The notes under the pieces: model-generated
What the model was told of the DNA's origin: nothing
The model's input: the letters and a program-made list of their open reading frames with translations, nothing else
Database searches by the model: none
Made by a program: the position numbers and the translations under genes
Shown here: positions 1 through 64,000 of the stretch, piece by piece
How the letters are laid out: the number at the start of each line of letters is the position of its first letter
Position numbering within the stretch: the stretch's first letter is position 1
Source: Saccharomonospora piscinae
GTDB taxonomy: Bacteria; Actinomycetota; Actinomycetes; Mycobacteriales; Pseudonocardiaceae
DNA: 64,000 bases
Direction: 5' to 3'
Assembly (NCBI RefSeq): GCF_005862235.1
Contig: NZ_VCEK01000003.1
Location: 664,079-728,078, forward strand

Positions 1-90
1 GCGTTGTCTCCGGGGGTGTTGTTGGGCCCGGCGTTGTCTCCGGGGGTGTTGTTGGGCCCGGCGTTGTCTCCGGGGGTGTCGTTGCCCCCG
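1..90. repeat. Tandem 30-bp coding repeat
   Basis: Three head-to-tail 30-bp units at the window edge; the first two are identical and the third has drifted. Read on the minus strand they encode the decapeptide NTPGDNAGPN in the low-complexity tail of the WXG-type protein. The array probably continues to the left. It is a coding repeat: there are no spacers, so it is not a CRISPR array. Confidence 0.85.
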
Positions 91-1031
91 CCATTGCTGC
101 TCGGCGCCTCGCCGTCCGGTGATCCTCCACCGCTCGGGGGGTCGCCCGCGCCGTCACCGGACGGCCGGTTGCCACCGCCCCCGTTGCCGCCGCCACCGCC
201 GTTACTGCCGCCACCGCCGTTGCCGCCGCTGCCGGAAGGCCGCCCACCGCCCGTCGCGTTGGCGCTGGAGTCGACGAAGTCGTCACCCGCCTTCCCGAGC
301 GACGACAGCGACGAGTTGAGATCGGTGAGCTTCCCGGTCAGCTGCGCGATCTTCGCGCCGACCTTGCCGAGCGCCGTCGCCACCATGCCGATGGTCGTCG
401 CGATGAACGCCGCGATGGACGCGCCGAACGTGACGGGCGCGAGAGCCGCGGCGATCAGCGCACCCTTCACGATGGCGGCGAGGGTCATCGCGATGATGTC
501 GCGCACGATCCCGCGGAAGGCCCCGACGATGCCGCCCGCGATCTCCATCTGCTTGGCCGCGGTCTCGACGTAGTCACCGAGCGAGGACAGTTCCTTGGCG
601 ACGGCGTCCATCTTGCTCTTGAAAAGGTCGGCCGTCTCGCCCGACCAGCCCTCCATGAGCGTTTCGACGGCCCGCTTGTGGTCGCCAGACCACTGCTCCA
701 GCTTCTCCTTCTCGGCGTCGATGGCGTCCTTGGCGGCACGAATGCCGTTCGGATCACCCATCATCAGATCCAGCGGCCATCGGAGCGGGTCGCAGTGTTC
801 GATGATCCAGCCGATCCCCGCGGCCAGTACGCTGCCCAGTGGATCGAGCACCATGCCCAACGATTCCAGCGCCATTCCCGCGGAACCGATCCCGATGGCG
901 ACGTCGTCTTCCTTCTTGACCGCCTCGTCGAGCGCCAGCGCGGAATCGAAGAAACCCGCTCCGGCTCGCCAGTCCTCATTGGACTCAAATTCGTGGAATC
1001 CGAGGTCGTTCGATTTGTATTCCTGGCTCAT
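1..1031 (-). CDS. WXG-type T7SS substrate-like protein (C-terminus beyond window)
   Basis: The frame is open from an ATG at 1031 to the left edge, so the C-terminus is missing. Its ATGA overlaps the TGA of the upstream gene, which implies translational coupling. The first ~200 residues are helical. They carry two WSG turns (the WXG signature of ESX/type VII substrates), in EKEKLEQWSGDH and MEGWSGETADLF, followed by a long Ala/Ile/Val-rich segment that may insert in a membrane. After about residue 245 the protein becomes a Gly/Ser/Asn/Pro-rich tail ending in tandem ten-residue repeats. This N-terminal layout is typical of long WXG100-like proteins in Pseudonocardiaceae, some of which carry toxin domains at the far end. 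The far end is not visible here, so an effector role is only a possibility. Confidence 0.75.
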   Translation of the reverse strand, partial: MSQEYKSNDLGFHEFESNEDWRAGAGFFDSALALDEAVKKEDDVAIGIGSAGMALESLGMVLDPLGSVLAAGIGWIIEHCDPLRWPLDLMMGDPNGIRAAKDAIDAEKEKLEQWSGDHKRAVETLMEGWSGETADLFKSKMDAVAKELSSLGDYVETAAKQMEIAGGIVGAFRGIVRDIIAMTLAAIVKGALIAAALAPVTFGASIAAFIATTIGMVATALGKVGAKIAQLTGKLTDLNSSLSSLGKAGDDFVDSSANATGGGRPSGSGGNGGGGSNGGGGGNGGGGNRPSGDGAGDPPSGGGSPDGEAPSSNGGGNDTPGDNAGPNNTPGDNAGPNNTPGDN

Positions 1032-1336
1032 AGCTGGTACTCCGAGATGTTGAGTTCCGCCTCGTCGTCACCGGATTCGTACGCCTTGGCCGCCTGCCGA
1101 ATGTCGTCGGCGCACTGGGAAATGTCGTCGGCGTAGGTGTTGAGCTGATTCCTCGCCTTCGCGCAGTGCGCGGTAGCGCCGATACCGAAGATCTGGCCGA
1201 CCAGGCCGAACAGGCCGACGTCGGCCACGCAGCCGCCGACCAACTCGGCCGTGGACCTGACGTTGTCCTCCAGGGTGTCGAGGTGCTTTCCGAAGTCCGT
1301 CAGGTAGTCGCTTTCAACCTGAAATCCGCCGCTCAC
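1028..1336 (-). CDS. Small ESX-type helical protein
   Basis: A 102-residue acidic, mostly helical protein with a GTG start whose GTGA overlaps the stop of the preceding YbaB/EbfC-like gene. Length and layout (a ~100-residue helix-turn-helix bundle, with the Gly-rich stretch GLFGLVGQIFGIG in the middle) match the WXG100/EsxA-like or DUF2563-type proteins found between an EbfC-like gene and a long WXG substrate. No strict WXG motif is present. The most likely role is partner or co-secreted protein of the next gene, inferred from position and size. Confidence 0.7.
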   Translation of the reverse strand: MSGGFQVESDYLTDFGKHLDTLEDNVRSTAELVGGCVADVGLFGLVGQIFGIGATAHCAKARNQLNTYADDISQCADDIRQAAKAYESGDDEAELNISEYQL

Positions 1337-1908
1337 CAGGGCCTCATCTCGTCATCGTCGTCGACGTCGCTCGTGGGACGGCGGCGGGTGGGCGGCTTCG
1401 GTGTCGCGGGCGGCGCTGGTGGCGCGGGCGGTGCTGGCGGTGCGGGGGGAGGAGCCTGCGGCGCCACCGGCGGTGGCGGGGCCGAGGGGCGCGGCTCCGG
1501 CTCGGCCGCCATGTCCGCGGCGAACTTCTCCTGCGCCGCCTCTTCCTCGGTCGCCTCCTCGGAGGGGAGGAACGAGCGGACCAGATCCGCGGTCTCGCCG
1601 TCGCCGTTGATCAGCGCGAAGGAGTCCGCGACGGACCGCGCGGTGCGCTGTTGCGCGTCCCGCACCGCTTCCATGATGGCGGCGGTGAGCCGGGCGGGGC
1701 CGAGGTCGCAGGCCCGGTGGCCGAGTTCGAGGTTGCGCAGCGCCCCGTTCGGCTCGACCGTCACGGTCACCGAGCCGTCGCGGGAGGTCACCGTCGTCGC
1801 GGCTTCCGAGAACGCCTCCGAGAGCGCCTCCGCCTTCTGGCGCATCTCGCGGATTTGTTTGTCGAGAATATACTGAAAGTCTTCCCCAGATTGGACGTTC
1901 GGTTGCAC
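1333..1908 (-). CDS. YbaB/EbfC DNA-binding family protein, ESX-associated
   Basis: About 190 residues. The first ~110 form the helix-strand-helix pattern of the YbaB/EbfC nucleoid-associated family (coiled helix, then SVTVTVEPNGALRNLEL, then a helix). A Pro-rich, acidic linker and tail (PPAPPAPPAPP, ending DDDDEMRPW) follow. Proteins of this kind sit in ESX accessory operons of actinomycetes. I chose the GTG at 1908 because GAGGAG lies five bases upstream; the ATG at 1959 has no SD. It is first of three overlapping genes (EbfC-like, small helical protein, WXG-type substrate), probably one operon. Confidence 0.75.
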   Translation of the reverse strand: MQPNVQSGEDFQYILDKQIREMRQKAEALSEAFSEAATTVTSRDGSVTVTVEPNGALRNLELGHRACDLGPARLTAAIMEAVRDAQQRTARSVADSFALINGDGETADLVRSFLPSEEATEEEAAQEKFAADMAAEPEPRPSAPPPPVAPQAPPPAPPAPPAPPAPPATPKPPTRRRPTSDVDDDDEMRPW

Positions 1909-2232
1909 TCCCACTCCTCGAAGCAATTTCGGGCACGCGGAAATGTGCTGAACGGCCATGTCCGCGCGACGATGAGATAAGGACGACGAGTCGACCGCAC
2001 GCGACGGCGATCACGCCACGGGGGCACTCAATCTAGCGGCAGGTCCCGAGGCGGTCCAGCGTGGGTCCGATTCGGCCGAAAACCCTGCTCAGATGAGCGG
2101 AAACGGCGACGCGGATTGTGGCGCGTTCGTCATGTGTGATCCACTGGTGGGCGTCCGCGACGAGGCGGTCACCTTGTGATCCCTTGACCCTGCGACCACC
2201 CTGGCTTTCCCGGAAAGGCGGCTTCCGGCGAC
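1909..2232. other. Divergent intergenic region of the ESX-like cluster
   Basis: 324 bp between the leftward EbfC-like operon and the rightward EspG-like operon. It must hold both promoters. I see no convincing -35/-10 pair, palindromic operator or small ORF with an SD. Confidence 0.5.
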
Positions 2233-3060
2233 GTGCATGAGCGATTCGAATTCGTGCTGAGCAGCGTGGAGGCGAGCGTCACCGGGCAGGCCCTCGGTGC
2301 CGACGTCCGCCGGTTCCCACTGCGCTTGCGCAACACCACCACTGACCCTGATCGGCTGGTGAAACTGACCTCCGCCGTGGGTAAGGCGCTGGTGGAGCGC
2401 GGACTCGCCACCACGTCGTCGGTCCATCCGGCGGTGCGGGCGGCGTTCGGTCTGTTCGCCCGGCACCGCGTCGGCGTCGCCGTCACCGGAATCGACGGGT
2501 TCGGCGAGAACATCGCGGCGCTGTCGCTCACCGACGGCGCGCAGGCGCTCGGCGTCACGCAGCACGGGCAGTCCGACGACCTGCTGTTCTCCCTGTTCTC
2601 CGACGACGATCTTGTCGACGTCGTCGCCGGTGTGCTGCCGACCATGCCGGCCGCGCCCGGTGGGCCGTTGACGGTGCGCGGCACGGTGAGCTCCCACGCC
2701 ACGGCATGGGAGGCGCGCAAGGCGGCCGAGCAGGCACTGGACGAAGAGGAAACACACGCCTTCGGCAGCCTGGCGGTGGCGAGTACGGTCGCGGCGCCGC
2801 GGCCCGCGCGCCGGGGCAGGGAGCCGAGCGCGGAGGAGCGACTGCGGGAAGCGCTGGCCGGACCACGTCTGGGGGGCGGCTACGTCACCGTCAGCGGGCA
2901 CCGCGCGGCCCCGCAGACCCTGAGCTGGCTGGACACCGAGGACGGCCGCTACCTGATCAGCACCCAGCAGAACCAGGACGAGTGCGTGGCCACCTACGAG
3001 CCCGCGGGCCAGGCGGATGTGGCCCGCGCCGTCCGCGACGCGCTGTCCCGCGCGTACTGA
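2233..3060 (+). CDS. EspG-like ESX secretion-associated protein
   Basis: A 275-residue protein with the fold pattern of the EspG family, the cytosolic chaperones that bind PE-PPE pairs and keep them soluble for type VII export. An N-terminal strand-rich half (VRRFPLRLR, later GVAVTGIDGFGENIAALSLTDG) is followed by an Ala-rich linker, then a C-terminal half ending with GGYVTVSGH, DGRYLISTQQ and a final helix. Start is GTG at 2233 (the overlapping ATG is in another frame). It is followed after 12 bp by a small helical protein and then a PPE-like protein, the clients expected of an EspG. Confidence 0.75.
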   Translation: MHERFEFVLSSVEASVTGQALGADVRRFPLRLRNTTTDPDRLVKLTSAVGKALVERGLATTSSVHPAVRAAFGLFARHRVGVAVTGIDGFGENIAALSLTDGAQALGVTQHGQSDDLLFSLFSDDDLVDVVAGVLPTMPAAPGGPLTVRGTVSSHATAWEARKAAEQALDEEETHAFGSLAVASTVAAPRPARRGREPSAEERLREALAGPRLGGGYVTVSGHRAAPQTLSWLDTEDGRYLISTQQNQDECVATYEPAGQADVARAVRDALSRAY

Positions 3061-3072
3061 GCCCGGAGAAGG

Positions 3073-3498
3073 ATGATGAGTGACGAAACGGTCGAGGCAA
3101 CGGCACTGACGAGCCGGACCACGGTGACCGCGCCGCAGCGGATGCTGAGCGGTGTGGAACTGAAGGAACTGGCGAACGGGCGCGGTTTCGCGGTGGACGA
3201 GACCACTGGTGACCGCATGATCCAGGCGCTCCAGGAGATCGTCGACGCCCTGGAACAGCGGTGGGCGACGCTGGAGAAGCTGGGAACCGCGCCGCCTCTG
3301 AGCACCACCGCGACCGCGCAGTGGGTGGCCCAGCGGACGGTCTCGACCGCCGCCGACGAGTCGGGTCTGCTCACGCAGTTGCAGCGCGCCCGCCAGGAAC
3401 TTCCGCAGTACATCGAAGCCATCCGCGCGGCCAAACGCGGCTACGCCGAGGTCGAGAACGCCCACCAGGGCCGGCTCGACGGCCTGTCGCCCGCCTGA
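3073..3498 (+). CDS. ESX-associated small helical protein
   Basis: A 141-residue, mainly helical protein starting with ATG-ATG after GGAGAAGG. It has two long amphipathic helices (about 40-75 and 95-130, including LQEIVDALEQRWATLEKL) and no signal peptide or membrane segment. Its place between an EspG-like and a PPE-like gene suggests a PE-like or WXG100-like partner, but there is no PE or WXG signature, so the family stays open. Confidence 0.65.
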   Translation: MMSDETVEATALTSRTTVTAPQRMLSGVELKELANGRGFAVDETTGDRMIQALQEIVDALEQRWATLEKLGTAPPLSTTATAQWVAQRTVSTAADESGLLTQLQRARQELPQYIEAIRAAKRGYAEVENAHQGRLDGLSPA

Positions 3499-3533
3499 CC
3501 GTCCTTCCGCTCGCCGAGAACGAGGTGTTCGCT

Positions 3534-5618
3534 GTGTCCACATCGGCCGACACGACAGCGGTGTCCGACCCCACGAGTCCGGACTACGACCCGGACAGCC
3601 CCCACTACGACGTGACCCTCGACTCGTCGTCGCCGTTCTACGCGGGACCGGTCACCGACGGCGCGGAATCCGGCCACGAGATCCGCGCCGAGGCCACCGA
3701 GGACGTGGAGAACAACCCGTTCCTTCGGCTCTTCCTCTCGGACGAGCAGAGGGACGAGCTCGTCCAGCACGTCTACACCGATCGCGTCTCCGACGCGCGG
3801 CAGGGGCTGGACGAGGGACTCCAGCTGCGCGACCGGGGCGAGGCACCGCACACCGTGTGGGACAACGCCTCCCACGAGCAGATGGTGGAGGTGCTCGGCA
3901 CCAACGCCGACTCGGCCGCCGTCGCGGAGACGTCCGAGGAGTGGGTGCGGCTGGGCAACGACCTGTCGCTGCACCAGCGGGCGGTGGCGGAGGCCATCGA
4001 GGACAGCATGGGGGACTGGGCAGGTGAGGGCGGCGACGCTGCGCGACAGCACCTCGCCGAGGTCGCGCGCTGGCTGGGAGGCACGGCGCAGGGCGCGGTG
4101 CTCACGGGCAGGCAGCAGCAGATCCACTCGCAGACGCTGAACGAGACACAGAAGCAGATGGCGGCCAACCCGCCGGTGGAGTTCTCCGCCACGCAGGCCA
4201 ACGCAACGCTGGCCAGCATCACCGACCCCGTCGTGTACGCGCAGGCGGCGACCCAGGCCGTGGCCAAGCAGCAGGAGCAGCAGGCCGCCCGCGAGCAGGC
4301 GGCACGGCTGATGAAGCAGTACGACGACACGATCGGCGGCGCCACCGACATGCCGCTGTTCACCCCGCCGCCACCACTCGCGCAGACGACAGCCGCGAAC
4401 GCCGGGCAACGCATGACCGCCGACGGCGGGGGCGCCGCGAGCGCGGGACTGCCGCTCGCGCAGCGCGCGGACGGCGAGCCAGGGCAGGACGGCCTCACCG
4501 CGGCTCAGCGGGGCACCCCGATGGGGACCGGCGACCGGGCGCAGGTGCCGGGCGAGTACGCGATGGCCGATGGCGGCGTCGGCGCGGGCTCCGGCGGTTA
4601 TGGCGGTTATGGCAGCTCTGGCGATGAGGGCGGCTTCGGCGATGCCGGCGGATATGGCGGCGGCGCGAACTTCGGCGAGAACGGCGGCACCGGCACCGTG
4701 TCGGCGCTTTCCGCGCCAGGGGCGCCGGGGAACACGGAGATCCCGGACTTCGGTGGCCAGCCCGGCGTCGACGTCCCGGGTGGCTACGGCGGCCAGCCGC
4801 CGGGCGGCATCGCCGCCGGTCTCGGCGGGGGAGTCCCGGGCGGTGGCGTTCCGGGCGGTGGCGGCATCGGAGTGCCCGACCACGAGCTGCCGCGTTACGA
4901 CCGCCCCGACTACGACCTGCCCGGATCCGACGTTCCCGACTACGATCTTCCCGGCTACGACGGCGACTCCCAGACCACGGCCTCATCGTTCAGCATCCCG
5001 GACACGTCGCAGACTGGGGGCACCAATCGGATTCCGTCGAGTCTGCCGAACACACTGCCCGGGTCGAGCAACTTCACCGGCGACGGCCTGACGCCCCGCC
5101 CGGGCGGGGGCCCGGGAGTCAACCCCTCGTTCGGGCCTCCCGGATCACTGCCGGGATCGTCGAACATCCCGAGCACGCCGTCGCGGCCCTCGTTCGGCGG
5201 TGGAGGCGGCGGGCTTCCCGGCTCGCTGCCCGGCGGCGGCGTTCCGGGAAGCGGCATCCCGGGTGGAGGTGTCCCGGGCGGCGGTGTCCCCGGTGGAGGT
5301 GCGGGTGCGGGAGGCGCCGGTGGCGGAGCCGCTGGCTCATCTGGCGCCACGGGAGGTGCGGGCCAGCACTCCGGCGCGGTGCGCGGTCCGGGTACCGAGG
5401 CCGGCCGCGTCGGGCAACCGATGCCCGGTGCCGGCGCGCGCGGTGGAGGTGGAATGCCGATGGCGGGCGGGATGCCCGCAGGCGGTGCCCGCCAGCCGGA
5501 GGAGGACAAGGAACACCGGGTCGCCGGGTACCTCACCGACGACGAGAACCTGTTCGCGAGCGAAGAGATCATCGCCCCGCCCGTGATCGGGGACTGGACC
5601 AACAAGGACTGGAAGTAG
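3534..5618 (+). CDS. PPE-like type VII secretion protein with Gly/Pro-rich tail
   Basis: 694 residues. Start is GTG at 3534, with GAGG about eight bases upstream. The N-terminal ~60 residues are Asp/Ser/Tyr-rich. A helical PPE-like domain follows (about residues 60-270), with the long helix around NETQKQMAANPPVEFSA. A long Gly/Pro/Ala tail (about 290-660) carries motifs such as GGVPGG and repeated YDLPGSDVPDYDLPGYD-type pieces. The last ~35 residues (DDENLFASEEI...PPVIGDW) resemble the conserved C-terminal box of actinomycete PPE-domain ESX proteins. It closes the EspG-led operon and is the probable exported product. Confidence 0.75.
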   Translation: MSTSADTTAVSDPTSPDYDPDSPHYDVTLDSSSPFYAGPVTDGAESGHEIRAEATEDVENNPFLRLFLSDEQRDELVQHVYTDRVSDARQGLDEGLQLRDRGEAPHTVWDNASHEQMVEVLGTNADSAAVAETSEEWVRLGNDLSLHQRAVAEAIEDSMGDWAGEGGDAARQHLAEVARWLGGTAQGAVLTGRQQQIHSQTLNETQKQMAANPPVEFSATQANATLASITDPVVYAQAATQAVAKQQEQQAAREQAARLMKQYDDTIGGATDMPLFTPPPPLAQTTAANAGQRMTADGGGAASAGLPLAQRADGEPGQDGLTAAQRGTPMGTGDRAQVPGEYAMADGGVGAGSGGYGGYGSSGDEGGFGDAGGYGGGANFGENGGTGTVSALSAPGAPGNTEIPDFGGQPGVDVPGGYGGQPPGGIAAGLGGGVPGGGVPGGGGIGVPDHELPRYDRPDYDLPGSDVPDYDLPGYDGDSQTTASSFSIPDTSQTGGTNRIPSSLPNTLPGSSNFTGDGLTPRPGGGPGVNPSFGPPGSLPGSSNIPSTPSRPSFGGGGGGLPGSLPGGGVPGSGIPGGGVPGGGVPGGGAGAGGAGGGAAGSSGATGGAGQHSGAVRGPGTEAGRVGQPMPGAGARGGGGMPMAGGMPAGGARQPEEDKEHRVAGYLTDDENLFASEEIIAPPVIGDWTNKDWK

Positions 5619-5623
5619 CGGCT

Positions 5624-5658
5624 CGCCGCCCGGACCGCGTCAGCACGTCCGGGCGGCG
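5624..5658. terminator. Stem-loop after the PPE-like gene
   Basis: A perfect 12-bp inverted repeat (CGCCGCCCGGAC / GTCCGGGCGGCG) with an 11-base loop starts five bases after the stop codon. There is no T-run, as is common for actinomycete terminators. Confidence 0.6.
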
Positions 5659-5776
5659 ACTGGGCCCCCTCTGGTGGACCGTCAACCGACCGAAGTCGGT
5701 GGTGCCGACCGAAGTGTCCTGTTTCGATACAGGCGACGTCGGACCGGGCGCCTGCACCACGACCACCGGGAGAGCC

Positions 5777-6319
5777 ATGCGAACCACAGCGACAACCCTG
5801 CTGCGCCGACTCGGCGTGCTCACCGCGGTGGCCGCCGCGACCGTCGTGGCGGCACCGGCCGCCTCGGCCGCGGACTACTACGAGCTGCCCTATCCCGCGG
5901 GGGAGGCGTACCAGGTCACGCAGGGTCCCGAGGGCACCTACTCCCACGTCGGGCCGTACAACGAGTACGCCTGGGACTTCGGCCTGCCCGCCAACTACGA
6001 GGTCTCGGCCGCGCAGTCCGGAACGATCATCTACTCCGACTGGTCGCCGTACGCGGCCAACGGCATCGAGGTGCTCATCCAGCATCCGAACGGGCAATGT
6101 ACCCACTACGCGCATCTCAACCGCGCGATCTACAACGCGGGCACCTGGGTGCCCCAGGGCCGGGTCGTCGGCTGGTCGGGCAGCACCGGCAACTCCACCG
6201 CGCCGCACCTGCACTTCCAGGTCGTCGACTGCAACACCAGGGTCGGCATTTCCGCGACGCTCCAGGGCTGGGTGCCTCCCACCGGCTCATGGCCGGTGAG
6301 CGTCAACTCCTACGCCTGA
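5777..6319 (+). CDS. Secreted M23 (LytM-type) peptidase
   Basis: 180 residues from the ATG at 5777, which follows GGGAGA. A signal peptide (RR, Ala-rich hydrophobic core, cleavage near ASA-ADYY) leads into a single peptidase_M23 domain. The zinc ligands are visible: His in YSHVGPYNEY and Asp in AWDFG for the H-x(n)-D pair, and HLHF near the end for the catalytic HxH; HYAHL is also present. The family hydrolyses peptide cross-links of peptidoglycan outside the cell. There is no binding module. Its 3' end overlaps the converging antiporter gene by 10 bp. Confidence 0.9.
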   Translation: MRTTATTLLRRLGVLTAVAAATVVAAPAASAADYYELPYPAGEAYQVTQGPEGTYSHVGPYNEYAWDFGLPANYEVSAAQSGTIIYSDWSPYAANGIEVLIQHPNGQCTHYAHLNRAIYNAGTWVPQGRVVGWSGSTGNSTAPHLHFQVVDCNTRVGISATLQGWVPPTGSWPVSVNSYA

Positions 6320-7983
6320 TCGTCACCGTGATCCTGCTCCCGTCGGCCGTTCCGGTCGGCGGTGAGCAGGTCGTGCAGTGCGTCGGAGGTCGCGCTCGCG
6401 GCGGTGGCGAACGGTTCGATCACCACGTCCGCGCCCGCGTCGCGGAGCTGGTCCGCGTCGTGCAGGGTGTGCGCGGTGAGGACCACCGTGCCCGCGTAGC
6501 GGTGGTGGCGCAGGTTGTGCAGCAGCGTCATGTTGATCTCTCGCGTGGGGATAGCGCTGATCACGTACGGGACCCGGGACAGCGGCAGTCCCTCCAGCAG
6601 GTGGACGTCCTCGGCGGTGCCGAACACGGCGGTCACCCCGCCGTGTTCGGTGTTGGCGACCCGGTGCGGGTCGAAGTCGACGGCGAGGATGCGATGCCCC
6701 GTGTCGCTGAGCCTGCTGACGAGGTGACTGCCGAAGCGCCCCAGCCCGTACAGGATCACGTCCACGTCGCCTGCCGCGTCCGCGGGTTCGGGGTGGCGGG
6801 TGTGTGTGCGGTCCATCCTCGACAGCAGCCGGTCGAGTCGCTCGTAGATCTGGTGCGAGTACATGATCAGGTAGGTCGAGCCCCCGATGGTGATCAGGCC
6901 GACCACGGTGATCAGGCTGACCGTCGCGTTGGTGATGTGGCCCAGGCTCAGGCCGAGCGCGGCCAGAATGAGGGAGAACTCGGAGATCTGGGCCACGGTC
7001 AGCCCGGCGAGGAACCCTACGCGAACGGGATATCGCAGCGCGGCCATGATCAGCACGACGATCAACGGGTTGCCGACGAGCACGAAGACGGAGAACACGG
7101 CGGCCTCGGAGATCTGCTGGGCGGCGTTGCCGAACTCCAGGCGAGAGCCCAGGTCGAGGAAGAAGAACAGCAGCAGGAAGTCGCGCAGGCTGACCAGCCT
7201 GGCCCCCAGTGCGTCCCGGTAGGCCGTGGGTGCCAGCGACACCCCGGCCAGAAACGCCCCGACCTCGGAACTGAATCCGAGCCACTCGCTCAGCGCGGCG
7301 ATCGACACCGCGTAGGCGACGCCGAAGAGCACCAACAGTTCCTGCGAGCGGGCGACGTGGTGTAGCAGGCGGGGCAGCACGTAGCGCATCAGCAGCCCGA
7401 TGCCGACGAGCAGCCCGAGCCCCTTGAGCACCATCGAGCCGATCCCCAGCGCCAGATTGTCCCCCGTGGGCTGGCCGACGGCCGTCAGCGCGATCATGAC
7501 GAGGACCACGACGATGTCCTGCACGATGAGAAAGCCCACCGCGATGCGGCCGTGCAACTCGTCGAGCTCCCGCTTGTCGGACAGCAGCTTGACGATGATG
7601 ATCGTGGACGAGAACGTCAGCGCCACCGCGACGTACAGCGCGGTCACGGTGTCCATCCCGAGCGCGAGCGCGATCAGGAAGCCGAACACCGACGTGAACA
7701 GCACCTGTCCGAGCCCGGTGGCCAGGGCCACCGGCCCGGTGCTGCGCACCAGATGCAGGTCCAGGCGCAGCCCGACGAGGAACAACAGGATGGCGATCCC
7801 CATCCTGGCCAGCAGCTCGATGGTGCCGTCGGCGACGACCCAGCCGGTCCCGACCGGGCCGACGGCGATACCCACGCCCAGGAACGCGACGATCAGCGGC
7901 TGGCGTAGCCGGGTGGCCAGCAGCCCGGCCGCGGCGGCCATGGCGAGGATGATCGCGATGGTGGGGAACGCGTGCAGCTCCAC
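6310..7983 (-). CDS. CPA2 family cation/proton antiporter with TrkA-N domain
   Basis: 557 residues. About 12 hydrophobic segments fill residues 1-390 (monovalent cation:proton antiporter-2 fold, with conserved VGLRLDLHL, FSSTIIIVKLL and FLIVQDIVVVL). A cytosolic Rossmann TrkA-N domain begins near residue 415 (VILYGLGRFGSHLVSRL). This is the KefB/KefC/YbaL arrangement, in which the nucleotide-binding domain gates K+ or Na+ exchange for protons. The TrkA-C domain is missing. A universal stress protein gene lies just upstream on the same strand, so the two may serve one osmotic or pH response. Confidence 0.9.
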   Translation of the reverse strand: MELHAFPTIAIILAMAAAAGLLATRLRQPLIVAFLGVGIAVGPVGTGWVVADGTIELLARMGIAILLFLVGLRLDLHLVRSTGPVALATGLGQVLFTSVFGFLIALALGMDTVTALYVAVALTFSSTIIIVKLLSDKRELDELHGRIAVGFLIVQDIVVVLVMIALTAVGQPTGDNLALGIGSMVLKGLGLLVGIGLLMRYVLPRLLHHVARSQELLVLFGVAYAVSIAALSEWLGFSSEVGAFLAGVSLAPTAYRDALGARLVSLRDFLLLFFFLDLGSRLEFGNAAQQISEAAVFSVFVLVGNPLIVVLIMAALRYPVRVGFLAGLTVAQISEFSLILAALGLSLGHITNATVSLITVVGLITIGGSTYLIMYSHQIYERLDRLLSRMDRTHTRHPEPADAAGDVDVILYGLGRFGSHLVSRLSDTGHRILAVDFDPHRVANTEHGGVTAVFGTAEDVHLLEGLPLSRVPYVISAIPTREINMTLLHNLRHHRYAGTVVLTAHTLHDADQLRDAGADVVIEPFATAASATSDALHDLLTADRNGRREQDHGDDQA

Positions 7984-8061
7984 GGTCGGTCCCTTCGCTG
8001 GGGGAGACTCCCGATGGTGCGCGCCCTACCTCGGCTCGGCACGGCGCGGCGGAGGGAGCGA

Positions 8062-8742
8062 TCAGCGAGCGGGGGGCGGCGCGGAGCGTTGCCGCCGCGG
8101 CGTGTCGGACGGAGCGGGCCGCGCGGCGGGTTCCACGACGAGCACGGGAACGGGTGAGTGCTGCACGAGATCCGCCGACACGCTGCCGAGCAGCCTGGCC
8201 GACAGTCCGCGACCACGCCGTCCGACCACGACGAGGTCCATGTCCTGGTCCTCGGCGAACCGGCGCAACGCCGGACCGGGTGGCCCGGCCAGGACCTCGA
8301 AGCGCAACGGGATCTCGTCGGCGAGCTCCGTCGCCGTGGTGGCGAGGCGAGGGCGTGCGGCCTCGAGCGCCGCGCGGGTGTCGGCCTCGGTCGCGTCGTA
8401 GGAGACCACCTCGGCCAGCACCAGGACACCGCAGTGCGCGCCGAGCAGGCCGACGGCGGTCCTCAGCGCCTGTTCCGCCTCCGGCGAGCCGTCCGTGCCG
8501 ACCAGCACCCGTGGGCCTCCCGGCGTCTGTCCCCGGGGCGCGGGAATCCCGTCCGGTCCCGCTCCGGCGAGACGGGGCCGTCGCTCTACCCGTTCGAGGG
8601 CAACCGGAACGAAGATCGGGCCCAGTGCCACGGCGATCAGCAGCCACCGGGGATCGTGCCCCCGGCGCACCATCCACCCGCCGGTGATCAGCCCGACGGC
8701 GACCCAGACTGCCACGAAGACCACGGCGACGGTGGGGTCCAT
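8062..8742 (-). CDS. Universal stress protein (UspA family) with N-terminal membrane segment
   Basis: 226 residues. There are one or two hydrophobic segments in the first ~50 residues (VAVVFVAVWVAVGLITGG and LLIAVALGPIFVPVAL), then a linker and a UspA domain from about residue 77 (RVLVGTDGSPEAEQAL). The ATP-binding signature G-2x-G-9x-G(S/T) is present in VVGRRGRGLSARLLGS, so this is probably an ATP-binding Usp. Membrane anchoring is unusual for the family and would place the sensor at the membrane next to the neighbouring antiporter. The tail is Arg/Pro-rich and looks disordered. Confidence 0.85.
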   Translation of the reverse strand: MDPTVAVVFVAVWVAVGLITGGWMVRRGHDPRWLLIAVALGPIFVPVALERVERRPRLAGAGPDGIPAPRGQTPGGPRVLVGTDGSPEAEQALRTAVGLLGAHCGVLVLAEVVSYDATEADTRAALEAARPRLATTATELADEIPLRFEVLAGPPGPALRRFAEDQDMDLVVVGRRGRGLSARLLGSVSADLVQHSPVPVLVVEPAARPAPSDTPRRQRSAPPPAR

Positions 8743-8915
8743 GGCCTCACCCTGCTGTGAAGGTCGTGCCCGGCACTACCGGCCAACGACGCCGGGGACG
8801 TGGGACTTTCGACTCCGGCCGACACCGAGGCCCGATGGCCTCGCGCGGCGGCGACCGCAGGGCCGACTTGATCCGGCGCGCCCTGCGACCGCTTGAACGT
8901 GTCGTCGTGGATGCC

Positions 8916-9149
8916 TCAGTCCGGTCGCCGTACTTCGATCGCGGTCCCAGCCGGTCGCTGGACCGTATTGGCGTCGTCGGGCCGCTCGCCCCCGGGTGGC
9001 GACGTGCGCACGATCCGCAGCCGGTACTCGGCACCCTCGCCGCGCACGGCCAGATCCGACAGGCCTGAGGCGACGTCGTAGCGGGACACGTCGACGCCGC
9101 GATTCTGGAGCTGCTCGGCGAGCCAGTCCTTGAAGCCCTCGACCTTCAC
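8916..9149 (-). CDS. Small conserved-looking protein, second of an overlapping pair
   Basis: 77 residues from a GTG at 9149 that overlaps the TGA of the upstream gene (GTGA). The protein begins VKVEGFKDWLAEQLQNRGVDVSR and contains YRLRIVRTSPPGGERPDDANT. It is soluble, mixed alpha/beta, with no recognised motif. Coupling to the 78-residue protein upstream and normal high-GC codon use support it as a real gene. The function is unknown. Confidence 0.55.
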   Translation of the reverse strand: MKVEGFKDWLAEQLQNRGVDVSRYDVASGLSDLAVRGEGAEYRLRIVRTSPPGGERPDDANTVQRPAGTAIEVRRPD

Positions 9150-9382
9150 GCCATCACCTCCCGCGGGACCGTGAACGCCTCGGTGGCACGTCCGCCACGG
9201 CGTACCTCGCCGACCATTACGTACACCGACGCGCCGTCGGCGAAGTCCACGCGCACTCGCGTGTGGTTGTCCGGCCGTCCGGGGGTCGGCACCACTTCCA
9301 CGGCGGTGATTTCCGGGTGATCGGACTCGGTGATGACGCGCATGATCAACTCGTCGAGGTCGGAAAGCTGCACGCCGGTCAT
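9146..9382 (-). CDS. Small conserved-looking protein, first of an overlapping pair
   Basis: 78 residues from ATG 9382 (GGGGAG ~12 bases upstream). Pattern: a helix with LSDLDELIMRVI, then strands ITAVEVVPTPG, TRVRVDFADGASVYVMVGEV. No known family recognised. It is translationally coupled to the next small gene and read in the same direction as a tiny Cys/His protein upstream, so all three may be one transcript. Confidence 0.55.
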   Translation of the reverse strand: MTGVQLSDLDELIMRVITESDHPEITAVEVVPTPGRPDNHTRVRVDFADGASVYVMVGEVRRGGRATEAFTVPREVMA

Positions 9383-9405
9383 GCTGCCACGTCACTCCCC
9401 GTCGT

Positions 9406-9537
9406 TCATCTTGGCGTCGACGACTGCCCGGTACCCGCGCAGGAGCCTTGCTCGCCGGGGGCGCGGTGGATCGGCACCGAACCGCCCGGCGGCACGCTCA
9501 CGATCAGATCGCACACCGGGCACCGCGAGTCGTTCAT
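9406..9537 (-). CDS. Tiny CPxC zinc-ribbon-like protein
   Basis: 43 residues from ATG 9537, preceded by AGGAGG with ideal spacing. It begins MNDSRCPVCDLIV and continues with a His and one more Cys (PIHRAPGEQGSC): two Cys in a CPxC knuckle, then His and Cys, as in a minimal zinc-binding fold. The frame is also open upstream (GGYLTPRLIDMLARAYPVG), so a longer protein starting at an upstream GTG is possible, but the SD decides for the short form. It could be a metal-binding adaptor; this is inference only. Confidence 0.5.
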   Translation of the reverse strand: MNDSRCPVCDLIVSVPPGGSVPIHRAPGEQGSCAGTGQSSTPR

Positions 9538-9761
9538 GATCGCCTCCTGTCCTACGGGATATGCGCGGGCCAGCATGTCGATCAGGCGCGGGGTGAGGTA
9601 TCCCCCGACGGTGGCGCAGCCCTCCACGGTCGAGTGGAGTGGTGGTGACTGGGTGTGTGCGCGGTGCAGGGCCATACCGTTTCACGCGAGCCTGCGCGCT
9701 CTGCGCTCTGCGACTGCCGGTGTGACGGCCGGTCCGTTTTGCGCACGTCATCCGCTTCTGG

Positions 9762-9835
9762 TGGGCCCGGTGGGACTCGAACCCACACTGGCACGGACCT
9801 AAACCGTGTGCCTCTGCCAATTGGGCTACGGGCCC
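9762..9835 (-). tRNA. tRNA with anticodon UAG (Leu), class I shape
   Basis: A cloverleaf can be drawn by hand: acceptor GGGCCCG/CGGGCCC, anticodon stem CACGG/CCGTG with loop TTTAGGT (anticodon UAG, codons CUA/CUG), T-arm GTGGG-TTCGAGT-CCCAC, discriminator A, and an encoded CCA at 9759-9761. The variable region is only five bases (CCAGT). Bacterial leucine tRNAs are normally class II with a long variable arm, so either the amino-acid identity or the functionality is in doubt. The D stem also has a C.A mismatch. Confidence 0.75.
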
Positions 9836-9990
9836 GACGCGTGCAGCCTAACGCCTCCGGCCGGGCGCCGGGTCGGCGGTGACCCCGGCGGCCTTGTCAC
9901 CGCCGGGCGACCGCGTGGCCGGTGAGGCGGTCGGGCGCCCGGTGATCTACCGTGACAGCACTGCGAACTGTGGTTTTTCAGGGAGGACAC

Positions 9991-10212
9991 GTGGCGCGCG
10001 ACCCCGAGACGATCGAACGCGACATCGAGAAGGCCAGGGACGCCCTCGCGGGAACCCTGGACCGCATCGGTGAGAAGGCGAACCCGAAGCAGCTCGCCGA
10101 CTCGGCCCGCAGCACTGTCCAGTCGAAGTTCGACGAGCCGAAGGTGAAGTACCCGCTCATCGGTGCGGGCGTGCTGATCGGCGTGCTGCTGGTGCGCAAA
10201 CTGCTGCGCTGA
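9991..10212 (+). CDS. DUF3618 family small membrane protein
   Basis: 73 residues from GTG 9991 with GGGAGGA upstream. It opens with the DUF3618 signature (ARDPETIERDIEKARDALAGTLDRI), an amphipathic helix, then KANPKQLADSARSTV, and ends in one membrane segment (YPLIGAGVLIGVLLVRKLL). Such proteins are widespread in actinomycetes, and their function is not established. It is monocistronic here. Confidence 0.8.
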   Translation: MARDPETIERDIEKARDALAGTLDRIGEKANPKQLADSARSTVQSKFDEPKVKYPLIGAGVLIGVLLVRKLLR

Positions 10213-10250
10213 GTCCCGGCACAGGGGACGCCGAGTGCTCGGCGGCGTCC

Positions 10251-10676
10251 CTACCCGCCACCCTCCACGCCCGGAACGCTCGCGGGGCGCGGGCCGGACC
10301 GCGGCACGGCCGCCGGCCCGGGCTCGGTGCCGGACCATTCCGCCCGGATCGCCCCCAGGACTTCCGGCAGGCTCATTCCGTGCCGCCGGGCCACGGCCAC
10401 GAACTCGCGCGCGGCGTCGCGCAGTGCGGCGTCGGCGGCCTGCCCGGCACGGACCCGCGTCCCGCCGACCCGGCTCGACTCGACCAGTCCCGCCGCTTCG
10501 AGTTCGCCGTAGGCGCGGGCGACCGTCCCCGGCGCCAGGCGCAGGTCACTGGCCAGCTGCCGGATCGAAGGAAGCCGCTGTCCCTCGGTGAGCTGTCCCG
10601 CGCGGATCCTGTCGGCGAGCTGCGTGCGGATCTGCTCGAAGGGCGGGAGCGGATCGTCCTGGTCGACGACGATCAT
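10251..10676 (-). CDS. GntR family regulator, YtrA type
   Basis: 141 residues. An N-terminal GntR winged helix (about 12-80; YEQI-like FEQIRTQLADRI, RLPSIRQLASDL, GTVARAYGELEAAGLVESSRVGGTRV) is followed by a short helical tail of the YtrA subfamily, not a FadR/HutC effector domain. Its ATGA overlaps the stop of the membrane protein gene, so it is the second gene of a two-gene operon. Two TATC...GATA operators lie in front of that operon, the usual autoregulation of YtrA regulators. Confidence 0.85.
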   Translation of the reverse strand: MIVVDQDDPLPPFEQIRTQLADRIRAGQLTEGQRLPSIRQLASDLRLAPGTVARAYGELEAAGLVESSRVGGTRVRAGQAADAALRDAAREFVAVARRHGMSLPEVLGAIRAEWSGTEPGPAAVPRSGPRPASVPGVEGGG

Positions 10677-11623
10677 TCGGCCGCTCCGGGCAGTGCGGCG
10701 GTGCGCCCTCCGGTGCTCACCGGTCCGGTGGCGAGGTCCGCCTTCAGCGCGACTCCGCGGGACACCGCCACCGTGACGCTGACGATGCCGGCCACCGCGC
10801 AGAGGAGGCCCAGCCAGAACAGGGCAGCCGCGACGAGTCGCCATTCGCCCGGCGCGCCGGGCTGGTCCAGCACGTTTCCGAGCGCCGAACCGGCCGCCGC
10901 GCTCGTGCCACCGAGTTGCAGGAGCAGCCCGCCGAGGCCGAGCCCGGCGATGATCCGGGTGGTGTCGACGCGCCGCCGCCGATCCGGTGTCGCCAGGCCC
11001 TCCACCGGCAACGAGGGAGTGGCGGCGATGCGCCAGAACGCGACGAGGGTGGCCACCGCGAGCAGCACGGTCACGATCATGAGCGGTACACCGTAGAACC
11101 AGCCCGGATAGGGGCTCGCCGTCGAGCTGACACCGCCCGACGAGTAGGTCACGACGCGGTACCTGCCCGCGTCGTCGGGGCTCGACGTGAGGCCGGTCCC
11201 GATCAGCAGGCTCACCTGTGCCACCGCGACCAGCACCAGAAGCCCGAGGGTGCGCCGCGACGCGAAGCTCCACGGCGCACGAGGTTCGAGCGAGGCGACG
11301 CGCCGGTTCGACTCCGCACGCAGACGCTCGGGCGGAGTCGCCGCGTAGAGCAGGAGACCGGTGGCGGTGGCGATCGCAGGACCGACCGCGAGTGGAAGCC
11401 CCAGCCACTCCGGCCGGAGCGTGGCGACATAGCCCGCGAGCACGAGCACCGCCAGCGCGCAGCCCGTGGCCCCGAGCACTCGCCGTCGCGCCGCGACGGC
11501 CGCGCTGCGCACCATCGGGTCGGCGACCGCCGCGCCGCCCTGGCGTCCTCGCCGCAGTGCCCACCCGGCGGCGACCGTCACGACGATCACCACGGCGATG
11601 AGAAACAGTCCCGGACCCGGCAT
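10673..11623 (-). CDS. Polytopic membrane protein co-transcribed with the YtrA-type regulator
   Basis: 316 residues from ATG 11623 (SD GAGGAGGG). About eight hydrophobic segments are visible, for example LFLIAVVIVVTVAAGW, LGLLVLVAVAQVSLLIG and VPLMIVTVLLAVATLVAF. One extracytoplasmic loop has DDAGRYRVVTYSSGGVSS. No nucleotide-binding or transport signature is seen. YtrA-type regulators normally control ABC exporters or DUF1648-like membrane proteins that respond to cell-wall stress. This gene fills that place, but its activity is unknown. Confidence 0.75.
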   Translation of the reverse strand: MPGPGLFLIAVVIVVTVAAGWALRRGRQGGAAVADPMVRSAAVAARRRVLGATGCALAVLVLAGYVATLRPEWLGLPLAVGPAIATATGLLLYAATPPERLRAESNRRVASLEPRAPWSFASRRTLGLLVLVAVAQVSLLIGTGLTSSPDDAGRYRVVTYSSGGVSSTASPYPGWFYGVPLMIVTVLLAVATLVAFWRIAATPSLPVEGLATPDRRRRVDTTRIIAGLGLGGLLLQLGGTSAAAGSALGNVLDQPGAPGEWRLVAAALFWLGLLCAVAGIVSVTVAVSRGVALKADLATGPVSTGGRTAALPGAAE

Positions 11624-11636
11624 GCCCCACCCTCCT

Positions 11637-11696
11637 CGTGTATCAACTGGACGATACACGAGGAGGGTTCATCGTGTATCAATTGCCTGATACACG
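11637..11696. promoter_or_regulatory. Two tandem operators for the YtrA-type GntR regulator
   Basis: Two 24-bp palindromes, at 11637-11660 and 11673-11696, share the half-sites CGTGTATC and GATACACG around 8-bp spacers; centre-to-centre spacing is 36 bp. The first overlaps the SD of the membrane protein gene and the second lies just upstream. Binding by the operon's own regulator would block its transcription. Confidence 0.75.
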
Positions 11697-11732
11697 ACTG
11701 GTTCGGCGGGTTGGGCCGGACGTCGTGGCTTG

Positions 11733-12245
11733 TCAGCCCGCCTGCGCGTAGGCGGGCGTGACCCGGCTGGGGAGGTGCTTGCGTGGCACGGCGGTTGTGG
11801 CCGCCGGCTCGGCGCTCTTGGCTTCCTCCGGCGCCTCGTCGGTCTCGTCGGCCTTGTCCGGGGTGGCCTGTGCCGACTGTGCCGACTGTGGCGGGGCGGT
11901 CTCGTCGCCGTCCGCTTGTTCGTCGTGCGCGGGTGACTGCTCGTCCGTGGCGGCCCCGGTGTCAGCCGTGGGGGCCGCGGTGGTCTCCGCGTCTTCGGCG
12001 CGGGTCAGCCGCGCGGTCATGTACGTGGAGGTGAACTCGTACGCGCTGCCGTTGAGCAGGTGAACCACCGTGGGCTGGGCGCCCTCCGGGGAAAGCTGCT
12101 CGGCGAACTGGTCGGCACGGTCCCTGGCGGCGATGATGCCCGAGGCCCGTCCGTTCAGCGTCCGGCCGAGGCCGGACACGGTGACCGCCCAGTCCTCGTC
12201 GCGCCGCACGTACTGCGCGGTGATTGTCTGCACCACCTGGCTCAT
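11733..12245 (-). CDS. Hypothetical protein with HicB-like N-terminus and acidic tail
   Basis: 170 residues from ATG 12245. AGAGGGG touches this ATG, so a GTG nine to twelve bases further on is a credible alternative start. Residues 1-85 show alternating strands and a helix (TAQYVRRDEDWAVTVSGLG, SGIIAARDRADQFAEQL) reminiscent of the HicB-like antitoxin fold; this is a pattern match by eye. The second half is low-complexity (Ala/Asp/Glu/Thr). There is no partner toxin gene beside it. Confidence 0.6.
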   Translation of the reverse strand: MSQVVQTITAQYVRRDEDWAVTVSGLGRTLNGRASGIIAARDRADQFAEQLSPEGAQPTVVHLLNGSAYEFTSTYMTARLTRAEDAETTAAPTADTGAATDEQSPAHDEQADGDETAPPQSAQSAQATPDKADETDEAPEEAKSAEPAATTAVPRKHLPSRVTPAYAQAG

Positions 12246-12422
12246 CCCCTCTCGTGACGAGACGGCGGTCTTCAGCAGGGTGCCGCCCCGTCTGTGCTGA
12301 TGCCGCAAGTCTGTAACGGGGGAGACCACCCAGCAACACGACTCGGGCGAAAAGGCTACCTAGCGTGATAACCCTCTCAGTTCATTACCGCAATGGGTGA
12401 ATGCATGATGCCAGACCGTTGA

Positions 12423-13040
12423 TCATTGTTGCGCAAGGTGACGCATGCCGCCCCACAGGATCTTCATGGCGTAGTCCGTAGCTGCTTCGGGGGTCACCTG
12501 CTCGTTCTGTTCGCACCAGATGGCCAGCCGCTCGCAGCCCCCGACCACGAACTCCGCCATGGCCTGGAGCAGTCCGGCGTCCTCGGTGGCGAGGTAGCCA
12601 CCCATCAGCGTGGCGATGAGGTCCGTCTGCTGCTGCCGGGTCGCTTCGAGTTCGTCGGCGGCCGAGGTGCCGATGAGCGTCATCTCGTGGCGCAGCAGTG
12701 ACCAGGCCTGCCTGCGGTCCCGGATGAAGGCGAAGAACGCCAGCAGGCCCTTGCGCAGCGCGTCCTCGGCGGAGGTGGCGCCCAGCACCGCCTCCTGGGT
12801 GGCCTCGCGCAGCGCGGCCCGCGCCGACTGGATGCACGCGAGGAGCAGGCCCTCCTTGGAGGAGAAGTACTCGTAGAGCATGGGTTTCGACACGCCCACG
12901 CGCTCCGCGATCTCGTCCATCGACGCGGCCGAGTAGCCGCGCTCGGCGAACACGGCCTCGGCGACGCCGATCATCTGGCGTTCGCGTTCTGCGCGCGGCA
13001 TCCGCCGACGGCGCGCGGGGGTCTTTGCAGTCGCGCTCAC
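12423..13040 (-). CDS. TetR/AcrR family regulator
   Basis: 205 residues from GTG 13040. An Arg-rich N-terminus precedes the TetR helix-turn-helix (about 20-65: MIGVAEAVFAERGYSAASMDEIAERVGVSKPMLYEYF, split over the three helices). An all-helical ligand domain ends CEQNEQVTPEAATDYAMKIL. It is transcribed away from the Baeyer-Villiger-type monooxygenase gene 80 bp distant, its likely target. The gap holds two TACTC-type repeats. Confidence 0.88.
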   Translation of the reverse strand: MSATAKTPARRRRMPRAERERQMIGVAEAVFAERGYSAASMDEIAERVGVSKPMLYEYFSSKEGLLLACIQSARAALREATQEAVLGATSAEDALRKGLLAFFAFIRDRRQAWSLLRHEMTLIGTSAADELEATRQQQTDLIATLMGGYLATEDAGLLQAMAEFVVGGCERLAIWCEQNEQVTPEAATDYAMKILWGGMRHLAQQ

Positions 13041-13051
13041 GATCGCTATTC

Positions 13052-13077
13052 TACTCCCAGTAACCTACTCTCGGTAA
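13052..13077. promoter_or_regulatory. Putative TetR operator pair
   Basis: Two copies of TACTCYCRGTAA occur 14 bp apart (13052-13063 and 13066-13077). Each is itself an imperfect palindrome (TAC...GTA). They lie between the divergent TetR and monooxygenase genes, where they could control both. Confidence 0.55.
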
Positions 13078-13120
13078 GGTGGACGCCGGGTAACACGAAC
13101 CGTCGCATGGAGGCACGGAC

Positions 13121-14647
13121 ATGGGTGAGCGCACCGAGACGGGTGTCGTTGTCGTGGGTACCGGGTTCTCCGGGCTCGGCATGGCGATCCAGCTGCGCAG
13201 GGAAGGCCGCGACGACTTCGTCGTGCTGGAGAAGGCGGGCGAGGTCGGCGGCACGTGGCGGGACAACACCTATCCCGGGTGCGCGTGCGACATCCAGTCC
13301 CACATGTACTCGTTCTCCTTCGAACAGAACCCGCACTGGTCGCGCTCCTTCTCGCCGCAACCGGAGATCTTCCAGTACCTGCGTGGTGTGGCGAGCGGCT
13401 ACGGACTCTACCGATTCATCCGGTTCGGTCAGGAGATGACGGGTGCCCGCTGGGATGCCGACGAACAGCGCTGGCATGTCACGACGGCCCGGGGTGACGA
13501 GTTCGTCGCGCGCCATCTCGTGTGCGGGGTGGGGGCGCTGCACATTCCCCGGATTCCCCAGCTGCCCGGGATCGAACGCTTCCAGGGCGCGGCGTTTCAC
13601 TCCGCGGAGTGGGACCACGACTACGACCTGCGCGGCAAGCGTGTCGCCGTGATCGGGACGGGGGCGAGCGCGATCCAGTTCATCCCCGCGATCGCGGATG
13701 AGGTCGATCGGCTGCACGTCTTCCAGCGCACCCCGCCGTGGGTCATGCCCAAGCCCGACCACACCATGCCCTCGTGGGCTCGGCGGCTGTTCGCGCGGGT
13801 GCCGCTCGCCCAGCGCCTCTACCGTGACCTGCTCTACTGGATGCTGGAACTGCGCGCGGTGGGCTTCAACGGCGACCCGCGCATCATGCGGTTCGCCCAG
13901 AAGATCGCGCGGCGCAACATCGAGAAGTCCGTCGCCGACCCCGACCTTCGCGCCAAGCTCACGCCCGACTACGTGCTCGGCTGCAAGCGGGTGCTCGTCT
14001 CGAACGACTACTACCCCGCGCTCGCGCGGCCGGACGTGGAGGTGGTGACCGACGGCGTCGCCGAGGTCACCGAGACGGGCATCGTCGACAAGGCGGGGGT
14101 GCGGCGCGACGTCGACGTCATCATCTACGGCACCGGGTTCCGCGTCACCGACGCCTTCGACGAGCTCGACATCGTCGGTGCGCAGGGCGCCCACCTCGGG
14201 CGCCAGTGGTCTGCGCAGGGGATGCAGACCCATCTCGGCATCACCGTGAGCGGCTACCCGAACCTGTTCTTCCTGCTCGGCCCCAACACGGGGCTCGGCC
14301 ACAACTCCGTGGTCTTCATGATCGAACAGCAGATCCGCTACATCGCCGACGCCATCCGCTACGCCGAGCGGCACGGGGCCGACGCCATCGAGGTCCGTCC
14401 CGACACCCAGGCACAGTTCAACGCCGACCTGCAACGCAAGCTGGCCAACGGCATCTGGACCCGGGGTGGCTGCACGAGCTGGTATCTCGACTCGCAGGGC
14501 GTCAACCGCACGATCTGGCCGGGTTTCACCTGGCGGTACTGGATGCGCACGCGCAAGCTCGACCCGTCGGACTTCCGGCTCTCGCGGCGCGCGGCAGCGC
14601 GGCCGGAGCCTACAACGCGGCCGCGGACAGGTTCCTCAGCCGCGTGA
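13121..14647 (+). CDS. Flavin-containing monooxygenase, Baeyer-Villiger type
   Basis: 508 residues from ATG 13121 (GGAGG upstream). There are two Rossmann motifs: the FAD site GTGFSGLGMA near residue 13 and the NADPH site GTGASAIQF near residue 185. Between them lies the type I Baeyer-Villiger fingerprint FxGxxxHxxxW (FQGAAFHSAEW), in which the last Pro is replaced by Asp. GGTWRDNTYPGCACD is the usual motif after the FAD helix. The enzyme should use NADPH, FAD and O2 to oxidise a ketone or similar hydrophobic substrate. Probable control is by the divergent TetR gene. Confidence 0.9.
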   Translation: MGERTETGVVVVGTGFSGLGMAIQLRREGRDDFVVLEKAGEVGGTWRDNTYPGCACDIQSHMYSFSFEQNPHWSRSFSPQPEIFQYLRGVASGYGLYRFIRFGQEMTGARWDADEQRWHVTTARGDEFVARHLVCGVGALHIPRIPQLPGIERFQGAAFHSAEWDHDYDLRGKRVAVIGTGASAIQFIPAIADEVDRLHVFQRTPPWVMPKPDHTMPSWARRLFARVPLAQRLYRDLLYWMLELRAVGFNGDPRIMRFAQKIARRNIEKSVADPDLRAKLTPDYVLGCKRVLVSNDYYPALARPDVEVVTDGVAEVTETGIVDKAGVRRDVDVIIYGTGFRVTDAFDELDIVGAQGAHLGRQWSAQGMQTHLGITVSGYPNLFFLLGPNTGLGHNSVVFMIEQQIRYIADAIRYAERHGADAIEVRPDTQAQFNADLQRKLANGIWTRGGCTSWYLDSQGVNRTIWPGFTWRYWMRTRKLDPSDFRLSRRAAARPEPTTRPRTGSSAA

Positions 14648-15077
14648 GCAGTTCCTCCGTCCGCAGGTCGCACAGCGACGCGAGCTGATCCAGGGTCGTC
14701 CGGTCAAACCGGACGTCGGAGGCGCCGCCCGCCGCGAGCCTGCCGCGCGCCCAGCGACGCAACGGCAGCAGTTCGGGCTGCTCGTCCGCCACGACGTCGG
14801 CCAGGTCCACCCGCACCTGGTCGGCCTCGCGGGCGAACAGCCTGCCGTGGACGCGCGCCAGCAGATTCTGTGGCAACTCGTCCATGGCCAGGCACAGCTC
14901 GGCCAGCCGGACCACGGAGCACTGCCGCGTGCCCAGCTCGTAGGTGGCCAGGGTCTGCAAGGAGAGGCCGCTCTGCAGCCGCTCGCCCAGCTCCTTGCGC
15001 GTCCAGCCGCGCTGGGTGCGCAGTCTGCGCAGTTCCTCGCCGAGCACTCTCTGGTAGATGTCGGTATCGATCAACAC
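14610..15077 (-). CDS. XRE-type helix-turn-helix regulator
   Basis: 155 residues from GTG 15077 (AGGGGAG four bases upstream). An N-terminal XRE/Cro-like domain (about 10-65; LGEELRRLRTQRGWTRKEL, LSLQTLATYELGTRQCS) is followed by a helical C-terminal region with no known ligand domain. It resembles BldD-like or SinR-like small regulators. It converges on the monooxygenase gene and overlaps its last 38 bp. Confidence 0.75.
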   Translation of the reverse strand: MLIDTDIYQRVLGEELRRLRTQRGWTRKELGERLQSGLSLQTLATYELGTRQCSVVRLAELCLAMDELPQNLLARVHGRLFAREADQVRVDLADVVADEQPELLPLRRWARGRLAAGGASDVRFDRTTLDQLASLCDLRTEELLTRLRNLSAAAL

Positions 15078-15217
15078 TGGTCTCCCCTGCCCGTGCGGTG
15101 TCGTCTTCTACGACAAGTGAATGGGCGAGGGGCCCTTCGCTTACGCGGCGAGCCGGAGAAATCCCCATGAATCCGGCGTGGATACTCCGAACGGAGTAGT
15201 CAACTGTGCCAGGTGGC

Positions 15218-16942
15218 TCAGTTGACGCAGGTGACGCCGTCCGCGGTAATCGGCTCATCGGCCGAACCGTCCGCGCCCTGTCGGGCAGCGGGTGCCGGTG
15301 CCGCGCCCGGCGCGTTGCCGCCGCCGGTTCCTCCCTGGCCGGTGGCACCGCCGGTCTGCTCGTAGTCCGGCGCCAGCAGGACCCGCACATGGCCCGAGGT
15401 CACCGCGGCGCTCTCCTCCACGGCGACCTCGCCGCCCAGCGCCTGCGCCACGCTGTCGGCCGAAGCGCGTTCGCCCGGTGCCGACTGCACCACGCTGGCC
15501 TGCCTCGGCGTCTCGTTGGCGACCTCGCCCTGGCCGAAGCCCTGCGACACCAGAGACTCGGACACGGTGCCCGCGAGCCCCTGGACGTCGGAGGTGTTGT
15601 AGACGTCGACGACGATGTCACCGGGCGGCGGTGCCGAGGGCGCCGTGCTGATCTTCTTGCCGGTGAGCTTCGCGACGAACTGCTGCACCTCGGCCGGATT
15701 CACCTGCACCGCGACACCGTCGCCCGGGGTGTCGTACTCCGGGTTCACGATGGGAATGGTGCGGAACTGGATCTGACCGCCCGACAGCCCCCGCAGCTGC
15801 TGCGCGAAGGACATGATGTCCCAGCCCTGGTTCACCACGATCGATTTGCCGATGGCGTCGGACAGCCGGTTCAGCTTGGCCGGATCGGCGAGCGTGCCGG
15901 CCGACAACACCTTGTTGGCCAGGCCCGCGAGGAACACCTGCTGGCGCACGACACGGTCGAGATCACCGCGCAGCAGGCCGTGCCGTTGCCGCACGAACGC
16001 CAGCGCGTCCACGCCCGTGATCGTCTGCTTGCCCTTCTCGAAGTCCGCGCCCGACATCGGATCGCTGGTGGCCTGTTTGAGGCAGACGTCGACACCGCCG
16101 ATGGCGTTGGTGATGTCGTAGAAGCCCAGCAGGTTGATGGAGGCGTAGTTGTCGATGGTCTGGCCCGTGAGGCCCTCGACGGTCGAGATGAGGGTCTTGG
16201 CCCCCTCCTGGTTGCTCTGGACCTCCAGTTCCCGCTCGTCGGCGACTCCGCCGGCCTGGAGATCCTGCCTCGCCGCGGCCTTGCCACGGGCGTAGGCGGA
16301 GTTGAGCTTGTGCTGCCCGAAGCCGGGAATGTCGACATAGGTGTCGCGGGGCAGCGACACCGCGACCGCCTTGCTGCCGTCGTTGGGCACGTGCAGCATG
16401 ATCAGCGTGTCGGTGTTCAGCACACCGTCGGCCGCCCCGGCGTTGAGCTTCGCCAGCATCTCCTTCGGCAGCGGATTGCCCTGGGCGTCCACCCGGCTGT
16501 CCATGCCGACCAGCAGGATGTCGCGCGCACCGTCCTCGGGTAGTTCGCCGGGGTCCCTACCGATGACGTCGGCCGTGGTCAGCCCGTTCACCAGGCCCTG
16601 CATGGCGGCCCAGGCGTAGCCGGTGACCATCAGGACCAGCACCGAGACCATCGTCACGGCGATCCGCGCGCCGAACCGTCCCCCGCGTCGGGAGCCGCCG
16701 CCCGAGGCCGCCGCCTTGCCGGTCGCGGCACGCGGCCGGGCACGTTCCTCCCGCTCGCCGCGTGCGGCGGCCGGTGGCCGGGAGGCGCCGCCGCGTGGCC
16801 GGGCTCCCTGCTCGCGCGGGGGAGCGGGCCGCCGGGCGGGGTTGCCGCGGGGTGGACCGCCGGGGGAGCCCTCCGTACCGCGCTCCGGGCGCCGGCGCGG
16901 CGGGCGGGGGCGGCGCGCGTCGTCTCCGGGCGGTCGGTCCAC
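15218..16942 (-). CDS. LytR-CpsA-Psr (LCP) family protein with LytR_C domain
   Basis: 574 residues from GTG 16942 (AGGAG eight bases before). A long Arg/Pro/Gly-rich cytoplasmic region (to ~residue 90) is followed by one membrane segment (RIAVTMVSVLVLMVTGYAW). The extracellular LCP domain carries DILLVGMDSR, TDTLIMLHV, AVSLPRDTYVDIPG and ALAFVRQRHGLLRGDLDR, with its conserved Arg and Asp residues. A LytR_C domain (about 440-530) and a Gly/Pro/Ala tail complete it. LCP enzymes transfer lipid-linked glycopolymers (arabinogalactan or teichoic-type polymers) to peptidoglycan. Confidence 0.92.
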   Translation of the reverse strand: MDRPPGDDARRPRPPRRRPERGTEGSPGGPPRGNPARRPAPPREQGARPRGGASRPPAAARGEREERARPRAATGKAAASGGGSRRGGRFGARIAVTMVSVLVLMVTGYAWAAMQGLVNGLTTADVIGRDPGELPEDGARDILLVGMDSRVDAQGNPLPKEMLAKLNAGAADGVLNTDTLIMLHVPNDGSKAVAVSLPRDTYVDIPGFGQHKLNSAYARGKAAARQDLQAGGVADERELEVQSNQEGAKTLISTVEGLTGQTIDNYASINLLGFYDITNAIGGVDVCLKQATSDPMSGADFEKGKQTITGVDALAFVRQRHGLLRGDLDRVVRQQVFLAGLANKVLSAGTLADPAKLNRLSDAIGKSIVVNQGWDIMSFAQQLRGLSGGQIQFRTIPIVNPEYDTPGDGVAVQVNPAEVQQFVAKLTGKKISTAPSAPPPGDIVVDVYNTSDVQGLAGTVSESLVSQGFGQGEVANETPRQASVVQSAPGERASADSVAQALGGEVAVEESAAVTSGHVRVLLAPDYEQTGGATGQGGTGGGNAPGAAPAPAARQGADGSADEPITADGVTCVN

Positions 16943-17084
16943 GCCGGCAGCTCCTTTCCGTCGCTGCTGAGGTCACACCTGCACGTCCTCGCCGGGAAGA
17001 CGCGCGGGAACGGGCTGCGGTTGTCGTAGAGTGCCACACCGCGCGGAAAGGACACGGACACCACCCCGTTCGTTCGGCCCTCCG

Positions 17085-19283
17085 CTACCGCGCCCCCCTT
17101 CCGGGTGACACGAGCGCCGACACGGTCGTGGCCCCCAAGGCGGCGCCGCCGAGCACGCACGCTCCCGCGTGAACGAACAGCCCGAGCGTGTCGGGCGACG
17201 GCTCGGAGGTCACCGACAGCAGCGGAGGCACACAGGCCAGTGCCGTGAGCAGCCAGGTCAGGGGACTGTGCGTGGTCGCGGTGCGCACGCTGTGCAGCAG
17301 GGACATCCCGAGCAGCAGATGCACCACGCTCTGCACCGGGTCGAGCAGCACGCCCCGCAGCCAGGGTGGCTCGGCGTCCAACGTGGTCAGCGCGAAGCCG
17401 AACACGCCGAGCACGGCGAACCCGAATCCGGCCGCCGTCGCGGCGTGGGACAGCGCCCGGCCGAGTACGCCCGGCGCCGTCGTCCACACGGGTGGTGGTG
17501 GCTGGTGCCATCGTTGCCGTTCGAACCAGGCGAACACGAGCACGGCGGGCGCGGTCAGCAGCGCGATCGCGAGCAACAACCGGGGCTGGACCTCACTGCT
17601 CCAGCCGAGCCCCTGCTCGAGTCGTCGCGGCAGGTACACCGCCGCGAGCAGCAACAACAGGGCGGCGAGATACAGCAGGTAGAGCGTCATCGGTGCGCGC
17701 GCCGCCAGCCCGGCCTGACGCAGCACCGAGGGCCGGTGGACGATCGGGACCAGCCGTCGCCGGAGCAGTCCCAGAGCCGCGAGATGCACCACCCCGAGCA
17801 GCAGCACTGCCGTGGTCGGGCCCGAGAGCGCGGGCGGAGCGTCGTCCACCCCCAGCACCGTGGCAGGCAGCGTACCGGTGGCGACGCCGAGACCGAGCGC
17901 TGCCAGCGCGCTCACCCCCGCTAGAGCCATCCTGCTCCGGGAGGGGACCAGACCCTCCCGGTGGGCGAACGCGGCCTGCTGGGCCAACAGGGCCAGCGTG
18001 AGTGTTCCCGCGTGATGCGGCCACGAGGCGGCGGTCCGGGTGCTCAGCCACTCGGCCGCCGCCAGCGCCAGTATCAGCGCGAGTGGGACCGCGGCCGGAG
18101 CCCTGCGGTGCAGCGTCAGCATCGCGGGCGTGAGGACCACGGTGAGCACGTGGAATCCGAGCAGCCACAGCGGGTGCAGTGCGGTCCGCACCACCGCCTC
18201 ACCGGTGGCGGGAGGTATCCGCAGCAGTTCCAGCGCCAGCGGGACGGTGCTGGCCGCGACCGCGAACACGAGGGTCAGCCGTAGCAGCGCGCTGCCACGG
18301 TGGGAGAGGTAGGTGCGGACCCCGCCGCCGCGTAGCCGGGTCTGGGTCCACGTGCTCGCGTTGGCGTGCCCCGCTGCGAAGAAGAACACCACCGTGGTCT
18401 GCGCCGCCCACGTCAGCGGCCAGAGCCATGCGCCGTCGATCCCGGCCCAGGTGGCGAGCCGGACCGCGGACTCACCGAGGATCAGTGTCACCAGTGCGGC
18501 GACACCGAGCAGCGTCCATGGTGTCGCCGGGGGCAGTGAGCGCCGCCAGCGCCCGAGGTCGAGCCGGGGCAGGGCCCACCGCTGGGGAGCGGGGCGGTCG
18601 CGCAGCCGGTGCCACGAGAGGACGCCGATGGCCGTGACACCGGCCAGCAGCGGCAGGAGCGGCTCCCCGACGGGTGGCCCCCACCGCTGGTACCACGAGT
18701 TCGCCACGAGCCCCGCCGTGTACACGGAGGCGACCGACCGGCACAGGGAGTGTGTGCCGAGCGGGTTGGCGTCGCACGTGGCGGCCATGTCCGCGGACAA
18801 CCGGTGATCCAGCGACTCCCGCAGTTCGGGCGCCAGTGGCTCGCCCTTCCGCTCGGCGTAGCGCAGGAGGTCGTAACCGAGATCATGGGACCGGCACGGT
18901 GTGCCGAAGTTCCACCGCGTGCTGTCGTCGCCCCAGGGGGCGGAACAGCCGCCGCCGACGTGGACGGCCCTGATCGTGCCGTCGAGGGCGCGCTCGGTCG
19001 CCGCCTCGACCCTGGTGATGGCCGCGAAGTCGGGGGGCAGCAGCGCGAGGGCCTCGGCGGAGCGCCGCGGATCGAGCAGCGCCTCCACGGCGCGTTCCGC
19101 CGCGGGGTTGGACCCCGTGGCCGACCCCGTCACGTCACCGCTGCCGGGATGCGGTGGAGGTTCGGCCTCGGGGCGGGACGCTATGACGCCGAACCCCGCG
19201 ACCACGAGCACCAGTAGCAGGAGCCGGGCGACGCGGCCACGCGGCAGCCGTCGGCGCGGACGCGGTATCCGGCTGGCTGGCAT
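17085..19283 (-). CDS. Phospholipase A2 domain fused to a polytopic membrane domain
   Basis: 732 residues. After an N-terminal anchor or signal segment (LLLLVLVVAGFGVIA), residues ~65-195 form a prokaryotic secreted phospholipase A2 domain. It contains GGGCSAPWGDD (calcium-loop region), C130, the catalytic pair H133-D134 in CRSHDLGYD, and the second disulphide pair C170/C181. From ~205 on there are about twelve hydrophobic segments resembling acyltransferase-type membrane proteins, including HANASTWTQTR and TLYLLYLAALLLLLAAV. The PLA2 domain would lie outside the cell and release fatty acids from phospholipids. The role of the membrane part is unknown; it might re-acylate or export the product. 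Confidence 0.75.
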   Translation of the reverse strand: MPASRIPRPRRRLPRGRVARLLLLVLVVAGFGVIASRPEAEPPPHPGSGDVTGSATGSNPAAERAVEALLDPRRSAEALALLPPDFAAITRVEAATERALDGTIRAVHVGGGCSAPWGDDSTRWNFGTPCRSHDLGYDLLRYAERKGEPLAPELRESLDHRLSADMAATCDANPLGTHSLCRSVASVYTAGLVANSWYQRWGPPVGEPLLPLLAGVTAIGVLSWHRLRDRPAPQRWALPRLDLGRWRRSLPPATPWTLLGVAALVTLILGESAVRLATWAGIDGAWLWPLTWAAQTTVVFFFAAGHANASTWTQTRLRGGGVRTYLSHRGSALLRLTLVFAVAASTVPLALELLRIPPATGEAVVRTALHPLWLLGFHVLTVVLTPAMLTLHRRAPAAVPLALILALAAAEWLSTRTAASWPHHAGTLTLALLAQQAAFAHREGLVPSRSRMALAGVSALAALGLGVATGTLPATVLGVDDAPPALSGPTTAVLLLGVVHLAALGLLRRRLVPIVHRPSVLRQAGLAARAPMTLYLLYLAALLLLLAAVYLPRRLEQGLGWSSEVQPRLLLAIALLTAPAVLVFAWFERQRWHQPPPPVWTTAPGVLGRALSHAATAAGFGFAVLGVFGFALTTLDAEPPWLRGVLLDPVQSVVHLLLGMSLLHSVRTATTHSPLTWLLTALACVPPLLSVTSEPSPDTLGLFVHAGACVLGGAALGATTVSALVSPGRGAR

Positions 19284-19370
19284 GCCTCACAGGGTGGCAG
19301 CGAGGCGCACCGGATCGCTATCAGGGGTTTCCCTTCGGGGTTTGGACCGGCCCCCGACCGGTGCGGGCCG

Positions 19371-20765
19371 TCACCGCGGTACGGGCGCGAACCGGACGCG
19401 GTTGCGTCCCGCCTCCTTCGCCTCGTAGACCGCGGTGTCGGCGGCCTGCAACAGGCCGTCGAGATCGTCGGCGTGCCGGGGAAAGACGGCGACGCCGATA
19501 GAGGCCGTGCGCCCGCTGATGGTCGCCTGCGCACCCCGCTTGTCGGTGGTGGGAATGCGCAGAGCGGCGACGGTGGTCCGGACACGTTCGGCGGCGAGTT
19601 CGGCGGCGGCGGTGTCGGCGTCGGGCAGCAGTAGCAGGAACTCCTCGCCGCCGAACCGGCCCACGACGTCGGCGGGCCGGGTGACCCCGGACAGCGTGCT
19701 CGCGATGGCGGCGAGCACGTCGTCGCCTGCCGGGTGCCCGTAGGTGTCGTTGATCCACTTGAAGTGGTCCAGGTCGACCATGAGCACCGCGAGTGTGCTG
19801 CCCGCTCTGCGGACACGGTTGAGCGCGCGGTCGGCGGACTCCGTCCAGCCACGCATGTTGAGCAGCCCGGTCTTCGGGTCGGTCACCACCGCGTCCTGTA
19901 ACTGGTCCAGCTCGGCGAGCCGGTTGAAGACCACCGTCACGACCGCCATGATCGCCACCGAGGGCGGCAGGACGACCACGAGCACGGCGGTGACGGCGCC
20001 GAGCCCGATGGTGACGGCCTCCAGCAGGTTGTCGGCCTTGCCGCCGAGCACCGTGCGCAGTGTGGGGGCGTGCGAGCCGAGCACGAGGATTCCGCCGACG
20101 TAGCAGACCTGCACGACCTCGTACACCAGTGCCGTGACGAGGATGAGTCCGAACTCGCGCAGTGACCCCGGCACGGTGAGTGTCTGCCAGTCCTGGGGGC
20201 CCATCGAGTTGTAGGCCAGGTTCGCGAGCGCGGCGGCCAGCCCGTGGGAGATCGACGAGTACACGAAGTTGTGGGCGGGCCTGCGCGCGGTGAACCAGCG
20301 CTGCACGCGGATCACGACGACGAGGAGCACGGCGAGCGTGGCCGGAAGCACCAGTGTGGCCGGAAACACCCACACCGCCGTGAGGTCGATGAGCACGGTC
20401 TGGGTGCGGTTGCGCCGACGTTCCTCCTGCCGGTGTGTGAACTGGATGTGGGCGGTGGCGCCCGCGCCGAGGATCGCGAACGTGAGCCAGTCCTGCCCCA
20501 CCGGCAGCGGGGACCGCGCGAACGCGGCGGTGAACCCCGCGATCGACAGCACTTCCATGGTCAGCAGGAAGACGACGAAGCGGCGGGGCCGCGTCCACAG
20601 CGCCCAGTGCCGCGGCCACAGTGCCGCGCGGCGCGACGCGGGCCGGTGCCGGTTTCCCGGCGCGTGCGGCGGCGACTGCCCGGTCATGGCATCCGTGTCC
20701 GTGCCCGGTGAGGAATGGGAAGTAACGATTTCTGGCGACGGCCGATCCTGGGGAATGAGCGGCAC
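19371..20765 (-). CDS. Membrane-bound diguanylate cyclase (GGDEF)
   Basis: 464 residues from GTG 20765 (AGAGGA eight bases before). About six membrane segments (residues ~60-270) form an unnamed sensor region. The GGDEF domain follows (~290-460), with an intact active site GGEEF at 372 and an allosteric I-site RPAD exactly five residues before it. It should make c-di-GMP from two GTP and be product-inhibited. There is no EAL domain. It is transcribed away from the hexapeptide micro-ORF array, whose first ORF lies about 240 bp upstream. Confidence 0.9.
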   Translation of the reverse strand: MPLIPQDRPSPEIVTSHSSPGTDTDAMTGQSPPHAPGNRHRPASRRAALWPRHWALWTRPRRFVVFLLTMEVLSIAGFTAAFARSPLPVGQDWLTFAILGAGATAHIQFTHRQEERRRNRTQTVLIDLTAVWVFPATLVLPATLAVLLVVVIRVQRWFTARRPAHNFVYSSISHGLAAALANLAYNSMGPQDWQTLTVPGSLREFGLILVTALVYEVVQVCYVGGILVLGSHAPTLRTVLGGKADNLLEAVTIGLGAVTAVLVVVLPPSVAIMAVVTVVFNRLAELDQLQDAVVTDPKTGLLNMRGWTESADRALNRVRRAGSTLAVLMVDLDHFKWINDTYGHPAGDDVLAAIASTLSGVTRPADVVGRFGGEEFLLLLPDADTAAAELAAERVRTTVAALRIPTTDKRGAQATISGRTASIGVAVFPRHADDLDGLLQAADTAVYEAKEAGRNRVRFAPVPR

Positions 20766-21002
20766 TCGCCAATCCTCTCGCGTGTGTCGGTCGTGGGGGC
20801 CCCTCCGAACCGGCCTCCGAAGCCGGATTGGGGAGATCCACGGCGGGACGAAGCAGCGTTGGTGACCGGTATCATCTCACCGCACCGAAGAATGGCGTAC
20901 GCGAACCCGTCCGACTGTAGCCTGGGGGCAGCACGGATCGCCGTCCCGTCGGCCGGTATTCGAACTCGGTACGAACTTGGCCGTGAGTGGAGGTGTTCTC
21001 CC

Positions 21003-21023
21003 TTGTCCGACCGCGATTTCTGA
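21003..21023 (+). CDS. Micro-ORF 1 encoding hexapeptide MSDRDF
   Basis: TTG start, six sense codons, TGA stop. GGAGGTG lies seven bases upstream of the start. The peptide MSDRDF is repeated by the next unit with synonymous changes, which argues for selection on the peptide. No tiny peptide family with this sequence is known to me. Confidence 0.5.
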   Translation: MSDRDF

Positions 21024-21070
21024 CCTAGAACTGACAGGCCGACGGCACTGATGTCCTGGGGAGGTGCACC

Positions 21071-21091
21071 GTGTCCGACCGCGACTTCTGA
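21071..21091 (+). CDS. Micro-ORF 2 encoding hexapeptide MSDRDF
   Basis: GTG start, TGA stop, GGGGAGGTG four bases upstream. It differs from unit 1 at the start codon and at the fifth codon (GAC for GAT), both silent. It lies 68 bp downstream of unit 1, and a short GC hairpin follows the stop. Confidence 0.5.
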   Translation: MSDRDF

Positions 21092-21170
21092 GCCGAGCCC
21101 TCGGGCTCGCGCACACCCGGTCCCTGTTACGCGACGGCACCATGTCTTGACCACCCAGGAGGTGTTCGCC

Positions 21171-21191
21171 ATGACCGACCGTGATTTCTAG
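21171..21191 (+). CDS. Micro-ORF 3 encoding hexapeptide MTDRDF
   Basis: ATG start, TAG stop, AGGAGGTG six bases upstream, the strongest SD of the three. Differences from units 1 and 2 are Thr for Ser (conservative) and CGT for CGC (silent). It lies 100 bp after unit 2. No plus-strand gene follows for about 1.6 kb, so it is not an upstream ORF of a normal gene. Confidence 0.5.
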   Translation: MTDRDF

Positions 21192-21292
21192 TCCTTGTCT
21201 TCGTGCTCGTTGTCGGATAGCCATTTTCGCCGACCTCACGCCGTGAGTGGCCGGGCACGATCAGGTGATCGTCCTCGGCGAAGCCCGGACGG

Positions 21293-22465
21293 TCACGGTG
21301 TGGTCCGCCGCACCCGTGACCAGGACACGGCGACCGGGATCGTGAGGACCACCCCGGCCGCTCCGGCGAGCGCGATCGTGGTTGTCGCGGACCCGACGAG
21401 GTCCGCGACCACGCCGCCCAGCGCCACGCCCACGCCCTGTGCGACGCGCAGGCCCGTGCGGTAGACACCGCCCGCCCCACCGCGGAGTTCGTTGGGCACC
21501 CAGGTGATGAACGTGGCCCCGACGGTGATGATGTAAGCCCCGGCGGCCCCCGCGAGCATCAGCAGCAACAGGGCGAACGGCAGTGTCGGAGTGAGGGCGA
21601 AGCCGACGAGAACGGCTGCCGCGGCCGTGGCGAGCAGGCCCATCACGCGCCTGCGGTTCTCGGCCGAAACGAACCGCGACAACACGAACGTCCCGAGGAT
21701 GAACCCCACCGGATCGGCGGCGAGCAGCCAGCCGACGGCCTGCGGGGAGGCTCCGATCTGGTCGGCCAGCGGTGCGGCCAGCCCTTCGGGGATCACCGCG
21801 AGCCCCACCAGCCACGACAGCGCCAGCAGCACCCGTAGTCGCCGCTGGCCCCAGACCCACCGGACGGCCGTGAACCAGCCGTCGCCGGGATCGCCCGCGG
21901 CCGGACGTGCCCGCACGCACAGCTGGACGAGCGCGGCGGCGACGACGAAACTCGCGGCGTCGAGGGCCAGTGCCCACGACGGCCCCAGCGACGTCACGAG
22001 CAGTCCTCCGCCACCGAATCCCGCGAGCATCGCGATGTTGGCGGTGATGCCACGCAGGTCCTGGCTGCGCAGATACAGCTCGTCGGTGAAGATCTCCCTG
22101 GTCAGGGCGTTCTGTGCCGCGTTGGCCGGGGCACCTGCGAGCCGGGCCAGCACCACCAGCGCACACAGCGGCGCGAGCGGCATACCGGGGATCGCCATGC
22201 CGCCGACCAGAAGTGCCTGCGTGGCGGACGAGATCACCAGCACGGCCTTGCGCGGGTAGCGGTCCGCGATCTGGGCGAGCCCGAGACCGCCTGCGAGAGC
22301 GGGAAGGAACGTCAGGGCGTACACCACGGCGGCCCACAGCGCGGAGCCCGTGCGGTTGTACACCATGATGGACAGCGCCACTGTCGTGAGGTGGTCGCCG
22401 AGGACGGACTGGGCCTCCGCGATCCACAGCGCCCGGAACTCGCGGTTGCGAAGAGCGTCACTCAT
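21293..22465 (-). CDS. MFS transporter
   Basis: About 390 residues with 12 hydrophobic segments. It begins MSDALRNREFRALWIAEAQS, the usual opening of the DHA3-like/enterobactin-exporter (EntS) type of the major facilitator superfamily, and has the loop motif IADRYPRKAVLV between helices 2 and 3. Starts at 22465 (ATG) and 22501 (GTG) are both open and neither has a good SD; I follow the family start. It is probably a drug or metabolite exporter; the substrate is unknown. Its 3' end faces the hexapeptide array. Confidence 0.88.
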   Translation of the reverse strand: MSDALRNREFRALWIAEAQSVLGDHLTTVALSIMVYNRTGSALWAAVVYALTFLPALAGGLGLAQIADRYPRKAVLVISSATQALLVGGMAIPGMPLAPLCALVVLARLAGAPANAAQNALTREIFTDELYLRSQDLRGITANIAMLAGFGGGGLLVTSLGPSWALALDAASFVVAAALVQLCVRARPAAGDPGDGWFTAVRWVWGQRRLRVLLALSWLVGLAVIPEGLAAPLADQIGASPQAVGWLLAADPVGFILGTFVLSRFVSAENRRRVMGLLATAAAAVLVGFALTPTLPFALLLLMLAGAAGAYIITVGATFITWVPNELRGGAGGVYRTGLRVAQGVGVALGGVVADLVGSATTTIALAGAAGVVLTIPVAVSWSRVRRTTP

Positions 22466-22501
22466 CCGGGCCGCTGTCGTGGTAGCTACCAACCTCGTCA
22501 C

Positions 22502-22830
22502 CCTGTGCCGAATCGGTTACGTTTTGCGACGTCGGCGCCAACGTTAGTTTTCTTCGCGAAGGCGTGGAGCCGAAGATCGGACGTTACCCGGATCGGACTA
22601 ACCCGAGCCGGAGTGCCGTGCCGCCCGTCGTGCCACGTCACGGCAGTTCGATGAGTCCCACCGAACCGCCGCGTGTATCCCGCGGCCGATCGCGGATCAC
22701 TCGTTCGGCGCAGTGCTGCCACCGCTCGGCGCGCGTGCCCGCGGACGGCGGGCCACCCGGGCCGACACTGACGGTGTCCGGGCACGAGCGGGTTCGGACG
22801 ACGATCGAGCCGCGTGGGGAGACGAGGCAC
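22502..22830. other. Divergent intergenic region, MFS and SDR genes
   Basis: About 330 bp between divergent genes, presumably with both promoters. An open frame runs into the SDR gene from 22564 but has no SD and non-conserved-looking Arg/Pro-rich sequence. I see no clear palindrome or RNA element. Confidence 0.4.
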
Positions 22831-23754
22831 ATGAGTGGACAACTCGAAGGCAAGGCCGTGGTGGTGACAGGAGCCGGACGCGGACTGGGGGAGGCGTTCG
22901 CCACGCACGCGGCGCAGGCCGGGGCCGCGGTGGTGGTCAACGACGTCGACGCCGAGCTGGCCGAACGGACGGCCGCGAACATCGCCGCGCACGGCGGCAG
23001 GGTGGTGGCCAGCGGACACGACGTGGCCGACCCGGGACAGGCGTCGGCGCTGGTCGAGCTGGCTGTCTCGGAGTTCGGCGGCGTCCACGGCCTGGTCAAC
23101 AACGCGGGCCTGAACTACGAGGCCGTGTCCTGGCAGGACGACCCCGCCGACGTGCGCCGGCTGGTCGAGACGAACGTGCTCGGCGTCATCTACGTCGGCA
23201 CGGCCGCCGCGAGGGCGATGGTGCGACACGGTGGCGGTTCCATCGTCAACATCTCGTCGGGCGCGTCGTTCGGTCAGCGCAGACTCGCGACCTACTCCGC
23301 GAGCAAGGGTGCCGTGGCGTCGTTGACGTACTCGTGGGCGCTCGACATGGAAGAGGTCGGCATCCGCGTGAACGCGGTGTGCCCACTGGCCCACACCCGG
23401 ATGGTCTGGGCTTCGGAGCGTTCCCTGCGCAACTGCCCGCCCGACCGCACGCCCTCGCGGATCGCCCCGCTCGTGGTGTTCCTGCTCGGCGACGACGCGC
23501 ACGGCATCACCGGACAGCTGGTCCGCTGCAACGGTTCGGACCTGCACATCGTCGGGCAGCCCTACGTCAAGGAGCCCGTGCTGCGCAGGCCGGTCTGGGA
23601 CACCACGAGTGTGCGGCGCGCGTTCGCCGAGGTCTTCGCCGCGCAGCTGGAGCCCTACGGACTGGAGAAACGAGTGCCACCGACGATGCGGGAATGGACC
23701 GAGAGCGCGGCGGGCGGCCGGATCGCGCGGCCCGGCCATGACCGCAGCGCGTGA
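22831..23754 (+). CDS. Short-chain dehydrogenase/reductase (SDR)
   Basis: 307 residues from ATG 22831 (GGGGAGACGAGG before it). Classical SDR signatures: cofactor motif TGAGRGLGE near residue 13, NNAG near 89, and the catalytic Ser, Tyr and Lys in NISSGASFG and YSASKG. An Asp at the end of strand 2 (VVVNDVD) favours NAD(H). A ~50-residue C-terminal extension beyond the usual 250 is unusual. The acyl-CoA synthetase gene converges on it, with 9 bp between the stops. The substrate is unknown. Confidence 0.87.
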   Translation: MSGQLEGKAVVVTGAGRGLGEAFATHAAQAGAAVVVNDVDAELAERTAANIAAHGGRVVASGHDVADPGQASALVELAVSEFGGVHGLVNNAGLNYEAVSWQDDPADVRRLVETNVLGVIYVGTAAARAMVRHGGGSIVNISSGASFGQRRLATYSASKGAVASLTYSWALDMEEVGIRVNAVCPLAHTRMVWASERSLRNCPPDRTPSRIAPLVVFLLGDDAHGITGQLVRCNGSDLHIVGQPYVKEPVLRRPVWDTTSVRRAFAEVFAAQLEPYGLEKRVPPTMREWTESAAGGRIARPGHDRSA

Positions 23755-23763
23755 GCACGGCCG

Positions 23764-25614
23764 CTACGTCCGGTAGAGCGCGTCGATGTCCGCGCGGTAG
23801 CGGCTGCTGATGACCCGGCGCTTGAGCTTGAGTGTCGGGGTCAGCTCACCGCTGTCGGGCGTCCACGCCTCGGTGAGCACGCGGTATCGCTTGACCTGCT
23901 CGGCCCGCGACAGCCGCTCGTTGGCCGCGTCCACGGCGCGGTCGATCTCCGCGCGCACGGCGGGGTGTTCGGCCAGCGAGGGAAGGTCCGATGTCTCGAC
24001 GCCGCGTGCCGCAGCCCAGCCCGGTGCGATCTCGTCGTCGAGCACGATCAGCGCGGTGACGTAGGGCCGGTCGTCCCCGATGGCCACTGCCTGACCGATC
24101 AGCGGGTGTTCCTTCAGCAGCCCCTCGATCCTCGTCGGCGCGATGTTCTTGCCCCCGGCGGTGATGATGAGTTCCTTCTTGCGGTCGGTGATCGTCACGA
24201 AGCCGTCCTCGTCGATCGAGCCGATGTCGCCGGTGGCGAACCAGCCCTCGGCGTCGGCAGGAGAGTCGATCGTCCCGTCCTCCCGGAGGTATCCGAGGAA
24301 CACGATGGGACCGCGGACGAGCAGCTCGCCGTCGTCGGCCACCGCGACCTCCACGTCGGCGATCGGCCGCCCCACCGTGCCGGCTCGGAAGGCTCCGGCG
24401 TGGTTGGTGGTGGCCGCGCCGGTGGTCTCCGACAGCCCCCACACCTCGTGGATCTCGATGCCGAGGCCTGCGGCGAAGTGCAGCACTTCCTCCGGCAGAG
24501 CGGCGGCGCCGCTGGACGCGAACACCAGCCGGTCCAGGCCCAGCAGTTCCCGTACCGGCGCGAGCACGGTGCGGTCGGCCTCGGCGATGCGCCGGGCCAG
24601 TTCGTCCGGCACCTCACGCCCGGCGCTGCGCAACCGGTAACCCTCGCGCAGCAGGGCGTTGGCGGCCAGCAATGTCTCCCTGCGCTGTTGGTCAACTCCG
24701 GCGAGCATGTTCTTCAGCCCCGCCACCAGCTTCTCCCACACCCGGGGCACACCGAAGAACGTGTCGGGCCGGACCCGCGCGAGCGCGGCGGCGATCCCGG
24801 ACGGGTCGGCGAGCGTGTGGACGTGGCCCGCCCGCACCACCGGCATGTAGAGGGAGAGTTCGCGTTCGGCGATGTGGGCGAGCGGCAGGTACGCGATGTT
24901 GGACAGGTGCGGGGGCGAGTCGTGCAACGCGTGGACGGCGACGGCCTCGTGGATGGCGTTGCGGTGGGACAGCACGACGCCCTTCGGGACACCGGTCGTG
25001 CCCGAGGTGTAGATCATCGACAGCGGATCGTCCGGCCTGACCGCGTCGGTGAGGCGCTCGAACGTCTCCGGGCGGGCCGCGTGCAGGGCGGCCCCGCGGT
25101 CGCGCAGGGCGGAGTAGTCGATGAAGTCGACGAACTCGACGGACCGCTCGCCGGCCTCGGCGGCATCGTCCGGATCGAGCACGACGATGTGGCGCAGGTT
25201 CGTCAGGTCGTCGAGCACCGGGCGCCACCGCCGTAACTCCGCCTGCCCGGCCAGCACCGCGACGGGCGCGGCGCTGTGGTTGGCGACGTAGCGGATCTGT
25301 TCGCTGCTCAGCGTCGAGTACGCGGTACACGGCACGGCGCCGAGGTTGGCGGCGGCGAGGTCGGCGATGAGGTGTTCGGGACGGCTCGGCGCCATGATGA
25401 GCATGCGTTGCCCGGAGCGGAGGCCGAGGTCGGACAGTCCCCGCGCGACGGCGGCGACATGTTCGCGTAGCTCGGCCCAGGTCAGCGTGGGACTGTCGGG
25501 ATCGTCCAGCGACGTCAGTGCCGGCAGTCCGGCGTGCTCGGTGGCGTTGCGGCGCAGCAGTGCGGCGATGGTCCGGCCCTCGACCTCGGCCGCGACGGTG
25601 GGCTGGGTGCTCAA
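23764..25614 (-). CDS. Long-chain fatty acid-CoA ligase (AMP-binding)
   Basis: 616 residues from TTG 25614, chosen because GAGGAGGG lies six bases upstream. ANL-superfamily motifs: the P-loop-like YTSGTTGVPKGVVLSH, LSETTGA, the TGDIGSIDEDGF hinge region and DRKKELIITAGGKNIAP with its catalytic Lys-containing tail. Length and motifs match FadD15-like long-chain acyl-CoA synthetases, which activate fatty acids with ATP and CoA for beta-oxidation or lipid synthesis. Confidence 0.92.
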   Translation of the reverse strand: MSTQPTVAAEVEGRTIAALLRRNATEHAGLPALTSLDDPDSPTLTWAELREHVAAVARGLSDLGLRSGQRMLIMAPSRPEHLIADLAAANLGAVPCTAYSTLSSEQIRYVANHSAAPVAVLAGQAELRRWRPVLDDLTNLRHIVVLDPDDAAEAGERSVEFVDFIDYSALRDRGAALHAARPETFERLTDAVRPDDPLSMIYTSGTTGVPKGVVLSHRNAIHEAVAVHALHDSPPHLSNIAYLPLAHIAERELSLYMPVVRAGHVHTLADPSGIAAALARVRPDTFFGVPRVWEKLVAGLKNMLAGVDQQRRETLLAANALLREGYRLRSAGREVPDELARRIAEADRTVLAPVRELLGLDRLVFASSGAAALPEEVLHFAAGLGIEIHEVWGLSETTGAATTNHAGAFRAGTVGRPIADVEVAVADDGELLVRGPIVFLGYLREDGTIDSPADAEGWFATGDIGSIDEDGFVTITDRKKELIITAGGKNIAPTRIEGLLKEHPLIGQAVAIGDDRPYVTALIVLDDEIAPGWAAARGVETSDLPSLAEHPAVRAEIDRAVDAANERLSRAEQVKRYRVLTEAWTPDSGELTPTLKLKRRVISSRYRADIDALYRT

Positions 25615-25740
25615 CGCTGTCCCTCCTCGTCTCCGTGGGCCCACCACCCTATGTAACCTGGGTCACTTTTGTGCAGGCCTGATGTGATCCGGCGTCATCC
25701 GGCGGGGTGTCACCGCGGGCGCGCCGGGTACTGCTGGGGC

Positions 25741-26385
25741 ATGAGCGGACGGCAGGACGCGGGCGGCACGGCCGAACAGGTGCTCGACGTCGCGGGGCGC
25801 ACGTACGCCGACGAGGCGGGCATCACCCTCGCCGACTCGCCGTCGGCGCTGTACCGCCTGCTCGTGCTGTCGGTCCTGCTCTCGGCGCGGATCAAGTCCG
25901 ACATCGCCGTCGCCGCCGCGAAGGAGCTGTTCCGGGCGGGCTACCGCACGCCCGAGCGGATGCTGGCCGCCTCGTGGCAGAACCGGGTGGACGCGCTCGG
26001 CCGCGGCCACTACGTGCGCTACGACGAGAGCACCGCGTCGACGCTGGAGCAGGGCGCGCGGGTCGTCGCCGACACCTACGGCGGTGACCTGCGGCGCATG
26101 GCGAAACAGGCCGACGGCGACGTGGCGAGGCTGCGGCGCCTGCTGCGCGAGGTGCCGGGCCTGGGACCGGTGGGGGCGGACATCTTCTGCCGGGAGGCCC
26201 AGGCGGTGTGGCCGTGGCTGCGCCCGTTCCTCGACCGCAAGGCCCGTGAGGGCGCGGAGCGGGCCGGGCTGCCCACCGACGTGAGCACGCTGTCCTCGCT
26301 GGTGCGGGGTGACGACCTTGCCCGGTTCTCCGCCGCGCTGGTTCGGGTTCGGCTGGACCGGCGGCTCGCCGAGCGGCTGAGCTGA
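25741..26385 (+). CDS. HhH-GPD (endonuclease III-like) DNA repair protein
   Basis: 214 residues from ATG 25741. All-helical, with a helix-hairpin-helix (LLREVPGLGPVGADIFCREAQ) in the position used by endonuclease III/MutY-type glycosylases. The catalytic Lys at the HhH is not present in the usual place, and the C-terminal four-Cys iron-sulphur loop is missing. A related group of actinomycete proteins has the same shape. The substrate lesion, and even glycosylase activity, are uncertain. Confidence 0.75.
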   Translation: MSGRQDAGGTAEQVLDVAGRTYADEAGITLADSPSALYRLLVLSVLLSARIKSDIAVAAAKELFRAGYRTPERMLAASWQNRVDALGRGHYVRYDESTASTLEQGARVVADTYGGDLRRMAKQADGDVARLRRLLREVPGLGPVGADIFCREAQAVWPWLRPFLDRKAREGAERAGLPTDVSTLSSLVRGDDLARFSAALVRVRLDRRLAERLS

Positions 26386-26449
26386 GATTTCGGTCGCTGC
26401 CCCGTTTCGGGTGGGGTCGCTTCGGCCACGGTTGTGCCATTCTGGTGAC

Positions 26450-27166
26450 GTGACCGATCAGGTAGTGCATGTCGCCGGACCGGGTGAACCGGTGAACGAT
26501 CTCACCGCGGTGCTGAGCAAGATCGCGCGGACCCTGGAGCCCGAGGACGACGTCGATACCACCGTCGCGCACATTGTCGCGGCGGCGGCCGGCACCGTGC
26601 CCGGCACCGACGAGGCGGGTGTCTCACTGCTCGACCAGGGCAAGATGCGTTCCGTCGCGCCGTCCAGCGACGTGGTGGCGTACCTGGACGACTGGCAGCA
26701 CCGGCTCGGCGAGGGGCCGTGCGTGGACGCCGTCTTCGAGAGGCCCGCCTACCGCGTCGACGACATCTCCACCGACCCGAGGTGGCCCCGTTTCGGCGCG
26801 AAGGCCGCCGAGGCTGGCATGCTCTCGATCATCGGCTTCCGGCTGTTCACCGACAGCACCACCATCGGCGCGCTCAACCTGTACGCCCGCCGCGCGAACG
26901 CCTTCGACGAGGACGCCGAACGCATCTGCGAGCTCTTCGCCGCCCATGCCGCCGTGGCGCTGGCCGGGTCGAAGGGCATCGAGCAGTTGCAGGTGGCGCT
27001 GCGGACCCGCGACGTCATCGGGATGGCCAAGGGCATTCTGATGGAACGGCACGGTGTCGACGCCGACCGCGCGTTCGAGTTGCTCGTGGCCGCCTCGCAG
27101 CACGCCAACGTCAAGCTCCGCGACGTGGCGAGCTGGCTCGTCGACGGGTCGTCGCGGCGAACGTGA
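26450..27166 (+). CDS. GAF and ANTAR domain RNA-binding antiterminator
   Basis: 238 residues from GTG 26450. A GAF domain (about 20-165; EGPCVDAVFERPAYRVDDI, GFRLFTDSTTIGALNLYA) is followed by an ANTAR domain (~175-232; ALRTRDVIGMAKGILMERHG, AFELLVAASQHANVKLRDVA). ANTAR proteins bind paired hairpins in nascent RNA and prevent termination. The GAF domain is the likely signal sensor. The following gene, on the other strand, encodes an HATPase anti-sigma-like protein, a frequent neighbour. Confidence 0.9.
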   Translation: MTDQVVHVAGPGEPVNDLTAVLSKIARTLEPEDDVDTTVAHIVAAAAGTVPGTDEAGVSLLDQGKMRSVAPSSDVVAYLDDWQHRLGEGPCVDAVFERPAYRVDDISTDPRWPRFGAKAAEAGMLSIIGFRLFTDSTTIGALNLYARRANAFDEDAERICELFAAHAAVALAGSKGIEQLQVALRTRDVIGMAKGILMERHGVDADRAFELLVAASQHANVKLRDVASWLVDGSSRRT

Positions 27167-27188
27167 GCAACGGGGCCGACCGTGCGGC

Positions 27189-28148
27189 TCATGCCGTGCC
27201 GACCACGAGGGCGACCGTGTAGCCCTTGTCGTGGCGCCGCGTCAGCACCCGGTCGCACACCTGGTGCGTGATCCACAGCCCCAGCCCGCCCTCGGTCCGG
27301 TCACGTCGGGCCGGGACGAGGCCGGTGAACGGGTCGGCCGGGCCGGCACCGCCGTCGGTGACGGTGACCACGACCCGGCCGGGCTCGGCCCACAGCCGGA
27401 CCCTGACCGGCGCGAGGCCGTGGTGGAGCGCGTTGCTCACCGTCTCGCTCACCGCCAGAACCAGGCCCTCCGCGCGCGGGAGGTCGAGATCCGCTTCGCT
27501 GGCGCACCGCTGCGCCGCCTCCCTGGCCCGGTCCGGGCGAGGGTCGTGCAGGGTCACCGTCGCGGGCCCCGACGGAACCCCTTCGGCGGTCAGATCGGGC
27601 TCGTGCTCGGCGAGGAAGGTGCGCGGGTCGGTGAAGCCGGGGCTGCGGATCTGGCCGCCGCCGGGAGCCACGAGCCACGGATGGGTGCGCCGGACGTCGT
27701 CGAGCACCGCCGCCGGTACGACCCGCCCGTCGTAGAGGCACAGACTCCACAGCGGGAGGTCGTCGAAGAGTTCGTTGATGGCGGCCTCGTAACGCGCCCA
27801 CGGAGACCAGATCGTGCTGTGACCGGGATCGTCGAGTTCGCCCACCAGCCGCACCCGGTCGGCGCCGTCCTTGACGTGCTGGGTGAGCAGATCGCGGTAG
27901 TGGCGCACCGTGGCGGCCGGGGTGGCGTACGCGTCGGCCTGGTCGAGGAAGGTCACCGGCGTGGTCACCGGCAGGGCGCGCCGCAGCAGGGCCGCACGTC
28001 GCGGGCGCAACGCCGCCAGCGTGACCTCCCCGCCGGTGACCCCGTCCCGCAGGAAGGGCACCACGATCGCGAGGAACTCCTCGTCGCTGTGATGGACGGC
28101 GGCCGTGTGGTGGTGGCCACCCGGCATCGTCGTGTCGTGTGGGCTCAT
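27189..28148 (-). CDS. MEDS domain and HATPase_c anti-sigma-like protein
   Basis: 319 residues. An N-terminal MEDS (MEthanogen/methylotroph, DcmR Sensory) domain (~15-170; HHTAAVHHSDEEFLAIV, VTFLDQADAY, SLCLYDGRVV) precedes a histidine-kinase-like ATPase of the RsbW/SpoIIAB type (~200-315; N-box AVSETVSNALHHG, G1 VTVTDGGAGP, G2 EGGLGLWI). In actinomycetes such fusions modulate anti-anti-sigma or SigB-type stress signalling. GTG 28151 directly before the ATG is an alternative start. Confidence 0.88.
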   Translation of the reverse strand: MSPHDTTMPGGHHHTAAVHHSDEEFLAIVVPFLRDGVTGGEVTLAALRPRRAALLRRALPVTTPVTFLDQADAYATPAATVRHYRDLLTQHVKDGADRVRLVGELDDPGHSTIWSPWARYEAAINELFDDLPLWSLCLYDGRVVPAAVLDDVRRTHPWLVAPGGGQIRSPGFTDPRTFLAEHEPDLTAEGVPSGPATVTLHDPRPDRAREAAQRCASEADLDLPRAEGLVLAVSETVSNALHHGLAPVRVRLWAEPGRVVVTVTDGGAGPADPFTGLVPARRDRTEGGLGLWITHQVCDRVLTRRHDKGYTVALVVGTA

Positions 28149-28273
28149 CACGACGCGCCCGCTCGGATCGTTCCCGGCGCGACGCGTGTTGGCACCGAGC
28201 CGAAACGTCGTCGACGGCCTACCATCGGTAGCTGTGCCGTCCGAGGTGTGAGCCGGGGCAGGGGAGGGCTGTC

Positions 28274-29602
28274 GTGAGCGGCGAGGGAGAACTGGTCGCG
28301 GGACGGTACCGGCTGTGCTCGCGCATCGGCCAGGGAGCCATGGGCATCGTGTGGCGTGCCTTCGACGAGGTGCTCGACCGGCAGGTGGCGCTCAAGGAAC
28401 TCCGGCTCGACCCGGGCGGGGACGACACCGCGGCCCAGGAAGCGGCCCTGGCCAGGGCCATGCGGGAGGGCCGGGTCGCGGCCCGGCTGCGGCATCCGCA
28501 TGCCGTCACCGTGCATGACGTCGTCACTCACGAGCGGACTCCCTGCCTGATCATGGAGTTCCTTCCTTCGCGCAGCCTGTCGACGTGGATCACCGAGCGT
28601 GGGCCGCTGCCCGCCGGGCAGGTGGCCGCCATCGGCGCCCAGGTGGCGTCGGCGCTGGCGGCGGCACACGAGGACGGCATCGTGCACCGCGACGTCAAGC
28701 CGGGCAACATTCTGGTCACCGACGACGGCATCGCCAAGATCGCGGACTTCGGCATCTCCCGAGCCGACGGGGAGGGCACGGTCACCGGCCGCGGTGTCAT
28801 CGCGGGTACACCTGCCTATCTCTCACCCGAAGTCGCCGATGGCGGTCAGGCGGAACCGTCGTCGGACGTCTTCTCGCTCGGCGCGACGTTGTATCTGGCG
28901 GTGGAAGGAGTTCCCCCGTTCGGCGACGCCGCAAACACGATCGCGCTCCTTGTTCGGATCGCTCACTCCGAGCCCGACCCTCCGCGCCGGGCGGGGCCGC
29001 TCACCGACCTGTTGCTGGCGATGCTCCGCCGCGACCCGCGCGACCGGCCCACGATGCGACAGGTTCACGACGCGCTCGCCGCCGTGGCCGAGGGCCGAGC
29101 CGCCACGGTGCCCGGGCCCCGGCGCCGAACACTGCTGCTCACAGCGCCGGTCCGGCGACGGGTCCCCTCCCGTGCCGCGGCGACGGGAGCCGTCGCGGTG
29201 GTGCTGGTCGCCGTCGGAATGGTCATCGGTGCGGCGCTGAACACCAACCGGTCGCAGGGCAGCGCCGTCGCCGCACCGGCGGCGTCGGGGTGTGCCGCGC
29301 AGCTCACCGTGACCAACCGGTGGCCCGGCGGCTACCAGGGTGAGGTGCGGATCACACCGGACGAGGCGGCGATCGTCGGCTGGGAGGTCACCTGGCCGCT
29401 GCCCGCCGAGCACGAACTCAGCGACGTGTGGAACGGCACCCCGGCGAGCCACGGCGACACGGTCCGCGTCGGGGACGCGGGGTGGAACGCCGCTGTCGAG
29501 CGCGGCGCGACGGCCACCTTCGGCTTCGTGGCCCGCGCGCCGGAGGGGACGACGTCCCCCGTGGCCCCGGGGGACCAGGTGCTGACCTGCGTGGCGAACT
29601 GA
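28274..29602 (+). CDS. Membrane Ser/Thr protein kinase with extracellular CBM2-like domain
   Basis: 442 residues. The kinase domain (~10-270) has an intact Gly loop (IGQGAMG), Lys41, HRD at 138-140 (HRDVKPGN) and DFG at 158-160. One membrane helix follows (~304-322). The outer domain (~340-442) starts with Cys and has the aromatic pattern of cellulose-binding module family 2 (TVTNRWPGGYQGEVRI, GWEVTWPLP, DVWNGTP, ending TFGFVARAP and a Cys). The outer domain could bind a cell-wall or external polysaccharide and signal inward. PknB-type kinases normally have PASTA or other sensor domains here. Confidence 0.88.
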   Translation: MSGEGELVAGRYRLCSRIGQGAMGIVWRAFDEVLDRQVALKELRLDPGGDDTAAQEAALARAMREGRVAARLRHPHAVTVHDVVTHERTPCLIMEFLPSRSLSTWITERGPLPAGQVAAIGAQVASALAAAHEDGIVHRDVKPGNILVTDDGIAKIADFGISRADGEGTVTGRGVIAGTPAYLSPEVADGGQAEPSSDVFSLGATLYLAVEGVPPFGDAANTIALLVRIAHSEPDPPRRAGPLTDLLLAMLRRDPRDRPTMRQVHDALAAVAEGRAATVPGPRRRTLLLTAPVRRRVPSRAAATGAVAVVLVAVGMVIGAALNTNRSQGSAVAAPAASGCAAQLTVTNRWPGGYQGEVRITPDEAAIVGWEVTWPLPAEHELSDVWNGTPASHGDTVRVGDAGWNAAVERGATATFGFVARAPEGTTSPVAPGDQVLTCVAN

Positions 29603-29610
29603 CACCGTGT

Positions 29611-29696
29611 CCGCAGCCCAGGTAGCCGTGTCCGCAGTCTGCGTAGCCGTGTCCGCACCGTGCGAGGCAAACACGACTACATAACCTGCGGACACG
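29611..29696. repeat. 21-bp intergenic repeat family, locus A
   Basis: Three direct units and one inverted unit of CCGTGTCCGCAG, five variable bases, GTAG, between the kinase and TetR stop regions. The inverted unit forms the last codons of the TetR gene (LPCPQVM-stop). The direct and inverted copies can pair as a long hairpin between the convergent genes. Confidence 0.8.
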
Positions 29697-30306
29697 GCAG
29701 GTCGTGGCGGGGCAGCACCTGGTCGAGGTGGTGACTCAGCACCGCGAGTGCCTCCTCGGCGCCGAGCCTGCCGACGAGCACGCTGGTCCCGAGCCCGTGC
29801 CCGAGGTTGACGAGCAGGGCGGCCTCCCGCGCGGGGTCGAGGTGCCGCACGAGTTCACCGGTGTCGCGAGCACGTTCCAGCGTGTCCGCGAGCCGCCGCT
29901 CCAGCCGTTCGGGACCGGCGAGGAAAGGGCGGTGCGCCAGCTCGCTGTCGGTCATCGCGAGGACCGCGTAGGAGGTCCAGACGAGGTGAAAGATCCGGCT
30001 CTCGCCGTCGGTGGGCAGTGCCTCGGCGAGGAACTGCTCCACGTGGTCGCGCGCGGTCGGTCGCGCGGGCAGCGAGGCCAGTCGCGCGTTCCACCGGTCG
30101 TGGCTGCGCCGTTCGAGGTGCTCGAGCGCCGCGTTCAGCAGTGCGGCCTTGGTGTCGAAGTAGTACTGCACCAGCCGTAGCGACATTCCGGCCTCCGCGG
30201 CGACCGCCCGCATCGTCGCCGCGGCGAGACCCTGACGTTCGACGACCCGCAGTAGCGCCTCGACGAGCGCGGCCCGACGTTCTCCATGATCCACAGTCCG
30301 GGGCAC
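29677..30306 (-). CDS. TetR family regulator of the adjacent efflux gene
   Basis: 209 residues from GTG 30306 (AGGTGG six bases before). An N-terminal TetR helix-turn-helix (~10-55; AALVEALLRVVERQGLAAATM, MSLRLVQYYFDTKAALL) is followed by a BetI/TetR_C-type ligand domain. The last residues LPCPQVM are encoded by a copy of the 21-bp intergenic repeat. Divergent from an EmrB/QacA-type transporter with a palindrome between them, so it is probably its repressor. Confidence 0.88.
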   Translation of the reverse strand: MPRTVDHGERRAALVEALLRVVERQGLAAATMRAVAAEAGMSLRLVQYYFDTKAALLNAALEHLERRSHDRWNARLASLPARPTARDHVEQFLAEALPTDGESRIFHLVWTSYAVLAMTDSELAHRPFLAGPERLERRLADTLERARDTGELVRHLDPAREAALLVNLGHGLGTSVLVGRLGAEEALAVLSHHLDQVLPRHDLPCPQVM

Positions 30307-30328
30307 CCGGCACCACCTCTCGTTGTGG

Positions 30329-30353
30329 TACAAGCGTATATGATACGTCTGTA
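30329..30353. promoter_or_regulatory. Palindromic TetR operator
   Basis: A 25-bp near-perfect inverted repeat: TACA-AG-CGTAT, centre ATG, ATACG-TC-TGTA. It lies 15 bp upstream of the MFS start codon and 22 bp from the TetR start, so a bound repressor would block both genes. Confidence 0.75.
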
Positions 30354-30368
30354 TCAGGAAGAGGTGTC

Positions 30369-31745
30369 ATGCTCGTACTCGTCCTGGCCTGCGCCGCCCA
30401 GTTCCTCGTCGTTCTCGACGTCTCGATCGTCACCGTCGCGCTGCCCTCGATGGAGGCTCAGTTCGAGCTCGGTGCGGCGGGTGCGCTGTGGATCGTCAAC
30501 GCCTACGTGCTCGCCTTCGCGGGTCTGCTGCTGGCAGGCGGCCGGGTCGCCGACCTCGTCGGTCACCGCCGCGCGTTCCTGACCGGTGCGACGGTGTTCA
30601 CCGTGGCGAGTCTGGTCGGCGGACTCGCTCCCGAAGCCGGGGTCGTCGTCGCCGCACGGGCGGGCCAGGGGCTCGGGGCGGCGGTCCTCGCGCCGGTCAC
30701 GCTCACGATCCTCACCACGACCGTGCCCGAGGGGACCCGGCGCCATCGCGCGCTGGCGGTCTGGACCGCGGTCGGGCTGGCAGGTGGAACAACGGGGAAC
30801 CTGATCGGCGGGGTGCTCACGGAGTACCTGTCGTGGCGCTGGGTGTTCCTCGGCAACGTCCCCCTTGGCGTGGTCGCCGTGCTGCTCGCGGTGCGGGCGT
30901 TGCCGCCGGACGCGCCGCCGCGACGACGGGACCCCGTCGATGTGCGCGGGACGTTGCTGGCCACGGTCGGGCTGGTGGCGCTCACGTTCGGCATCGTGCG
31001 CGCGGGCACGCACGGGTGGAACTCGCCGCCCACGCTTGCCGCGCTCGGCGTCGCCGTCGCAGCGCTCGCGGTGTTCGCCGTCGTCGAACGCCGGTACGCG
31101 CGGGTGCCGCTGTTGCCCCCACGGCTGCTCGCGACGAGGTCGGTCGCGCGCGGCAACGTCGTGTTGCTGCTCGCTGGCGCGTGCCTGAACCCGATGTGGT
31201 ACTTCCTCACGTTCGCGATGCAGGACGTCCTGCGTCTGTCACCGCTGGAGACCGGCCTCGGGTTCGTGCCCCACGCACTGCTCACGATCGCCGTGGGAGT
31301 CAGGCTGACGCCGTGGCTGATGCGGCATGTGGCCGCTCGCACGCTGATCGTGGCCGGTGCGAGTGTGGCCGCGGTGGGGTTCGGCTGGCAGGCCGGGGTC
31401 GGACCGGGTATGACCTATGCGGAGGCGATGCTCGGTCCCGCGGTGCTGATCGCGGTGGGTGGCGGCCTGCTCAACACGCCGCTCACCGCCGTGGCCACCT
31501 CCGGAGTGCGCCACGAGGACGCGGGCGCGGCCTCCGGACTGCTGAACACGACGAAACAGGTAGGTGGGGCACTCGGCCTCGCCGCGTGGGTGACGGTGGC
31601 GGGTGCCGATCTCGGGCTGGCGTTTCACCTCCTGGCCGGGTCGATGCTGGTCACCGCGTTGGCCGCGATGGCGTTGCCGAACGGGGCGGGCCACACCGGG
31701 CGGCACGAGTCACTCGGTCGCGTAACGGATGATGCCAGTGGGTAA
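30369..31745 (+). CDS. MFS drug efflux transporter (EmrB/QacA type)
   Basis: 458 residues from ATG 30369 (GGAAGAGG before). About 13-14 hydrophobic segments, opening LVLACAAQFLVVLDVSIVTVALP, the DHA2 motif D1. Motif A (GGRVADLVGHRRAFLTG) lies between helices 2 and 3, and motif C-like glycines in GLAGGTTGNLIGGVL. Predicted proton-driven exporter of hydrophobic drugs, induced when ligand releases the divergent TetR. Confidence 0.9.
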   Translation: MLVLVLACAAQFLVVLDVSIVTVALPSMEAQFELGAAGALWIVNAYVLAFAGLLLAGGRVADLVGHRRAFLTGATVFTVASLVGGLAPEAGVVVAARAGQGLGAAVLAPVTLTILTTTVPEGTRRHRALAVWTAVGLAGGTTGNLIGGVLTEYLSWRWVFLGNVPLGVVAVLLAVRALPPDAPPRRRDPVDVRGTLLATVGLVALTFGIVRAGTHGWNSPPTLAALGVAVAALAVFAVVERRYARVPLLPPRLLATRSVARGNVVLLLAGACLNPMWYFLTFAMQDVLRLSPLETGLGFVPHALLTIAVGVRLTPWLMRHVAARTLIVAGASVAAVGFGWQAGVGPGMTYAEAMLGPAVLIAVGGGLLNTPLTAVATSGVRHEDAGAASGLLNTTKQVGGALGLAAWVTVAGADLGLAFHLLAGSMLVTALAAMALPNGAGHTGRHESLGRVTDDASG

Positions 31746-31754
31746 CCGGCCCGC

Positions 31755-32948
31755 GTGAGCGAGACAGAGGAGCAGGCGCAGATGGCGCCGTCGGAGGACA
31801 GCACGCCGGACAGCGACGACCGCGACCGGGACGACCGTGGTGAGCGGTCGGTGGTCGTGGTCGGGTTGCTCTGCGACCCCGGACTGCCGAGCGACACGGT
31901 CGCGAAGTTCGTCGACGACTTCCGGCAGGAGTTGTCCTCCCACATCACCGACGAGGTCGATTGGGAGGTGCGGACCCGCACCGAGCCGGTGGAACTCGAC
32001 GAGAACGGCCAGGTGCCGATCATCCAGTTGGCGGAGCACATGCGCCCGCAGCTCGGCTGGGACCTGCTCGTGTGCGTCACCGACCTTCCCCGGTCGCTGG
32101 GTTCCCAGCCCGTGGTCGCGGACATGAGTGTGCGGCACGGGGTGGCGCTCGCCTCCCTGCCCGCGTTGGGTGCGGTGGCGCTGCGCAGGCGGCTGCGGGA
32201 CACGCTGCTCTATCTGGTCGGCGAGCTGGGGCGCGCCGAGGCGCTGGGGTACCGGGCAGGCCGCGATCGGCGCAGGGCGGGCGGCCGGTCCGCGCCCGTG
32301 CGCTGGATGGACAACCCGGACGCCGAGATCGAGGTGAGCCTGTCTCTCATCGGCTGGCGGGGCCGCCTGCGGCTGCTGGCCGGAATGGTGCGGGACAACA
32401 AGCCGTGGCGGCTGGTGCCCGAACTGTCCACCGCGCTGGCCGCCGGGTTCGCGGCGGCGGCGTTCGGCATCTTCTACAGCAGTATCTGGCTGCTCGCCGA
32501 CGCGCTGAGCGTCACCCGGCTCGTGGTGATCAACGTGTTGGCGGTCGTGGCGATGATCGTGTGGCTGATCGGCTACAACAAGCTGTGGGAGCCGCGATCG
32601 TCGTCGCCCAAGGAGAAGGCGCTGCTCTACAACATGGCCACCGTGGCGTCGATGGCCGTCGGTGTCACGGCGTCATACGTGGTGCTGTTCGCGGTGACCC
32701 TCGCAGGGGCGGTCGCGGTGATCGAGTCGGGCTATCTCGCGCAGTCACTGGGTCATTCCTCCGGTGTCTCCGACTACCTGCAGCTCGCGTGGCTGTCGAG
32801 TTCGATGGGCACGGTCGCCGGTGCTCTCGGGTCGAGCCTGGAGAGCGAGGACGCCGTGATGCGTGCCGCCTACAGCAAGCGCGAGCGCGAGCGCAGGCGG
32901 CTCGCGAAGGAGTCCGGCGACGACTCGTCGGAGTCCGATGGACGGTGA
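31755..32948 (+). CDS. Conserved membrane protein of unknown function
   Basis: 397 residues from GTG 31755, nine bases after the MFS stop. An acidic N-terminus precedes a cytosolic alpha/beta domain (~30-190; VVVVGLLCDPGLPSD, LGWDLLVCVTDLPRS, VADMSVRHGVALASLP). The C-terminal third has four membrane segments (ALAAGFAAAAFGIFYSS, LVVINVLAVVAMIVWLIGY, GVTASYVVLFAVTLAGAVAV, then AWLSSSMGTVAGALG). No family name recognised; similar two-part proteins occur in other actinomycetes. It overlaps the next gene by 11 bp. Confidence 0.7.
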   Translation: MSETEEQAQMAPSEDSTPDSDDRDRDDRGERSVVVVGLLCDPGLPSDTVAKFVDDFRQELSSHITDEVDWEVRTRTEPVELDENGQVPIIQLAEHMRPQLGWDLLVCVTDLPRSLGSQPVVADMSVRHGVALASLPALGAVALRRRLRDTLLYLVGELGRAEALGYRAGRDRRRAGGRSAPVRWMDNPDAEIEVSLSLIGWRGRLRLLAGMVRDNKPWRLVPELSTALAAGFAAAAFGIFYSSIWLLADALSVTRLVVINVLAVVAMIVWLIGYNKLWEPRSSSPKEKALLYNMATVASMAVGVTASYVVLFAVTLAGAVAVIESGYLAQSLGHSSGVSDYLQLAWLSSSMGTVAGALGSSLESEDAVMRAAYSKRERERRRLAKESGDDSSESDGR

Positions 32949-33522
32949 GCCGTCGCGTCCCCCGGAGTCGGCCGCCGAGGATCGCCTGCGGTGGAACGCC
33001 CGCTACCGGCGGGCGACGCCGTCGTTCGAACCCCATCCGCTGGCCGATGCCGCCTGGGCTGCGGGGCTGCCACCCGGGCCGGTGCTGGAGCTGGCGTGCG
33101 GCCGGTCCGGCAGTGCGCTCGCCCTGGCCGAGCGGGGCAGGCACGTGCTGGCGGTGGACGTCTCCGACGTGGCATTGGCGCAGCTGGCCTGCCGGGCTCG
33201 GCAGCGGCGCCCGGCCGGGCAGCTGGCGTGCGTGCGGGCCGATCTCAGGACCTTCGTGCCGCGGCGAGCCACGTGCGCGCTGGTGCTGAGCACGCGGTTC
33301 TGGGATCCCGACGTGTTCCGCACCGCCAGGCAGGCCGTGCTGCCCGGCGGGCTGCTCGCCTGGGAGGCACTCGCCGACAGCGAGGAGGCCGGAGCACAGC
33401 CGCGGCCGTACCGCGTGCGCCACGGCGCGCTCGGCGCGGCGCTGGGCCCCGGGTGGGAGGTGCTGGCGCAACGGCGGGGGCCGCACGGGACGACGAGCGT
33501 GCTCGCGCGTGCGACCCCGTGA
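32938..33522 (+). CDS. SAM-dependent methyltransferase
   Basis: 194 residues from ATG 32938, overlapping the end of the membrane protein gene. Class I methyltransferase with motif I VLELACGRSGSALALAE, the acidic end of strand 2 VLAVDVSD and motif II/III region ALVLSTRFWDPD. It resembles the TehB-like/UbiE-like small methyltransferases. The substrate is unknown. Translational coupling suggests co-expression with the membrane protein. Confidence 0.85.
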   Translation: MDGEPSRPPESAAEDRLRWNARYRRATPSFEPHPLADAAWAAGLPPGPVLELACGRSGSALALAERGRHVLAVDVSDVALAQLACRARQRRPAGQLACVRADLRTFVPRRATCALVLSTRFWDPDVFRTARQAVLPGGLLAWEALADSEEAGAQPRPYRVRHGALGAALGPGWEVLAQRRGPHGTTSVLARATP

Positions 33523-33558
33523 CGGCGACCGGATGCGGGGCGGCCGGTCAGCAGCCGG

Positions 33559-34308
33559 TCAGGTCAGCGTGTTGCCGCCGTTGACCGCGATGCGCTGCCC
33601 GGTGACGTAGCCCGCCCGCTCGGACGCGAGGTAGGCCACCGCGCCCGCCACGTCCTCCGCGGTGCCCTGGTGGCCCAGCGGGACTCCGGCGGCGTAGTCC
33701 GCCTTGTCCTGGTCCGTCGAGTCGTGATGGCGATCGGTCGGGATCCAGCCCGGCGCGACCAGGTTGACGGTGATGCCGTCGCCGCCCAGTTCCCGCGCCC
33801 ACGACCGGGTCAGCCCGAGCTGGGCGCCCTTCGCCGCCACGTAGGCGCTGGAGTCGGGAACGCCGAGTTCGACCACCTCGGAGCCCACGTGGACGATTCG
33901 CCCCCAGCGCCGCTCCCGCATCCCGCCGATCACCCGCTGCGCCAGCAGCAGCGGGCTCTTGACGAAGAACTCCAGCTGGTCGAGCATGTCGCGCCAGCTC
34001 AGTTCCGCCAGCCCGAGCAGCGGTTGCGGCCCCGTCGCGTTGAGCACGAGCACGTCGATCCGCCCGAACTCCTCGACCACGGCGTCGTGCAGCCGGTCGA
34101 CCTCCGCCTCGTCGGTGACATCCGCGCGGAACACCTCCGCCCGCCCGCCCGCCGCGGCGATGCGCTCCCGCAGCGCGTCCGCCGAGTCCTTGTCGCGCGC
34201 GAAGTTGATCGCGACCGCGAAGCCGTCCTCCGCCAGCGTGGTGGCGATCGCGGCCCCCAGCCCCCGCGACGCTCCCGTGACCAGCGCGACCCTCGTCGTG
34301 TCCGTCAT
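33559..34308 (-). CDS. SDR oxidoreductase (FabG-like)
   Basis: 249 residues from ATG 34308 (GAGGGG before). Cofactor motif TGASRGLGA at ~11, Asn-Ala in VLNATG (where NNAG is usual), catalytic Ser in VHVGSEVV, and YVAAKG for Tyr/Lys. It ends GYVTGQRIAVNGGNTLT, the common SDR C-terminus. NADP(H) is likely, because the strand-2 end has Asn/Arg (INFARD) and no Asp. The substrate is unknown. Confidence 0.88.
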   Translation of the reverse strand: MTDTTRVALVTGASRGLGAAIATTLAEDGFAVAINFARDKDSADALRERIAAAGGRAEVFRADVTDEAEVDRLHDAVVEEFGRIDVLVLNATGPQPLLGLAELSWRDMLDQLEFFVKSPLLLAQRVIGGMRERRWGRIVHVGSEVVELGVPDSSAYVAAKGAQLGLTRSWARELGGDGITVNLVAPGWIPTDRHHDSTDQDKADYAAGVPLGHQGTAEDVAGAVAYLASERAGYVTGQRIAVNGGNTLT

Positions 34309-34438
34309 CGTCTGCCCCTCGTCGGTGGTGAGTCCCGGCCACGCTAGCGGCTTTCCGAGGGGATTCGGGGTGCGATTGGTGGTCGTTCTCGGGGTTTCTC
34401 CCGATGCGGGAGCCCACCACACGATCGACACTGGAGAC

Positions 34439-34639
34439 ATGGAGAACACCGCGACCACCAGGACCCTGACCCGCGCACGCGACAACCGCGTGCTGGGTGG
34501 CGTCTGCGCGGGCATCGCCCGCCGTTACGGCTGGAAACGCCGCAATGTGCGCCTGGCGTTCATCCTGTCCTGCGTGCTGCCCGGACCGCAGTTCCTGCTC
34601 TACGTGGCGTTGTGGCTGGTGCTGCCCGAAGAGGCGTGA
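34439..34639 (+). CDS. PspC domain protein
   Basis: 66 residues from ATG 34439. A single PspC domain: TRARDNRVLGGVCAGIARRYGW, then a membrane helix FILSCVLPGPQFLLYVALWLVLP. Small PspC proteins act at the membrane in envelope stress responses; no other psp genes are nearby. The start has GGAGAC close upstream. Confidence 0.85.
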   Translation: MENTATTRTLTRARDNRVLGGVCAGIARRYGWKRRNVRLAFILSCVLPGPQFLLYVALWLVLPEEA

Positions 34640-34648
34640 AGCCCGCGC

Positions 34649-35458
34649 TCACCAGTGGGCGGGATGCGCCACCGCAGGGGGGAGCAGGGTCGCCGCATCG
34701 CCGCGCGCCGCGTTCACCTGCGGCTGTGTGAGGAAGAACGCCCCGGTGAGATCGGCGCTCCGCAGGTCGGCATCGCGCAGGTCGGCACCCAGGAAGTCGC
34801 AGACGCGCAGGTTGGCGCCCCGCAGATCGGCGGCGATGAGCAGCGCGCCGCGAAACGTCGTGCCGCGCAGCGAGGCGTCACGCAGCCGGGCTCCGGCGAG
34901 GTCGGCACCGCGACGGTCGTGGCCCCGCCCGCGCACGAGATCGCTGACCTCGGCCAGGAGCGGGCCGACGGCCTGCCGCGCGGCGGCCACGTCGGTGGCG
35001 GCGACCGCGTCGGCATCGGCGCCCGCGAGTGCGTCGATCCGCTCGTACTCGGACAGCAACCGTGCCCGTAGCCGCGGGTCGTCCGTCAGTGTCCGGCCCT
35101 CGGCGAGGTACCACAGCACTTCGTGCAGATGACGGGCCACGCCGAACGCCGCGAACGTGCGGCGCGCCAGTTCCGGGTCGTCGCGCCAGGACACGTCGTC
35201 GCCGGCCGCCGCGGTGATGCGCTGGCCCGCGCCGAAGCAGTCGAACACGGCGCACCCGACGAACCCCCTCGGCCGCAACTCGGCGTGAACCCGGCAGCGG
35301 AACGTCTCGTCGAGGTGCGTGCAGGGCGTGCCCGCGTCCTTGTCGGACGGGAAACCCGCGGCGGCCGAGAACGGCAGCGCCACGCAGCACAGACCCGCGC
35401 ACCGGGAACAGTCGGCCCGCAACGCCATCGCGGGCGAGCTGCCCGGCATCCCCATCAC
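34649..35458 (-). CDS. Cys-cluster (YkgJ-like) and pentapeptide-repeat protein
   Basis: 269 residues; ATGs at 35458, 35455 and 35449 are possible starts. The N-terminal ~90 residues hold a metal-binding type Cys pattern (DCSRCAGLCC, then Cys in TPCTHL, FRCRVH and VGCAVFDC), similar to the YkgJ/UPF0153 zinc- or iron-binding family. A helical linker follows, then (~180-245) about ten pentapeptide repeats of A(D/N)LxX type (ADLAGARLRDASLRGT, ADLRDADLRSADLTG), a right-handed beta-helix. The combined function is unknown. A MITE-like element lies 28 bp upstream of its start. Confidence 0.75.
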   Translation of the reverse strand: MMGMPGSSPAMALRADCSRCAGLCCVALPFSAAAGFPSDKDAGTPCTHLDETFRCRVHAELRPRGFVGCAVFDCFGAGQRITAAAGDDVSWRDDPELARRTFAAFGVARHLHEVLWYLAEGRTLTDDPRLRARLLSEYERIDALAGADADAVAATDVAAARQAVGPLLAEVSDLVRGRGHDRRGADLAGARLRDASLRGTTFRGALLIAADLRGANLRVCDFLGADLRDADLRSADLTGAFFLTQPQVNAARGDAATLLPPAVAHPAHW

Positions 35459-35486
35459 GTCCTCACCGTCGGCCAGTGGTGCCTTA

Positions 35487-35684
35487 GAGCCCCTAACACA
35501 TTGGTCTGTTCGGCTCGCGACGCCCAGACAGCGCCTCGCCGCGTTGGAGGATCGCCCACGTACTTCCAGTACGCGGACGCCCCTCCGCCTTGCGAGCCTG
35601 GGCCCCCGCCGGGGACGCTCGCCACCCCGGTAGGGGACCGCCTGGCCGCCGCTCCCTGATCGAACGCCAATGTGTTAGAGGCTC
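35487..35684. mobile_element. MITE-like element with 18-bp inverted termini
   Basis: 198 bp bounded by imperfect inverted repeats GAGCCYCTAACACATTGG (one mismatch) and by a TTA direct duplication on both sides (35484-35486, 35685-35687). There is no transposase gene inside. Ends beginning GAGCC and a TNA-type target duplication resemble IS5-family elements, so a transposase in trans is likely. It separates the pentapeptide-repeat gene from its original upstream region. Confidence 0.7.
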
Positions 35685-35728
35685 TTAGGCGATTCTTCCG
35701 CACCGGGTGTGTCGCCCAGGTGTGGGGT

Positions 35729-36541
35729 TCACCCGGGGCCGAGGCGGCGAATGGCCTCGACCGGGTCGGCGTCGAGCCACCCCCGCACGGTGGGCGCGGA
35801 GCCGTCGATCAGCCTGCCGAAGAGCCCGACCACCGCGTCCTCGAGTGCGTCGCCGGTCGGTGCCACCAACGTCGCGATCCGCGCTTCGGGCACGGTGGCC
35901 GTCGCGTGCCCGCTCGTGAGCGCCGCGATGAGCAGGGCCTGCTCCGCCGCCAGGCGCAACCTCCCGCACACCGGCAGAAACGGTTCCGCGATGCTGAGTG
36001 TGGCGGCCACCGCCGCGTCACCCGCGTGGGTGGACAGGGCGCGCGCCAGCGCCGAGGCCACGTCGGTGCGCACGGCGTTCGGGGCGGCGGCACGGCCGAG
36101 GTGGGCGTTCCACGCGACCCGGTGTACGGCGGTCAGCGGTGCCTCGATCGCGTCGGCGGCTTCGGCGATCGCGCGCACGGGTGTGTGCTCGGTCAGGCTG
36201 GCCGCCGCGAGCGCCAGTGACGGGACGAGCCGCAGCCACGCCGGGGTGTAGACGCGGACCAGCCAGTCCATGGCCAGCATCGAGCGCATCCGGTCCTTGC
36301 CGTCGTCGGCCGTGCCGACCAGTGCGGGGACGAAGCGCTTCAGCCGCTGGCGTTTCGCGAACGGCAGCCGGTCACCCAGCACCGTCGCGGTGGCGATCAG
36401 TACTCCCGACACGCTTTCCGGCCGGTCGGAATGGCGTTCTCCGGCGAACCACGCCGCAGCCTCCGGCAGGCTCACCGCTTTCGTCCTGGCCGGCGTCGCC
36501 CTGCGCGTGAGGGTGATCGACTCCAGGTCGCACGTCTGCAT
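35729..36541 (-). CDS. Hypothetical protein, all-helical
   Basis: 270 residues from ATG 36541 (GGGAG eight bases before). Rich in Ala/Leu/Arg, predicted helical throughout, with segments such as RLPFAKRQRLKRFVPALVGT, LRLVPSLALAAASL and LAAEQALLIAALT. There is no signal peptide, membrane helix or catalytic motif. I do not recognise the family. It diverges from the nitronate monooxygenase gene. Confidence 0.6.
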   Translation of the reverse strand: MQTCDLESITLTRRATPARTKAVSLPEAAAWFAGERHSDRPESVSGVLIATATVLGDRLPFAKRQRLKRFVPALVGTADDGKDRMRSMLAMDWLVRVYTPAWLRLVPSLALAAASLTEHTPVRAIAEAADAIEAPLTAVHRVAWNAHLGRAAAPNAVRTDVASALARALSTHAGDAAVAATLSIAEPFLPVCGRLRLAAEQALLIAALTSGHATATVPEARIATLVAPTGDALEDAVVGLFGRLIDGSAPTVRGWLDADPVEAIRRLGPG

Positions 36542-36578
36542 CACCGAACTCCCGTTCCCCCACTCCCGATTGGAATAA

Positions 36579-37802
<1,224 letters not shown>

Positions 37803-37821
37803 GAGTCGACGGCAGGGCGGA

Positions 37822-38712
37822 TCATTCGTCGCAGCCGAGGCCGTCCCCGTCGGCGTCGAGGCCGTGCGGGTCGCCGTGGGGCAGCGGGATGTTGTTCTCC
37901 GGCAGGTCGGCGCAGTCGAGGTCAGGTCCCGGCACCGCCGGGTCCGGTGCCGGCGCGGGTTCCGAGGTCGCGGGCGGCTCCGAGGGCACCTCGGGTGCCA
38001 CCGGCTCCGGTGGTGGAGGAACGACGGGGGCAGAGTCCTGGGGTGTGGTCGACGTCGACGTCGAGGGCTCTCGGGCAGCGCAGGCGCTCCACAACCCGGC
38101 ACCGGCGCTCCGGGCCCGCGACTCGGCAGCCTCGAATTCGCTCCGGTGAGCTTGGTTGGGAAGGACGGTCAGGGCTTCGGCGTGCCCTGACTCGACCAGC
38201 GTGCCGTTCACGAACACGCCCGCGTCGTTCCACAGGTACGCGAGGTGCCGTCCGTACCGGTCGGTCAGCTCCTGGTCGCGAGTCGTCCACACGGTGCTGC
38301 CCACAGGAGCGAGCCGCCCGAGCGATGCGGTGGCCTCGGGTCCGAAGCACTCGGTCGTCTCCGGGGTGTCGACCCCGACAAGACGCACGTCGACCGTGCC
38401 TGCCCGAAGTGCCGGGCCTGGTGCGACGGCGGTCAGTTCGAGCGTGTCGCCGTCGACCACGTGCTCGACCTTCGCAGGCTGAGAGCCCACGGGCACGCCT
38501 GGCGGAACGGGCGGGGCTTCGGGCGGTGGGAACGATGCCGTACTCGACGTCGGCCCAGGAGGCGGGAGGTCGGTTTCGGTTGGCCCGGACGTCGGCGTCG
38601 GGCCGCCTCCGACACACGCGGCGCCGAGAACGGCGGCAGGCCAGCACAGCATCAGGGTGCGCGCCGATCGAGCGAGCCGTGCCGCTCGAAGCGGTGGAGT
38701 GGCGGAAGACAT
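37822..38712 (-). CDS. Secreted thermonuclease-like protein with excalibur domain
   Basis: 296 residues. An N-terminal signal with a possible lipobox (VLGAACVGG) and a Pro/Thr-rich linker precede a staphylococcal nuclease fold (~80-215). The catalytic residues are visible: VVDGDTLEL, VRLVGVDTPET (Arg/Asp) and DRYGRHLAYLW (Arg). After another Pro-rich linker the C-terminus is a calcium-binding excalibur domain (LDCADL...GLDADGDGLGCDE, the DxDxDGxxCE motif). Predicted Ca2+-dependent extracellular or surface nuclease. Confidence 0.9.
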   Translation of the reverse strand: MSSATPPLRAARLARSARTLMLCWPAAVLGAACVGGGPTPTSGPTETDLPPPGPTSSTASFPPPEAPPVPPGVPVGSQPAKVEHVVDGDTLELTAVAPGPALRAGTVDVRLVGVDTPETTECFGPEATASLGRLAPVGSTVWTTRDQELTDRYGRHLAYLWNDAGVFVNGTLVESGHAEALTVLPNQAHRSEFEAAESRARSAGAGLWSACAAREPSTSTSTTPQDSAPVVPPPPEPVAPEVPSEPPATSEPAPAPDPAVPGPDLDCADLPENNIPLPHGDPHGLDADGDGLGCDE

Positions 38713-38798
38713 GCCGTACCTCCCGAGTCCACGCGGCCACTTCGATCGGCCGCGTGCGGAAGAAGTCGCGAACGGCGTGTCCTGTGCAACACCGCCAC

Positions 38799-38877
38799 CG
38801 TGTCCGCAGCTCAGGTAGCGGTGTCCGCACCGCGCGATGCGGACACGGCTACGCAGGCTGCGGACACGGCTGCCGGG
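38799..38877. repeat. 21-bp intergenic repeat family, locus C
   Basis: Two direct and two inverted units. The middle pair forms a perfect-looking hairpin (GTAGCGGTGTCCGCA against TGCGGACACGGCTAC, one mismatch) with an eight-base loop. It lies immediately after the LysR-type gene's stop, and may act as its terminator. Confidence 0.78.
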
Positions 38878-41184
<2,307 letters not shown>

Positions 41185-41357
41185 CGTCCAGTGCCACCGC
41201 GTCATCCATTCCGAACGAAGGATGTCACGGGAGATCGGTGACGTGGTGACACTGCCGGGGGCGGACCGACGGTGCTGAGATCGAAGGCGTCGCTCGGGCG
41301 GCCGTGGTCGGCACCGAGCGACTCACGACATCCGTCCGTTGTGGTCCGGGAGGAACC

Positions 41358-42839
41358 GTGCGCAAACCCGTCCTCGCGCTTGTCGCCGCCGCCGTGGTGG
41401 CACCGTTGACGCCAGTGGTGGCTTCGGCGGCCACCGCATCATCGAGCACGCTGCGCTGGGGTGAGTGCCCGGCAGACGTCGCGCGACCCGGTCTGGAGTG
41501 CTCGACGCTCGACGTTCCACTGGACTATCGCGATCCTGGTGGGGAAACGATCGAGATCGCCGTGTCGAGGCTGGCGAGTGCCGACCCGGACGAGCGCAGA
41601 GGAGTGCTGTTCACCAACACCGGCGGACCGGGGGGTGCGGGTCTCGAATTTCCGGCCATCCTGCGCGATGACCTCAGCGTGCCGGAGGCGGTGCTGGACA
41701 AGTACGACATCATCGGCATCGACCCACGCGGGGTGGCGCACAGCACGCCGGTGACATGCGATCTGACACTGGCGGAGCACCCGACCAACATTCCCCTGTT
41801 CGCTCGTAATCCGGCCGATGTCGCCGACGAGGCCGAGCGGGTGGCCGCGGTCGCCGAGAAATGCGGATCGTCGGAGACGGCGTCGCTGCTGCCGCACGTG
41901 ACCACCGCCAACACGGCGCGCGACATGGATCGGGTCCGCGAAGCGCTGGGGGAGGAGACGGTGTCGTACTTCGGCATCTCCTACGGCACCTATCTCGGTT
42001 CCGTCTACACGTCGATGTTCCCGGAGCGCAGCGACCGCTTCCTGCTCGACAGCGCGACCGGGCCCCACGGGTGGGATCATTCGCACTCGCGGATGCTCGG
42101 CCGGGGTGTGGAGGACCGTTTCCCCGATTTCGCGGCGTTCGCCGCCGCACGGCCCGAGTACGGTCTCGGCGAGACACCTCGCCAGGTGCGAAAGAAGTAC
42201 TTCGAGATCGCCGCGAAGCTGGACGCGGAGCCGAGGCCCGACGGTTACGACGGCCAGGCTTTCCGCCATGTCACGTTCGCCAACCTCTACTTCGACCGGA
42301 ATCTACCCGCGCTGGCCGAGACCTGGCGCGCGCTCGACACCGGTGAACCGGTGCCTGCGTCGGCCGGTACGAAGGACCAGGCCGCGCCCGCCTCCGGAAT
42401 TCCCTCGGACAACTACGTGGCCAGCCAGCTCCACGTGATCTGCAACGACTCCGATTGGCCCGAGAACGTCTGGACCTACCAGTTCCATGTCGCGGTGGAC
42501 CGGCTTCGCCATCCGATGTTCGGCGCGGCAGGAGCCAACATCACGCCGTGTGCGTTCTGGCCGTCGGAACCGGCCGAGCCTCAGGTGGACATCACCGACG
42601 AGGGCCCGGCGAACGTGCTGATCGTGCAGAACCGGCGCGATCCGGCCACGCCGCTGGCCGGGGCCCGGCAACTACGCGAAGCCTTCGGCGACCGGGCCAG
42701 GATGGTCACGGCCGACCAGGGCGGGCATCTGGCTTATCTTCAGCTGGACAACCAGTGCCTGAACGACCTCGCGACGGACTTCCTGGTGACCGGCGAGCGC
42801 CCGAACCGTGACGTCGCCTGCGAAGCCGAACCGGCCTAA
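41358..42839 (+). CDS. Secreted alpha/beta hydrolase (tripeptidyl aminopeptidase-like)
   Basis: 493 residues from GTG 41358 (GGGAGGA before). Signal peptide (VLALVAAAVVAPLTPVVASA). An alpha/beta-hydrolase fold of the SlpD/E/tripeptidyl-aminopeptidase group: oxyanion region TNTGGPGGAGLEF, nucleophile elbow GISYGTYLG, then a long lid and a C-terminal TAP-like region with Asp in NRRDPATP and His in QGGHLAYL. Cys residues in WGECPAD and elsewhere fit the disulphides of secreted members. It is the last chromosomal gene before attL of the AICE. Confidence 0.9.
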   Translation: MRKPVLALVAAAVVAPLTPVVASAATASSSTLRWGECPADVARPGLECSTLDVPLDYRDPGGETIEIAVSRLASADPDERRGVLFTNTGGPGGAGLEFPAILRDDLSVPEAVLDKYDIIGIDPRGVAHSTPVTCDLTLAEHPTNIPLFARNPADVADEAERVAAVAEKCGSSETASLLPHVTTANTARDMDRVREALGEETVSYFGISYGTYLGSVYTSMFPERSDRFLLDSATGPHGWDHSHSRMLGRGVEDRFPDFAAFAAARPEYGLGETPRQVRKKYFEIAAKLDAEPRPDGYDGQAFRHVTFANLYFDRNLPALAETWRALDTGEPVPASAGTKDQAAPASGIPSDNYVASQLHVICNDSDWPENVWTYQFHVAVDRLRHPMFGAAGANITPCAFWPSEPAEPQVDITDEGPANVLIVQNRRDPATPLAGARQLREAFGDRARMVTADQGGHLAYLQLDNQCLNDLATDFLVTGERPNRDVACEAEPA

Positions 42840-42862
42840 TAAAAGAAAAGTCGTGGACAGCG

Positions 42863-42933
42863 AAAAACCCCAGGCCGTGTGACCTGGGGTTGCTGTGCGC
42901 CATCAGGGACTCGAACCCCGAACCCGCTGATTA
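42863..42933. other. attL of the AICE
   Basis: A 71-bp direct repeat, identical to 53960-54030. It contains the 3' half of the tRNA-Lys gene (from the anticodon loop to the acceptor end) plus its terminator hairpin. It is a displaced tRNA fragment without the 5' half. From here to 43139 I find no gene. Confidence 0.92.
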
Positions 42934-43139
42934 GCAGGCGCCCCTTTGTGATGTTGCCCGACATTCGTCAACCACTCCCGCTACCTGCATAGATGTCGAC
43001 CGTGGGCCACCTTGGCGTGCCGTCGTTTGCGGTCCTTTGGATTGGGTTACGGTTGGCTCCCTGCCTGCACGTGGATGGTCGCGCTTGCCATCCGAGAGGC
43101 CTGATCCGGGGAACTCCACGGGGTCAAGATCACCCCTAT

Positions 43140-44189
43140 TTAGAATGCTAGTCGAAAATCTTCGATCTTTTGTCGAATCTGAGTGGAAGGGTCTTCGAGT
43201 GCTGCTTTCATTGTCAACATCTGACCAAGGTCGTCATTATCCAGGATGATAATCATTTTCTTATGCATATACCATTGTTCTCGGATAGTTACTTCGGCGC
43301 TGTCGCTTTTGGCGCCCTGGGTAACGATCATCCCGAACAGTCCCGAACCATGTGGCGACAAGTAGTTTGCTAGCTGGAGTATGTCTTGTTTTTTGATCTG
43401 TCCCGCGTAGTTCTTGGCGTCTACGACTATGTAATGAGCCTCGTAAAATGAGCGCATGTAGGCCCAGAACCCGCCCGTTGCGTAGTTTGGAAAAATAATG
43501 TCTCGCCGATTAACGCCCGACTTGTTTGCACTTTCCGCTATAGGTGCTTTTAAAGGTGGGCAAAGTAGGAATTCCAGTATGTCTTTACAGGTGGACTGGT
43601 ACTCGCTCCACGTGCTCTTGCCGGGCTCGATACCCGAGAGTCGTCGCTGTAGGGATTGTGCGACTTCGTATTCCGATTCCCTTTTCGAGAATTCTTCCTT
43701 GTAGGGTTCAGGTTGAAGATTGACGCCCGCGTTTCTTATGTCATTGCCATCTATTACTCTAATTTCTTGCGATAAAAGGAACTCTCTGTTCGCAAGAGAG
43801 AGCACTCCCGGGATCACGAGAATTCGCTCGGGTGGAACCTTGTTTCCTTGCAGCTCCTGAGCTTTGTATGAAATAAAATGAAGCTGATCTGCTAGCTGAT
43901 GCAATCGACTTCGAGTGCCCGGTGTGACAGTTTTAACATCTACGACCGCAGTTCTTCCGTTTTCGAATTCTAGAAAAAAATCTACTTCGCTTTTAGAGTT
44001 GATCTGATAATTTCGCATGATGGTCGACGGGTTCATTATCTGCAATAAGGCCTGTTGTGCCAGGTCTTCGAACTCAAAATTTCGCCTTATGTGGTCCACT
44101 TGATTCCTTCCGGTGAAAAAATTTCGAGGAGATCGTAGCATTGCTACAAATTGCTGAGCGCGGACTCTCGAGAGTTGCTTGGTGGTCAT
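43140..44189 (-). CDS. Protein with two PD-(D/E)XK-like nuclease domains (putative restriction or defence)
   Basis: 349 residues from ATG 44189. The frame is open further upstream through an inverted repeat, but that part looks like repeat. Base composition is far poorer in G+C than its surroundings, so it was acquired separately. Domain 1 (~55-150) has SEVDFFLEF and AVVDVKT, giving E68, D70, D84 and K86 of a PD-(D/E)XK site. Domain 2 (~220-320) has VNRRDIIFPN, then YIVVDAKNYAG (D230, D257, K259) and the following Gln-rich helix QIKKQDILQLANYL typical of restriction-like nucleases. No methyltransferase or helicase partner is adjacent. A DNA-targeting defence role is inferred from fold pattern and cargo position. 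Confidence 0.65.
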   Translation of the reverse strand: MTTKQLSRVRAQQFVAMLRSPRNFFTGRNQVDHIRRNFEFEDLAQQALLQIMNPSTIMRNYQINSKSEVDFFLEFENGRTAVVDVKTVTPGTRSRLHQLADQLHFISYKAQELQGNKVPPERILVIPGVLSLANREFLLSQEIRVIDGNDIRNAGVNLQPEPYKEEFSKRESEYEVAQSLQRRLSGIEPGKSTWSEYQSTCKDILEFLLCPPLKAPIAESANKSGVNRRDIIFPNYATGGFWAYMRSFYEAHYIVVDAKNYAGQIKKQDILQLANYLSPHGSGLFGMIVTQGAKSDSAEVTIREQWYMHKKMIIILDNDDLGQMLTMKAALEDPSTQIRQKIEDFRLAF

Positions 44190-44327
44190 CCCGTCGCCTG
44201 ATGGCGTCTCGATCACGCCGTGGCGGGGCCGCAACCTTCCTCGATACCGGCGGCTTTCGTTGCCAGGCTTGCGGCTCCGGCGCGGTGTGATAGCCATCAG
44301 GTCAGGCGACGGGAGGACCACCAAGCA
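44176..44327. repeat. Imperfect inverted duplication at the nuclease gene start
   Basis: The outer 23-bp arms (44176-44198, 44305-44327) match at 22 positions, and inner segments (ATCACGCCGTGGCGGGGCCG against its partner) pair imperfectly. The right arm carries an inverted copy of the first codons of the nuclease gene (TTKQ), so this is an inverted duplication of the gene's 5' end. Confidence 0.75.
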
Positions 44328-44398
44328 GCCCACCTGCCAACCGGAACCGCCGGCACTTCTCCTGGCCATCCCGGAGCCTGCCCGCCCGGCGAGGGCAT

Positions 44399-44574
44399 CT
44401 CTTCTTCTGTTCGGCGGCCTCGCCGTGGTTCCCGGCCGCCTGCCTTCCGCCTCGGGTCCGCGTGCGGGGCGTCGGGACCGGCGTCAGCCGCACGCCCGGC
44501 GGCCCGCTGGCGCGGACCCAGAGAACAGCAGGCAGGCGGCCCCGGCGGGGCCGCCCTTGAACAAGAGAAGAAAG
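44399..44574. repeat. Large nested palindrome (candidate transfer or replication site)
   Basis: Nested complementary blocks over 176 bp: CTCTTCTTCTGTTC with GAACAAGAGAAGAA, GGCCGCCTGCC with GGCAGGCGGCC, GGGTCCGCG (44454-44462) with CGCGGACCC (44511-44519), and GCGTGCGG with CCGCACGC around a 20-base loop. It has no credible ORF and lies between the nuclease and Nudix genes. It could be a clt/oriT-like site, a single-strand origin or a structured RNA; nothing decides between them. Confidence 0.6.
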
Positions 44575-44620
44575 TTTGAACACAAGCACCTGGGGTGCCG
44601 ACACGCTGAGTTCCGGAGGG

Positions 44621-45211
44621 ATGGATGTGGAGCTTGTGGGCTCATACGATCGACGGGTGGCAGACGAGGATGATGCGGCCCGGTGGGTAGTTCACGGTGA
44701 GCGATCGGTCTATCGGAGTGACTGGGTGACGGTGGGCCTGGCGGACATCTCGGTCCCGTCGGGCGAGCGGTTCGAACACCACACGGTCGAGTTCCCGCCT
44801 GCGGCGATGGCTGTCGTGTTCGACGACGCTCGTGAGCATGTGCTGTTGAGCTGGCGCCATCGGTTCGCCCCTGAGGTCTGGAACTGGGAGCTTCCCGGCG
44901 GGATCGTGGAACAGGGTGAGGACCCTGCCGTCACGGTGGCGCGCGAGGTCGAAGAGGAAACCGGCTACCGACCTCGAAGCACGCGGCACCTGGTGACCTT
45001 TGAACCCGCTGTGGGCATGCTGCGGAACCCGCACTACGTCTACGCGGTGGACGGCGTTGAACGGGTCGGCAATCCAACGGAGCTGGATGAGGGCCGTTTC
45101 CGCTGGGTTCCCTACGCTGAGGTTCCGGAGCTGGTCCGGGCCGGGCAGGTGCTCAATTCGGGTGCGCTCGTCGCCCTGCTGTACGTTCTCGCGCTCGACG
45201 GCGGGTCATAG
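44621..45211 (+). CDS. AICE Nudix hydrolase
   Basis: About 196 residues. ATG 44621 has GGAGGG almost touching it, so GTG 44627 may be the real start. The Nudix box is complete: GIVEQGEDPAVTVAREVEE followed by ETGY (G-x5-E-x7-REVxEExG). A Nudix gene beside an XRE regulator is a regular part of AICE regulatory modules; the substrate is not known. It converges with the XRE-TPR gene, overlapping by six bases. Confidence 0.85.
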   Translation: MDVELVGSYDRRVADEDDAARWVVHGERSVYRSDWVTVGLADISVPSGERFEHHTVEFPPAAMAVVFDDAREHVLLSWRHRFAPEVWNWELPGGIVEQGEDPAVTVAREVEEETGYRPRSTRHLVTFEPAVGMLRNPHYVYAVDGVERVGNPTELDEGRFRWVPYAEVPELVRAGQVLNSGALVALLYVLALDGGS

Positions 45212-46324
45212 CCGATCGCGGAGCTGGGCGATTCTCGCGCGTTGTCGAGCGGAACCGGTCTGGTTCGCCAGTTGCTCGGCGCGGGCGATGTGCTGTGCGG
45301 CTTCGGGAAGATCGCCGCGCGTGAGCAGTGCTTGGGCGAGGTCGACTCGTAGACCAGCCTCGGCGCGGGCGAACGTCCCTTCTGGGATGCCTGAAAGTGC
45401 GGAGCTGAGGTCGTGTACGGCCTCGATCGATCCGAGACGGGCAAGGCAGTTGCCTCGCCAACGTGCGAGGTGCGCCGAGTTCAGGAAGAGGAAGGGCAGT
45501 TCGGGATCCGCGTCCCCGGTCGGCATGAGATCGGCTGCCTCGTCAAGAAGCCGTTGGGTCGCGGGAGCATCGCCTACGGCTGACCGGAACTCGGCTTCCG
45601 CTGCGCTGAGCCATGCTCGAAGGCGTTGCGGAACTCTCGATCCGGCGGTGAGCCGGGCATGCTCGGCGAGCTGTGCAGCGTCGGCCTGTCGGCCGGAGTC
45701 GAGCAGGGCGTATGCCTGCTGAGCGCTGACGTGCGCGAGAACGGCGGGGTCTTCACCCTCCCGCGCTGCGGACTTCGCGAGTTCGTGCATGCGCCATGCT
45801 TCGCGGGTATTGCCGGAGTCGAGCGACTGCCACCCGGCCAGTGCGGCGGCTTCCGCGAGGGCACGGGCCAAAGCTGGACGGCCGGTCCCGGGTAGTGACT
45901 GCTGTAGCAGTTCCGCCATGGTCTGTGTGTGCGCTGAGGTCTGCGGGATCAGGGCGGCCCCGAGCTGCCGGTCAAGACTGCGGTAGTGGTCGGTCTGCTG
46001 TTCCAGCAACAGCACGAGCTCGTTGCTAATTGAGCGAAGCTCCAACGGATCGACCGCGGCCGACGTCATGGGATCGGTCGCGAGTTCGACGAACCCGAGT
46101 TCGGCCGCGGTCAATTGGAAGACGTCACAGAACTCGTCGCGCCAGTCGGTGACCTGCGTGGTGCCGCGCTCCCATTCGACGTACATCCGCTTCAAGCTGG
46201 CAGCAGTGGGCGGGCGCATCCCCCGCTTGAGCCGTGCATCGTGCAGGCGACGGCAGACCTCGGCCTTGCTCCAGTCCCGGTTCAGTCTCGCCTGCGCTAT
46301 GGGTGTCAGCTCGTCGGCAGTCAC
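45206..46324 (-). CDS. XRE helix-turn-helix regulator with TPR-like repeats
   Basis: 372 residues. The N-terminal domain (~1-75; AQARLNRDWSKAEVCRRLHDA, SLKRMYVEWERG) is an XRE-type DNA-binding domain. From ~130 the protein is all-helical, with TPR-like pairs (LAEAAALAGWQSLDSGNTREAWRM, AYALLDSGRQADAAQLAEHA, ALLTRGDLPEAAQHIARAEQL). This RRNPP-like layout suggests response to a peptide or protein signal. Proteins of this type accompany the Nudix gene in many AICEs and control element activation. Confidence 0.8.
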   Translation of the reverse strand: MTADELTPIAQARLNRDWSKAEVCRRLHDARLKRGMRPPTAASLKRMYVEWERGTTQVTDWRDEFCDVFQLTAAELGFVELATDPMTSAAVDPLELRSISNELVLLLEQQTDHYRSLDRQLGAALIPQTSAHTQTMAELLQQSLPGTGRPALARALAEAAALAGWQSLDSGNTREAWRMHELAKSAAREGEDPAVLAHVSAQQAYALLDSGRQADAAQLAEHARLTAGSRVPQRLRAWLSAAEAEFRSAVGDAPATQRLLDEAADLMPTGDADPELPFLFLNSAHLARWRGNCLARLGSIEAVHDLSSALSGIPEGTFARAEAGLRVDLAQALLTRGDLPEAAQHIARAEQLANQTGSARQRARIAQLRDRL

Positions 46325-46444
46325 GAATCCCCCATTGCCTCACCAGGGAAAACAGGGGTGACTCACCCCCGACTCATCCCCGGCTCACCTGTTCTCACGT
46401 CTTCGTGTCGTGTGTCCTTGAGGCATGACAGTGATGGCAAACGA

Positions 46445-46801
46445 TCAACTCTGGTCGCTGCGGGCCTCAAGCGAGTCGACACGGGCCGTCAGCGTCTCGA
46501 TAGCCGCACGGAGCTTCGCCAACTCGCCCCGAACGTCGTTCACGTCCGAGTGCCGATCGTGCTCCTCCGGCATGGAGTCGCTGACGAAGACACCGACGGA
46601 GGGGGTGGCGAGCACCCACCCTTCGTCCTCTAGCGCTTTCAACGCCTTCTGCGCGGTTCCCAGTGACACGTCGTACAGGTCCGCGACCCCTCGGTTACTG
46701 GGCAGCTTGTCCCTGGCCTTCAGGCGACCGGTTCTGATGTCCTGCCGAATGGCCTCGGCCACTCGCTGGTAAGCCGCCATCCCTGTCATCGCGCTCGACA
46801 T
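46445..46801 (-). CDS. GntR family repressor, KorSA-like
   Basis: 118 residues. A GntR winged helix (YQRVAEAIRQDIRTGRL, KLPSNRGVADLYDVSLGTAQKALKAL, split over three helices) is followed by a coiled-coil tail (ELAKLRAAIETLTARVDSLEA) in place of an effector domain. In pSAM2 the equivalent KorSA represses the pra activator and the transfer genes. Here it is divergent from the SCO3933-type gene that starts the rightward operon. Confidence 0.82.
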   Translation of the reverse strand: MSSAMTGMAAYQRVAEAIRQDIRTGRLKARDKLPSNRGVADLYDVSLGTAQKALKALEDEGWVLATPSVGVFVSDSMPEEHDRHSDVNDVRGELAKLRAAIETLTARVDSLEARSDQS

Positions 46802-46915
46802 GGCACGAGCCTAGCTCGCGCGACCTAATCCGATCTACATCACTCGGTTGGAGTAGTGACTAGCCGATACATACTGATATAGATTGGTATGCATCGAAGG
46901 AAGGAGAAAGAAACG

Positions 46916-47254
46916 ATGAGGAACATTCCGGTGAACCTGGCGGGCTATCGGCTGATGGTGACGGAGCCTCCGGCGATGAAGACGCGCAAGGACGAGTCGG
47001 GGCGCGACGTGGTGGTGACCGACAAGGAGGGTGCGTCGAAGTTCGTGGTCTCGGTGTTCGCGAAGCGCAAGGGCGACAAGGGGGAGGAGCTTCGGGTCAC
47101 TTTGGATGCGGACCCGGGGGAGGGTCTGGATGAGGGTGACCTTGTCGAGTTGGTGCAGGCGCGTGTGTCGCCGTACTCGTTCAAGAACTCGCAGGGGGAG
47201 ACGGTGTCGGGGATCGCGTTCAGTGCGGCTGGTGTGAAGCCGCTGGGCGACTGA
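46916..47254 (+). CDS. SCO3933 family regulatory protein
   Basis: 112 residues from ATG 46916 (AGGAG upstream). Small beta-rich protein: RNIPVNLAGYRLMVTEPP, SKFVVSVFAKRKGDKGEELRVTLD, LDEGDLVELVQARVSPYSF and SGIAFSAAGVKPL. Pattern and position (first gene after the korSA-like promoter) fit the SCO3933 family found in Streptomyces integrative elements. The fold recalls single-strand DNA-binding (OB) proteins, but its function is not proven. It probably starts the transfer operon. Confidence 0.75.
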   Translation: MRNIPVNLAGYRLMVTEPPAMKTRKDESGRDVVVTDKEGASKFVVSVFAKRKGDKGEELRVTLDADPGEGLDEGDLVELVQARVSPYSFKNSQGETVSGIAFSAAGVKPLGD

Positions 47255-47464
47255 CGGGCGCCTGTCGCGTTTTTTGCCCTTCCCATGGTTGGGGTTGGTG
47301 GCCCGTTCGAGTCGGGCAGGGGCGCTTATCTGTTGTTTGAGAATTCCAGAGTGGGCCGTTCCATGCCTTTTTGTGCCGTTGTGGCGGCGCATCTTGGCCC
47401 CCGGCGAGTGGTTTTCTCCGGGGGTCTTGATGTTTTGCCACCAAATTTTCTGGGAGGGATGCGT

Positions 47465-47590
47465 GTGGCGCGTGAATTGGTGTTGCCGATGGATGACGAG
47501 AACGATGACGACGATGTTCGGGAAGGTGGTGGTCGGAATGGTCGGCGGCGGGTTGTGCATGATCGACCCCTACGGCGTCAACCCAGGTAG
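47465..47590 (+). CDS. Small charged AICE protein
   Basis: 41 residues from GTG 47465, six bases after GGAGGG. Sequence features are an acidic run (MDDENDDDD) followed by an Arg-rich tail. An overlapping frame (to 47606, ending AGVR) meets the next ORF as TGATG and is the competing reading; only one is likely real. Function unknown. Confidence 0.4.
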   Translation: MARELVLPMDDENDDDDVREGGGRNGRRRVVHDRPLRRQPR

Positions 47591-47605
47591 GGCGGGGGTC
47601 CGGTG

Positions 47606-47746
47606 ATGGATCGCCTGCTGGTGGGTGCGGTGCTGGTGGTGTTGACCGCTGCGTTGACGGTGGCGGTTCCGCTGGTCGGGGCCGCGCTGGTCGTGTTCGA
47701 AATCAACCTTGTTGCGCGCTCGCTTCTGCGGACGCGTTTCCAGTAA
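47606..47746 (+). CDS. Small single-span membrane protein of the AICE
   Basis: 46 residues from ATG 47606: one hydrophobic helix (LLVGAVLVVLTAALTVAVPL) then VVFEINLVARSLLRTRFQ. Short hydrophobic proteins at this place in AICE transfer operons are usual. There is no recognisable family and only a weak SD. Confidence 0.45.
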   Translation: MDRLLVGAVLVVLTAALTVAVPLVGAALVVFEINLVARSLLRTRFQ

Positions 47747-47766
47747 TCAACGGATAGGAATGGGGT

Positions 47767-48039
47767 GTGGGTGTGCAGATCGAGGCGTTGAATCGACGCG
47801 CGCAGCAGAAATACGGAACGTTCGTGTCGGCGATGGACATGGTGCTTGATTCGCTGGATGAGCTGGACACGTTCATCGACCGGATTGAGGACGGCAAGGC
47901 CGATGACGGGTCGTGGTCGGTGGCCTCGCGCGACGAGTTGAAGGGCTATCGGCGCAAGGCTGTCGATGAGCTGGGCCGGTTGCGGGCGAAGGCGAAGAAG
48001 TACGAGGCCGAACTCGTGTCGCGGGATTGGAGGGTGTGA
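47767..48039 (+). CDS. AICE helical protein of unknown function
   Basis: 90 residues from GTG 47767. Fully helical and charged, with two probable coiled-coil segments (FVSAMDMVLDSLDELDTFI and KGYRRKAVDELGRLRAKAKK). It belongs to the transfer operon, and the next gene starts four bases after its stop codon. No known family recognised. Confidence 0.65.
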   Translation: MGVQIEALNRRAQQKYGTFVSAMDMVLDSLDELDTFIDRIEDGKADDGSWSVASRDELKGYRRKAVDELGRLRAKAKKYEAELVSRDWRV

Positions 48040-48042
48040 GCG

Positions 48043-48228
48043 ATGTCGAAGCACCAACTGGATCGGGCGTTGGAAAACGTGGATGCCGCGATGCGGCAGC
48101 TCAAGGACTCGATGAGCGGGATGCCGGTGCGGCGCGAGGGCTTCAAGGGCGCTCATGATGCGACTGCGCGGGCGGTGGCGACGTTGACGGTGGCGCTGTC
48201 GGACTCGCGCGGGGCGCTGCGGGACTGA
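48043..48228 (+). CDS. Small AICE helical protein
   Basis: 61 residues from ATG 48043, starting just after the preceding stop. Helical: LDRALENVDAAMRQLKDSMSG, then ARAVATLTVALSDSRGALRD. Function unknown. A strong terminator-like hairpin follows before traB. Confidence 0.6.
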   Translation: MSKHQLDRALENVDAAMRQLKDSMSGMPVRREGFKGAHDATARAVATLTVALSDSRGALRD

Positions 48229-48253
48229 CCGCTTTTCACGAACTGATCGGCAT

Positions 48254-48304
48254 GGGCCGGCCTTCTCTCCTCGCTGCGGCAGGGGGCGAAGGCCGGCCCT
48301 TTCT
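48254..48304 (+). terminator. Intrinsic terminator or attenuator before traB
   Basis: A perfect 12-bp stem (GGGCCGGCCTTC / GAAGGCCGGCCC) with a 22-base loop, then TTTCT. It ends 22 bp before the traB start, so transcription reaching traB must read through it or start within it. Confidence 0.75.
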
Positions 48305-48325
48305 CGTATGGGAAGGGATCGAGGT

Positions 48326-49693
48326 ATGTCGAGGACGTCGAACCGGCGGCGGGGCCGGGAGTTTCAGGCGGGGTTGTGGTTGGCGCGGCATCCGGGCAGC
48401 GTGCTCGGGCCGGGCGCGGTCACCGCCTCGGGTGTTGAGTTGGGTTGGACCGCCACGGGTGGTGTCGCGGGTGCGGCGGCGCTGGGTTTGGCGGGGTGGT
48501 ATCGGGCGCATCCGGACACCTTTGACCGGCACGTGGGGCCGTATTTGCGGGCGTGGCGGCGTCGCTGGGTGCGCTACGTCGGCGCCAGGTGGAACAACGT
48601 TCTGCGGGCTTGTGAGTTGGCGAGCACGAACCGCAAGACCGGGGAGGAGTTGCTTCCTCGGTTGCTGCGGGTGCGTTCGGCGTCTCCGCACGTGGAGACG
48701 TTGTTCGTCAAGCTGGTCAAGGGCCAGCATCTGCGGCACTTCGAGGCCAAGCTCCCGGAGCTGACGGAGGCGTTGAAGGCCGAGCGGGTCGCGGTGGAGC
48801 GGGTCAAGCCGATGGTGATCGCGCTGATCGTGCAACGCTCGGAACCGTTCACCGAGGTCATCGACGCCCCGGAGATGCCGGAAGAAACCGAGGCGGTGAG
48901 CTTCACCGATATCTACGTCGGTGAGGACGAGTACGGCGACGAGTTCCGCCTCGGCCCGTTGGGGCAGCACGTGTTTGTGGCGGGGGCGACCGGGGTGGGT
49001 AAGAACTCGATCCCGGCGAGTCTGCTGCGGGGCATGGCCCCGGCGCTGCGGGATGGGCTGGTGCGGTTGTGGATCTGCGATCCGAAGCAGATGGAGTTCG
49101 CCGCGCTGGCGCCGATCGCGCACCGCTACGCCACCGCCACGGACGCCTGCACTGAGCTGGTGGGCGAGTACGTCGCGGACATGCAGGCCACCCAGCGGGA
49201 GCTGTCCTCGCAGGGCACGCGCAAGATCACCGTGTCCCGCGAGACACCGCTGAACGTGCTGATCGCCGACGAGATGGGGGCGCTGCTGGCCTACGGCGAC
49301 GGGGCCTCGGCGCGGGAGCTGAAGAAGTCGCTGGCGCTGGTCGGCTCCCAAGGCCGCGCCACCGGGCATTCCATGCTCGGGCTGGTGCAGGAACCGACCA
49401 AGGACACGGTCCCGGTGCGGGAGCTGTTCACCGTCCGCGTGTGCCTGCGGGTCACCTCGGCCTCCCACGTCGACATGACCCTCGGCGACGGCGCACGACT
49501 CCGGGGCGCCCTGGCCGACGAGATCCCCAACACCCCGGACACGGCGGGGGTCGGCTACGCGGTGCGGCAACGCACACGAACCCCACTGCGCATCCGCTCC
49601 GCCTACGTCTCCGACGACGAGATCACCGAACTCGTCAACTTCGTCAACACACCACCCAACCACGGCGGCGGCCACCTGCGGGCGGTGAGCTGA
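48326..49693 (+). CDS. traB: TraB-like FtsK/SpoIIIE DNA translocase
   Basis: 455 residues from ATG 48326 (GAAGGGA upstream). The N-terminal ~95 residues contain weakly hydrophobic segments. The motor domain has Walker A GATGVGKNS at 220-228 and Walker B LNVLIADEMGAL near 312, with GSQGRATGHSMLGLVQEP between motor strands. The residue after the Walker A Lys is Asn, not Ser/Thr. TraB of Streptomyces plasmids and AICEs forms a hexameric pump that moves double-stranded DNA between hyphae. Its stop overlaps the next start (TGATG). Confidence 0.88.
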   Translation: MSRTSNRRRGREFQAGLWLARHPGSVLGPGAVTASGVELGWTATGGVAGAAALGLAGWYRAHPDTFDRHVGPYLRAWRRRWVRYVGARWNNVLRACELASTNRKTGEELLPRLLRVRSASPHVETLFVKLVKGQHLRHFEAKLPELTEALKAERVAVERVKPMVIALIVQRSEPFTEVIDAPEMPEETEAVSFTDIYVGEDEYGDEFRLGPLGQHVFVAGATGVGKNSIPASLLRGMAPALRDGLVRLWICDPKQMEFAALAPIAHRYATATDACTELVGEYVADMQATQRELSSQGTRKITVSRETPLNVLIADEMGALLAYGDGASARELKKSLALVGSQGRATGHSMLGLVQEPTKDTVPVRELFTVRVCLRVTSASHVDMTLGDGARLRGALADEIPNTPDTAGVGYAVRQRTRTPLRIRSAYVSDDEITELVNFVNTPPNHGGGHLRAVS

Positions 49694-49920
49694 TGAACCA
49701 ACGCGAAGACGCACACGCCGAAATCGTGCGCCTGCTGGAAGCGGCCAGAGCCGAAGCCGCGGGGAACTGGTGCTACTGGGTGTGCCAGGACGTCGAAGAC
49801 CGTCTCGGGCTCTGCGCCGGTGACGAAAAGACTCACGACGACCCGGAATACGGGGCCGCGCTCGACGCGCTCCGCGCCATTCATCACGCGCTCGACTACG
49901 TCCGCCGTATCGGTGCGTGA
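49693..49920 (+). CDS. Small AICE protein downstream of traB
   Basis: 75 residues; ATG 49693 overlaps the traB stop (TGATG), so it is translated with traB. Acidic and helical, with two Cys in NWCYWVCQDVEDRLGLC and a C-terminal helix LDALRAIHHALDYVRRIG. Function unknown. Confidence 0.6.
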   Translation: MNQREDAHAEIVRLLEAARAEAAGNWCYWVCQDVEDRLGLCAGDEKTHDDPEYGAALDALRAIHHALDYVRRIGA

Positions 49921-49941
49921 ACAACTGGGGAGGAAGACATC

Positions 49942-50178
49942 ATGTGGCGTTTGGGATTTCGTTTCTGGCGGCTTGGCCTGGCTTGCAAGTACGGGCTTCC
50001 CGCTGTCGGTGTGCTGGCGCTGATCTACCACGCGCAGGGCGCCTCCGAGCTGTTCGTGACGGTGCTGTGCCTCGTGCTGCTCGCTGCCGGGGCCGGTGTG
50101 CTGGTGCTGCGTGAGTTCGGTGCCCGCGAGTTCGGAAGCCGGGAAACCGGACATCGCGGAAGACGAACACGCTCGTAA
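49942..50178 (+). CDS. Small membrane protein, Spd-like
   Basis: 78 residues from ATG 49942 (GGGGAGGAAG upstream). Two hydrophobic helices (KYGLPAVGVLALIYHAQ and ELFVTVLCLVLLAAGAGVLVL) and a basic tail. It lies between traB and the DUF2637 gene, the place of spread (spd) genes, which help plasmid DNA cross septa in mycelium. Confidence 0.6.
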   Translation: MWRLGFRFWRLGLACKYGLPAVGVLALIYHAQGASELFVTVLCLVLLAAGAGVLVLREFGAREFGSRETGHRGRRTRS

Positions 50179-50211
50179 AACATCAGGCTCAATTCGAAAG
50201 GAGGCCGTGCA

Positions 50212-51138
50212 GTGTCCGCACAGGACCAGACCGGACCAGGGGAGACGACGGGGCAGGCTGGGCGGACACGGCGGGTGCGCAAGCTCGGCCAGCGCATTTC
50301 CGAAGCTCGGCGGCTGCGGGGCCTGGTCCGCGATCCCGATCTACAGGCCGTCGAGATGGAACGGCGTGGGCGGCGGACGCTGCTCGGGCTGTGGTTCTTC
50401 CTCGCCCTCGGCCTCGTCTACACCACCGAAGGGGTCCATGCGTTCCTGTCGGCGGGCACCACACCGGCCGATACGTTGTGGTGGGCGGCGTGGACGGTCG
50501 AGCCGATGTTCGCCGGGCTGCTGATCACCCTGCTCAACTTCGAATCAGTGATCCTCGCCCACGGCGTTGCCCCGGATCATCGGTGGTGGTCGCGGCTCAA
50601 ACACGTGCTGCTGTCCTCAACGCTGGCGATGAACGTCCTCCCGCAACTCGAGCCCCTGGCGCAAGGTCGGTGGGAGCGGTTCAATCTCGGCTCGCTGGCC
50701 GTGCACGCGATCATCCCGGTCATCGTCTACGGCATCGCCGAAGTCATCCCGGTCATCCAGGCCCGGCAACGCGAGATCGTGCTCAACGTCTACGCCCAGG
50801 CCGACAAACACGACACCAACCACACCACCCCGGAAGAACCGGAACCAGCGCAGCCCGAACCGCCTGCCCCTGCCGCGCCTGCGGCTCCTGCGCCGGAACC
50901 GGCCAAGCCTGAGCCCCGGCCTGAACCGGCCTCGCCTCGCAAGGCTCCGGCCGTGCTCGGCAAGCTCCCCGGATCGCTGCGGGACACCGTGACCGCGCTC
51001 GCGGCCTCAGCTCATCAGGAAGGGCGTCCGGTGACCGCGCAGGCCATCACGCAACGGGTGGCGCTGCCGGAGGCGATGGTGACCGCGCTCGTGGACGAGC
51101 TGAACACCACCGTCAACGGCCACCCCGTCCACACCTGA
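50212..51138 (+). CDS. SpdB-like membrane protein (DUF2637 type)
   Basis: 308 residues from GTG 50212. A basic cytoplasmic N-terminus, then four hydrophobic segments (~55-185; LLGLWFFLALGLVYTTEG, FAGLLITLLNFESVIL, SLAVHAIIPVIVYGIAEVI), a Pro/Ala/Glu-rich linker, and a C-terminal winged-helix-like region (TVTALAASAHQEGRPVTAQ). The pattern fits SpdB/DUF2637 proteins of actinomycete plasmids, which act with TraB in intramycelial spread. Confidence 0.75.
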   Translation: MSAQDQTGPGETTGQAGRTRRVRKLGQRISEARRLRGLVRDPDLQAVEMERRGRRTLLGLWFFLALGLVYTTEGVHAFLSAGTTPADTLWWAAWTVEPMFAGLLITLLNFESVILAHGVAPDHRWWSRLKHVLLSSTLAMNVLPQLEPLAQGRWERFNLGSLAVHAIIPVIVYGIAEVIPVIQARQREIVLNVYAQADKHDTNHTTPEEPEPAQPEPPAPAAPAAPAPEPAKPEPRPEPASPRKAPAVLGKLPGSLRDTVTALAASAHQEGRPVTAQAITQRVALPEAMVTALVDELNTTVNGHPVHT

Positions 51139-51239
51139 CCTCGCTTCCAGTCCGCAATTCAAGGGGCGGGGCGCGCATCGACTTCCACGGCCGATGTGTC
51201 GCCTCGCCCCTTTTCATGCCTATGGGGAGGGACCGCGTC

Positions 51240-52571
51240 GTGTTGACGCTGGAAGATCGCCTATCCGCTCGACTACGGGCGGCCGACTACAAGACCTGGC
51301 GCGACAAAGTCCACGCGGTGAACGGCTGCGCTCGCCCGATCCGGCTCGTCGGCGCCCACCAGCTCCACGACGCCGACACCGGGGCGGTGATCCACCACTA
51401 CGGGGGCAGCATCTTCGCCCCCTGCGGCAACCGCCGCGAGACCGTCTGTCCGGCCTGCTCCGACCGCTACGCGGCCGATGCCTTCCACCTCGTGCGCGCG
51501 GGCCTGTGCGGCGGCTCCAAGGGCGTCCCAGAGCGGGTAACCGAGCATCCCCGGGTGTTCGTCACGCTGACGGCACCCTCGTTCGGCAAGGTCCACACCC
51601 GTCGGGTCTCTCGGCGAGGCCGGGTGGTGCCCTGCGGCTGCGGCCAGACCCACCACCGGGAGGACGACCCGCGCATCGGCACCCCGCTCGATCCCGACAC
51701 CTACGACTACGAAGCCGCGGTGCTGTGGCAGGCACACGCCGGAAAGCTCTGGCACCGCTTCACCGTGCGCCTGCGCCGAGAACTCGCCCAACGCGCGGGC
51801 CTGCGGGTGCGGGACTTCCCCGGTCACGCACGCCTGTCGTACGGCAAGGTGGCCGAGTACCAGCGACGCGGGCTGATCCACTTTCACGCCCTGGTGCGCC
51901 TCGACGGCCCCGACGGGCCGACCGAACGGGCTCCGTCCTGGGCCACCTCGGCCTTACTGACCGACGCGATCACCGCCGCTGCCGGTGCTGCGGTCGTGAC
52001 GACCACACGCCCGGACGGTGCCCGGCTGTCGCTGTCGTGGGGCGCCCAGCTCGACACCCGCCCCGTCGAACACGACGACAGCGAGGACGCGGACGGGATC
52101 GGTGAACGGGCGCTGGCGGGCTACATCGCCAAATACGCCACCAAGGGCACCGGCACCGTCGACGGCGCCGACCGCCCGATCCGCTCCGAACTCGACATCG
52201 AGCACCTGCGCATCACCGAGCACCACCGGCGCATGATCCGCACCTGCTGGGACCTCGGCGGCCTCGACGCCTACGAGGATCTGAACCTGCGGCGGTGGGC
52301 ACACATGCTCGGCTTCCGCGGCCACTTCCTCACCAAATCCCGCGCCTACTCCACCACCTTCAAAGCCATCCGCGAGGACCGGCGCGCGTTCCGCCTGGCC
52401 GAAGCCCTCGACCGCCTCGACCTCGACCCGGACGCGGTGCTGGTGGTCAACGACTGGCAGTTCACCGGCGCTGGCTACCGCGACGACGCCGAACGCGAAC
52501 TGGCCCTCGGCATCGCCGAACGACTCCGCACCCAACGACAGCACAAATACCGACAGGAGAACCCACAATGA
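51240..52571 (+). CDS. repSA: RepSA-like rolling-circle replication initiator
   Basis: 443 residues from GTG 51240 (GGGGAGGGA upstream). A Cys cluster (CGNRRETVCPAC, residues 62-73) precedes the HUH nuclease core: IHFHALV with H214 and H216 binding the metal, and Y295/Y299 in YIAKYATKGT as catalytic tyrosine candidates. These are the three motifs of RepSA of pSAM2, which nicks the double-strand origin of the excised circle. Its stop overlaps xis (ATGA). Confidence 0.88.
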   Translation: MLTLEDRLSARLRAADYKTWRDKVHAVNGCARPIRLVGAHQLHDADTGAVIHHYGGSIFAPCGNRRETVCPACSDRYAADAFHLVRAGLCGGSKGVPERVTEHPRVFVTLTAPSFGKVHTRRVSRRGRVVPCGCGQTHHREDDPRIGTPLDPDTYDYEAAVLWQAHAGKLWHRFTVRLRRELAQRAGLRVRDFPGHARLSYGKVAEYQRRGLIHFHALVRLDGPDGPTERAPSWATSALLTDAITAAAGAAVVTTTRPDGARLSLSWGAQLDTRPVEHDDSEDADGIGERALAGYIAKYATKGTGTVDGADRPIRSELDIEHLRITEHHRRMIRTCWDLGGLDAYEDLNLRRWAHMLGFRGHFLTKSRAYSTTFKAIREDRRAFRLAEALDRLDLDPDAVLVVNDWQFTGAGYRDDAERELALGIAERLRTQRQHKYRQENPQ

Positions 52572-52744
52572 GCACCAAACTCTGGACGATCAACGACCTC
52601 GCCGACCACCTCGGCGTGCCCGTCAACACCTTGTACCAGTGGCGCACCAAGGGCTACGGGCCACAAGGCCGCCGCATCGGCAAATACGTCCGCTACCGAC
52701 CCCAAGACGTTCACGCCTGGGTCGAGCAGCAAGGGGCCGCCTGA
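52568..52744 (+). CDS. xis: Excisionase (Xis), MerR-like helix-turn-helix
   Basis: 58 residues from ATG 52568, overlapping the rep stop and touching int. A single winged helix-turn-helix: LWTINDLADHLGVPVNTLYQW, then RIGKYVRYRPQDVHAWVEQQ. This is the standard AICE excisionase, which binds near the att sites and turns the integrase towards excision. Confidence 0.88.
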   Translation: MSTKLWTINDLADHLGVPVNTLYQWRTKGYGPQGRRIGKYVRYRPQDVHAWVEQQGAA

Positions 52745-53913
52745 TGGCGCGTCCACCGCTGCCTGTGGGTACCCACGGCAAGATCAAGGTGACCGGCAAG
52801 CCCGGCGGCGGTTTCGTGGCCAAGGCCAAGTACCGGGATTTCGACGGCGTGACCAGGCTGGTCGAGCGTTCAGGCCACACGGAGACGGCTGCGAGGAATC
52901 GGCTTCGGGAGGCGTTTCGCGATCGGTCTACGCAGTCTTCGGGTGGCCTCATCGTGGGCGAGACGAAGTTCTCCGCGGCTGCGGACCTCTGGCTGAGTGA
53001 GGTCAGGTCGGCTGTGGACGCGGGGGACATGTCACCGAGCTCGGCTGATCTGTATGAGCGCCAGCTCCGCAACTACGTCACTCCTGCGCTGGGGGAGCTG
53101 CGGATACGGGAGGTCACGACCCCGCGCGTTGATGCGCTTCTTCAGGCTGTGCGGAAACGGCGTAGCGCGGCGACCGCCAAGGTGGTGCGCAGCGTCGTGT
53201 CTGGCGTCATGGGGCTCGCGGCTCGTCATGGAGCTACGGCGATGAACCCCACGCGCGAGACCAAGAAGATCAGCTCGGGCGGGCAACGTCGGGTCCGTGC
53301 GTTGTCGGCGGATGAACGTGTGCGGTGGCTGGCGCAGCTCGAGGCCGATGCGTTCGCGGTTCGCAAGGACTTGCCGGACCTGACGCGCTTCATGCTGGCG
53401 ACCGGAGTGCGCATCGGTGAGGCCCTGGCGGTGTCCTGGGACGAGATCGACCTCGGCGCTCGGACGGTGGACATCGAGTGGACCTTGGTTCGAGTCCGCG
53501 GTGAGGGGCTGCGTCGCCTCCCGCCGAAAACCGACAGCGGCAGGCGTACGCTCCCGCTTCCTGCGTTCGCTGTCGAGATGCTCCGTGAGCGGTACGCGGC
53601 GTCTCCCACCGGGGAGCAGGTCCTCGGTGTCGCTGCGCCGGTCTTCCCGGATGCTGTCGGGGGTTGGCGCGATCCCAGCAATACCCGACGTGATCTGCGG
53701 ACCGCTCGCGGGACGGACGGCTTCGGCTGGGTCACCTCGCACGTGTTCCGCAAGACCTGCGCCACGATCCTCGATGAGGCACGGTTCACGCCTCGTCAGA
53801 TCGCCGATCAGCTCGGCCATGCGCGTCCCTCGCTCACGCAAGACGTGTACGTTGCCCGGAAGCTGGCGAATACGGCTACGGCGGACGCCCTTCACGATGA
53901 ACTGGGTACGTAG
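52744..53913 (+). CDS. int: Tyrosine site-specific integrase of the AICE
   Basis: 389 residues; ATG 52744 overlaps the xis stop (TGATG). An N-terminal arm-binding region, a SAM-like core-binding domain (~75-165), then the catalytic domain with R223 (ATGVRIGEAL), H333-x-x-R336 (SHVFRKT), H359 (LGHARPS) and nucleophile Y369 (QDVYV). All catalytic residues are present. It ends 46 bp before attR and should recombine the 71-bp core in the tRNA-Lys gene. Confidence 0.93.
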   Translation: MARPPLPVGTHGKIKVTGKPGGGFVAKAKYRDFDGVTRLVERSGHTETAARNRLREAFRDRSTQSSGGLIVGETKFSAAADLWLSEVRSAVDAGDMSPSSADLYERQLRNYVTPALGELRIREVTTPRVDALLQAVRKRRSAATAKVVRSVVSGVMGLAARHGATAMNPTRETKKISSGGQRRVRALSADERVRWLAQLEADAFAVRKDLPDLTRFMLATGVRIGEALAVSWDEIDLGARTVDIEWTLVRVRGEGLRRLPPKTDSGRRTLPLPAFAVEMLRERYAASPTGEQVLGVAAPVFPDAVGGWRDPSNTRRDLRTARGTDGFGWVTSHVFRKTCATILDEARFTPRQIADQLGHARPSLTQDVYVARKLANTATADALHDELGT

Positions 53914-53959
53914 TCAGTTTTCAAAGGGTTGGGTTCCGGTTGGTTCGGAGAAGGCACGA

Positions 53960-54065
<106 letters not shown>

Positions 54066-54237
54066 TCACCGTACCTAGACCGGCCTCGGTCGGTCTCTCG
54101 CGGCGACGGGAGAAACAGTAGCACGGTGGCGACGGTGCGATGACACGGCCCCCCGGTTGAGCGAAGGACACAAGTTGGTGAAGTCCGGGTACGCAGCGCG
54201 ATGAGTACGGCACACTCGCCACTCGTTCGGGGAATGC

Positions 54238-55449
54238 ATGACGGAACGGGTGGTACTTGTGGCACGCGGACGGGATCGCGCGACACGGCCGGGTGGAATG
54301 GGGGTCACACTTCTGATGGCGGGACTGCTCGCTGCCGGATGTACGTCGACCGCTGCCGAGAGCGAAGCGCCCAGCGCCTCGCCGTCCTCGTCCACGTCGC
54401 AGCCGAGACCGGTCCTGCTCGCCCTGTCGGTGTCCGACGACCAGGACGGGGTGGAACCGGGGCAGTCGGTGACGGTGCGCGCCGAGCACGGAACCATCAC
54501 CGAGGCTTCGCTGATCGGAACACACGGCACCCACGTGAAGGACGACCTGCGGTCGACCGGCACCTTCTGGACCACGACCGAACCGCTCGGATACGGCAAG
54601 ACCTACACACTGACCGTCGAGGCGGAGGGGGAGGACGGCGAGACCGTCACCGAGGAGTCGACCTTCACCACCGCGACGCCGCAGCGCACGGTCGGTGTCT
54701 CGGTCAACGTGTGGGACGACGAGACCGTGGGCGTCGGGATGCCGCTGATCTTCACCTTCACCGGGGCGGTGCCCGACCGAGACGCCGCCGAGGAGGCGCT
54801 CGCCGTCACCGCCGAGCCGGAGACAGAGGGAGACTTCCGCTGGTTCGGCGACAGCAGTGTCATCTGGCGGCCCAAGACGTACTGGCAGGCCGGGACGGAG
54901 GTCTCGATCGACGCCGAGATCTACGGCAAGGACCTCGGCGACGGCACGTACGGCGCGCAGGACAAGTCGGTCGAGTTCGACATCGGTGAAAAGGTCGTCG
55001 CGGTCGCCGACGGCGAGACCCACGAACTCACGGTGTCGGTCGGCGACGAGGACGAGCGCACGATGCCGATCTCCATGGGCAAGCCGTCGAGCCCCACACC
55101 ACACGGCACGTACACCGTCATGAGCGAGCACAACGGCTACACCATGGACTCCAGCACCTACGGCGTTCCGATCGACAACGCGGAGGGCTACCGGCTCTAC
55201 GTCGACTACGCCGTGCGGCTGTCGCACAGCGGGATCTTCTACCACTCCGCCCCGTGGTCGGTCGGCGACCAGGGCCACACCAACGTCAGCCACGGCTGCA
55301 TCAACCTCTCCCTCGCCGACGCCGCGTGGTTGATGGACAAGTCGAAGCGCGGCGACGTCTTCAGGGTCATGGGCAGTGGCGGTCCCGAACTGGAGCCGAC
55401 CGATGGGTGGAGCGTGTGGCAGTTGTCCTGGGAGGAATGGCAGGCGTGA
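54238..55449 (+). CDS. L,D-transpeptidase lipoprotein with Ig-like domains
   Basis: 403 residues from ATG 54238. Lipobox LLAAGC with Cys35. Two Ig-like domains (~60-150, ~155-250) precede a YkuD domain (~255-375). The catalytic motif is complete: His in FYHSAPW, then SHGCIN with the nucleophilic Cys. This is the LdtMt2 arrangement; the enzyme makes 3-3 peptidoglycan cross-links at the outer face of the membrane, and carbapenems inhibit the family. Confidence 0.93.
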   Translation: MTERVVLVARGRDRATRPGGMGVTLLMAGLLAAGCTSTAAESEAPSASPSSSTSQPRPVLLALSVSDDQDGVEPGQSVTVRAEHGTITEASLIGTHGTHVKDDLRSTGTFWTTTEPLGYGKTYTLTVEAEGEDGETVTEESTFTTATPQRTVGVSVNVWDDETVGVGMPLIFTFTGAVPDRDAAEEALAVTAEPETEGDFRWFGDSSVIWRPKTYWQAGTEVSIDAEIYGKDLGDGTYGAQDKSVEFDIGEKVVAVADGETHELTVSVGDEDERTMPISMGKPSSPTPHGTYTVMSEHNGYTMDSSTYGVPIDNAEGYRLYVDYAVRLSHSGIFYHSAPWSVGDQGHTNVSHGCINLSLADAAWLMDKSKRGDVFRVMGSGGPELEPTDGWSVWQLSWEEWQA

Positions 55450-55489
55450 CGGGGGCATCGCGCCCGGAACCGGACGCGACCCCGAAAGG

Positions 55490-55924
55490 TCACCGCTGCT
55501 GCTCCTCCGCGAGTTCCGGGACTACCCCGAGCTGCTGGAGCTGGCCGAACAGGTCGAAACTGCCCCATTCCTCGACGACCCGGTCGTCGTCCCACTTGAG
55601 CAACTGCATGCCGCTCATCACCCAGGACTTGCCGGTGCCGGGGATGCCACGGAACTCGCCGTGTGCGGTACCGCCCATCGTCCACCGTGCGGCGAGCAGG
55701 TCACCGTCCACGAGGATGTCGTGGATGTCGCAGTGCAGGTCGGGGTTGGCCTGGCGCATGTCGCGCATGAACTGCCGGTAGCCGTCGACACCCTCGACGG
55801 GGAAGTTGGGGTAGTGGAAAGTGCAGCGCGATGCGTACATGTCCGCGCATGCGTCGACGTCGCCCTCGTTGATGATCGCGGTAATGGTCCGGCGGACGAG
55901 GTCCTTGCGTTCCTCGGGTGTCAC
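55490..55924 (-). CDS. SnoaL-like ester cyclase-type protein
   Basis: 144 residues from GTG 55924; AAGGAGGTG lies at ideal distance, better than for the GTG at 55933. A single NTF2/SnoaL cone-like domain: RRTITAIINEGDVDACADMY, VDGYRQFMRDMRQANPDLHCDI, ARWTMGGTAHGEF. The family includes polyketide cyclases and many proteins without known activity. There is no polyketide gene nearby, so its role is open. Confidence 0.8.
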   Translation of the reverse strand: MTPEERKDLVRRTITAIINEGDVDACADMYASRCTFHYPNFPVEGVDGYRQFMRDMRQANPDLHCDIHDILVDGDLLAARWTMGGTAHGEFRGIPGTGKSWVMSGMQLLKWDDDRVVEEWGSFDLFGQLQQLGVVPELAEEQQR

Positions 55925-56078
55925 TGACGACACCTCCTTCGGTTCTTGCTGGCCGGTGGGACCGGATGGCCCGCGTTCCAGCGAACGCTCGAAGGACGGT
56001 GCTCAGTAGGGCCGTTCGCCTCACGTCCGCATCGCCGCACGGTGGGGGCGGAGTGCTTCCCACCGTGCGGCGTGCGGC

Positions 56079-57224
56079 TCAGCCCTTGAGCAGGTGGCGC
56101 GCCATCACCATGCGCTGGATCTGGTTGGTGCCCTCGTAGATCTGGGTGATCTTCGCGTCGCGCATCATGCGTTCGACGGGGAAGTCGCGGGTGTAGCCTG
56201 CGCCACCGAACAGTTGCACGGCGTCGGTGGTGACCTCCATCGCGACGTCGGAGGCGTAGGTCTTGGCCGCGCTCGCGAGGAATCCGGCACGCTTGTCACC
56301 GCGTTCGGTCGCGGCGGCCGACGCGTACACCATGTGCCGCGCGGCCTCGATCTTCATCGCCATGTCGGCGAGCATGAACTGCACGCCCTGGAACTGGCCG
56401 ACGGCCTGACCGAACTGCTGGCGCTCCTTGACGTAGTCGACGGTCGCGTCGAGCGCGCCCTGCGCGATCCCCAGCGCCTGCGCACCGATCGTCGGCCGGG
56501 TGTGGTCGAGGGTGGCCAGCGCCGTCTTGAGGCCCGTGCCCGGTTCACCGATGATGCGGTCGGCGGGGATCGTGCAGTCCTCGAAGTAGATCTCCCGAGT
56601 GGGGGAGCCCTTGATCCCGAGCTTGCGTTCCTTGGGGCCGACGGAGAACCCGGGGTCGTCGGCGTGGACGACGAAGGCCGAGATGCCGCGCGCCTTCTTC
56701 TCGGCCTTCGGATCGGTGACGGCCATGACGGTGTACCAGCTGGACTCGCCCGCGTTGGTGATCCAGCATTTGGTGCCGTTGAGCACCCAGTGCTCACCGT
56801 CGCGCGCGGCCCGGGTGCGCATCGCCGCGGTGTCGGAACCCGCCTCGCGCTCGGACAGGGCGTACGACGCCGACGCCTCGCCCGTGGCGATGGACGGCAG
56901 TACCTGCTTCTTCAGCTCCTCCGACGCCGACAGCAGGATCGGCTGGGTGCCGAGCTTGTTCACCGCGGGGATCAGTGACGCCGAGGCGTCGACCCGGGCG
57001 ACCTCCTCGATGACCAGGCAGGCCGCCACCGCGTCGGCACCCTGCCCGGAGTAGGCCTCCGGGATGTGCAGGGCGTTGAAGCCCGCCGCCGTCAGCGCCC
57101 GCGCCGCCTCGACGGGGTAGCGCTCCTGCTCGTCGACCTCGGCGGCGTGCGGTGCGATCTCCTTCTCGGCCAGCGCGCGTACCGCGGCCCGGAGTTCCTC
57201 GTGCTCTTCCGACAGCTGGTACAT
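56079..57224 (-). CDS. Acyl-CoA dehydrogenase
   Basis: 381 residues from ATG 57224 (GGGAGAG before). A complete ACAD: N-terminal helices (LSEEHEELRAAVRALAEKEI), the FAD/substrate motifs YALSEREAGSDTAAM and WITNAG, and the C-terminal QIYEGTNQIQR with the catalytic Glu at about 364, as in short-chain (butyryl-CoA) enzymes. It starts one base after the stop of the 3-hydroxyacyl-CoA dehydrogenase gene, so both form an operon for successive steps of beta-oxidation or butyryl-CoA metabolism. Confidence 0.93.
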   Translation of the reverse strand: MYQLSEEHEELRAAVRALAEKEIAPHAAEVDEQERYPVEAARALTAAGFNALHIPEAYSGQGADAVAACLVIEEVARVDASASLIPAVNKLGTQPILLSASEELKKQVLPSIATGEASASYALSEREAGSDTAAMRTRAARDGEHWVLNGTKCWITNAGESSWYTVMAVTDPKAEKKARGISAFVVHADDPGFSVGPKERKLGIKGSPTREIYFEDCTIPADRIIGEPGTGLKTALATLDHTRPTIGAQALGIAQGALDATVDYVKERQQFGQAVGQFQGVQFMLADMAMKIEAARHMVYASAAATERGDKRAGFLASAAKTYASDVAMEVTTDAVQLFGGAGYTRDFPVERMMRDAKITQIYEGTNQIQRMVMARHLLKG

Positions 57225-57225
57225 G

Positions 57226-58095
57226 TCACTCTCCCCGGGTGTAGTCGTAGAAGCCGCGGCCCGACTTCCTGCCGTAGTGCCCCGCGTCGACCATGCGCAG
57301 CAGCAGCGGCGGCGCGGCGTACAGGGGTTCCTTGTACTCCTCGTACATCGAGTCCGCGACGGCCTTCGTGGTGTCGAGGCCGACGAGGTCCGCCAGCCGC
57401 AGCGGTCCCATCGGGTGGGCGCAGCCGAGCACCATGCCGTTGTCGATGTCCTCGGCACTGGCGTGCCCGGCCTCGAGCATCCGGATCGCCGACAGCAGGT
57501 ACGGGATCAGCAGGGCGTTGACGACGAAGCCCGCCCGGTCGGACGCACGCACGACCGTCTTGCCCAGGACGTCGGTGGCGAAGGCGGTGGCCCGCGCCGT
57601 CGTGTCGTCGGCGGTGACCAGCGACGGGATGACCTCGACGAGCTTCTGCACCGGGACGGGGTTGAAGAAGTGCAGCCCGACGACCCGGTCGGGGCGCCGG
57701 GTGGCCATCGCGAGCCGCGCGATCGGCAGCGACGACGTGTTGGACGCGAGAATGGCGTCCGGGTCGCGCACGATGCTGTCCAGCCTGCCGAACACGTCCA
57801 GCTTCACGGCCTCGTTCTCGGCGACCGCTTCGATCACCAGTTCGCGGTCGGCGCACGCGTCCAACTCGGTGGTGACCGTCAGTCGCGCGAGCGCGGCGTC
57901 GGCGTCCTCGGCGGAGAGCTTGCCCTTGTCGACGCCCCGGCGCAGCGACTTCTCGATCCGTGTGCGGCCCGCGTCGGCGGCGGTGGCGTCGGCCTCGACG
58001 ACGACCACGTCGATCCCGGCCTTCGCGGTCACCTCCGCGATGCCGGACCCCATCAGCCCCGCGCCGATCACGCCGATCCGCGTGATGTCACCCAT
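57226..58095 (-). CDS. 3-hydroxybutyryl-CoA dehydrogenase
   Basis: 289 residues from ATG 58095. NAD-binding Rossmann motif GVIGAGLMGSGIAEV at ~8. Catalytic-region signatures: LASNTSSLPI, the His in VGLHFFNPVPVQKLVEVI, and the C-terminal domain with DRAGFVVNALLIPYL and GHYGRKSGRGFYDY. Length and motifs match Hbd/FadB2-type enzymes acting on (S)-3-hydroxybutyryl-CoA or longer substrates. It is the first gene of the operon with the acyl-CoA dehydrogenase, behind a palindromic operator. Confidence 0.93.
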   Translation of the reverse strand: MGDITRIGVIGAGLMGSGIAEVTAKAGIDVVVVEADATAADAGRTRIEKSLRRGVDKGKLSAEDADAALARLTVTTELDACADRELVIEAVAENEAVKLDVFGRLDSIVRDPDAILASNTSSLPIARLAMATRRPDRVVGLHFFNPVPVQKLVEVIPSLVTADDTTARATAFATDVLGKTVVRASDRAGFVVNALLIPYLLSAIRMLEAGHASAEDIDNGMVLGCAHPMGPLRLADLVGLDTTKAVADSMYEEYKEPLYAAPPLLLRMVDAGHYGRKSGRGFYDYTRGE

Positions 58096-58131
58096 GACGA
58101 TCCTTCCTGGCTGGTCTCGTTACCGGGGAGT

Positions 58132-58151
58132 TTAGTAGGAGGTCCTACTAA
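58132..58151. promoter_or_regulatory. Palindromic operator upstream of the acyl-CoA operon
   Basis: A perfect 20-bp inverted repeat (TTAGTAGGA, centre GG, TCCTACTAA) 36 bp before the first start codon. It is typical of a TetR-family acyl-CoA-responsive repressor; no regulator gene is adjacent. Confidence 0.7.
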
Positions 58152-58216
58152 TACCACCAGGCGCGGCTGCGATCCTGCTCTCAAGGGAAAACGTCGGCGA
58201 ACGAAGTGCCGGGCCG

Positions 58217-58259
58217 GAAAAACGAGAACCCGGAGGCGACATGCGCCCTCCGGGTTCTC
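58217..58259 (-). terminator. Rho-independent terminator of tRNA-His
   Basis: A perfect 13-bp stem (GAGAACCCGGAGG / CCTCCGGGTTCTC) and, on the minus strand, a CGTTTTT tail. Confidence 0.85.
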
Positions 58260-58266
58260 AGCATGG

Positions 58267-58340
58267 GGTGAGTGACGGGACTTGAACCCGCGGCCCCCTG
58301 GACCACAACCAGGTGCTCTACCGACTGAGCTACACCCACC
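58267..58340 (-). tRNA. tRNA-His (GUG)
   Basis: Acceptor GTGGGTG/CACTCAC with the extra G-1 pairing C73, the hallmark of tRNA-His; anticodon arm CCTGG-TTGTGGT-CCAGG (anticodon GUG); T-arm GCGGG-TTCAAGT-CCCGT with one G.T pair. CCA is encoded at 58264-58266. Confidence 0.95.
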
Positions 58341-58410
58341 ATGCGGAGGCGCCCGTGAGCGCCTCGTGCCCGATCATCATAGCGTGCCTTCCGGCGCGCG
58401 TCGCACGGGG

Positions 58411-59019
58411 TTACCCGTCGCGGTGACGCAGCACCTCGTCCGCGACGGTCCTGGCCTCGTCGCTGGTCGGGCCGGGCAGCGGGACGAACGCGGTCCGGCG
58501 GTAGTACCGCAGCTCGCCGATCGACTCCCTGATGTCGGCGAGCGCCCGGTGAGCGAGACCCTTCTCCGGCTTCGCGTAGTAGACCCGCGGGTACCAGCGG
58601 CGGACCAGCTCCTTCACCGACGAGACGTCCACCATCCGGTAGTGCAGGTGCGCGTCCAGTGCGGGCATGTCCCTGGCGAGAAAGCCACGGTCGGTGGCGA
58701 TCGAGTTACCGGCGAGCGGGGCGGTCTGCGGCTCGGGCACGTACTCGCGGAGGTAGGCGAGCGCCTGCCGCTCCGCCTCCTCGAGCGTCATGGTGGAGCG
58801 GCGGACCTCCTCGGTGAGCCCCGAGCGCGCGTGCATGTCGCGCACGACGTCGGGCATGTTCGCCAGCGCGTCGTCATCGGCGTGGATCACGAGGTCGACG
58901 CCGTCGCCCAGCACGTTCAGCTCCGAGTCCGTGACGAGCACGGCGATCTCGATGAGAGCGTCCTTGACGAGGTCGAGCCCCGTCATCTCACAATCGATCC
59001 AGACAAGACGGTCGTTCAC
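58411..59019 (-). CDS. orn: Oligoribonuclease
   Basis: 202 residues. DEDDh exonuclease motifs: [10 protein letters not shown] (Asp/Glu), then [18 protein letters not shown], and the final HRALADI with the catalytic His/Asp. [18 protein letters not shown] is characteristic of Orn. It degrades di- to pentanucleotides, including pGpG from c-di-GMP turnover, which links it functionally to the diguanylate cyclase in this window. Confidence 0.95.
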
Positions 59020-59078
59020 CGGTCAACCCTAACCCGAGCAGTGTTGGTGTCCCGTGCCACACTCCGTTTTCCATGCTG

Positions 59079-59897
59079 TCATACGCCGTCACCCTGACGT
59101 TCACGACGCGCCGACGGTGAGATCGTCTCGACGGCGAGGGCGGCCCACGCGCCGGGCGGCACGGTGGCCGCCCTGCTGCCCGGCTCGATTCCGCATCGCC
59201 GCAGCAGGCGGGGCTCACCGCGGACATCGGATCGTCGCAACAACGCGCGCACCGAGCGGGACGGTTCGTGCCATGCGGCATCGAGCAGGTCGGTCGCCAG
59301 CGCCTCGGCGGAGCGGCTCATCGGGCGCCGCCGTATCGCGAGAACCGCCGAGTCCACTGTGGGCGTTGGACGGAAGCAGCGGGCCGGCACCCTGCGCACG
59401 AGTGTCAGGTCGAATCGGCAGGCCCACTGGGCCACCTCCCGCGAGCGAGGCAGTGGCGCGGTGACACGTCTCGCCAGGCCCCACTCCACGGTGAGCGCGG
59501 CGCATCGCAGAGCGGGCCGGCCCCGGCCGAGCAGTCGTCGCAGCAAGGCGGTCGACACGGCGTAGGGAGGGTTGGCCACCACGAGGAAGTCGCGGCGCGG
59601 CAAGGGCACCGTGCGCAGGTCGCCGCCGACCACCCGCACTCGAGGCCGGTCGCGGAAGCGAGTGCGGAGTGTGCGCACGAAGTCGGGGTCGCGCTCGACG
59701 GCGATCACTCTCGCTCCGGTGCGCGCCACGGCGGCGGTCACGACGCCGGGACCGGCGCCGACATCGACGACGAGGTCACCGGGGCCGGGTGCGCAGGTCC
59801 GGATCATCGCACGCAGGACGTCGTCGGAAACCAGAAAGTGAACCCCGGAGGGGTTGGCAGCGGGGGTGTGGCGGGACGGCCGCCGGTGCTGGGGCAT
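59079..59897 (-). CDS. erm: 23S rRNA (adenine-N6)-methyltransferase, Erm family
   Basis: 272 residues from ATG 59897 (GGAG eight bases before). The N-terminus GVHFLVSDDVLRAMI is Erm-like. SAM motif I VVDVGAGPGVVT at ~44, acidic strand-2 end AVERD, and catalytic motif IV VVANPPYAVST (Asn-Pro-Pro-Tyr; NIPY or NLPY is more usual in Erm). The C-terminal region with RCFRPTPTVDSAVL is shared with KsgA/Erm. It should methylate A2058 of 23S rRNA and give MLS resistance. The upstream RLR leader peptide supports Erm over KsgA. Confidence 0.88.
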   Translation of the reverse strand: MPQHRRPSRHTPAANPSGVHFLVSDDVLRAMIRTCAPGPGDLVVDVGAGPGVVTAAVARTGARVIAVERDPDFVRTLRTRFRDRPRVRVVGGDLRTVPLPRRDFLVVANPPYAVSTALLRRLLGRGRPALRCAALTVEWGLARRVTAPLPRSREVAQWACRFDLTLVRRVPARCFRPTPTVDSAVLAIRRRPMSRSAEALATDLLDAAWHEPSRSVRALLRRSDVRGEPRLLRRCGIEPGSRAATVPPGAWAALAVETISPSARRERQGDGV

Positions 59898-60115
59898 GCG
59901 GGAACTCCGTCATGGACGTCGGGTCAACAGAGCGCGCGACGGCAACGCGCGGGGACGTCATGGCGCAGCGACCGCTAACCCGGCACCGAGTGGTGCGGGC
60001 GGACGCCGAAATCAGCCGGAATGGCGGCGGGGCAGTGCCCACGCCGCAGAAGAGAACGCCGCAGCCGCTGCCGTCAGGACAGCCGCAGCCGGGCGAAGAT
60101 ACCCAATGAACCCAT
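59898..60115 (-). promoter_or_regulatory. erm leader and attenuator region
   Basis: The stretch between the leader peptide start and erm. A stem can form just upstream of the erm SD from CGCGCG (59933-59938) and CGCGCG (59946-59951), extended by GACGTC at 59915-59920 and 59954-59959. This fits an attenuator in which ribosome stalling on the leader changes folding; no folding was computed. Confidence 0.5.
60074..60115 (-). CDS. ermL: erm leader peptide with RLR arrest motif
   Basis: Thirteen residues, MGSLGIFARLRLS, from ATG 60115 to TGA 60074, 176 bp upstream of erm. The Arg-Leu-Arg sequence is the +X+ motif at which macrolides stall ribosomes in ErmD-type leaders, and GIF recalls the ErmC leader. 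The SD is weak (GTGAG). Confidence 0.6.
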   Translation of the reverse strand: MGSLGIFARLRLS

Positions 60116-60355
60116 GCGCTCACGCTAGCAACGGGCGCAACGGGTTTTCGTCGAATGCGGGCTGCGAGCGGCGTTTCACCCGGCCGATGGAATTCGCGAT
60201 GTGCTCGGTTCCGTTCGGTTCGGTCTGGCCTTTCCCAGCCCCGGGCGCTCGCCTAGCGTCAGCGGGGTGGCCCGAACCGGGTGGAAGCAGAACCAGTTCG
60301 GAACCACAGTGGACTGTGTAGACATGGTGCAGTGTGGGAAAAAGGGGGAGAAGAT

Positions 60356-61261
60356 ATGGGTATCGCGCAGCTCGTCAGGCAGGAGCGGGCCGAGATCGAA
60401 GTGGAGGGCAGTGATTTCCCCGACCTCGCCGACTACGCGGCCCACCTCGCCGCGATGCCGCGCCGTGGCGGCGTCGCGGCCGGCCCGGAACCCGCCACGG
60501 TCTCGCTCTCCTTCGCGGTCGAACGCCGCTGGTGCTACGCCGGTGCGCTCGTGAGCCAGCCGGCCGCGCACCGGCTCCGGGTCGACGTGACCGCCCCGGA
60601 GGAGGCCATGACAGCCGTGGTGAATCAGGTGCGCCGGGTGCTCTCCCTCGACGTGGCCGGCCGAGGGTTCGCCGCCGTCGCCGCCGACGATCCCGTGCTC
60701 GCTCGTCGCCTGGGCAGCAGGCCCGGGCTGCGGCCGGTGTTGTTCTGCTCGCCGTACGAGGCCGCCGTGTGGGCGGTCGTGTGTCATCGTTTGCGCGTGG
60801 AGCAGGCCGACGCCCTCGTGCGCCGGATCGCCGAACGGCGAGGCCGTGGCCGCGAGGTGAGGGGCCGATGGCTGCCCTGCCTACCCGCTCCGCAGGACCT
60901 CGGCACGCTCGACGACTCGTACGGCCTGTCGGCGGTCAAGCGTCGCCGGTTGGCCGCCGTGGCCGAGGCCGCGCTCGACGGCGGACTGGACGCCACGTGG
61001 TTGCGTTCATTGCCCGCCGACGCCGCAGTGGACGAGGTGCGACGGCTGGCGGGTTTCGGCCCCTTCTCCGCGGAACTGGTCGTCAGCCGTGGGGCAGGGC
61101 ATCCCGATCTGTTTCCGGTGTCGGAGCGGCACCTCGTCGCCGCGCTGGCCCGCGACTACGACACGGACGCCGCCGGTGTCGAGGCGGCGGTGCGACGATG
61201 GCGGCCTTACCGGGCTTGGGGAGCCTTCTTCTGCCGCGAGGTGGTCAGCGACGAACAGTAG
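60356..61261 (+). CDS. DNA-3-methyladenine glycosylase II (AlkA-like)
   Basis: 301 residues from ATG 60356 (GGGGGAGAAG before). An N-terminal AlkA_N-like beta region (~1-95) precedes the HhH-GPD fold. The hairpin LAGFGPFSAELVVSRG is followed by the catalytic Asp in HPDLFPVSERHL. AlkA removes alkylated bases by flipping and hydrolysis. The N-terminal region is shorter than in E. coli AlkA, and no Ada-type regulator is adjacent. Confidence 0.85.
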   Translation: MGIAQLVRQERAEIEVEGSDFPDLADYAAHLAAMPRRGGVAAGPEPATVSLSFAVERRWCYAGALVSQPAAHRLRVDVTAPEEAMTAVVNQVRRVLSLDVAGRGFAAVAADDPVLARRLGSRPGLRPVLFCSPYEAAVWAVVCHRLRVEQADALVRRIAERRGRGREVRGRWLPCLPAPQDLGTLDDSYGLSAVKRRRLAAVAEAALDGGLDATWLRSLPADAAVDEVRRLAGFGPFSAELVVSRGAGHPDLFPVSERHLVAALARDYDTDAAGVEAAVRRWRPYRAWGAFFCREVVSDEQ

Positions 61262-61331
61262 CGCGGCGGCGCCCCTGTGTCGGTGAGGCGGGGGTGGCAG
61301 AACGCGGTGCCGACTGTGATGAGGTGGCGTC

Positions 61332-62081
61332 GTGGACGGGATGAACGAGAACGGCATCGTGTTACGTGCGTTCGATCTCGATGTCGAAGCCGCGAGCACG
61401 ATCGCCCTGGTCACCGGAGCGGTCGCCCTGGCGGTGGTCGCGCTCAGCAGGCCGTGGCGGTTCGCGCGCAACGTGGTCACGATCGTGCACGAGGCGGGCC
61501 ACGCGCTCTTCGCGTTGCTGGCGGGCCGCAGGCTTCAGGGCATCACGCTGCACTCCGACACCTCAGGCGTCACCGTGTCGAAGGGCAAACCCACCGGCCC
61601 GGGCATGGTGCTGACCGCGCTCGCGGGCTACCCGGCGCCTGCCGTTCTCGGCGTGGCGTTCGCCTGGCTGGTCTCGGGGGAGCGACTCAGTGCGGTCCTG
61701 GGCGTCGCCGCGGTGTTGTTGCTCGGTGTTCTGGTCATGGTGCGCAACGCCTACGGCATCTTCTCGGTGGTCCTGTCGGCGCTGGTGCTCGGCGGCGTGG
61801 CACTGTTCGCCGGGCCCGGGGTGCAGGCGGCGTTCGTCTACCTGATCACATGGTTCCTGCTGTTCGGTGCCGTCCGGCCGCTGTTCGAGTTGCAGGTGAA
61901 ACGGCGCCGGGGCGCGGCGCGGGACTCCGACATCGACCAGTTGGCCCGGCTGACCGGGCTGCCCGCCTTTCTCTGGCTGCTCGTACTGGGCGTGTTGGCG
62001 GTGACGTGCGTGGTGGTCGGCGGAATGCTGCTGGTCGAGCCCGCGGTGGCTCCCGACGTGTTCACCGACGTGGGGGCCTGA
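61332..62081 (+). CDS. M50B-like membrane zinc peptidase
   Basis: 249 residues from GTG 61332 (ATG 61341 also possible). The zinc motif HEAGH sits in VVTIVHEAGHALFALLAGR at ~50, after one hydrophobic segment; five or six more membrane segments follow. This matches the peptidase_M50B-like family of actinomycetes. The second-site Asp common to site-2 proteases is not obvious, so proteolytic activity is likely but unproven. Substrate unknown. Confidence 0.82.
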   Translation: MDGMNENGIVLRAFDLDVEAASTIALVTGAVALAVVALSRPWRFARNVVTIVHEAGHALFALLAGRRLQGITLHSDTSGVTVSKGKPTGPGMVLTALAGYPAPAVLGVAFAWLVSGERLSAVLGVAAVLLLGVLVMVRNAYGIFSVVLSALVLGGVALFAGPGVQAAFVYLITWFLLFGAVRPLFELQVKRRRGAARDSDIDQLARLTGLPAFLWLLVLGVLAVTCVVVGGMLLVEPAVAPDVFTDVGA

Positions 62082-62172
62082 CCAGCCGGGTGGTGTCCGC
62101 ACCCGGTGCGGCACACTGATGGGGTCGGAACAGGGCGCTGCCGCCCAGCGGCGATCGGCGGGAGGACGTGTG

Positions 62173-63414
62173 GTGACGGACGAGGTGGCGAAGGCTGTCG
62201 AGGAGTGCGCCAAGGCGGCGAAGGGCGCCGCTCCGTCGCTGGCCGGCGCATCGGACACGGTCATCGACGCCGCGCTGGAAGGCATGGCCGTCCGCCTGCG
62301 CGAGCACCGGGGTGAGGTCCTGGAGGCGAACGCTCGCGATATCGCCGAGGCCAGGGCCGACGGTATGAGTGCGGGCCTGCTCGACCGGCTCACCATCACT
62401 GAGGACCGCCTGACGGGCATGGCGGAGCAACTGCGCTTGCTCGCGGCGTGCCCGCATCCCGAACGCACCATCCCGGTGTCCACGTTGGATGGTGGGCTGC
62501 GGCTGGTCGAACGCCGCCGCCCGGTCGGTGTCATCGGAGCCAACTACGAGGCCCGGCCCAACGTGACGGTCGATGTGGCGTCGCAGCTGGTGAAGTCGCG
62601 CAACGCGGGGGTTCTTCGTACCGGCTCGGCGGCGCTGGGTTCAGCGCGACGCCTGCTCGACGTGGTGATCCGGCCCGCACTGGCGCAGGCGGGTCTCGAT
62701 CCCGAGGTGGTGCAGCTCGTCCCGAGGCCGGAGCGCGAGGCCGCGGCCGCGCTGGTGCGCCTGCCCGCTGCGGTGCCTCTGGTGATCCTGCGGGGCAGTG
62801 GGGAGAGCACGAGGTCGCTGGCGCTGACGGCGGCCCAGCACGGAGTCCGCACGCTCGCCCACGCGGACGGCGGGGGCGTGCTCTACGTCGATGAGCACGC
62901 CGATCGCGACACCGTGCGCTCGCTGCTGGTGAACAGCCTCGACCGCCTGGGGGTGTGCAACCGGCTGAACCTGCTGCTGGTGCATTCGGCGATCTACGAC
63001 GCATGGTGGCCGACGCTGGCGGACACCCTCGCGGAAGCCGGGGTGACGCCCTCCCTGCCGCCGCACGAGCACGCCCTCGGCTACGAGTGGTCGCTCGACG
63101 CCGACCGGGAGGCCACGGTGACGGTGGCGCCGGTGAGTGGCGTCGCCGAGGCGGTGCGGATCGCGAACGAGGAGACGTCCGGACTCGCGGCGGGTATCGC
63201 CACCGAGGACGCCGCCACGGCGAACGCGTTCTTCGACGGCTACCAGGGCACGGGAGTGTTCTGGAACGCGCCGACGCGACTGCTCGACGGGTTCAAGCTG
63301 CTCGGCGTGCCCGAGACCGGGATCAACCTCGACAAGGTGCCCGGCCCGCGTGGCCCGGTGACCTACTCCGACCTGTATGTCCGGCAGTACGCGGTGCTCC
63401 CCGAAGGCCGCTGA
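62173..63414 (+). CDS. proA: Glutamate-5-semialdehyde dehydrogenase (gamma-glutamyl phosphate reductase)
   Basis: 413 residues; GTG 62173 lies seven bases after GGGAGGA, and GTG 62170 is adjacent. ALDH-superfamily fold with ProA features: RRPVGVIGANYEARPNVTVD, VILRGSGESTRSL, and the catalytic Cys in LGVCNRLNLLLVH. It ends GRGPVTY-like GPRGPVTYSDLYVRQY. Second step of proline synthesis from glutamate (NADPH, EC 1.2.1.41). proB is not adjacent. Confidence 0.93.
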   Translation: MTDEVAKAVEECAKAAKGAAPSLAGASDTVIDAALEGMAVRLREHRGEVLEANARDIAEARADGMSAGLLDRLTITEDRLTGMAEQLRLLAACPHPERTIPVSTLDGGLRLVERRRPVGVIGANYEARPNVTVDVASQLVKSRNAGVLRTGSAALGSARRLLDVVIRPALAQAGLDPEVVQLVPRPEREAAAALVRLPAAVPLVILRGSGESTRSLALTAAQHGVRTLAHADGGGVLYVDEHADRDTVRSLLVNSLDRLGVCNRLNLLLVHSAIYDAWWPTLADTLAEAGVTPSLPPHEHALGYEWSLDADREATVTVAPVSGVAEAVRIANEETSGLAAGIATEDAATANAFFDGYQGTGVFWNAPTRLLDGFKLLGVPETGINLDKVPGPRGPVTYSDLYVRQYAVLPEGR

Positions 63415-63663
63415 GCCGTCGCGGCCGAGTGCTGCGTCCCGGGGGGGCTGCGCCACGGGGGCGGGGCGGTGTGGGTGCCCGGTGTACCCTGTACGAAGGG
63501 CACGATCAGGGAACTGCGTCCGGCAGTCGTGTGCCCGAAAGCTGCGCCGTCACCACGGCGATCGATCACCAGCTCGACGAGTACCGTGAGCGGTCGCCCC
63601 TGCCTGGGTGAGCCACGGCCGTGGCGTTCACCGAGAAGCTCAACCCCGAAGCAGGAGCTGTTG

Positions 63664-64000
63664 ATGGTCGCCCTTATGGCGGAAACCGAAACCCCGAACG
63701 ACATCGAGCCCGCCGCCGACTTCGCCGCGCTGGGACTGCGTCCCGAGCTGCTGCGTGCGCTGGCGGAGCTGGGGTATGAGGAACCCACTCCGATCCAGCG
63801 GGCGGCCATCCCGCCGGTACTCGACGGCGCCGACGTTGTCGGGCAGGCCGCGACCGGGACGGGAAAGACGGCCGCGTTCTCGCTGCCGGTGCTGCACCGG
63901 ATCGGCGACGGGCCGCGCGGTGGCAAGCCGCGTGCCCTGGTGCTGGTGCCCACCCGGGAACTCGCCGCGCAGGTGTGCGAGGCCATGTACCGGTACGGGC
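63664..64000 (+). CDS. DEAD-box RNA helicase (3' end beyond window)
   Basis: 112 residues visible from ATG 63664 (AGGAG seven bases before). Q motif [14 protein letters not shown], motif I AATGTGKT, and motif Ia [10 protein letters not shown] are all present. The DEAD box itself lies beyond the edge. Predicted ATP-dependent RNA unwinding in ribosome assembly or cold response. The ~250 bp between proA and this gene has no credible ORF and probably holds a long 5' leader, as is common for such helicases. Confidence 0.9.

Follow-up and report, generated by a model that had tools for sequence, protein, structure and literature searches.

What purpose could be served by three tandem genes of six codons each, lying by themselves between two genes on the other strand? 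The question is raised by a 64,000-nt stretch of the Saccharomonospora piscinae genome (hereafter the window), in which a first-pass annotation had reported three micro-ORFs reading M[ST]DRDF, each behind a strong Shine-Dalgarno (SD) sequence, in a 527-bp intergenic gap between minus-strand genes and with no plus-strand gene following for 1.6 kb. All of this was confirmed (Table 1), and a pattern of SD plus degenerate codons matched the window three times and 100 dinucleotide-preserving shuffles not at all; the readings MSDRDF, MSDRDF and MTDRDF take the start codon (TTG, GTG and ATG, respectively) as Met. The gene orientations and the distance to the next plus-strand gene also support the view, put forward in the same annotation, that these are not ordinary upstream ORFs. 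Attenuation leaders and uORFs lie upstream of the gene they control and on its strand; the window units resemble them in being very short ORFs with strong SDs, but they are repeated, and the genes to either side run on the opposite strand.

Unit 1 is in frame with a longer, 102-codon ORF (20715-21023), which we take to be incidental because the SD plus short-peptide unit recurs across relatives. Words resembling a -10 element, chosen by eye, were found 59–215 nt 5' of unit 1 at 28 of 48 loci of the window's family (near-duplicates dropped) against a shuffle expectation of 0.35, and a strict sigma-70 scan gave no promoter match at the window array. At the gathering threshold, Rfam returned only three tRNAs in the 64-kb window and no known riboswitch or RNA family at the array. 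Beyond the cyclase gene, positions 17085-19283 (minus strand) encode a protein of 732 aa that combines a prokaryotic phospholipase A2 domain with a long hydrophobic part; a protein with this domain also adjoins the cyclase at one other locus (L166) and is absent among the proteins scanned in family f21.

Table 1 Features of the micro-ORF locus, in window coordinates.
Feature	Position	Strand	Basis or remark
SD of unit 1, GGAGGTG	20989..20995	+	sequence
Micro-ORF 1, TTG start, MSDRDF, TGA stop	21003..21023	+	SD plus unit pattern; also in six genus loci
SD of unit 2, GGGGAGGTG	21058..21066	+	sequence
Micro-ORF 2, GTG start, MSDRDF, TGA stop	21071..21091	+	SD plus unit pattern, genus loci
SD of unit 3, AGGAGGTG	21157..21164	+	sequence
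Micro-ORF 3, ATG start, MTDRDF, TAG stop	21171..21191	+	SD plus unit pattern, genus loci
Candidate -10 element of array promoter, TATCAT	20870..20875	+	putative; 127 nt to unit 1
Membrane protein with GGDEF (diguanylate cyclase) domain, 464 aa, divergent to array	19371..20765	-	Pfam GGDEF 2.8e-45
Cyclase N-terminal multi-helix domain, part co-varying with peptide	19890..20615	-	AlphaFold model (pTM 0.76) and distance correlations
MFS transporter, convergent with array, frequent but optional partner	21293..22501	-	Pfam MFS_1 2.8e-24
Intergenic gap of 527 bp holding the array	20766..21292		flanking genes both minus strand
Next plus-strand gene, SDR	begins 22831	+	1.6 kb from array

Micro-gene arrays beside one class of membrane cyclase

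Beyond what the first-pass annotation had described, the arrays accompany one class of membrane diguanylate cyclase, reach well outside the genus and change their peptide with the cyclase. The exact unit pattern occurred in 7 of 12 genomes of the genus and in 13 of 297 genomes of the family, spread over 5 of 46 genera, and a reversed control gave no matches. In a collection of named genomes a looser pattern returned 18 stretches, 16 of them in Saccharomonospora, Prauserella, Amycolatopsis, Thermocrispum and Haloechinothrix, and the other two in an actinomycete MAG and a Eubacterium MAG; the last of these (L027, MHDRDF), which has no cyclase match within its 8 kb, was taken as a chance match. 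The strict pattern missed five genomes of the genus: L044 has three units differing in synonymous codons or SD letters, L238 carries MTGRDF and MSGRDF, a third locus (L237) has a run of N upstream of the cyclase gene, and two genomes, 82–83% complete, gave no cyclase match.

Homologues of the window cyclase were found at E-values up to 1e-80 in 54 of 130 genomes of the family. Its membrane domain alone, as the query, found homologues in 22 of 246 genomes of the class (the window's own included), from families f1, f8, f21, f30 and f33, those outside f1 sharing about 33–39% identity with the window protein. We counted units in a set of 88 cyclase loci, 55 from the window's family and 33 from others, in which near-identical loci were kept. 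By unit motifs written after the peptides had been seen, SD-led units on the divergent strand were present at 85 of these loci, at least two at 70 and at least three at 52, with 304 units in total. A motif-free rule (at least two SD-led micro-ORFs sharing their last three residues) picked out 68 of the 88 loci against 0 of 1760 shuffles and never exceeded one on the opposite strand, and neighbouring pairs sharing their last three residues occurred only at these arrays in 598,344 strand-bases of the window and wider contexts. The check for conservation in relatives that had been suggested for the window units was strongly positive, with tandem copies recurring at the 70 loci just counted. From start to start, neighbouring units lie a median of 73 nt apart (middle half 69–76.5, n = 219).

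Three of the 88 loci had no unit by the motif rule. The first, L099, has ORFs with a doubled core, MRDTNWVLRDTNWSW, of which about five repeats (one broken by a run of N) lie between the MFS and cyclase genes (L099/L160, genome G522), the second, L121, is the tandem neighbour of L099, giving one array for two cyclases, and at the third, L089, no unit was found. A search of five genomes for GGDEF proteins (47 places, 30 loci examined, with a flank of 1.5 kb, perhaps too short to reach the start of the longest genes) found an array of at least two units beside 10 of 11 loci with a homologous membrane domain and beside 0 of 19 loci without it; the one exception (L198) is a tandem second copy beside an array-bearing cyclase. 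One genome (G014) has three such cyclases with three peptides (MSDRAW, M[CRG]SRDN and M[AR]NRDS), and two more (G398 and G479) also have three cyclases with different peptides each.

The units encode 5–9 residues, with no export leader, and across all peptides the last residue may be F, W, T, D, S, N, R, A, G, P, Y, M, L or E. In the window's family the peptides include M[PASTR]GRDF (x6), MSSRDF (x10), M[SA]NRDF (x4), M[ST]DRAW (x3–4), MSDRDW with MTDRDW, MRDRDM, MRDREA, MDREY and MSRDW/MRSRDW (x11–13), the last in two of the largest arrays, of 13 units (L156, G087) and 11 units (L157, G126) within 1.1 kb. In f21 they are heptapeptides, such as MRGNSWD (x2–6), MRDNTWT (x4–8), MRDTTWS (x4–11), MRDNNWN (x8) and MRANSWD (x2–5). 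On plasmid p1 of Pseudonocardia sp. DSM 110487 (NZ_CP080522.1, L175), three MRNHNW units lie divergent to a gene annotated as a GGDEF protein, and the PLSDB table, which is incomplete, shows no gene across them. This plasmid-borne module adjoins a prolyl oligopeptidase family peptidase and has no MFS match in 9.3 kb. At the homologous place in Nonomuraea gerenzanensis (NZ_LT559118.1, Streptosporangiaceae) we found MRGVTWT and MRWEPIRWQ.

With the f33 membrane domain as the query, homologues appeared in 54 of the 246 genomes of the class, from 24 of 104 genera and from eight families, f1 among them. Five of the 30 loci from this query were already in the set, and under a looser SD rule and a motif chosen after a first look, 13 of the other 25 had a micro-ORF on the divergent strand whose peptide ends in W or Wx (MLRGVTWT, MSSGVQWV and MRSVQWA x2 are examples), with 16 matches on the divergent strand, none on the other and 12 loci having none. 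The signal in these other families thins, the recognisable micro-ORFs being mostly single copies. Several of the single octapeptide units beside distant cyclase homologues (L215, L218, L229, L232 and others) read xxxGVxWx, possibly a further branch of the system. A profile search with the membrane domain across 346 genomes of the phylum gave matches in three genomes, one of them the window's own, and the two new loci (L123 and L124) had no array.

Constraint on the peptide and its variation with the membrane domain

Leaving aside the codons by which the units had been picked out, 785 within-array comparisons showed differences at codon positions 1, 2 and 3 in 10, 10 and 102 cases, respectively, the comparisons being all pairs within arrays and so not independent. 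The codon differences comprise 106 synonymous and 4 non-synonymous changes, which supports the earlier proposal that the peptide itself is under selection, and inside six single arrays (L094, L096, L097, L101, L102 and L114) Ser switches between AGC and TCC. Start codons are ATG (166), GTG (92) and TTG (17) and stop codons TGA (267), TAA (6) and TAG (2); Arg is encoded by CGC (156) or CGT (149), with three other codons once each, and Phe by TTC in 107 of 107 cases, a bias which we take to resemble the codon choice of highly translated genes. The 20-nt flanks of the units differ at 59% and 63% of positions. Inter-unit spacers are less folded than their shuffles (mean z +0.63, 183 spacers), and a role for RNA structure is therefore unlikely. 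Spacing stays at ~73 nt despite ~60% spacer sequence difference between units, and no structure accounts for it. These comparisons show both the conservation of the predicted peptide and the array structure.

The GGDEF domain of the window cyclase, its sole Pfam match, scores 154.4 bits against a curated cut-off of 23.8, and the residues R363, D366, G372, G373, E374 and E375 (RxxD and GGEEF) are invariant in 30 aligned cyclases. We take GG[DE]EF to be the active-site motif and RxxD the inhibitory site of a diguanylate cyclase, and the window protein should be such an enzyme, making c-di-GMP. For the membrane domain alone, AlphaFold predicts eight main helices, of which two are short (pTM 0.76, mean pLDDT 77.5). 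Pfam finds nothing above cut-off in this domain of the window protein (5TM-5TMR_LYT, E 0.017), and MASE9 matches 2 of 29 members, at best 2.1e-4. The protein is like MASE-type membrane cyclases (Pfam MASE9, 5TM-5TMR_LYT) in joining a multi-helix N-terminal domain to GGDEF, but differs in that its domain reaches no Pfam cut-off, and we know of no MASE-type cyclase that comes with a peptide array. With the membrane domain as query, Foldseek found nothing at E ≤0.001, the top match being a CcmC chain (E 0.29, probability 0.35). Nine of the best 20 matches were chains of ECF transporter S components (ThiT, RibU and another), with probability up to 0.91, target TM 0.42–0.56 and E 0.33–2.1; S components are small-ligand-binding membrane proteins. 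The whole cyclase structure, when searched, matched GGDEF structures in the 50 matches listed.

In a tree of the cyclases (88 rows), peptide type goes with the cyclase clade and not with the genome. We calculated rank partial correlations on pairwise distances, dropping loci less than 3% apart and off-pattern peptides. Given the catalytic domain, peptide and membrane domain correlate at 0.515 in the window's family (49 loci) and 0.527 in f21 (28 loci), both at the permutation floor of 0.003, where the permutation p-values ignore part of the phylogeny. Peptide and catalytic domain given the membrane domain gave -0.18 and 0.00 in the two families, peptide and MFS given the membrane domain -0.33 and 0.05, and peptide and MFS given the catalytic domain 0.02 and 0.19 (f21, p 0.03). 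Shared inheritance of the array and the adjacent coding end of the membrane domain could mimic co-evolution; the array-proximal MFS end, equally close on the DNA, shows no co-variation in either family. Among MFS-bearing loci only (37 and 24; 999 permutations), the correlation with the membrane domain given the array-proximal MFS half was 0.594 and 0.626 (p 0.001), and that with the array-proximal MFS half given the membrane domain -0.36 and 0.08. In f21 the picture is less clean, with 0.30 (p 0.001) for the distal MFS half once the catalytic domain is controlled for. When only the slowest 50% of membrane-domain columns were used the correlation was kept (0.51 and 0.46), and with the slowest 30% it was 0.55 in the first family but dropped to 0.23 in the second, f21, less than the 0.47 then reached there by the catalytic domain.

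In an exploratory segment-by-segment analysis, residues 167–187, 200–228, 244–266 and 267–283 co-vary with the peptide in both families (partial r 0.38–0.56 given the catalytic domain), residues 54–84 and, most strongly, 153–166 (0.66) mainly in the first family, and residues 112–125 (0.53) and the linker 284–295 (0.48) mainly in f21. Loops 85–90 and 188–199, placed outside by charge, were weaker (0.24 and 0.29; -0.07 and 0.16). That the co-varying segments are mostly not predicted extracellular loops does not favour a simple outside-in receptor, and their positions hint that binding might take place inside the helix bundle or from the cytoplasm. These analyses show, for the predicted proteins, co-diversification of peptide and membrane domain and a near-exclusive partnership of the arrays with this cyclase class. 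The co-diversification and the different peptides of paralogues would be compatible with a peptide that works as a receptor-specific signal.

Candidate functions of the arrays

We consider it probable, at roughly 0.6, that the short leaderless peptide is a dedicated regulator of the adjacent membrane diguanylate cyclase. A divergent promoter would give an mRNA with several ribosome sites, each yielding one peptide per pass, so that the strong-SD micro-ORF array would supply a leaderless peptide of about 5–9 residues (core xRDF in the window), which would bind the N-terminal multi-helix domain of the cyclase and shift c-di-GMP synthesis by its GGDEF domain up or down. Repetition at intervals of ~73 nt, with a ribosome site for every copy, would raise peptide output per mRNA, because so short an ORF holds only about one ribosome. 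Since each paralogous cyclase comes with a peptide of its own, the pairs would be kept insulated from one another. The MFS, where present, may export the peptide, whilst the MFS-free arrays and the positions of the co-varying segments would allow an intracellular role. We infer translation, binding, the direction of the effect and export from comparisons of DNA and predicted proteins. The first-pass annotation had offered three roles, of which a signal-like peptide fits best, with the adjacent cyclase as its likely target; ribosome-acting minigenes fit poorly, and for a modified-peptide precursor no linked P450 or radical-SAM enzyme was found in the window or among the neighbours scanned at other loci. 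An evenly balanced proposition is the wider one, that these loci represent a new signalling class, in which tandem micro-genes, among the smallest protein-coding genes known, would encode leaderless ligands of 5–9 residues for a new family of membrane diguanylate cyclases, in insulated pairs, often with an MFS, in several actinobacterial families.

The nearest known likeness in signalling is to the RRNPP systems (Rap/Phr, PlcR/PapR), in which a longer precursor is exported and cleaved to give a peptide that binds a TPR regulator in the cytosol. Short lineage-specific peptides are common to both, as would be a specific receptor and insulated paralogues; here, by contrast, 5–9 residues are all that each gene encodes, there is no leader, and the target that we propose lies in the membrane, a cyclase with GGDEF as its sole Pfam match.

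A special case of the regulator reading, tentative though not far-fetched, is that the peptide is a secreted signal, exported by the MFS and read by the cyclase from outside or after re-import, so that c-di-GMP would report density or kin. An MFS homologue lies near 70 of the 88 loci, in both well-sampled families (42 of 55 loci in the window's family, 28 of 33 in others), and its place varies (beyond the cyclase in L111, flanked by two cyclases in L160), so that more than a frozen gene order is involved. Arrays of several copies accompany the MFS, at least two units being present at 64 of 70 loci with it and at 6 of 18 without it (related loci, which are not independent), and the peptides are lineage-specific, as a secreted signal might be. 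Against secretion, 18 of the 88 loci show no MFS (two of these, L104 and L138, end at contig ends), and a strict rule linking MFS to copy number is refuted by the arrays of 13 and 11 units, which have no MFS within 3 kb; the MFS is therefore optional. Peptide divergence is also untied to the MFS in the first family (-0.33) and only partly tied to it in the second, the predicted extracellular loops do not stand out, and the peptides lack an export leader.

We regard as unlikely the proposal that the units are minimal precursors of ribosomally made modified peptides (core R-D-x-x-W or x-R-D-F), with the enzyme encoded elsewhere and with cyclase and MFS providing regulation and export. Biarylitide precursors, the obvious comparison, carry the motif MxYxH, and the pentapeptide type is not matched by the xRD[FW] or RDxxW cores seen here. 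The biarylitide precursor is described as having 5 residues and an 18-bp gene, close in size to our units and likewise tiny enough to escape annotation, and it comes with a dedicated P450; the units here form tandem arrays with a diguanylate cyclase partner, and no P450 lies in the window. The doubled core in one ORF at L099 suggests that a five-residue core is cut out, a point in favour of modification. The f21 MFS resembles the ryptide exporter (NCBIfam NF041056), an MFS also proposed to export a very short peptide, but the match is far under the model cut-off (18.9 vs 575 bits). The window's genome has 14 P450 and 9 radical-SAM matches, none of them inside the 64-kb window, and among 30 proteins scanned around 11 other loci (part of the neighbourhoods; three are cyclases or MFS) there was no peptide-maturation enzyme and no family except the MFS common to the window's family and f21. 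A distant enzyme is the form of this proposal that could still hold; by itself it leaves the tie to the cyclase membrane domain unexplained.

Less likely again, and improbable overall, is a transcript that acts in cis and for which the ORFs would be no more than an aid, through antisense or divergent transcription across the promoter of the cyclase or the 3' end of the MFS gene or, where the MFS is missing, as the leader of whichever gene comes next. Such a transcript would suit the window array, which diverges from the cyclase gene and converges with the MFS gene, and the constant array spacing in spite of diverged spacers, but selection acts on the peptide, the spacers are unstructured, and arrays persist without an MFS and beside tandem cyclases. 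At three MFS-less loci with one unit each (L023, L082 and L054/L166, the last in genome G054), an SDR gene lies downstream on the same strand as the unit, which may have a leader role there. Other MFS-less single-unit loci are L055, L067, L068 and L069, and L023, L031 and L037 are the counterparts of the last three. The weakest proposal, that the units are ribosome-acting minigenes whose function is peptidyl-tRNA drop-off or stalling and not the free peptide, draws on very short tandem ORFs with strong SDs and near-exclusive CGC/CGT and TTC codons, but is very improbable given that the last residue and codon vary, that synonymous and AGC/TCC changes leave the amino acids as they are, and that peptides specific to paralogues and tied to one receptor-like cyclase class would go unexplained.

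The regulator reading appears to have no published precedent. A collection of 5.39 million open papers, with few subscription papers and preprints among them, searched for the peptide strings and for cyclase, short-peptide and tandem-ORF topics, held no description of the system, in support of the first-pass statement that no such family is described; the one match to a peptide string was unrelated chemistry. We rate the predicted system as new as a whole, assembled from known parts (GGDEF, MFS). To our knowledge, the input signals of c-di-GMP signalling are mostly unknown, and if the regulator reading is true, the arrays would provide a genetically encoded peptide ligand for it. Genes of 5–9 codons, invisible to annotation, would then be a conserved part of bacterial regulation, and the loci would offer ready-made, possibly orthogonal peptide-receptor pairs. 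With what we presume to be the BldD-like site motif, loose matches were found in 12 of 85 regions and strict ones in 2 (L072 and L073), counts that have no chance control. Development and secondary metabolite production are under c-di-GMP control in streptomycetes, according to a published account (PMC7026642), and by that token the module may switch development and secondary metabolism in its hosts.
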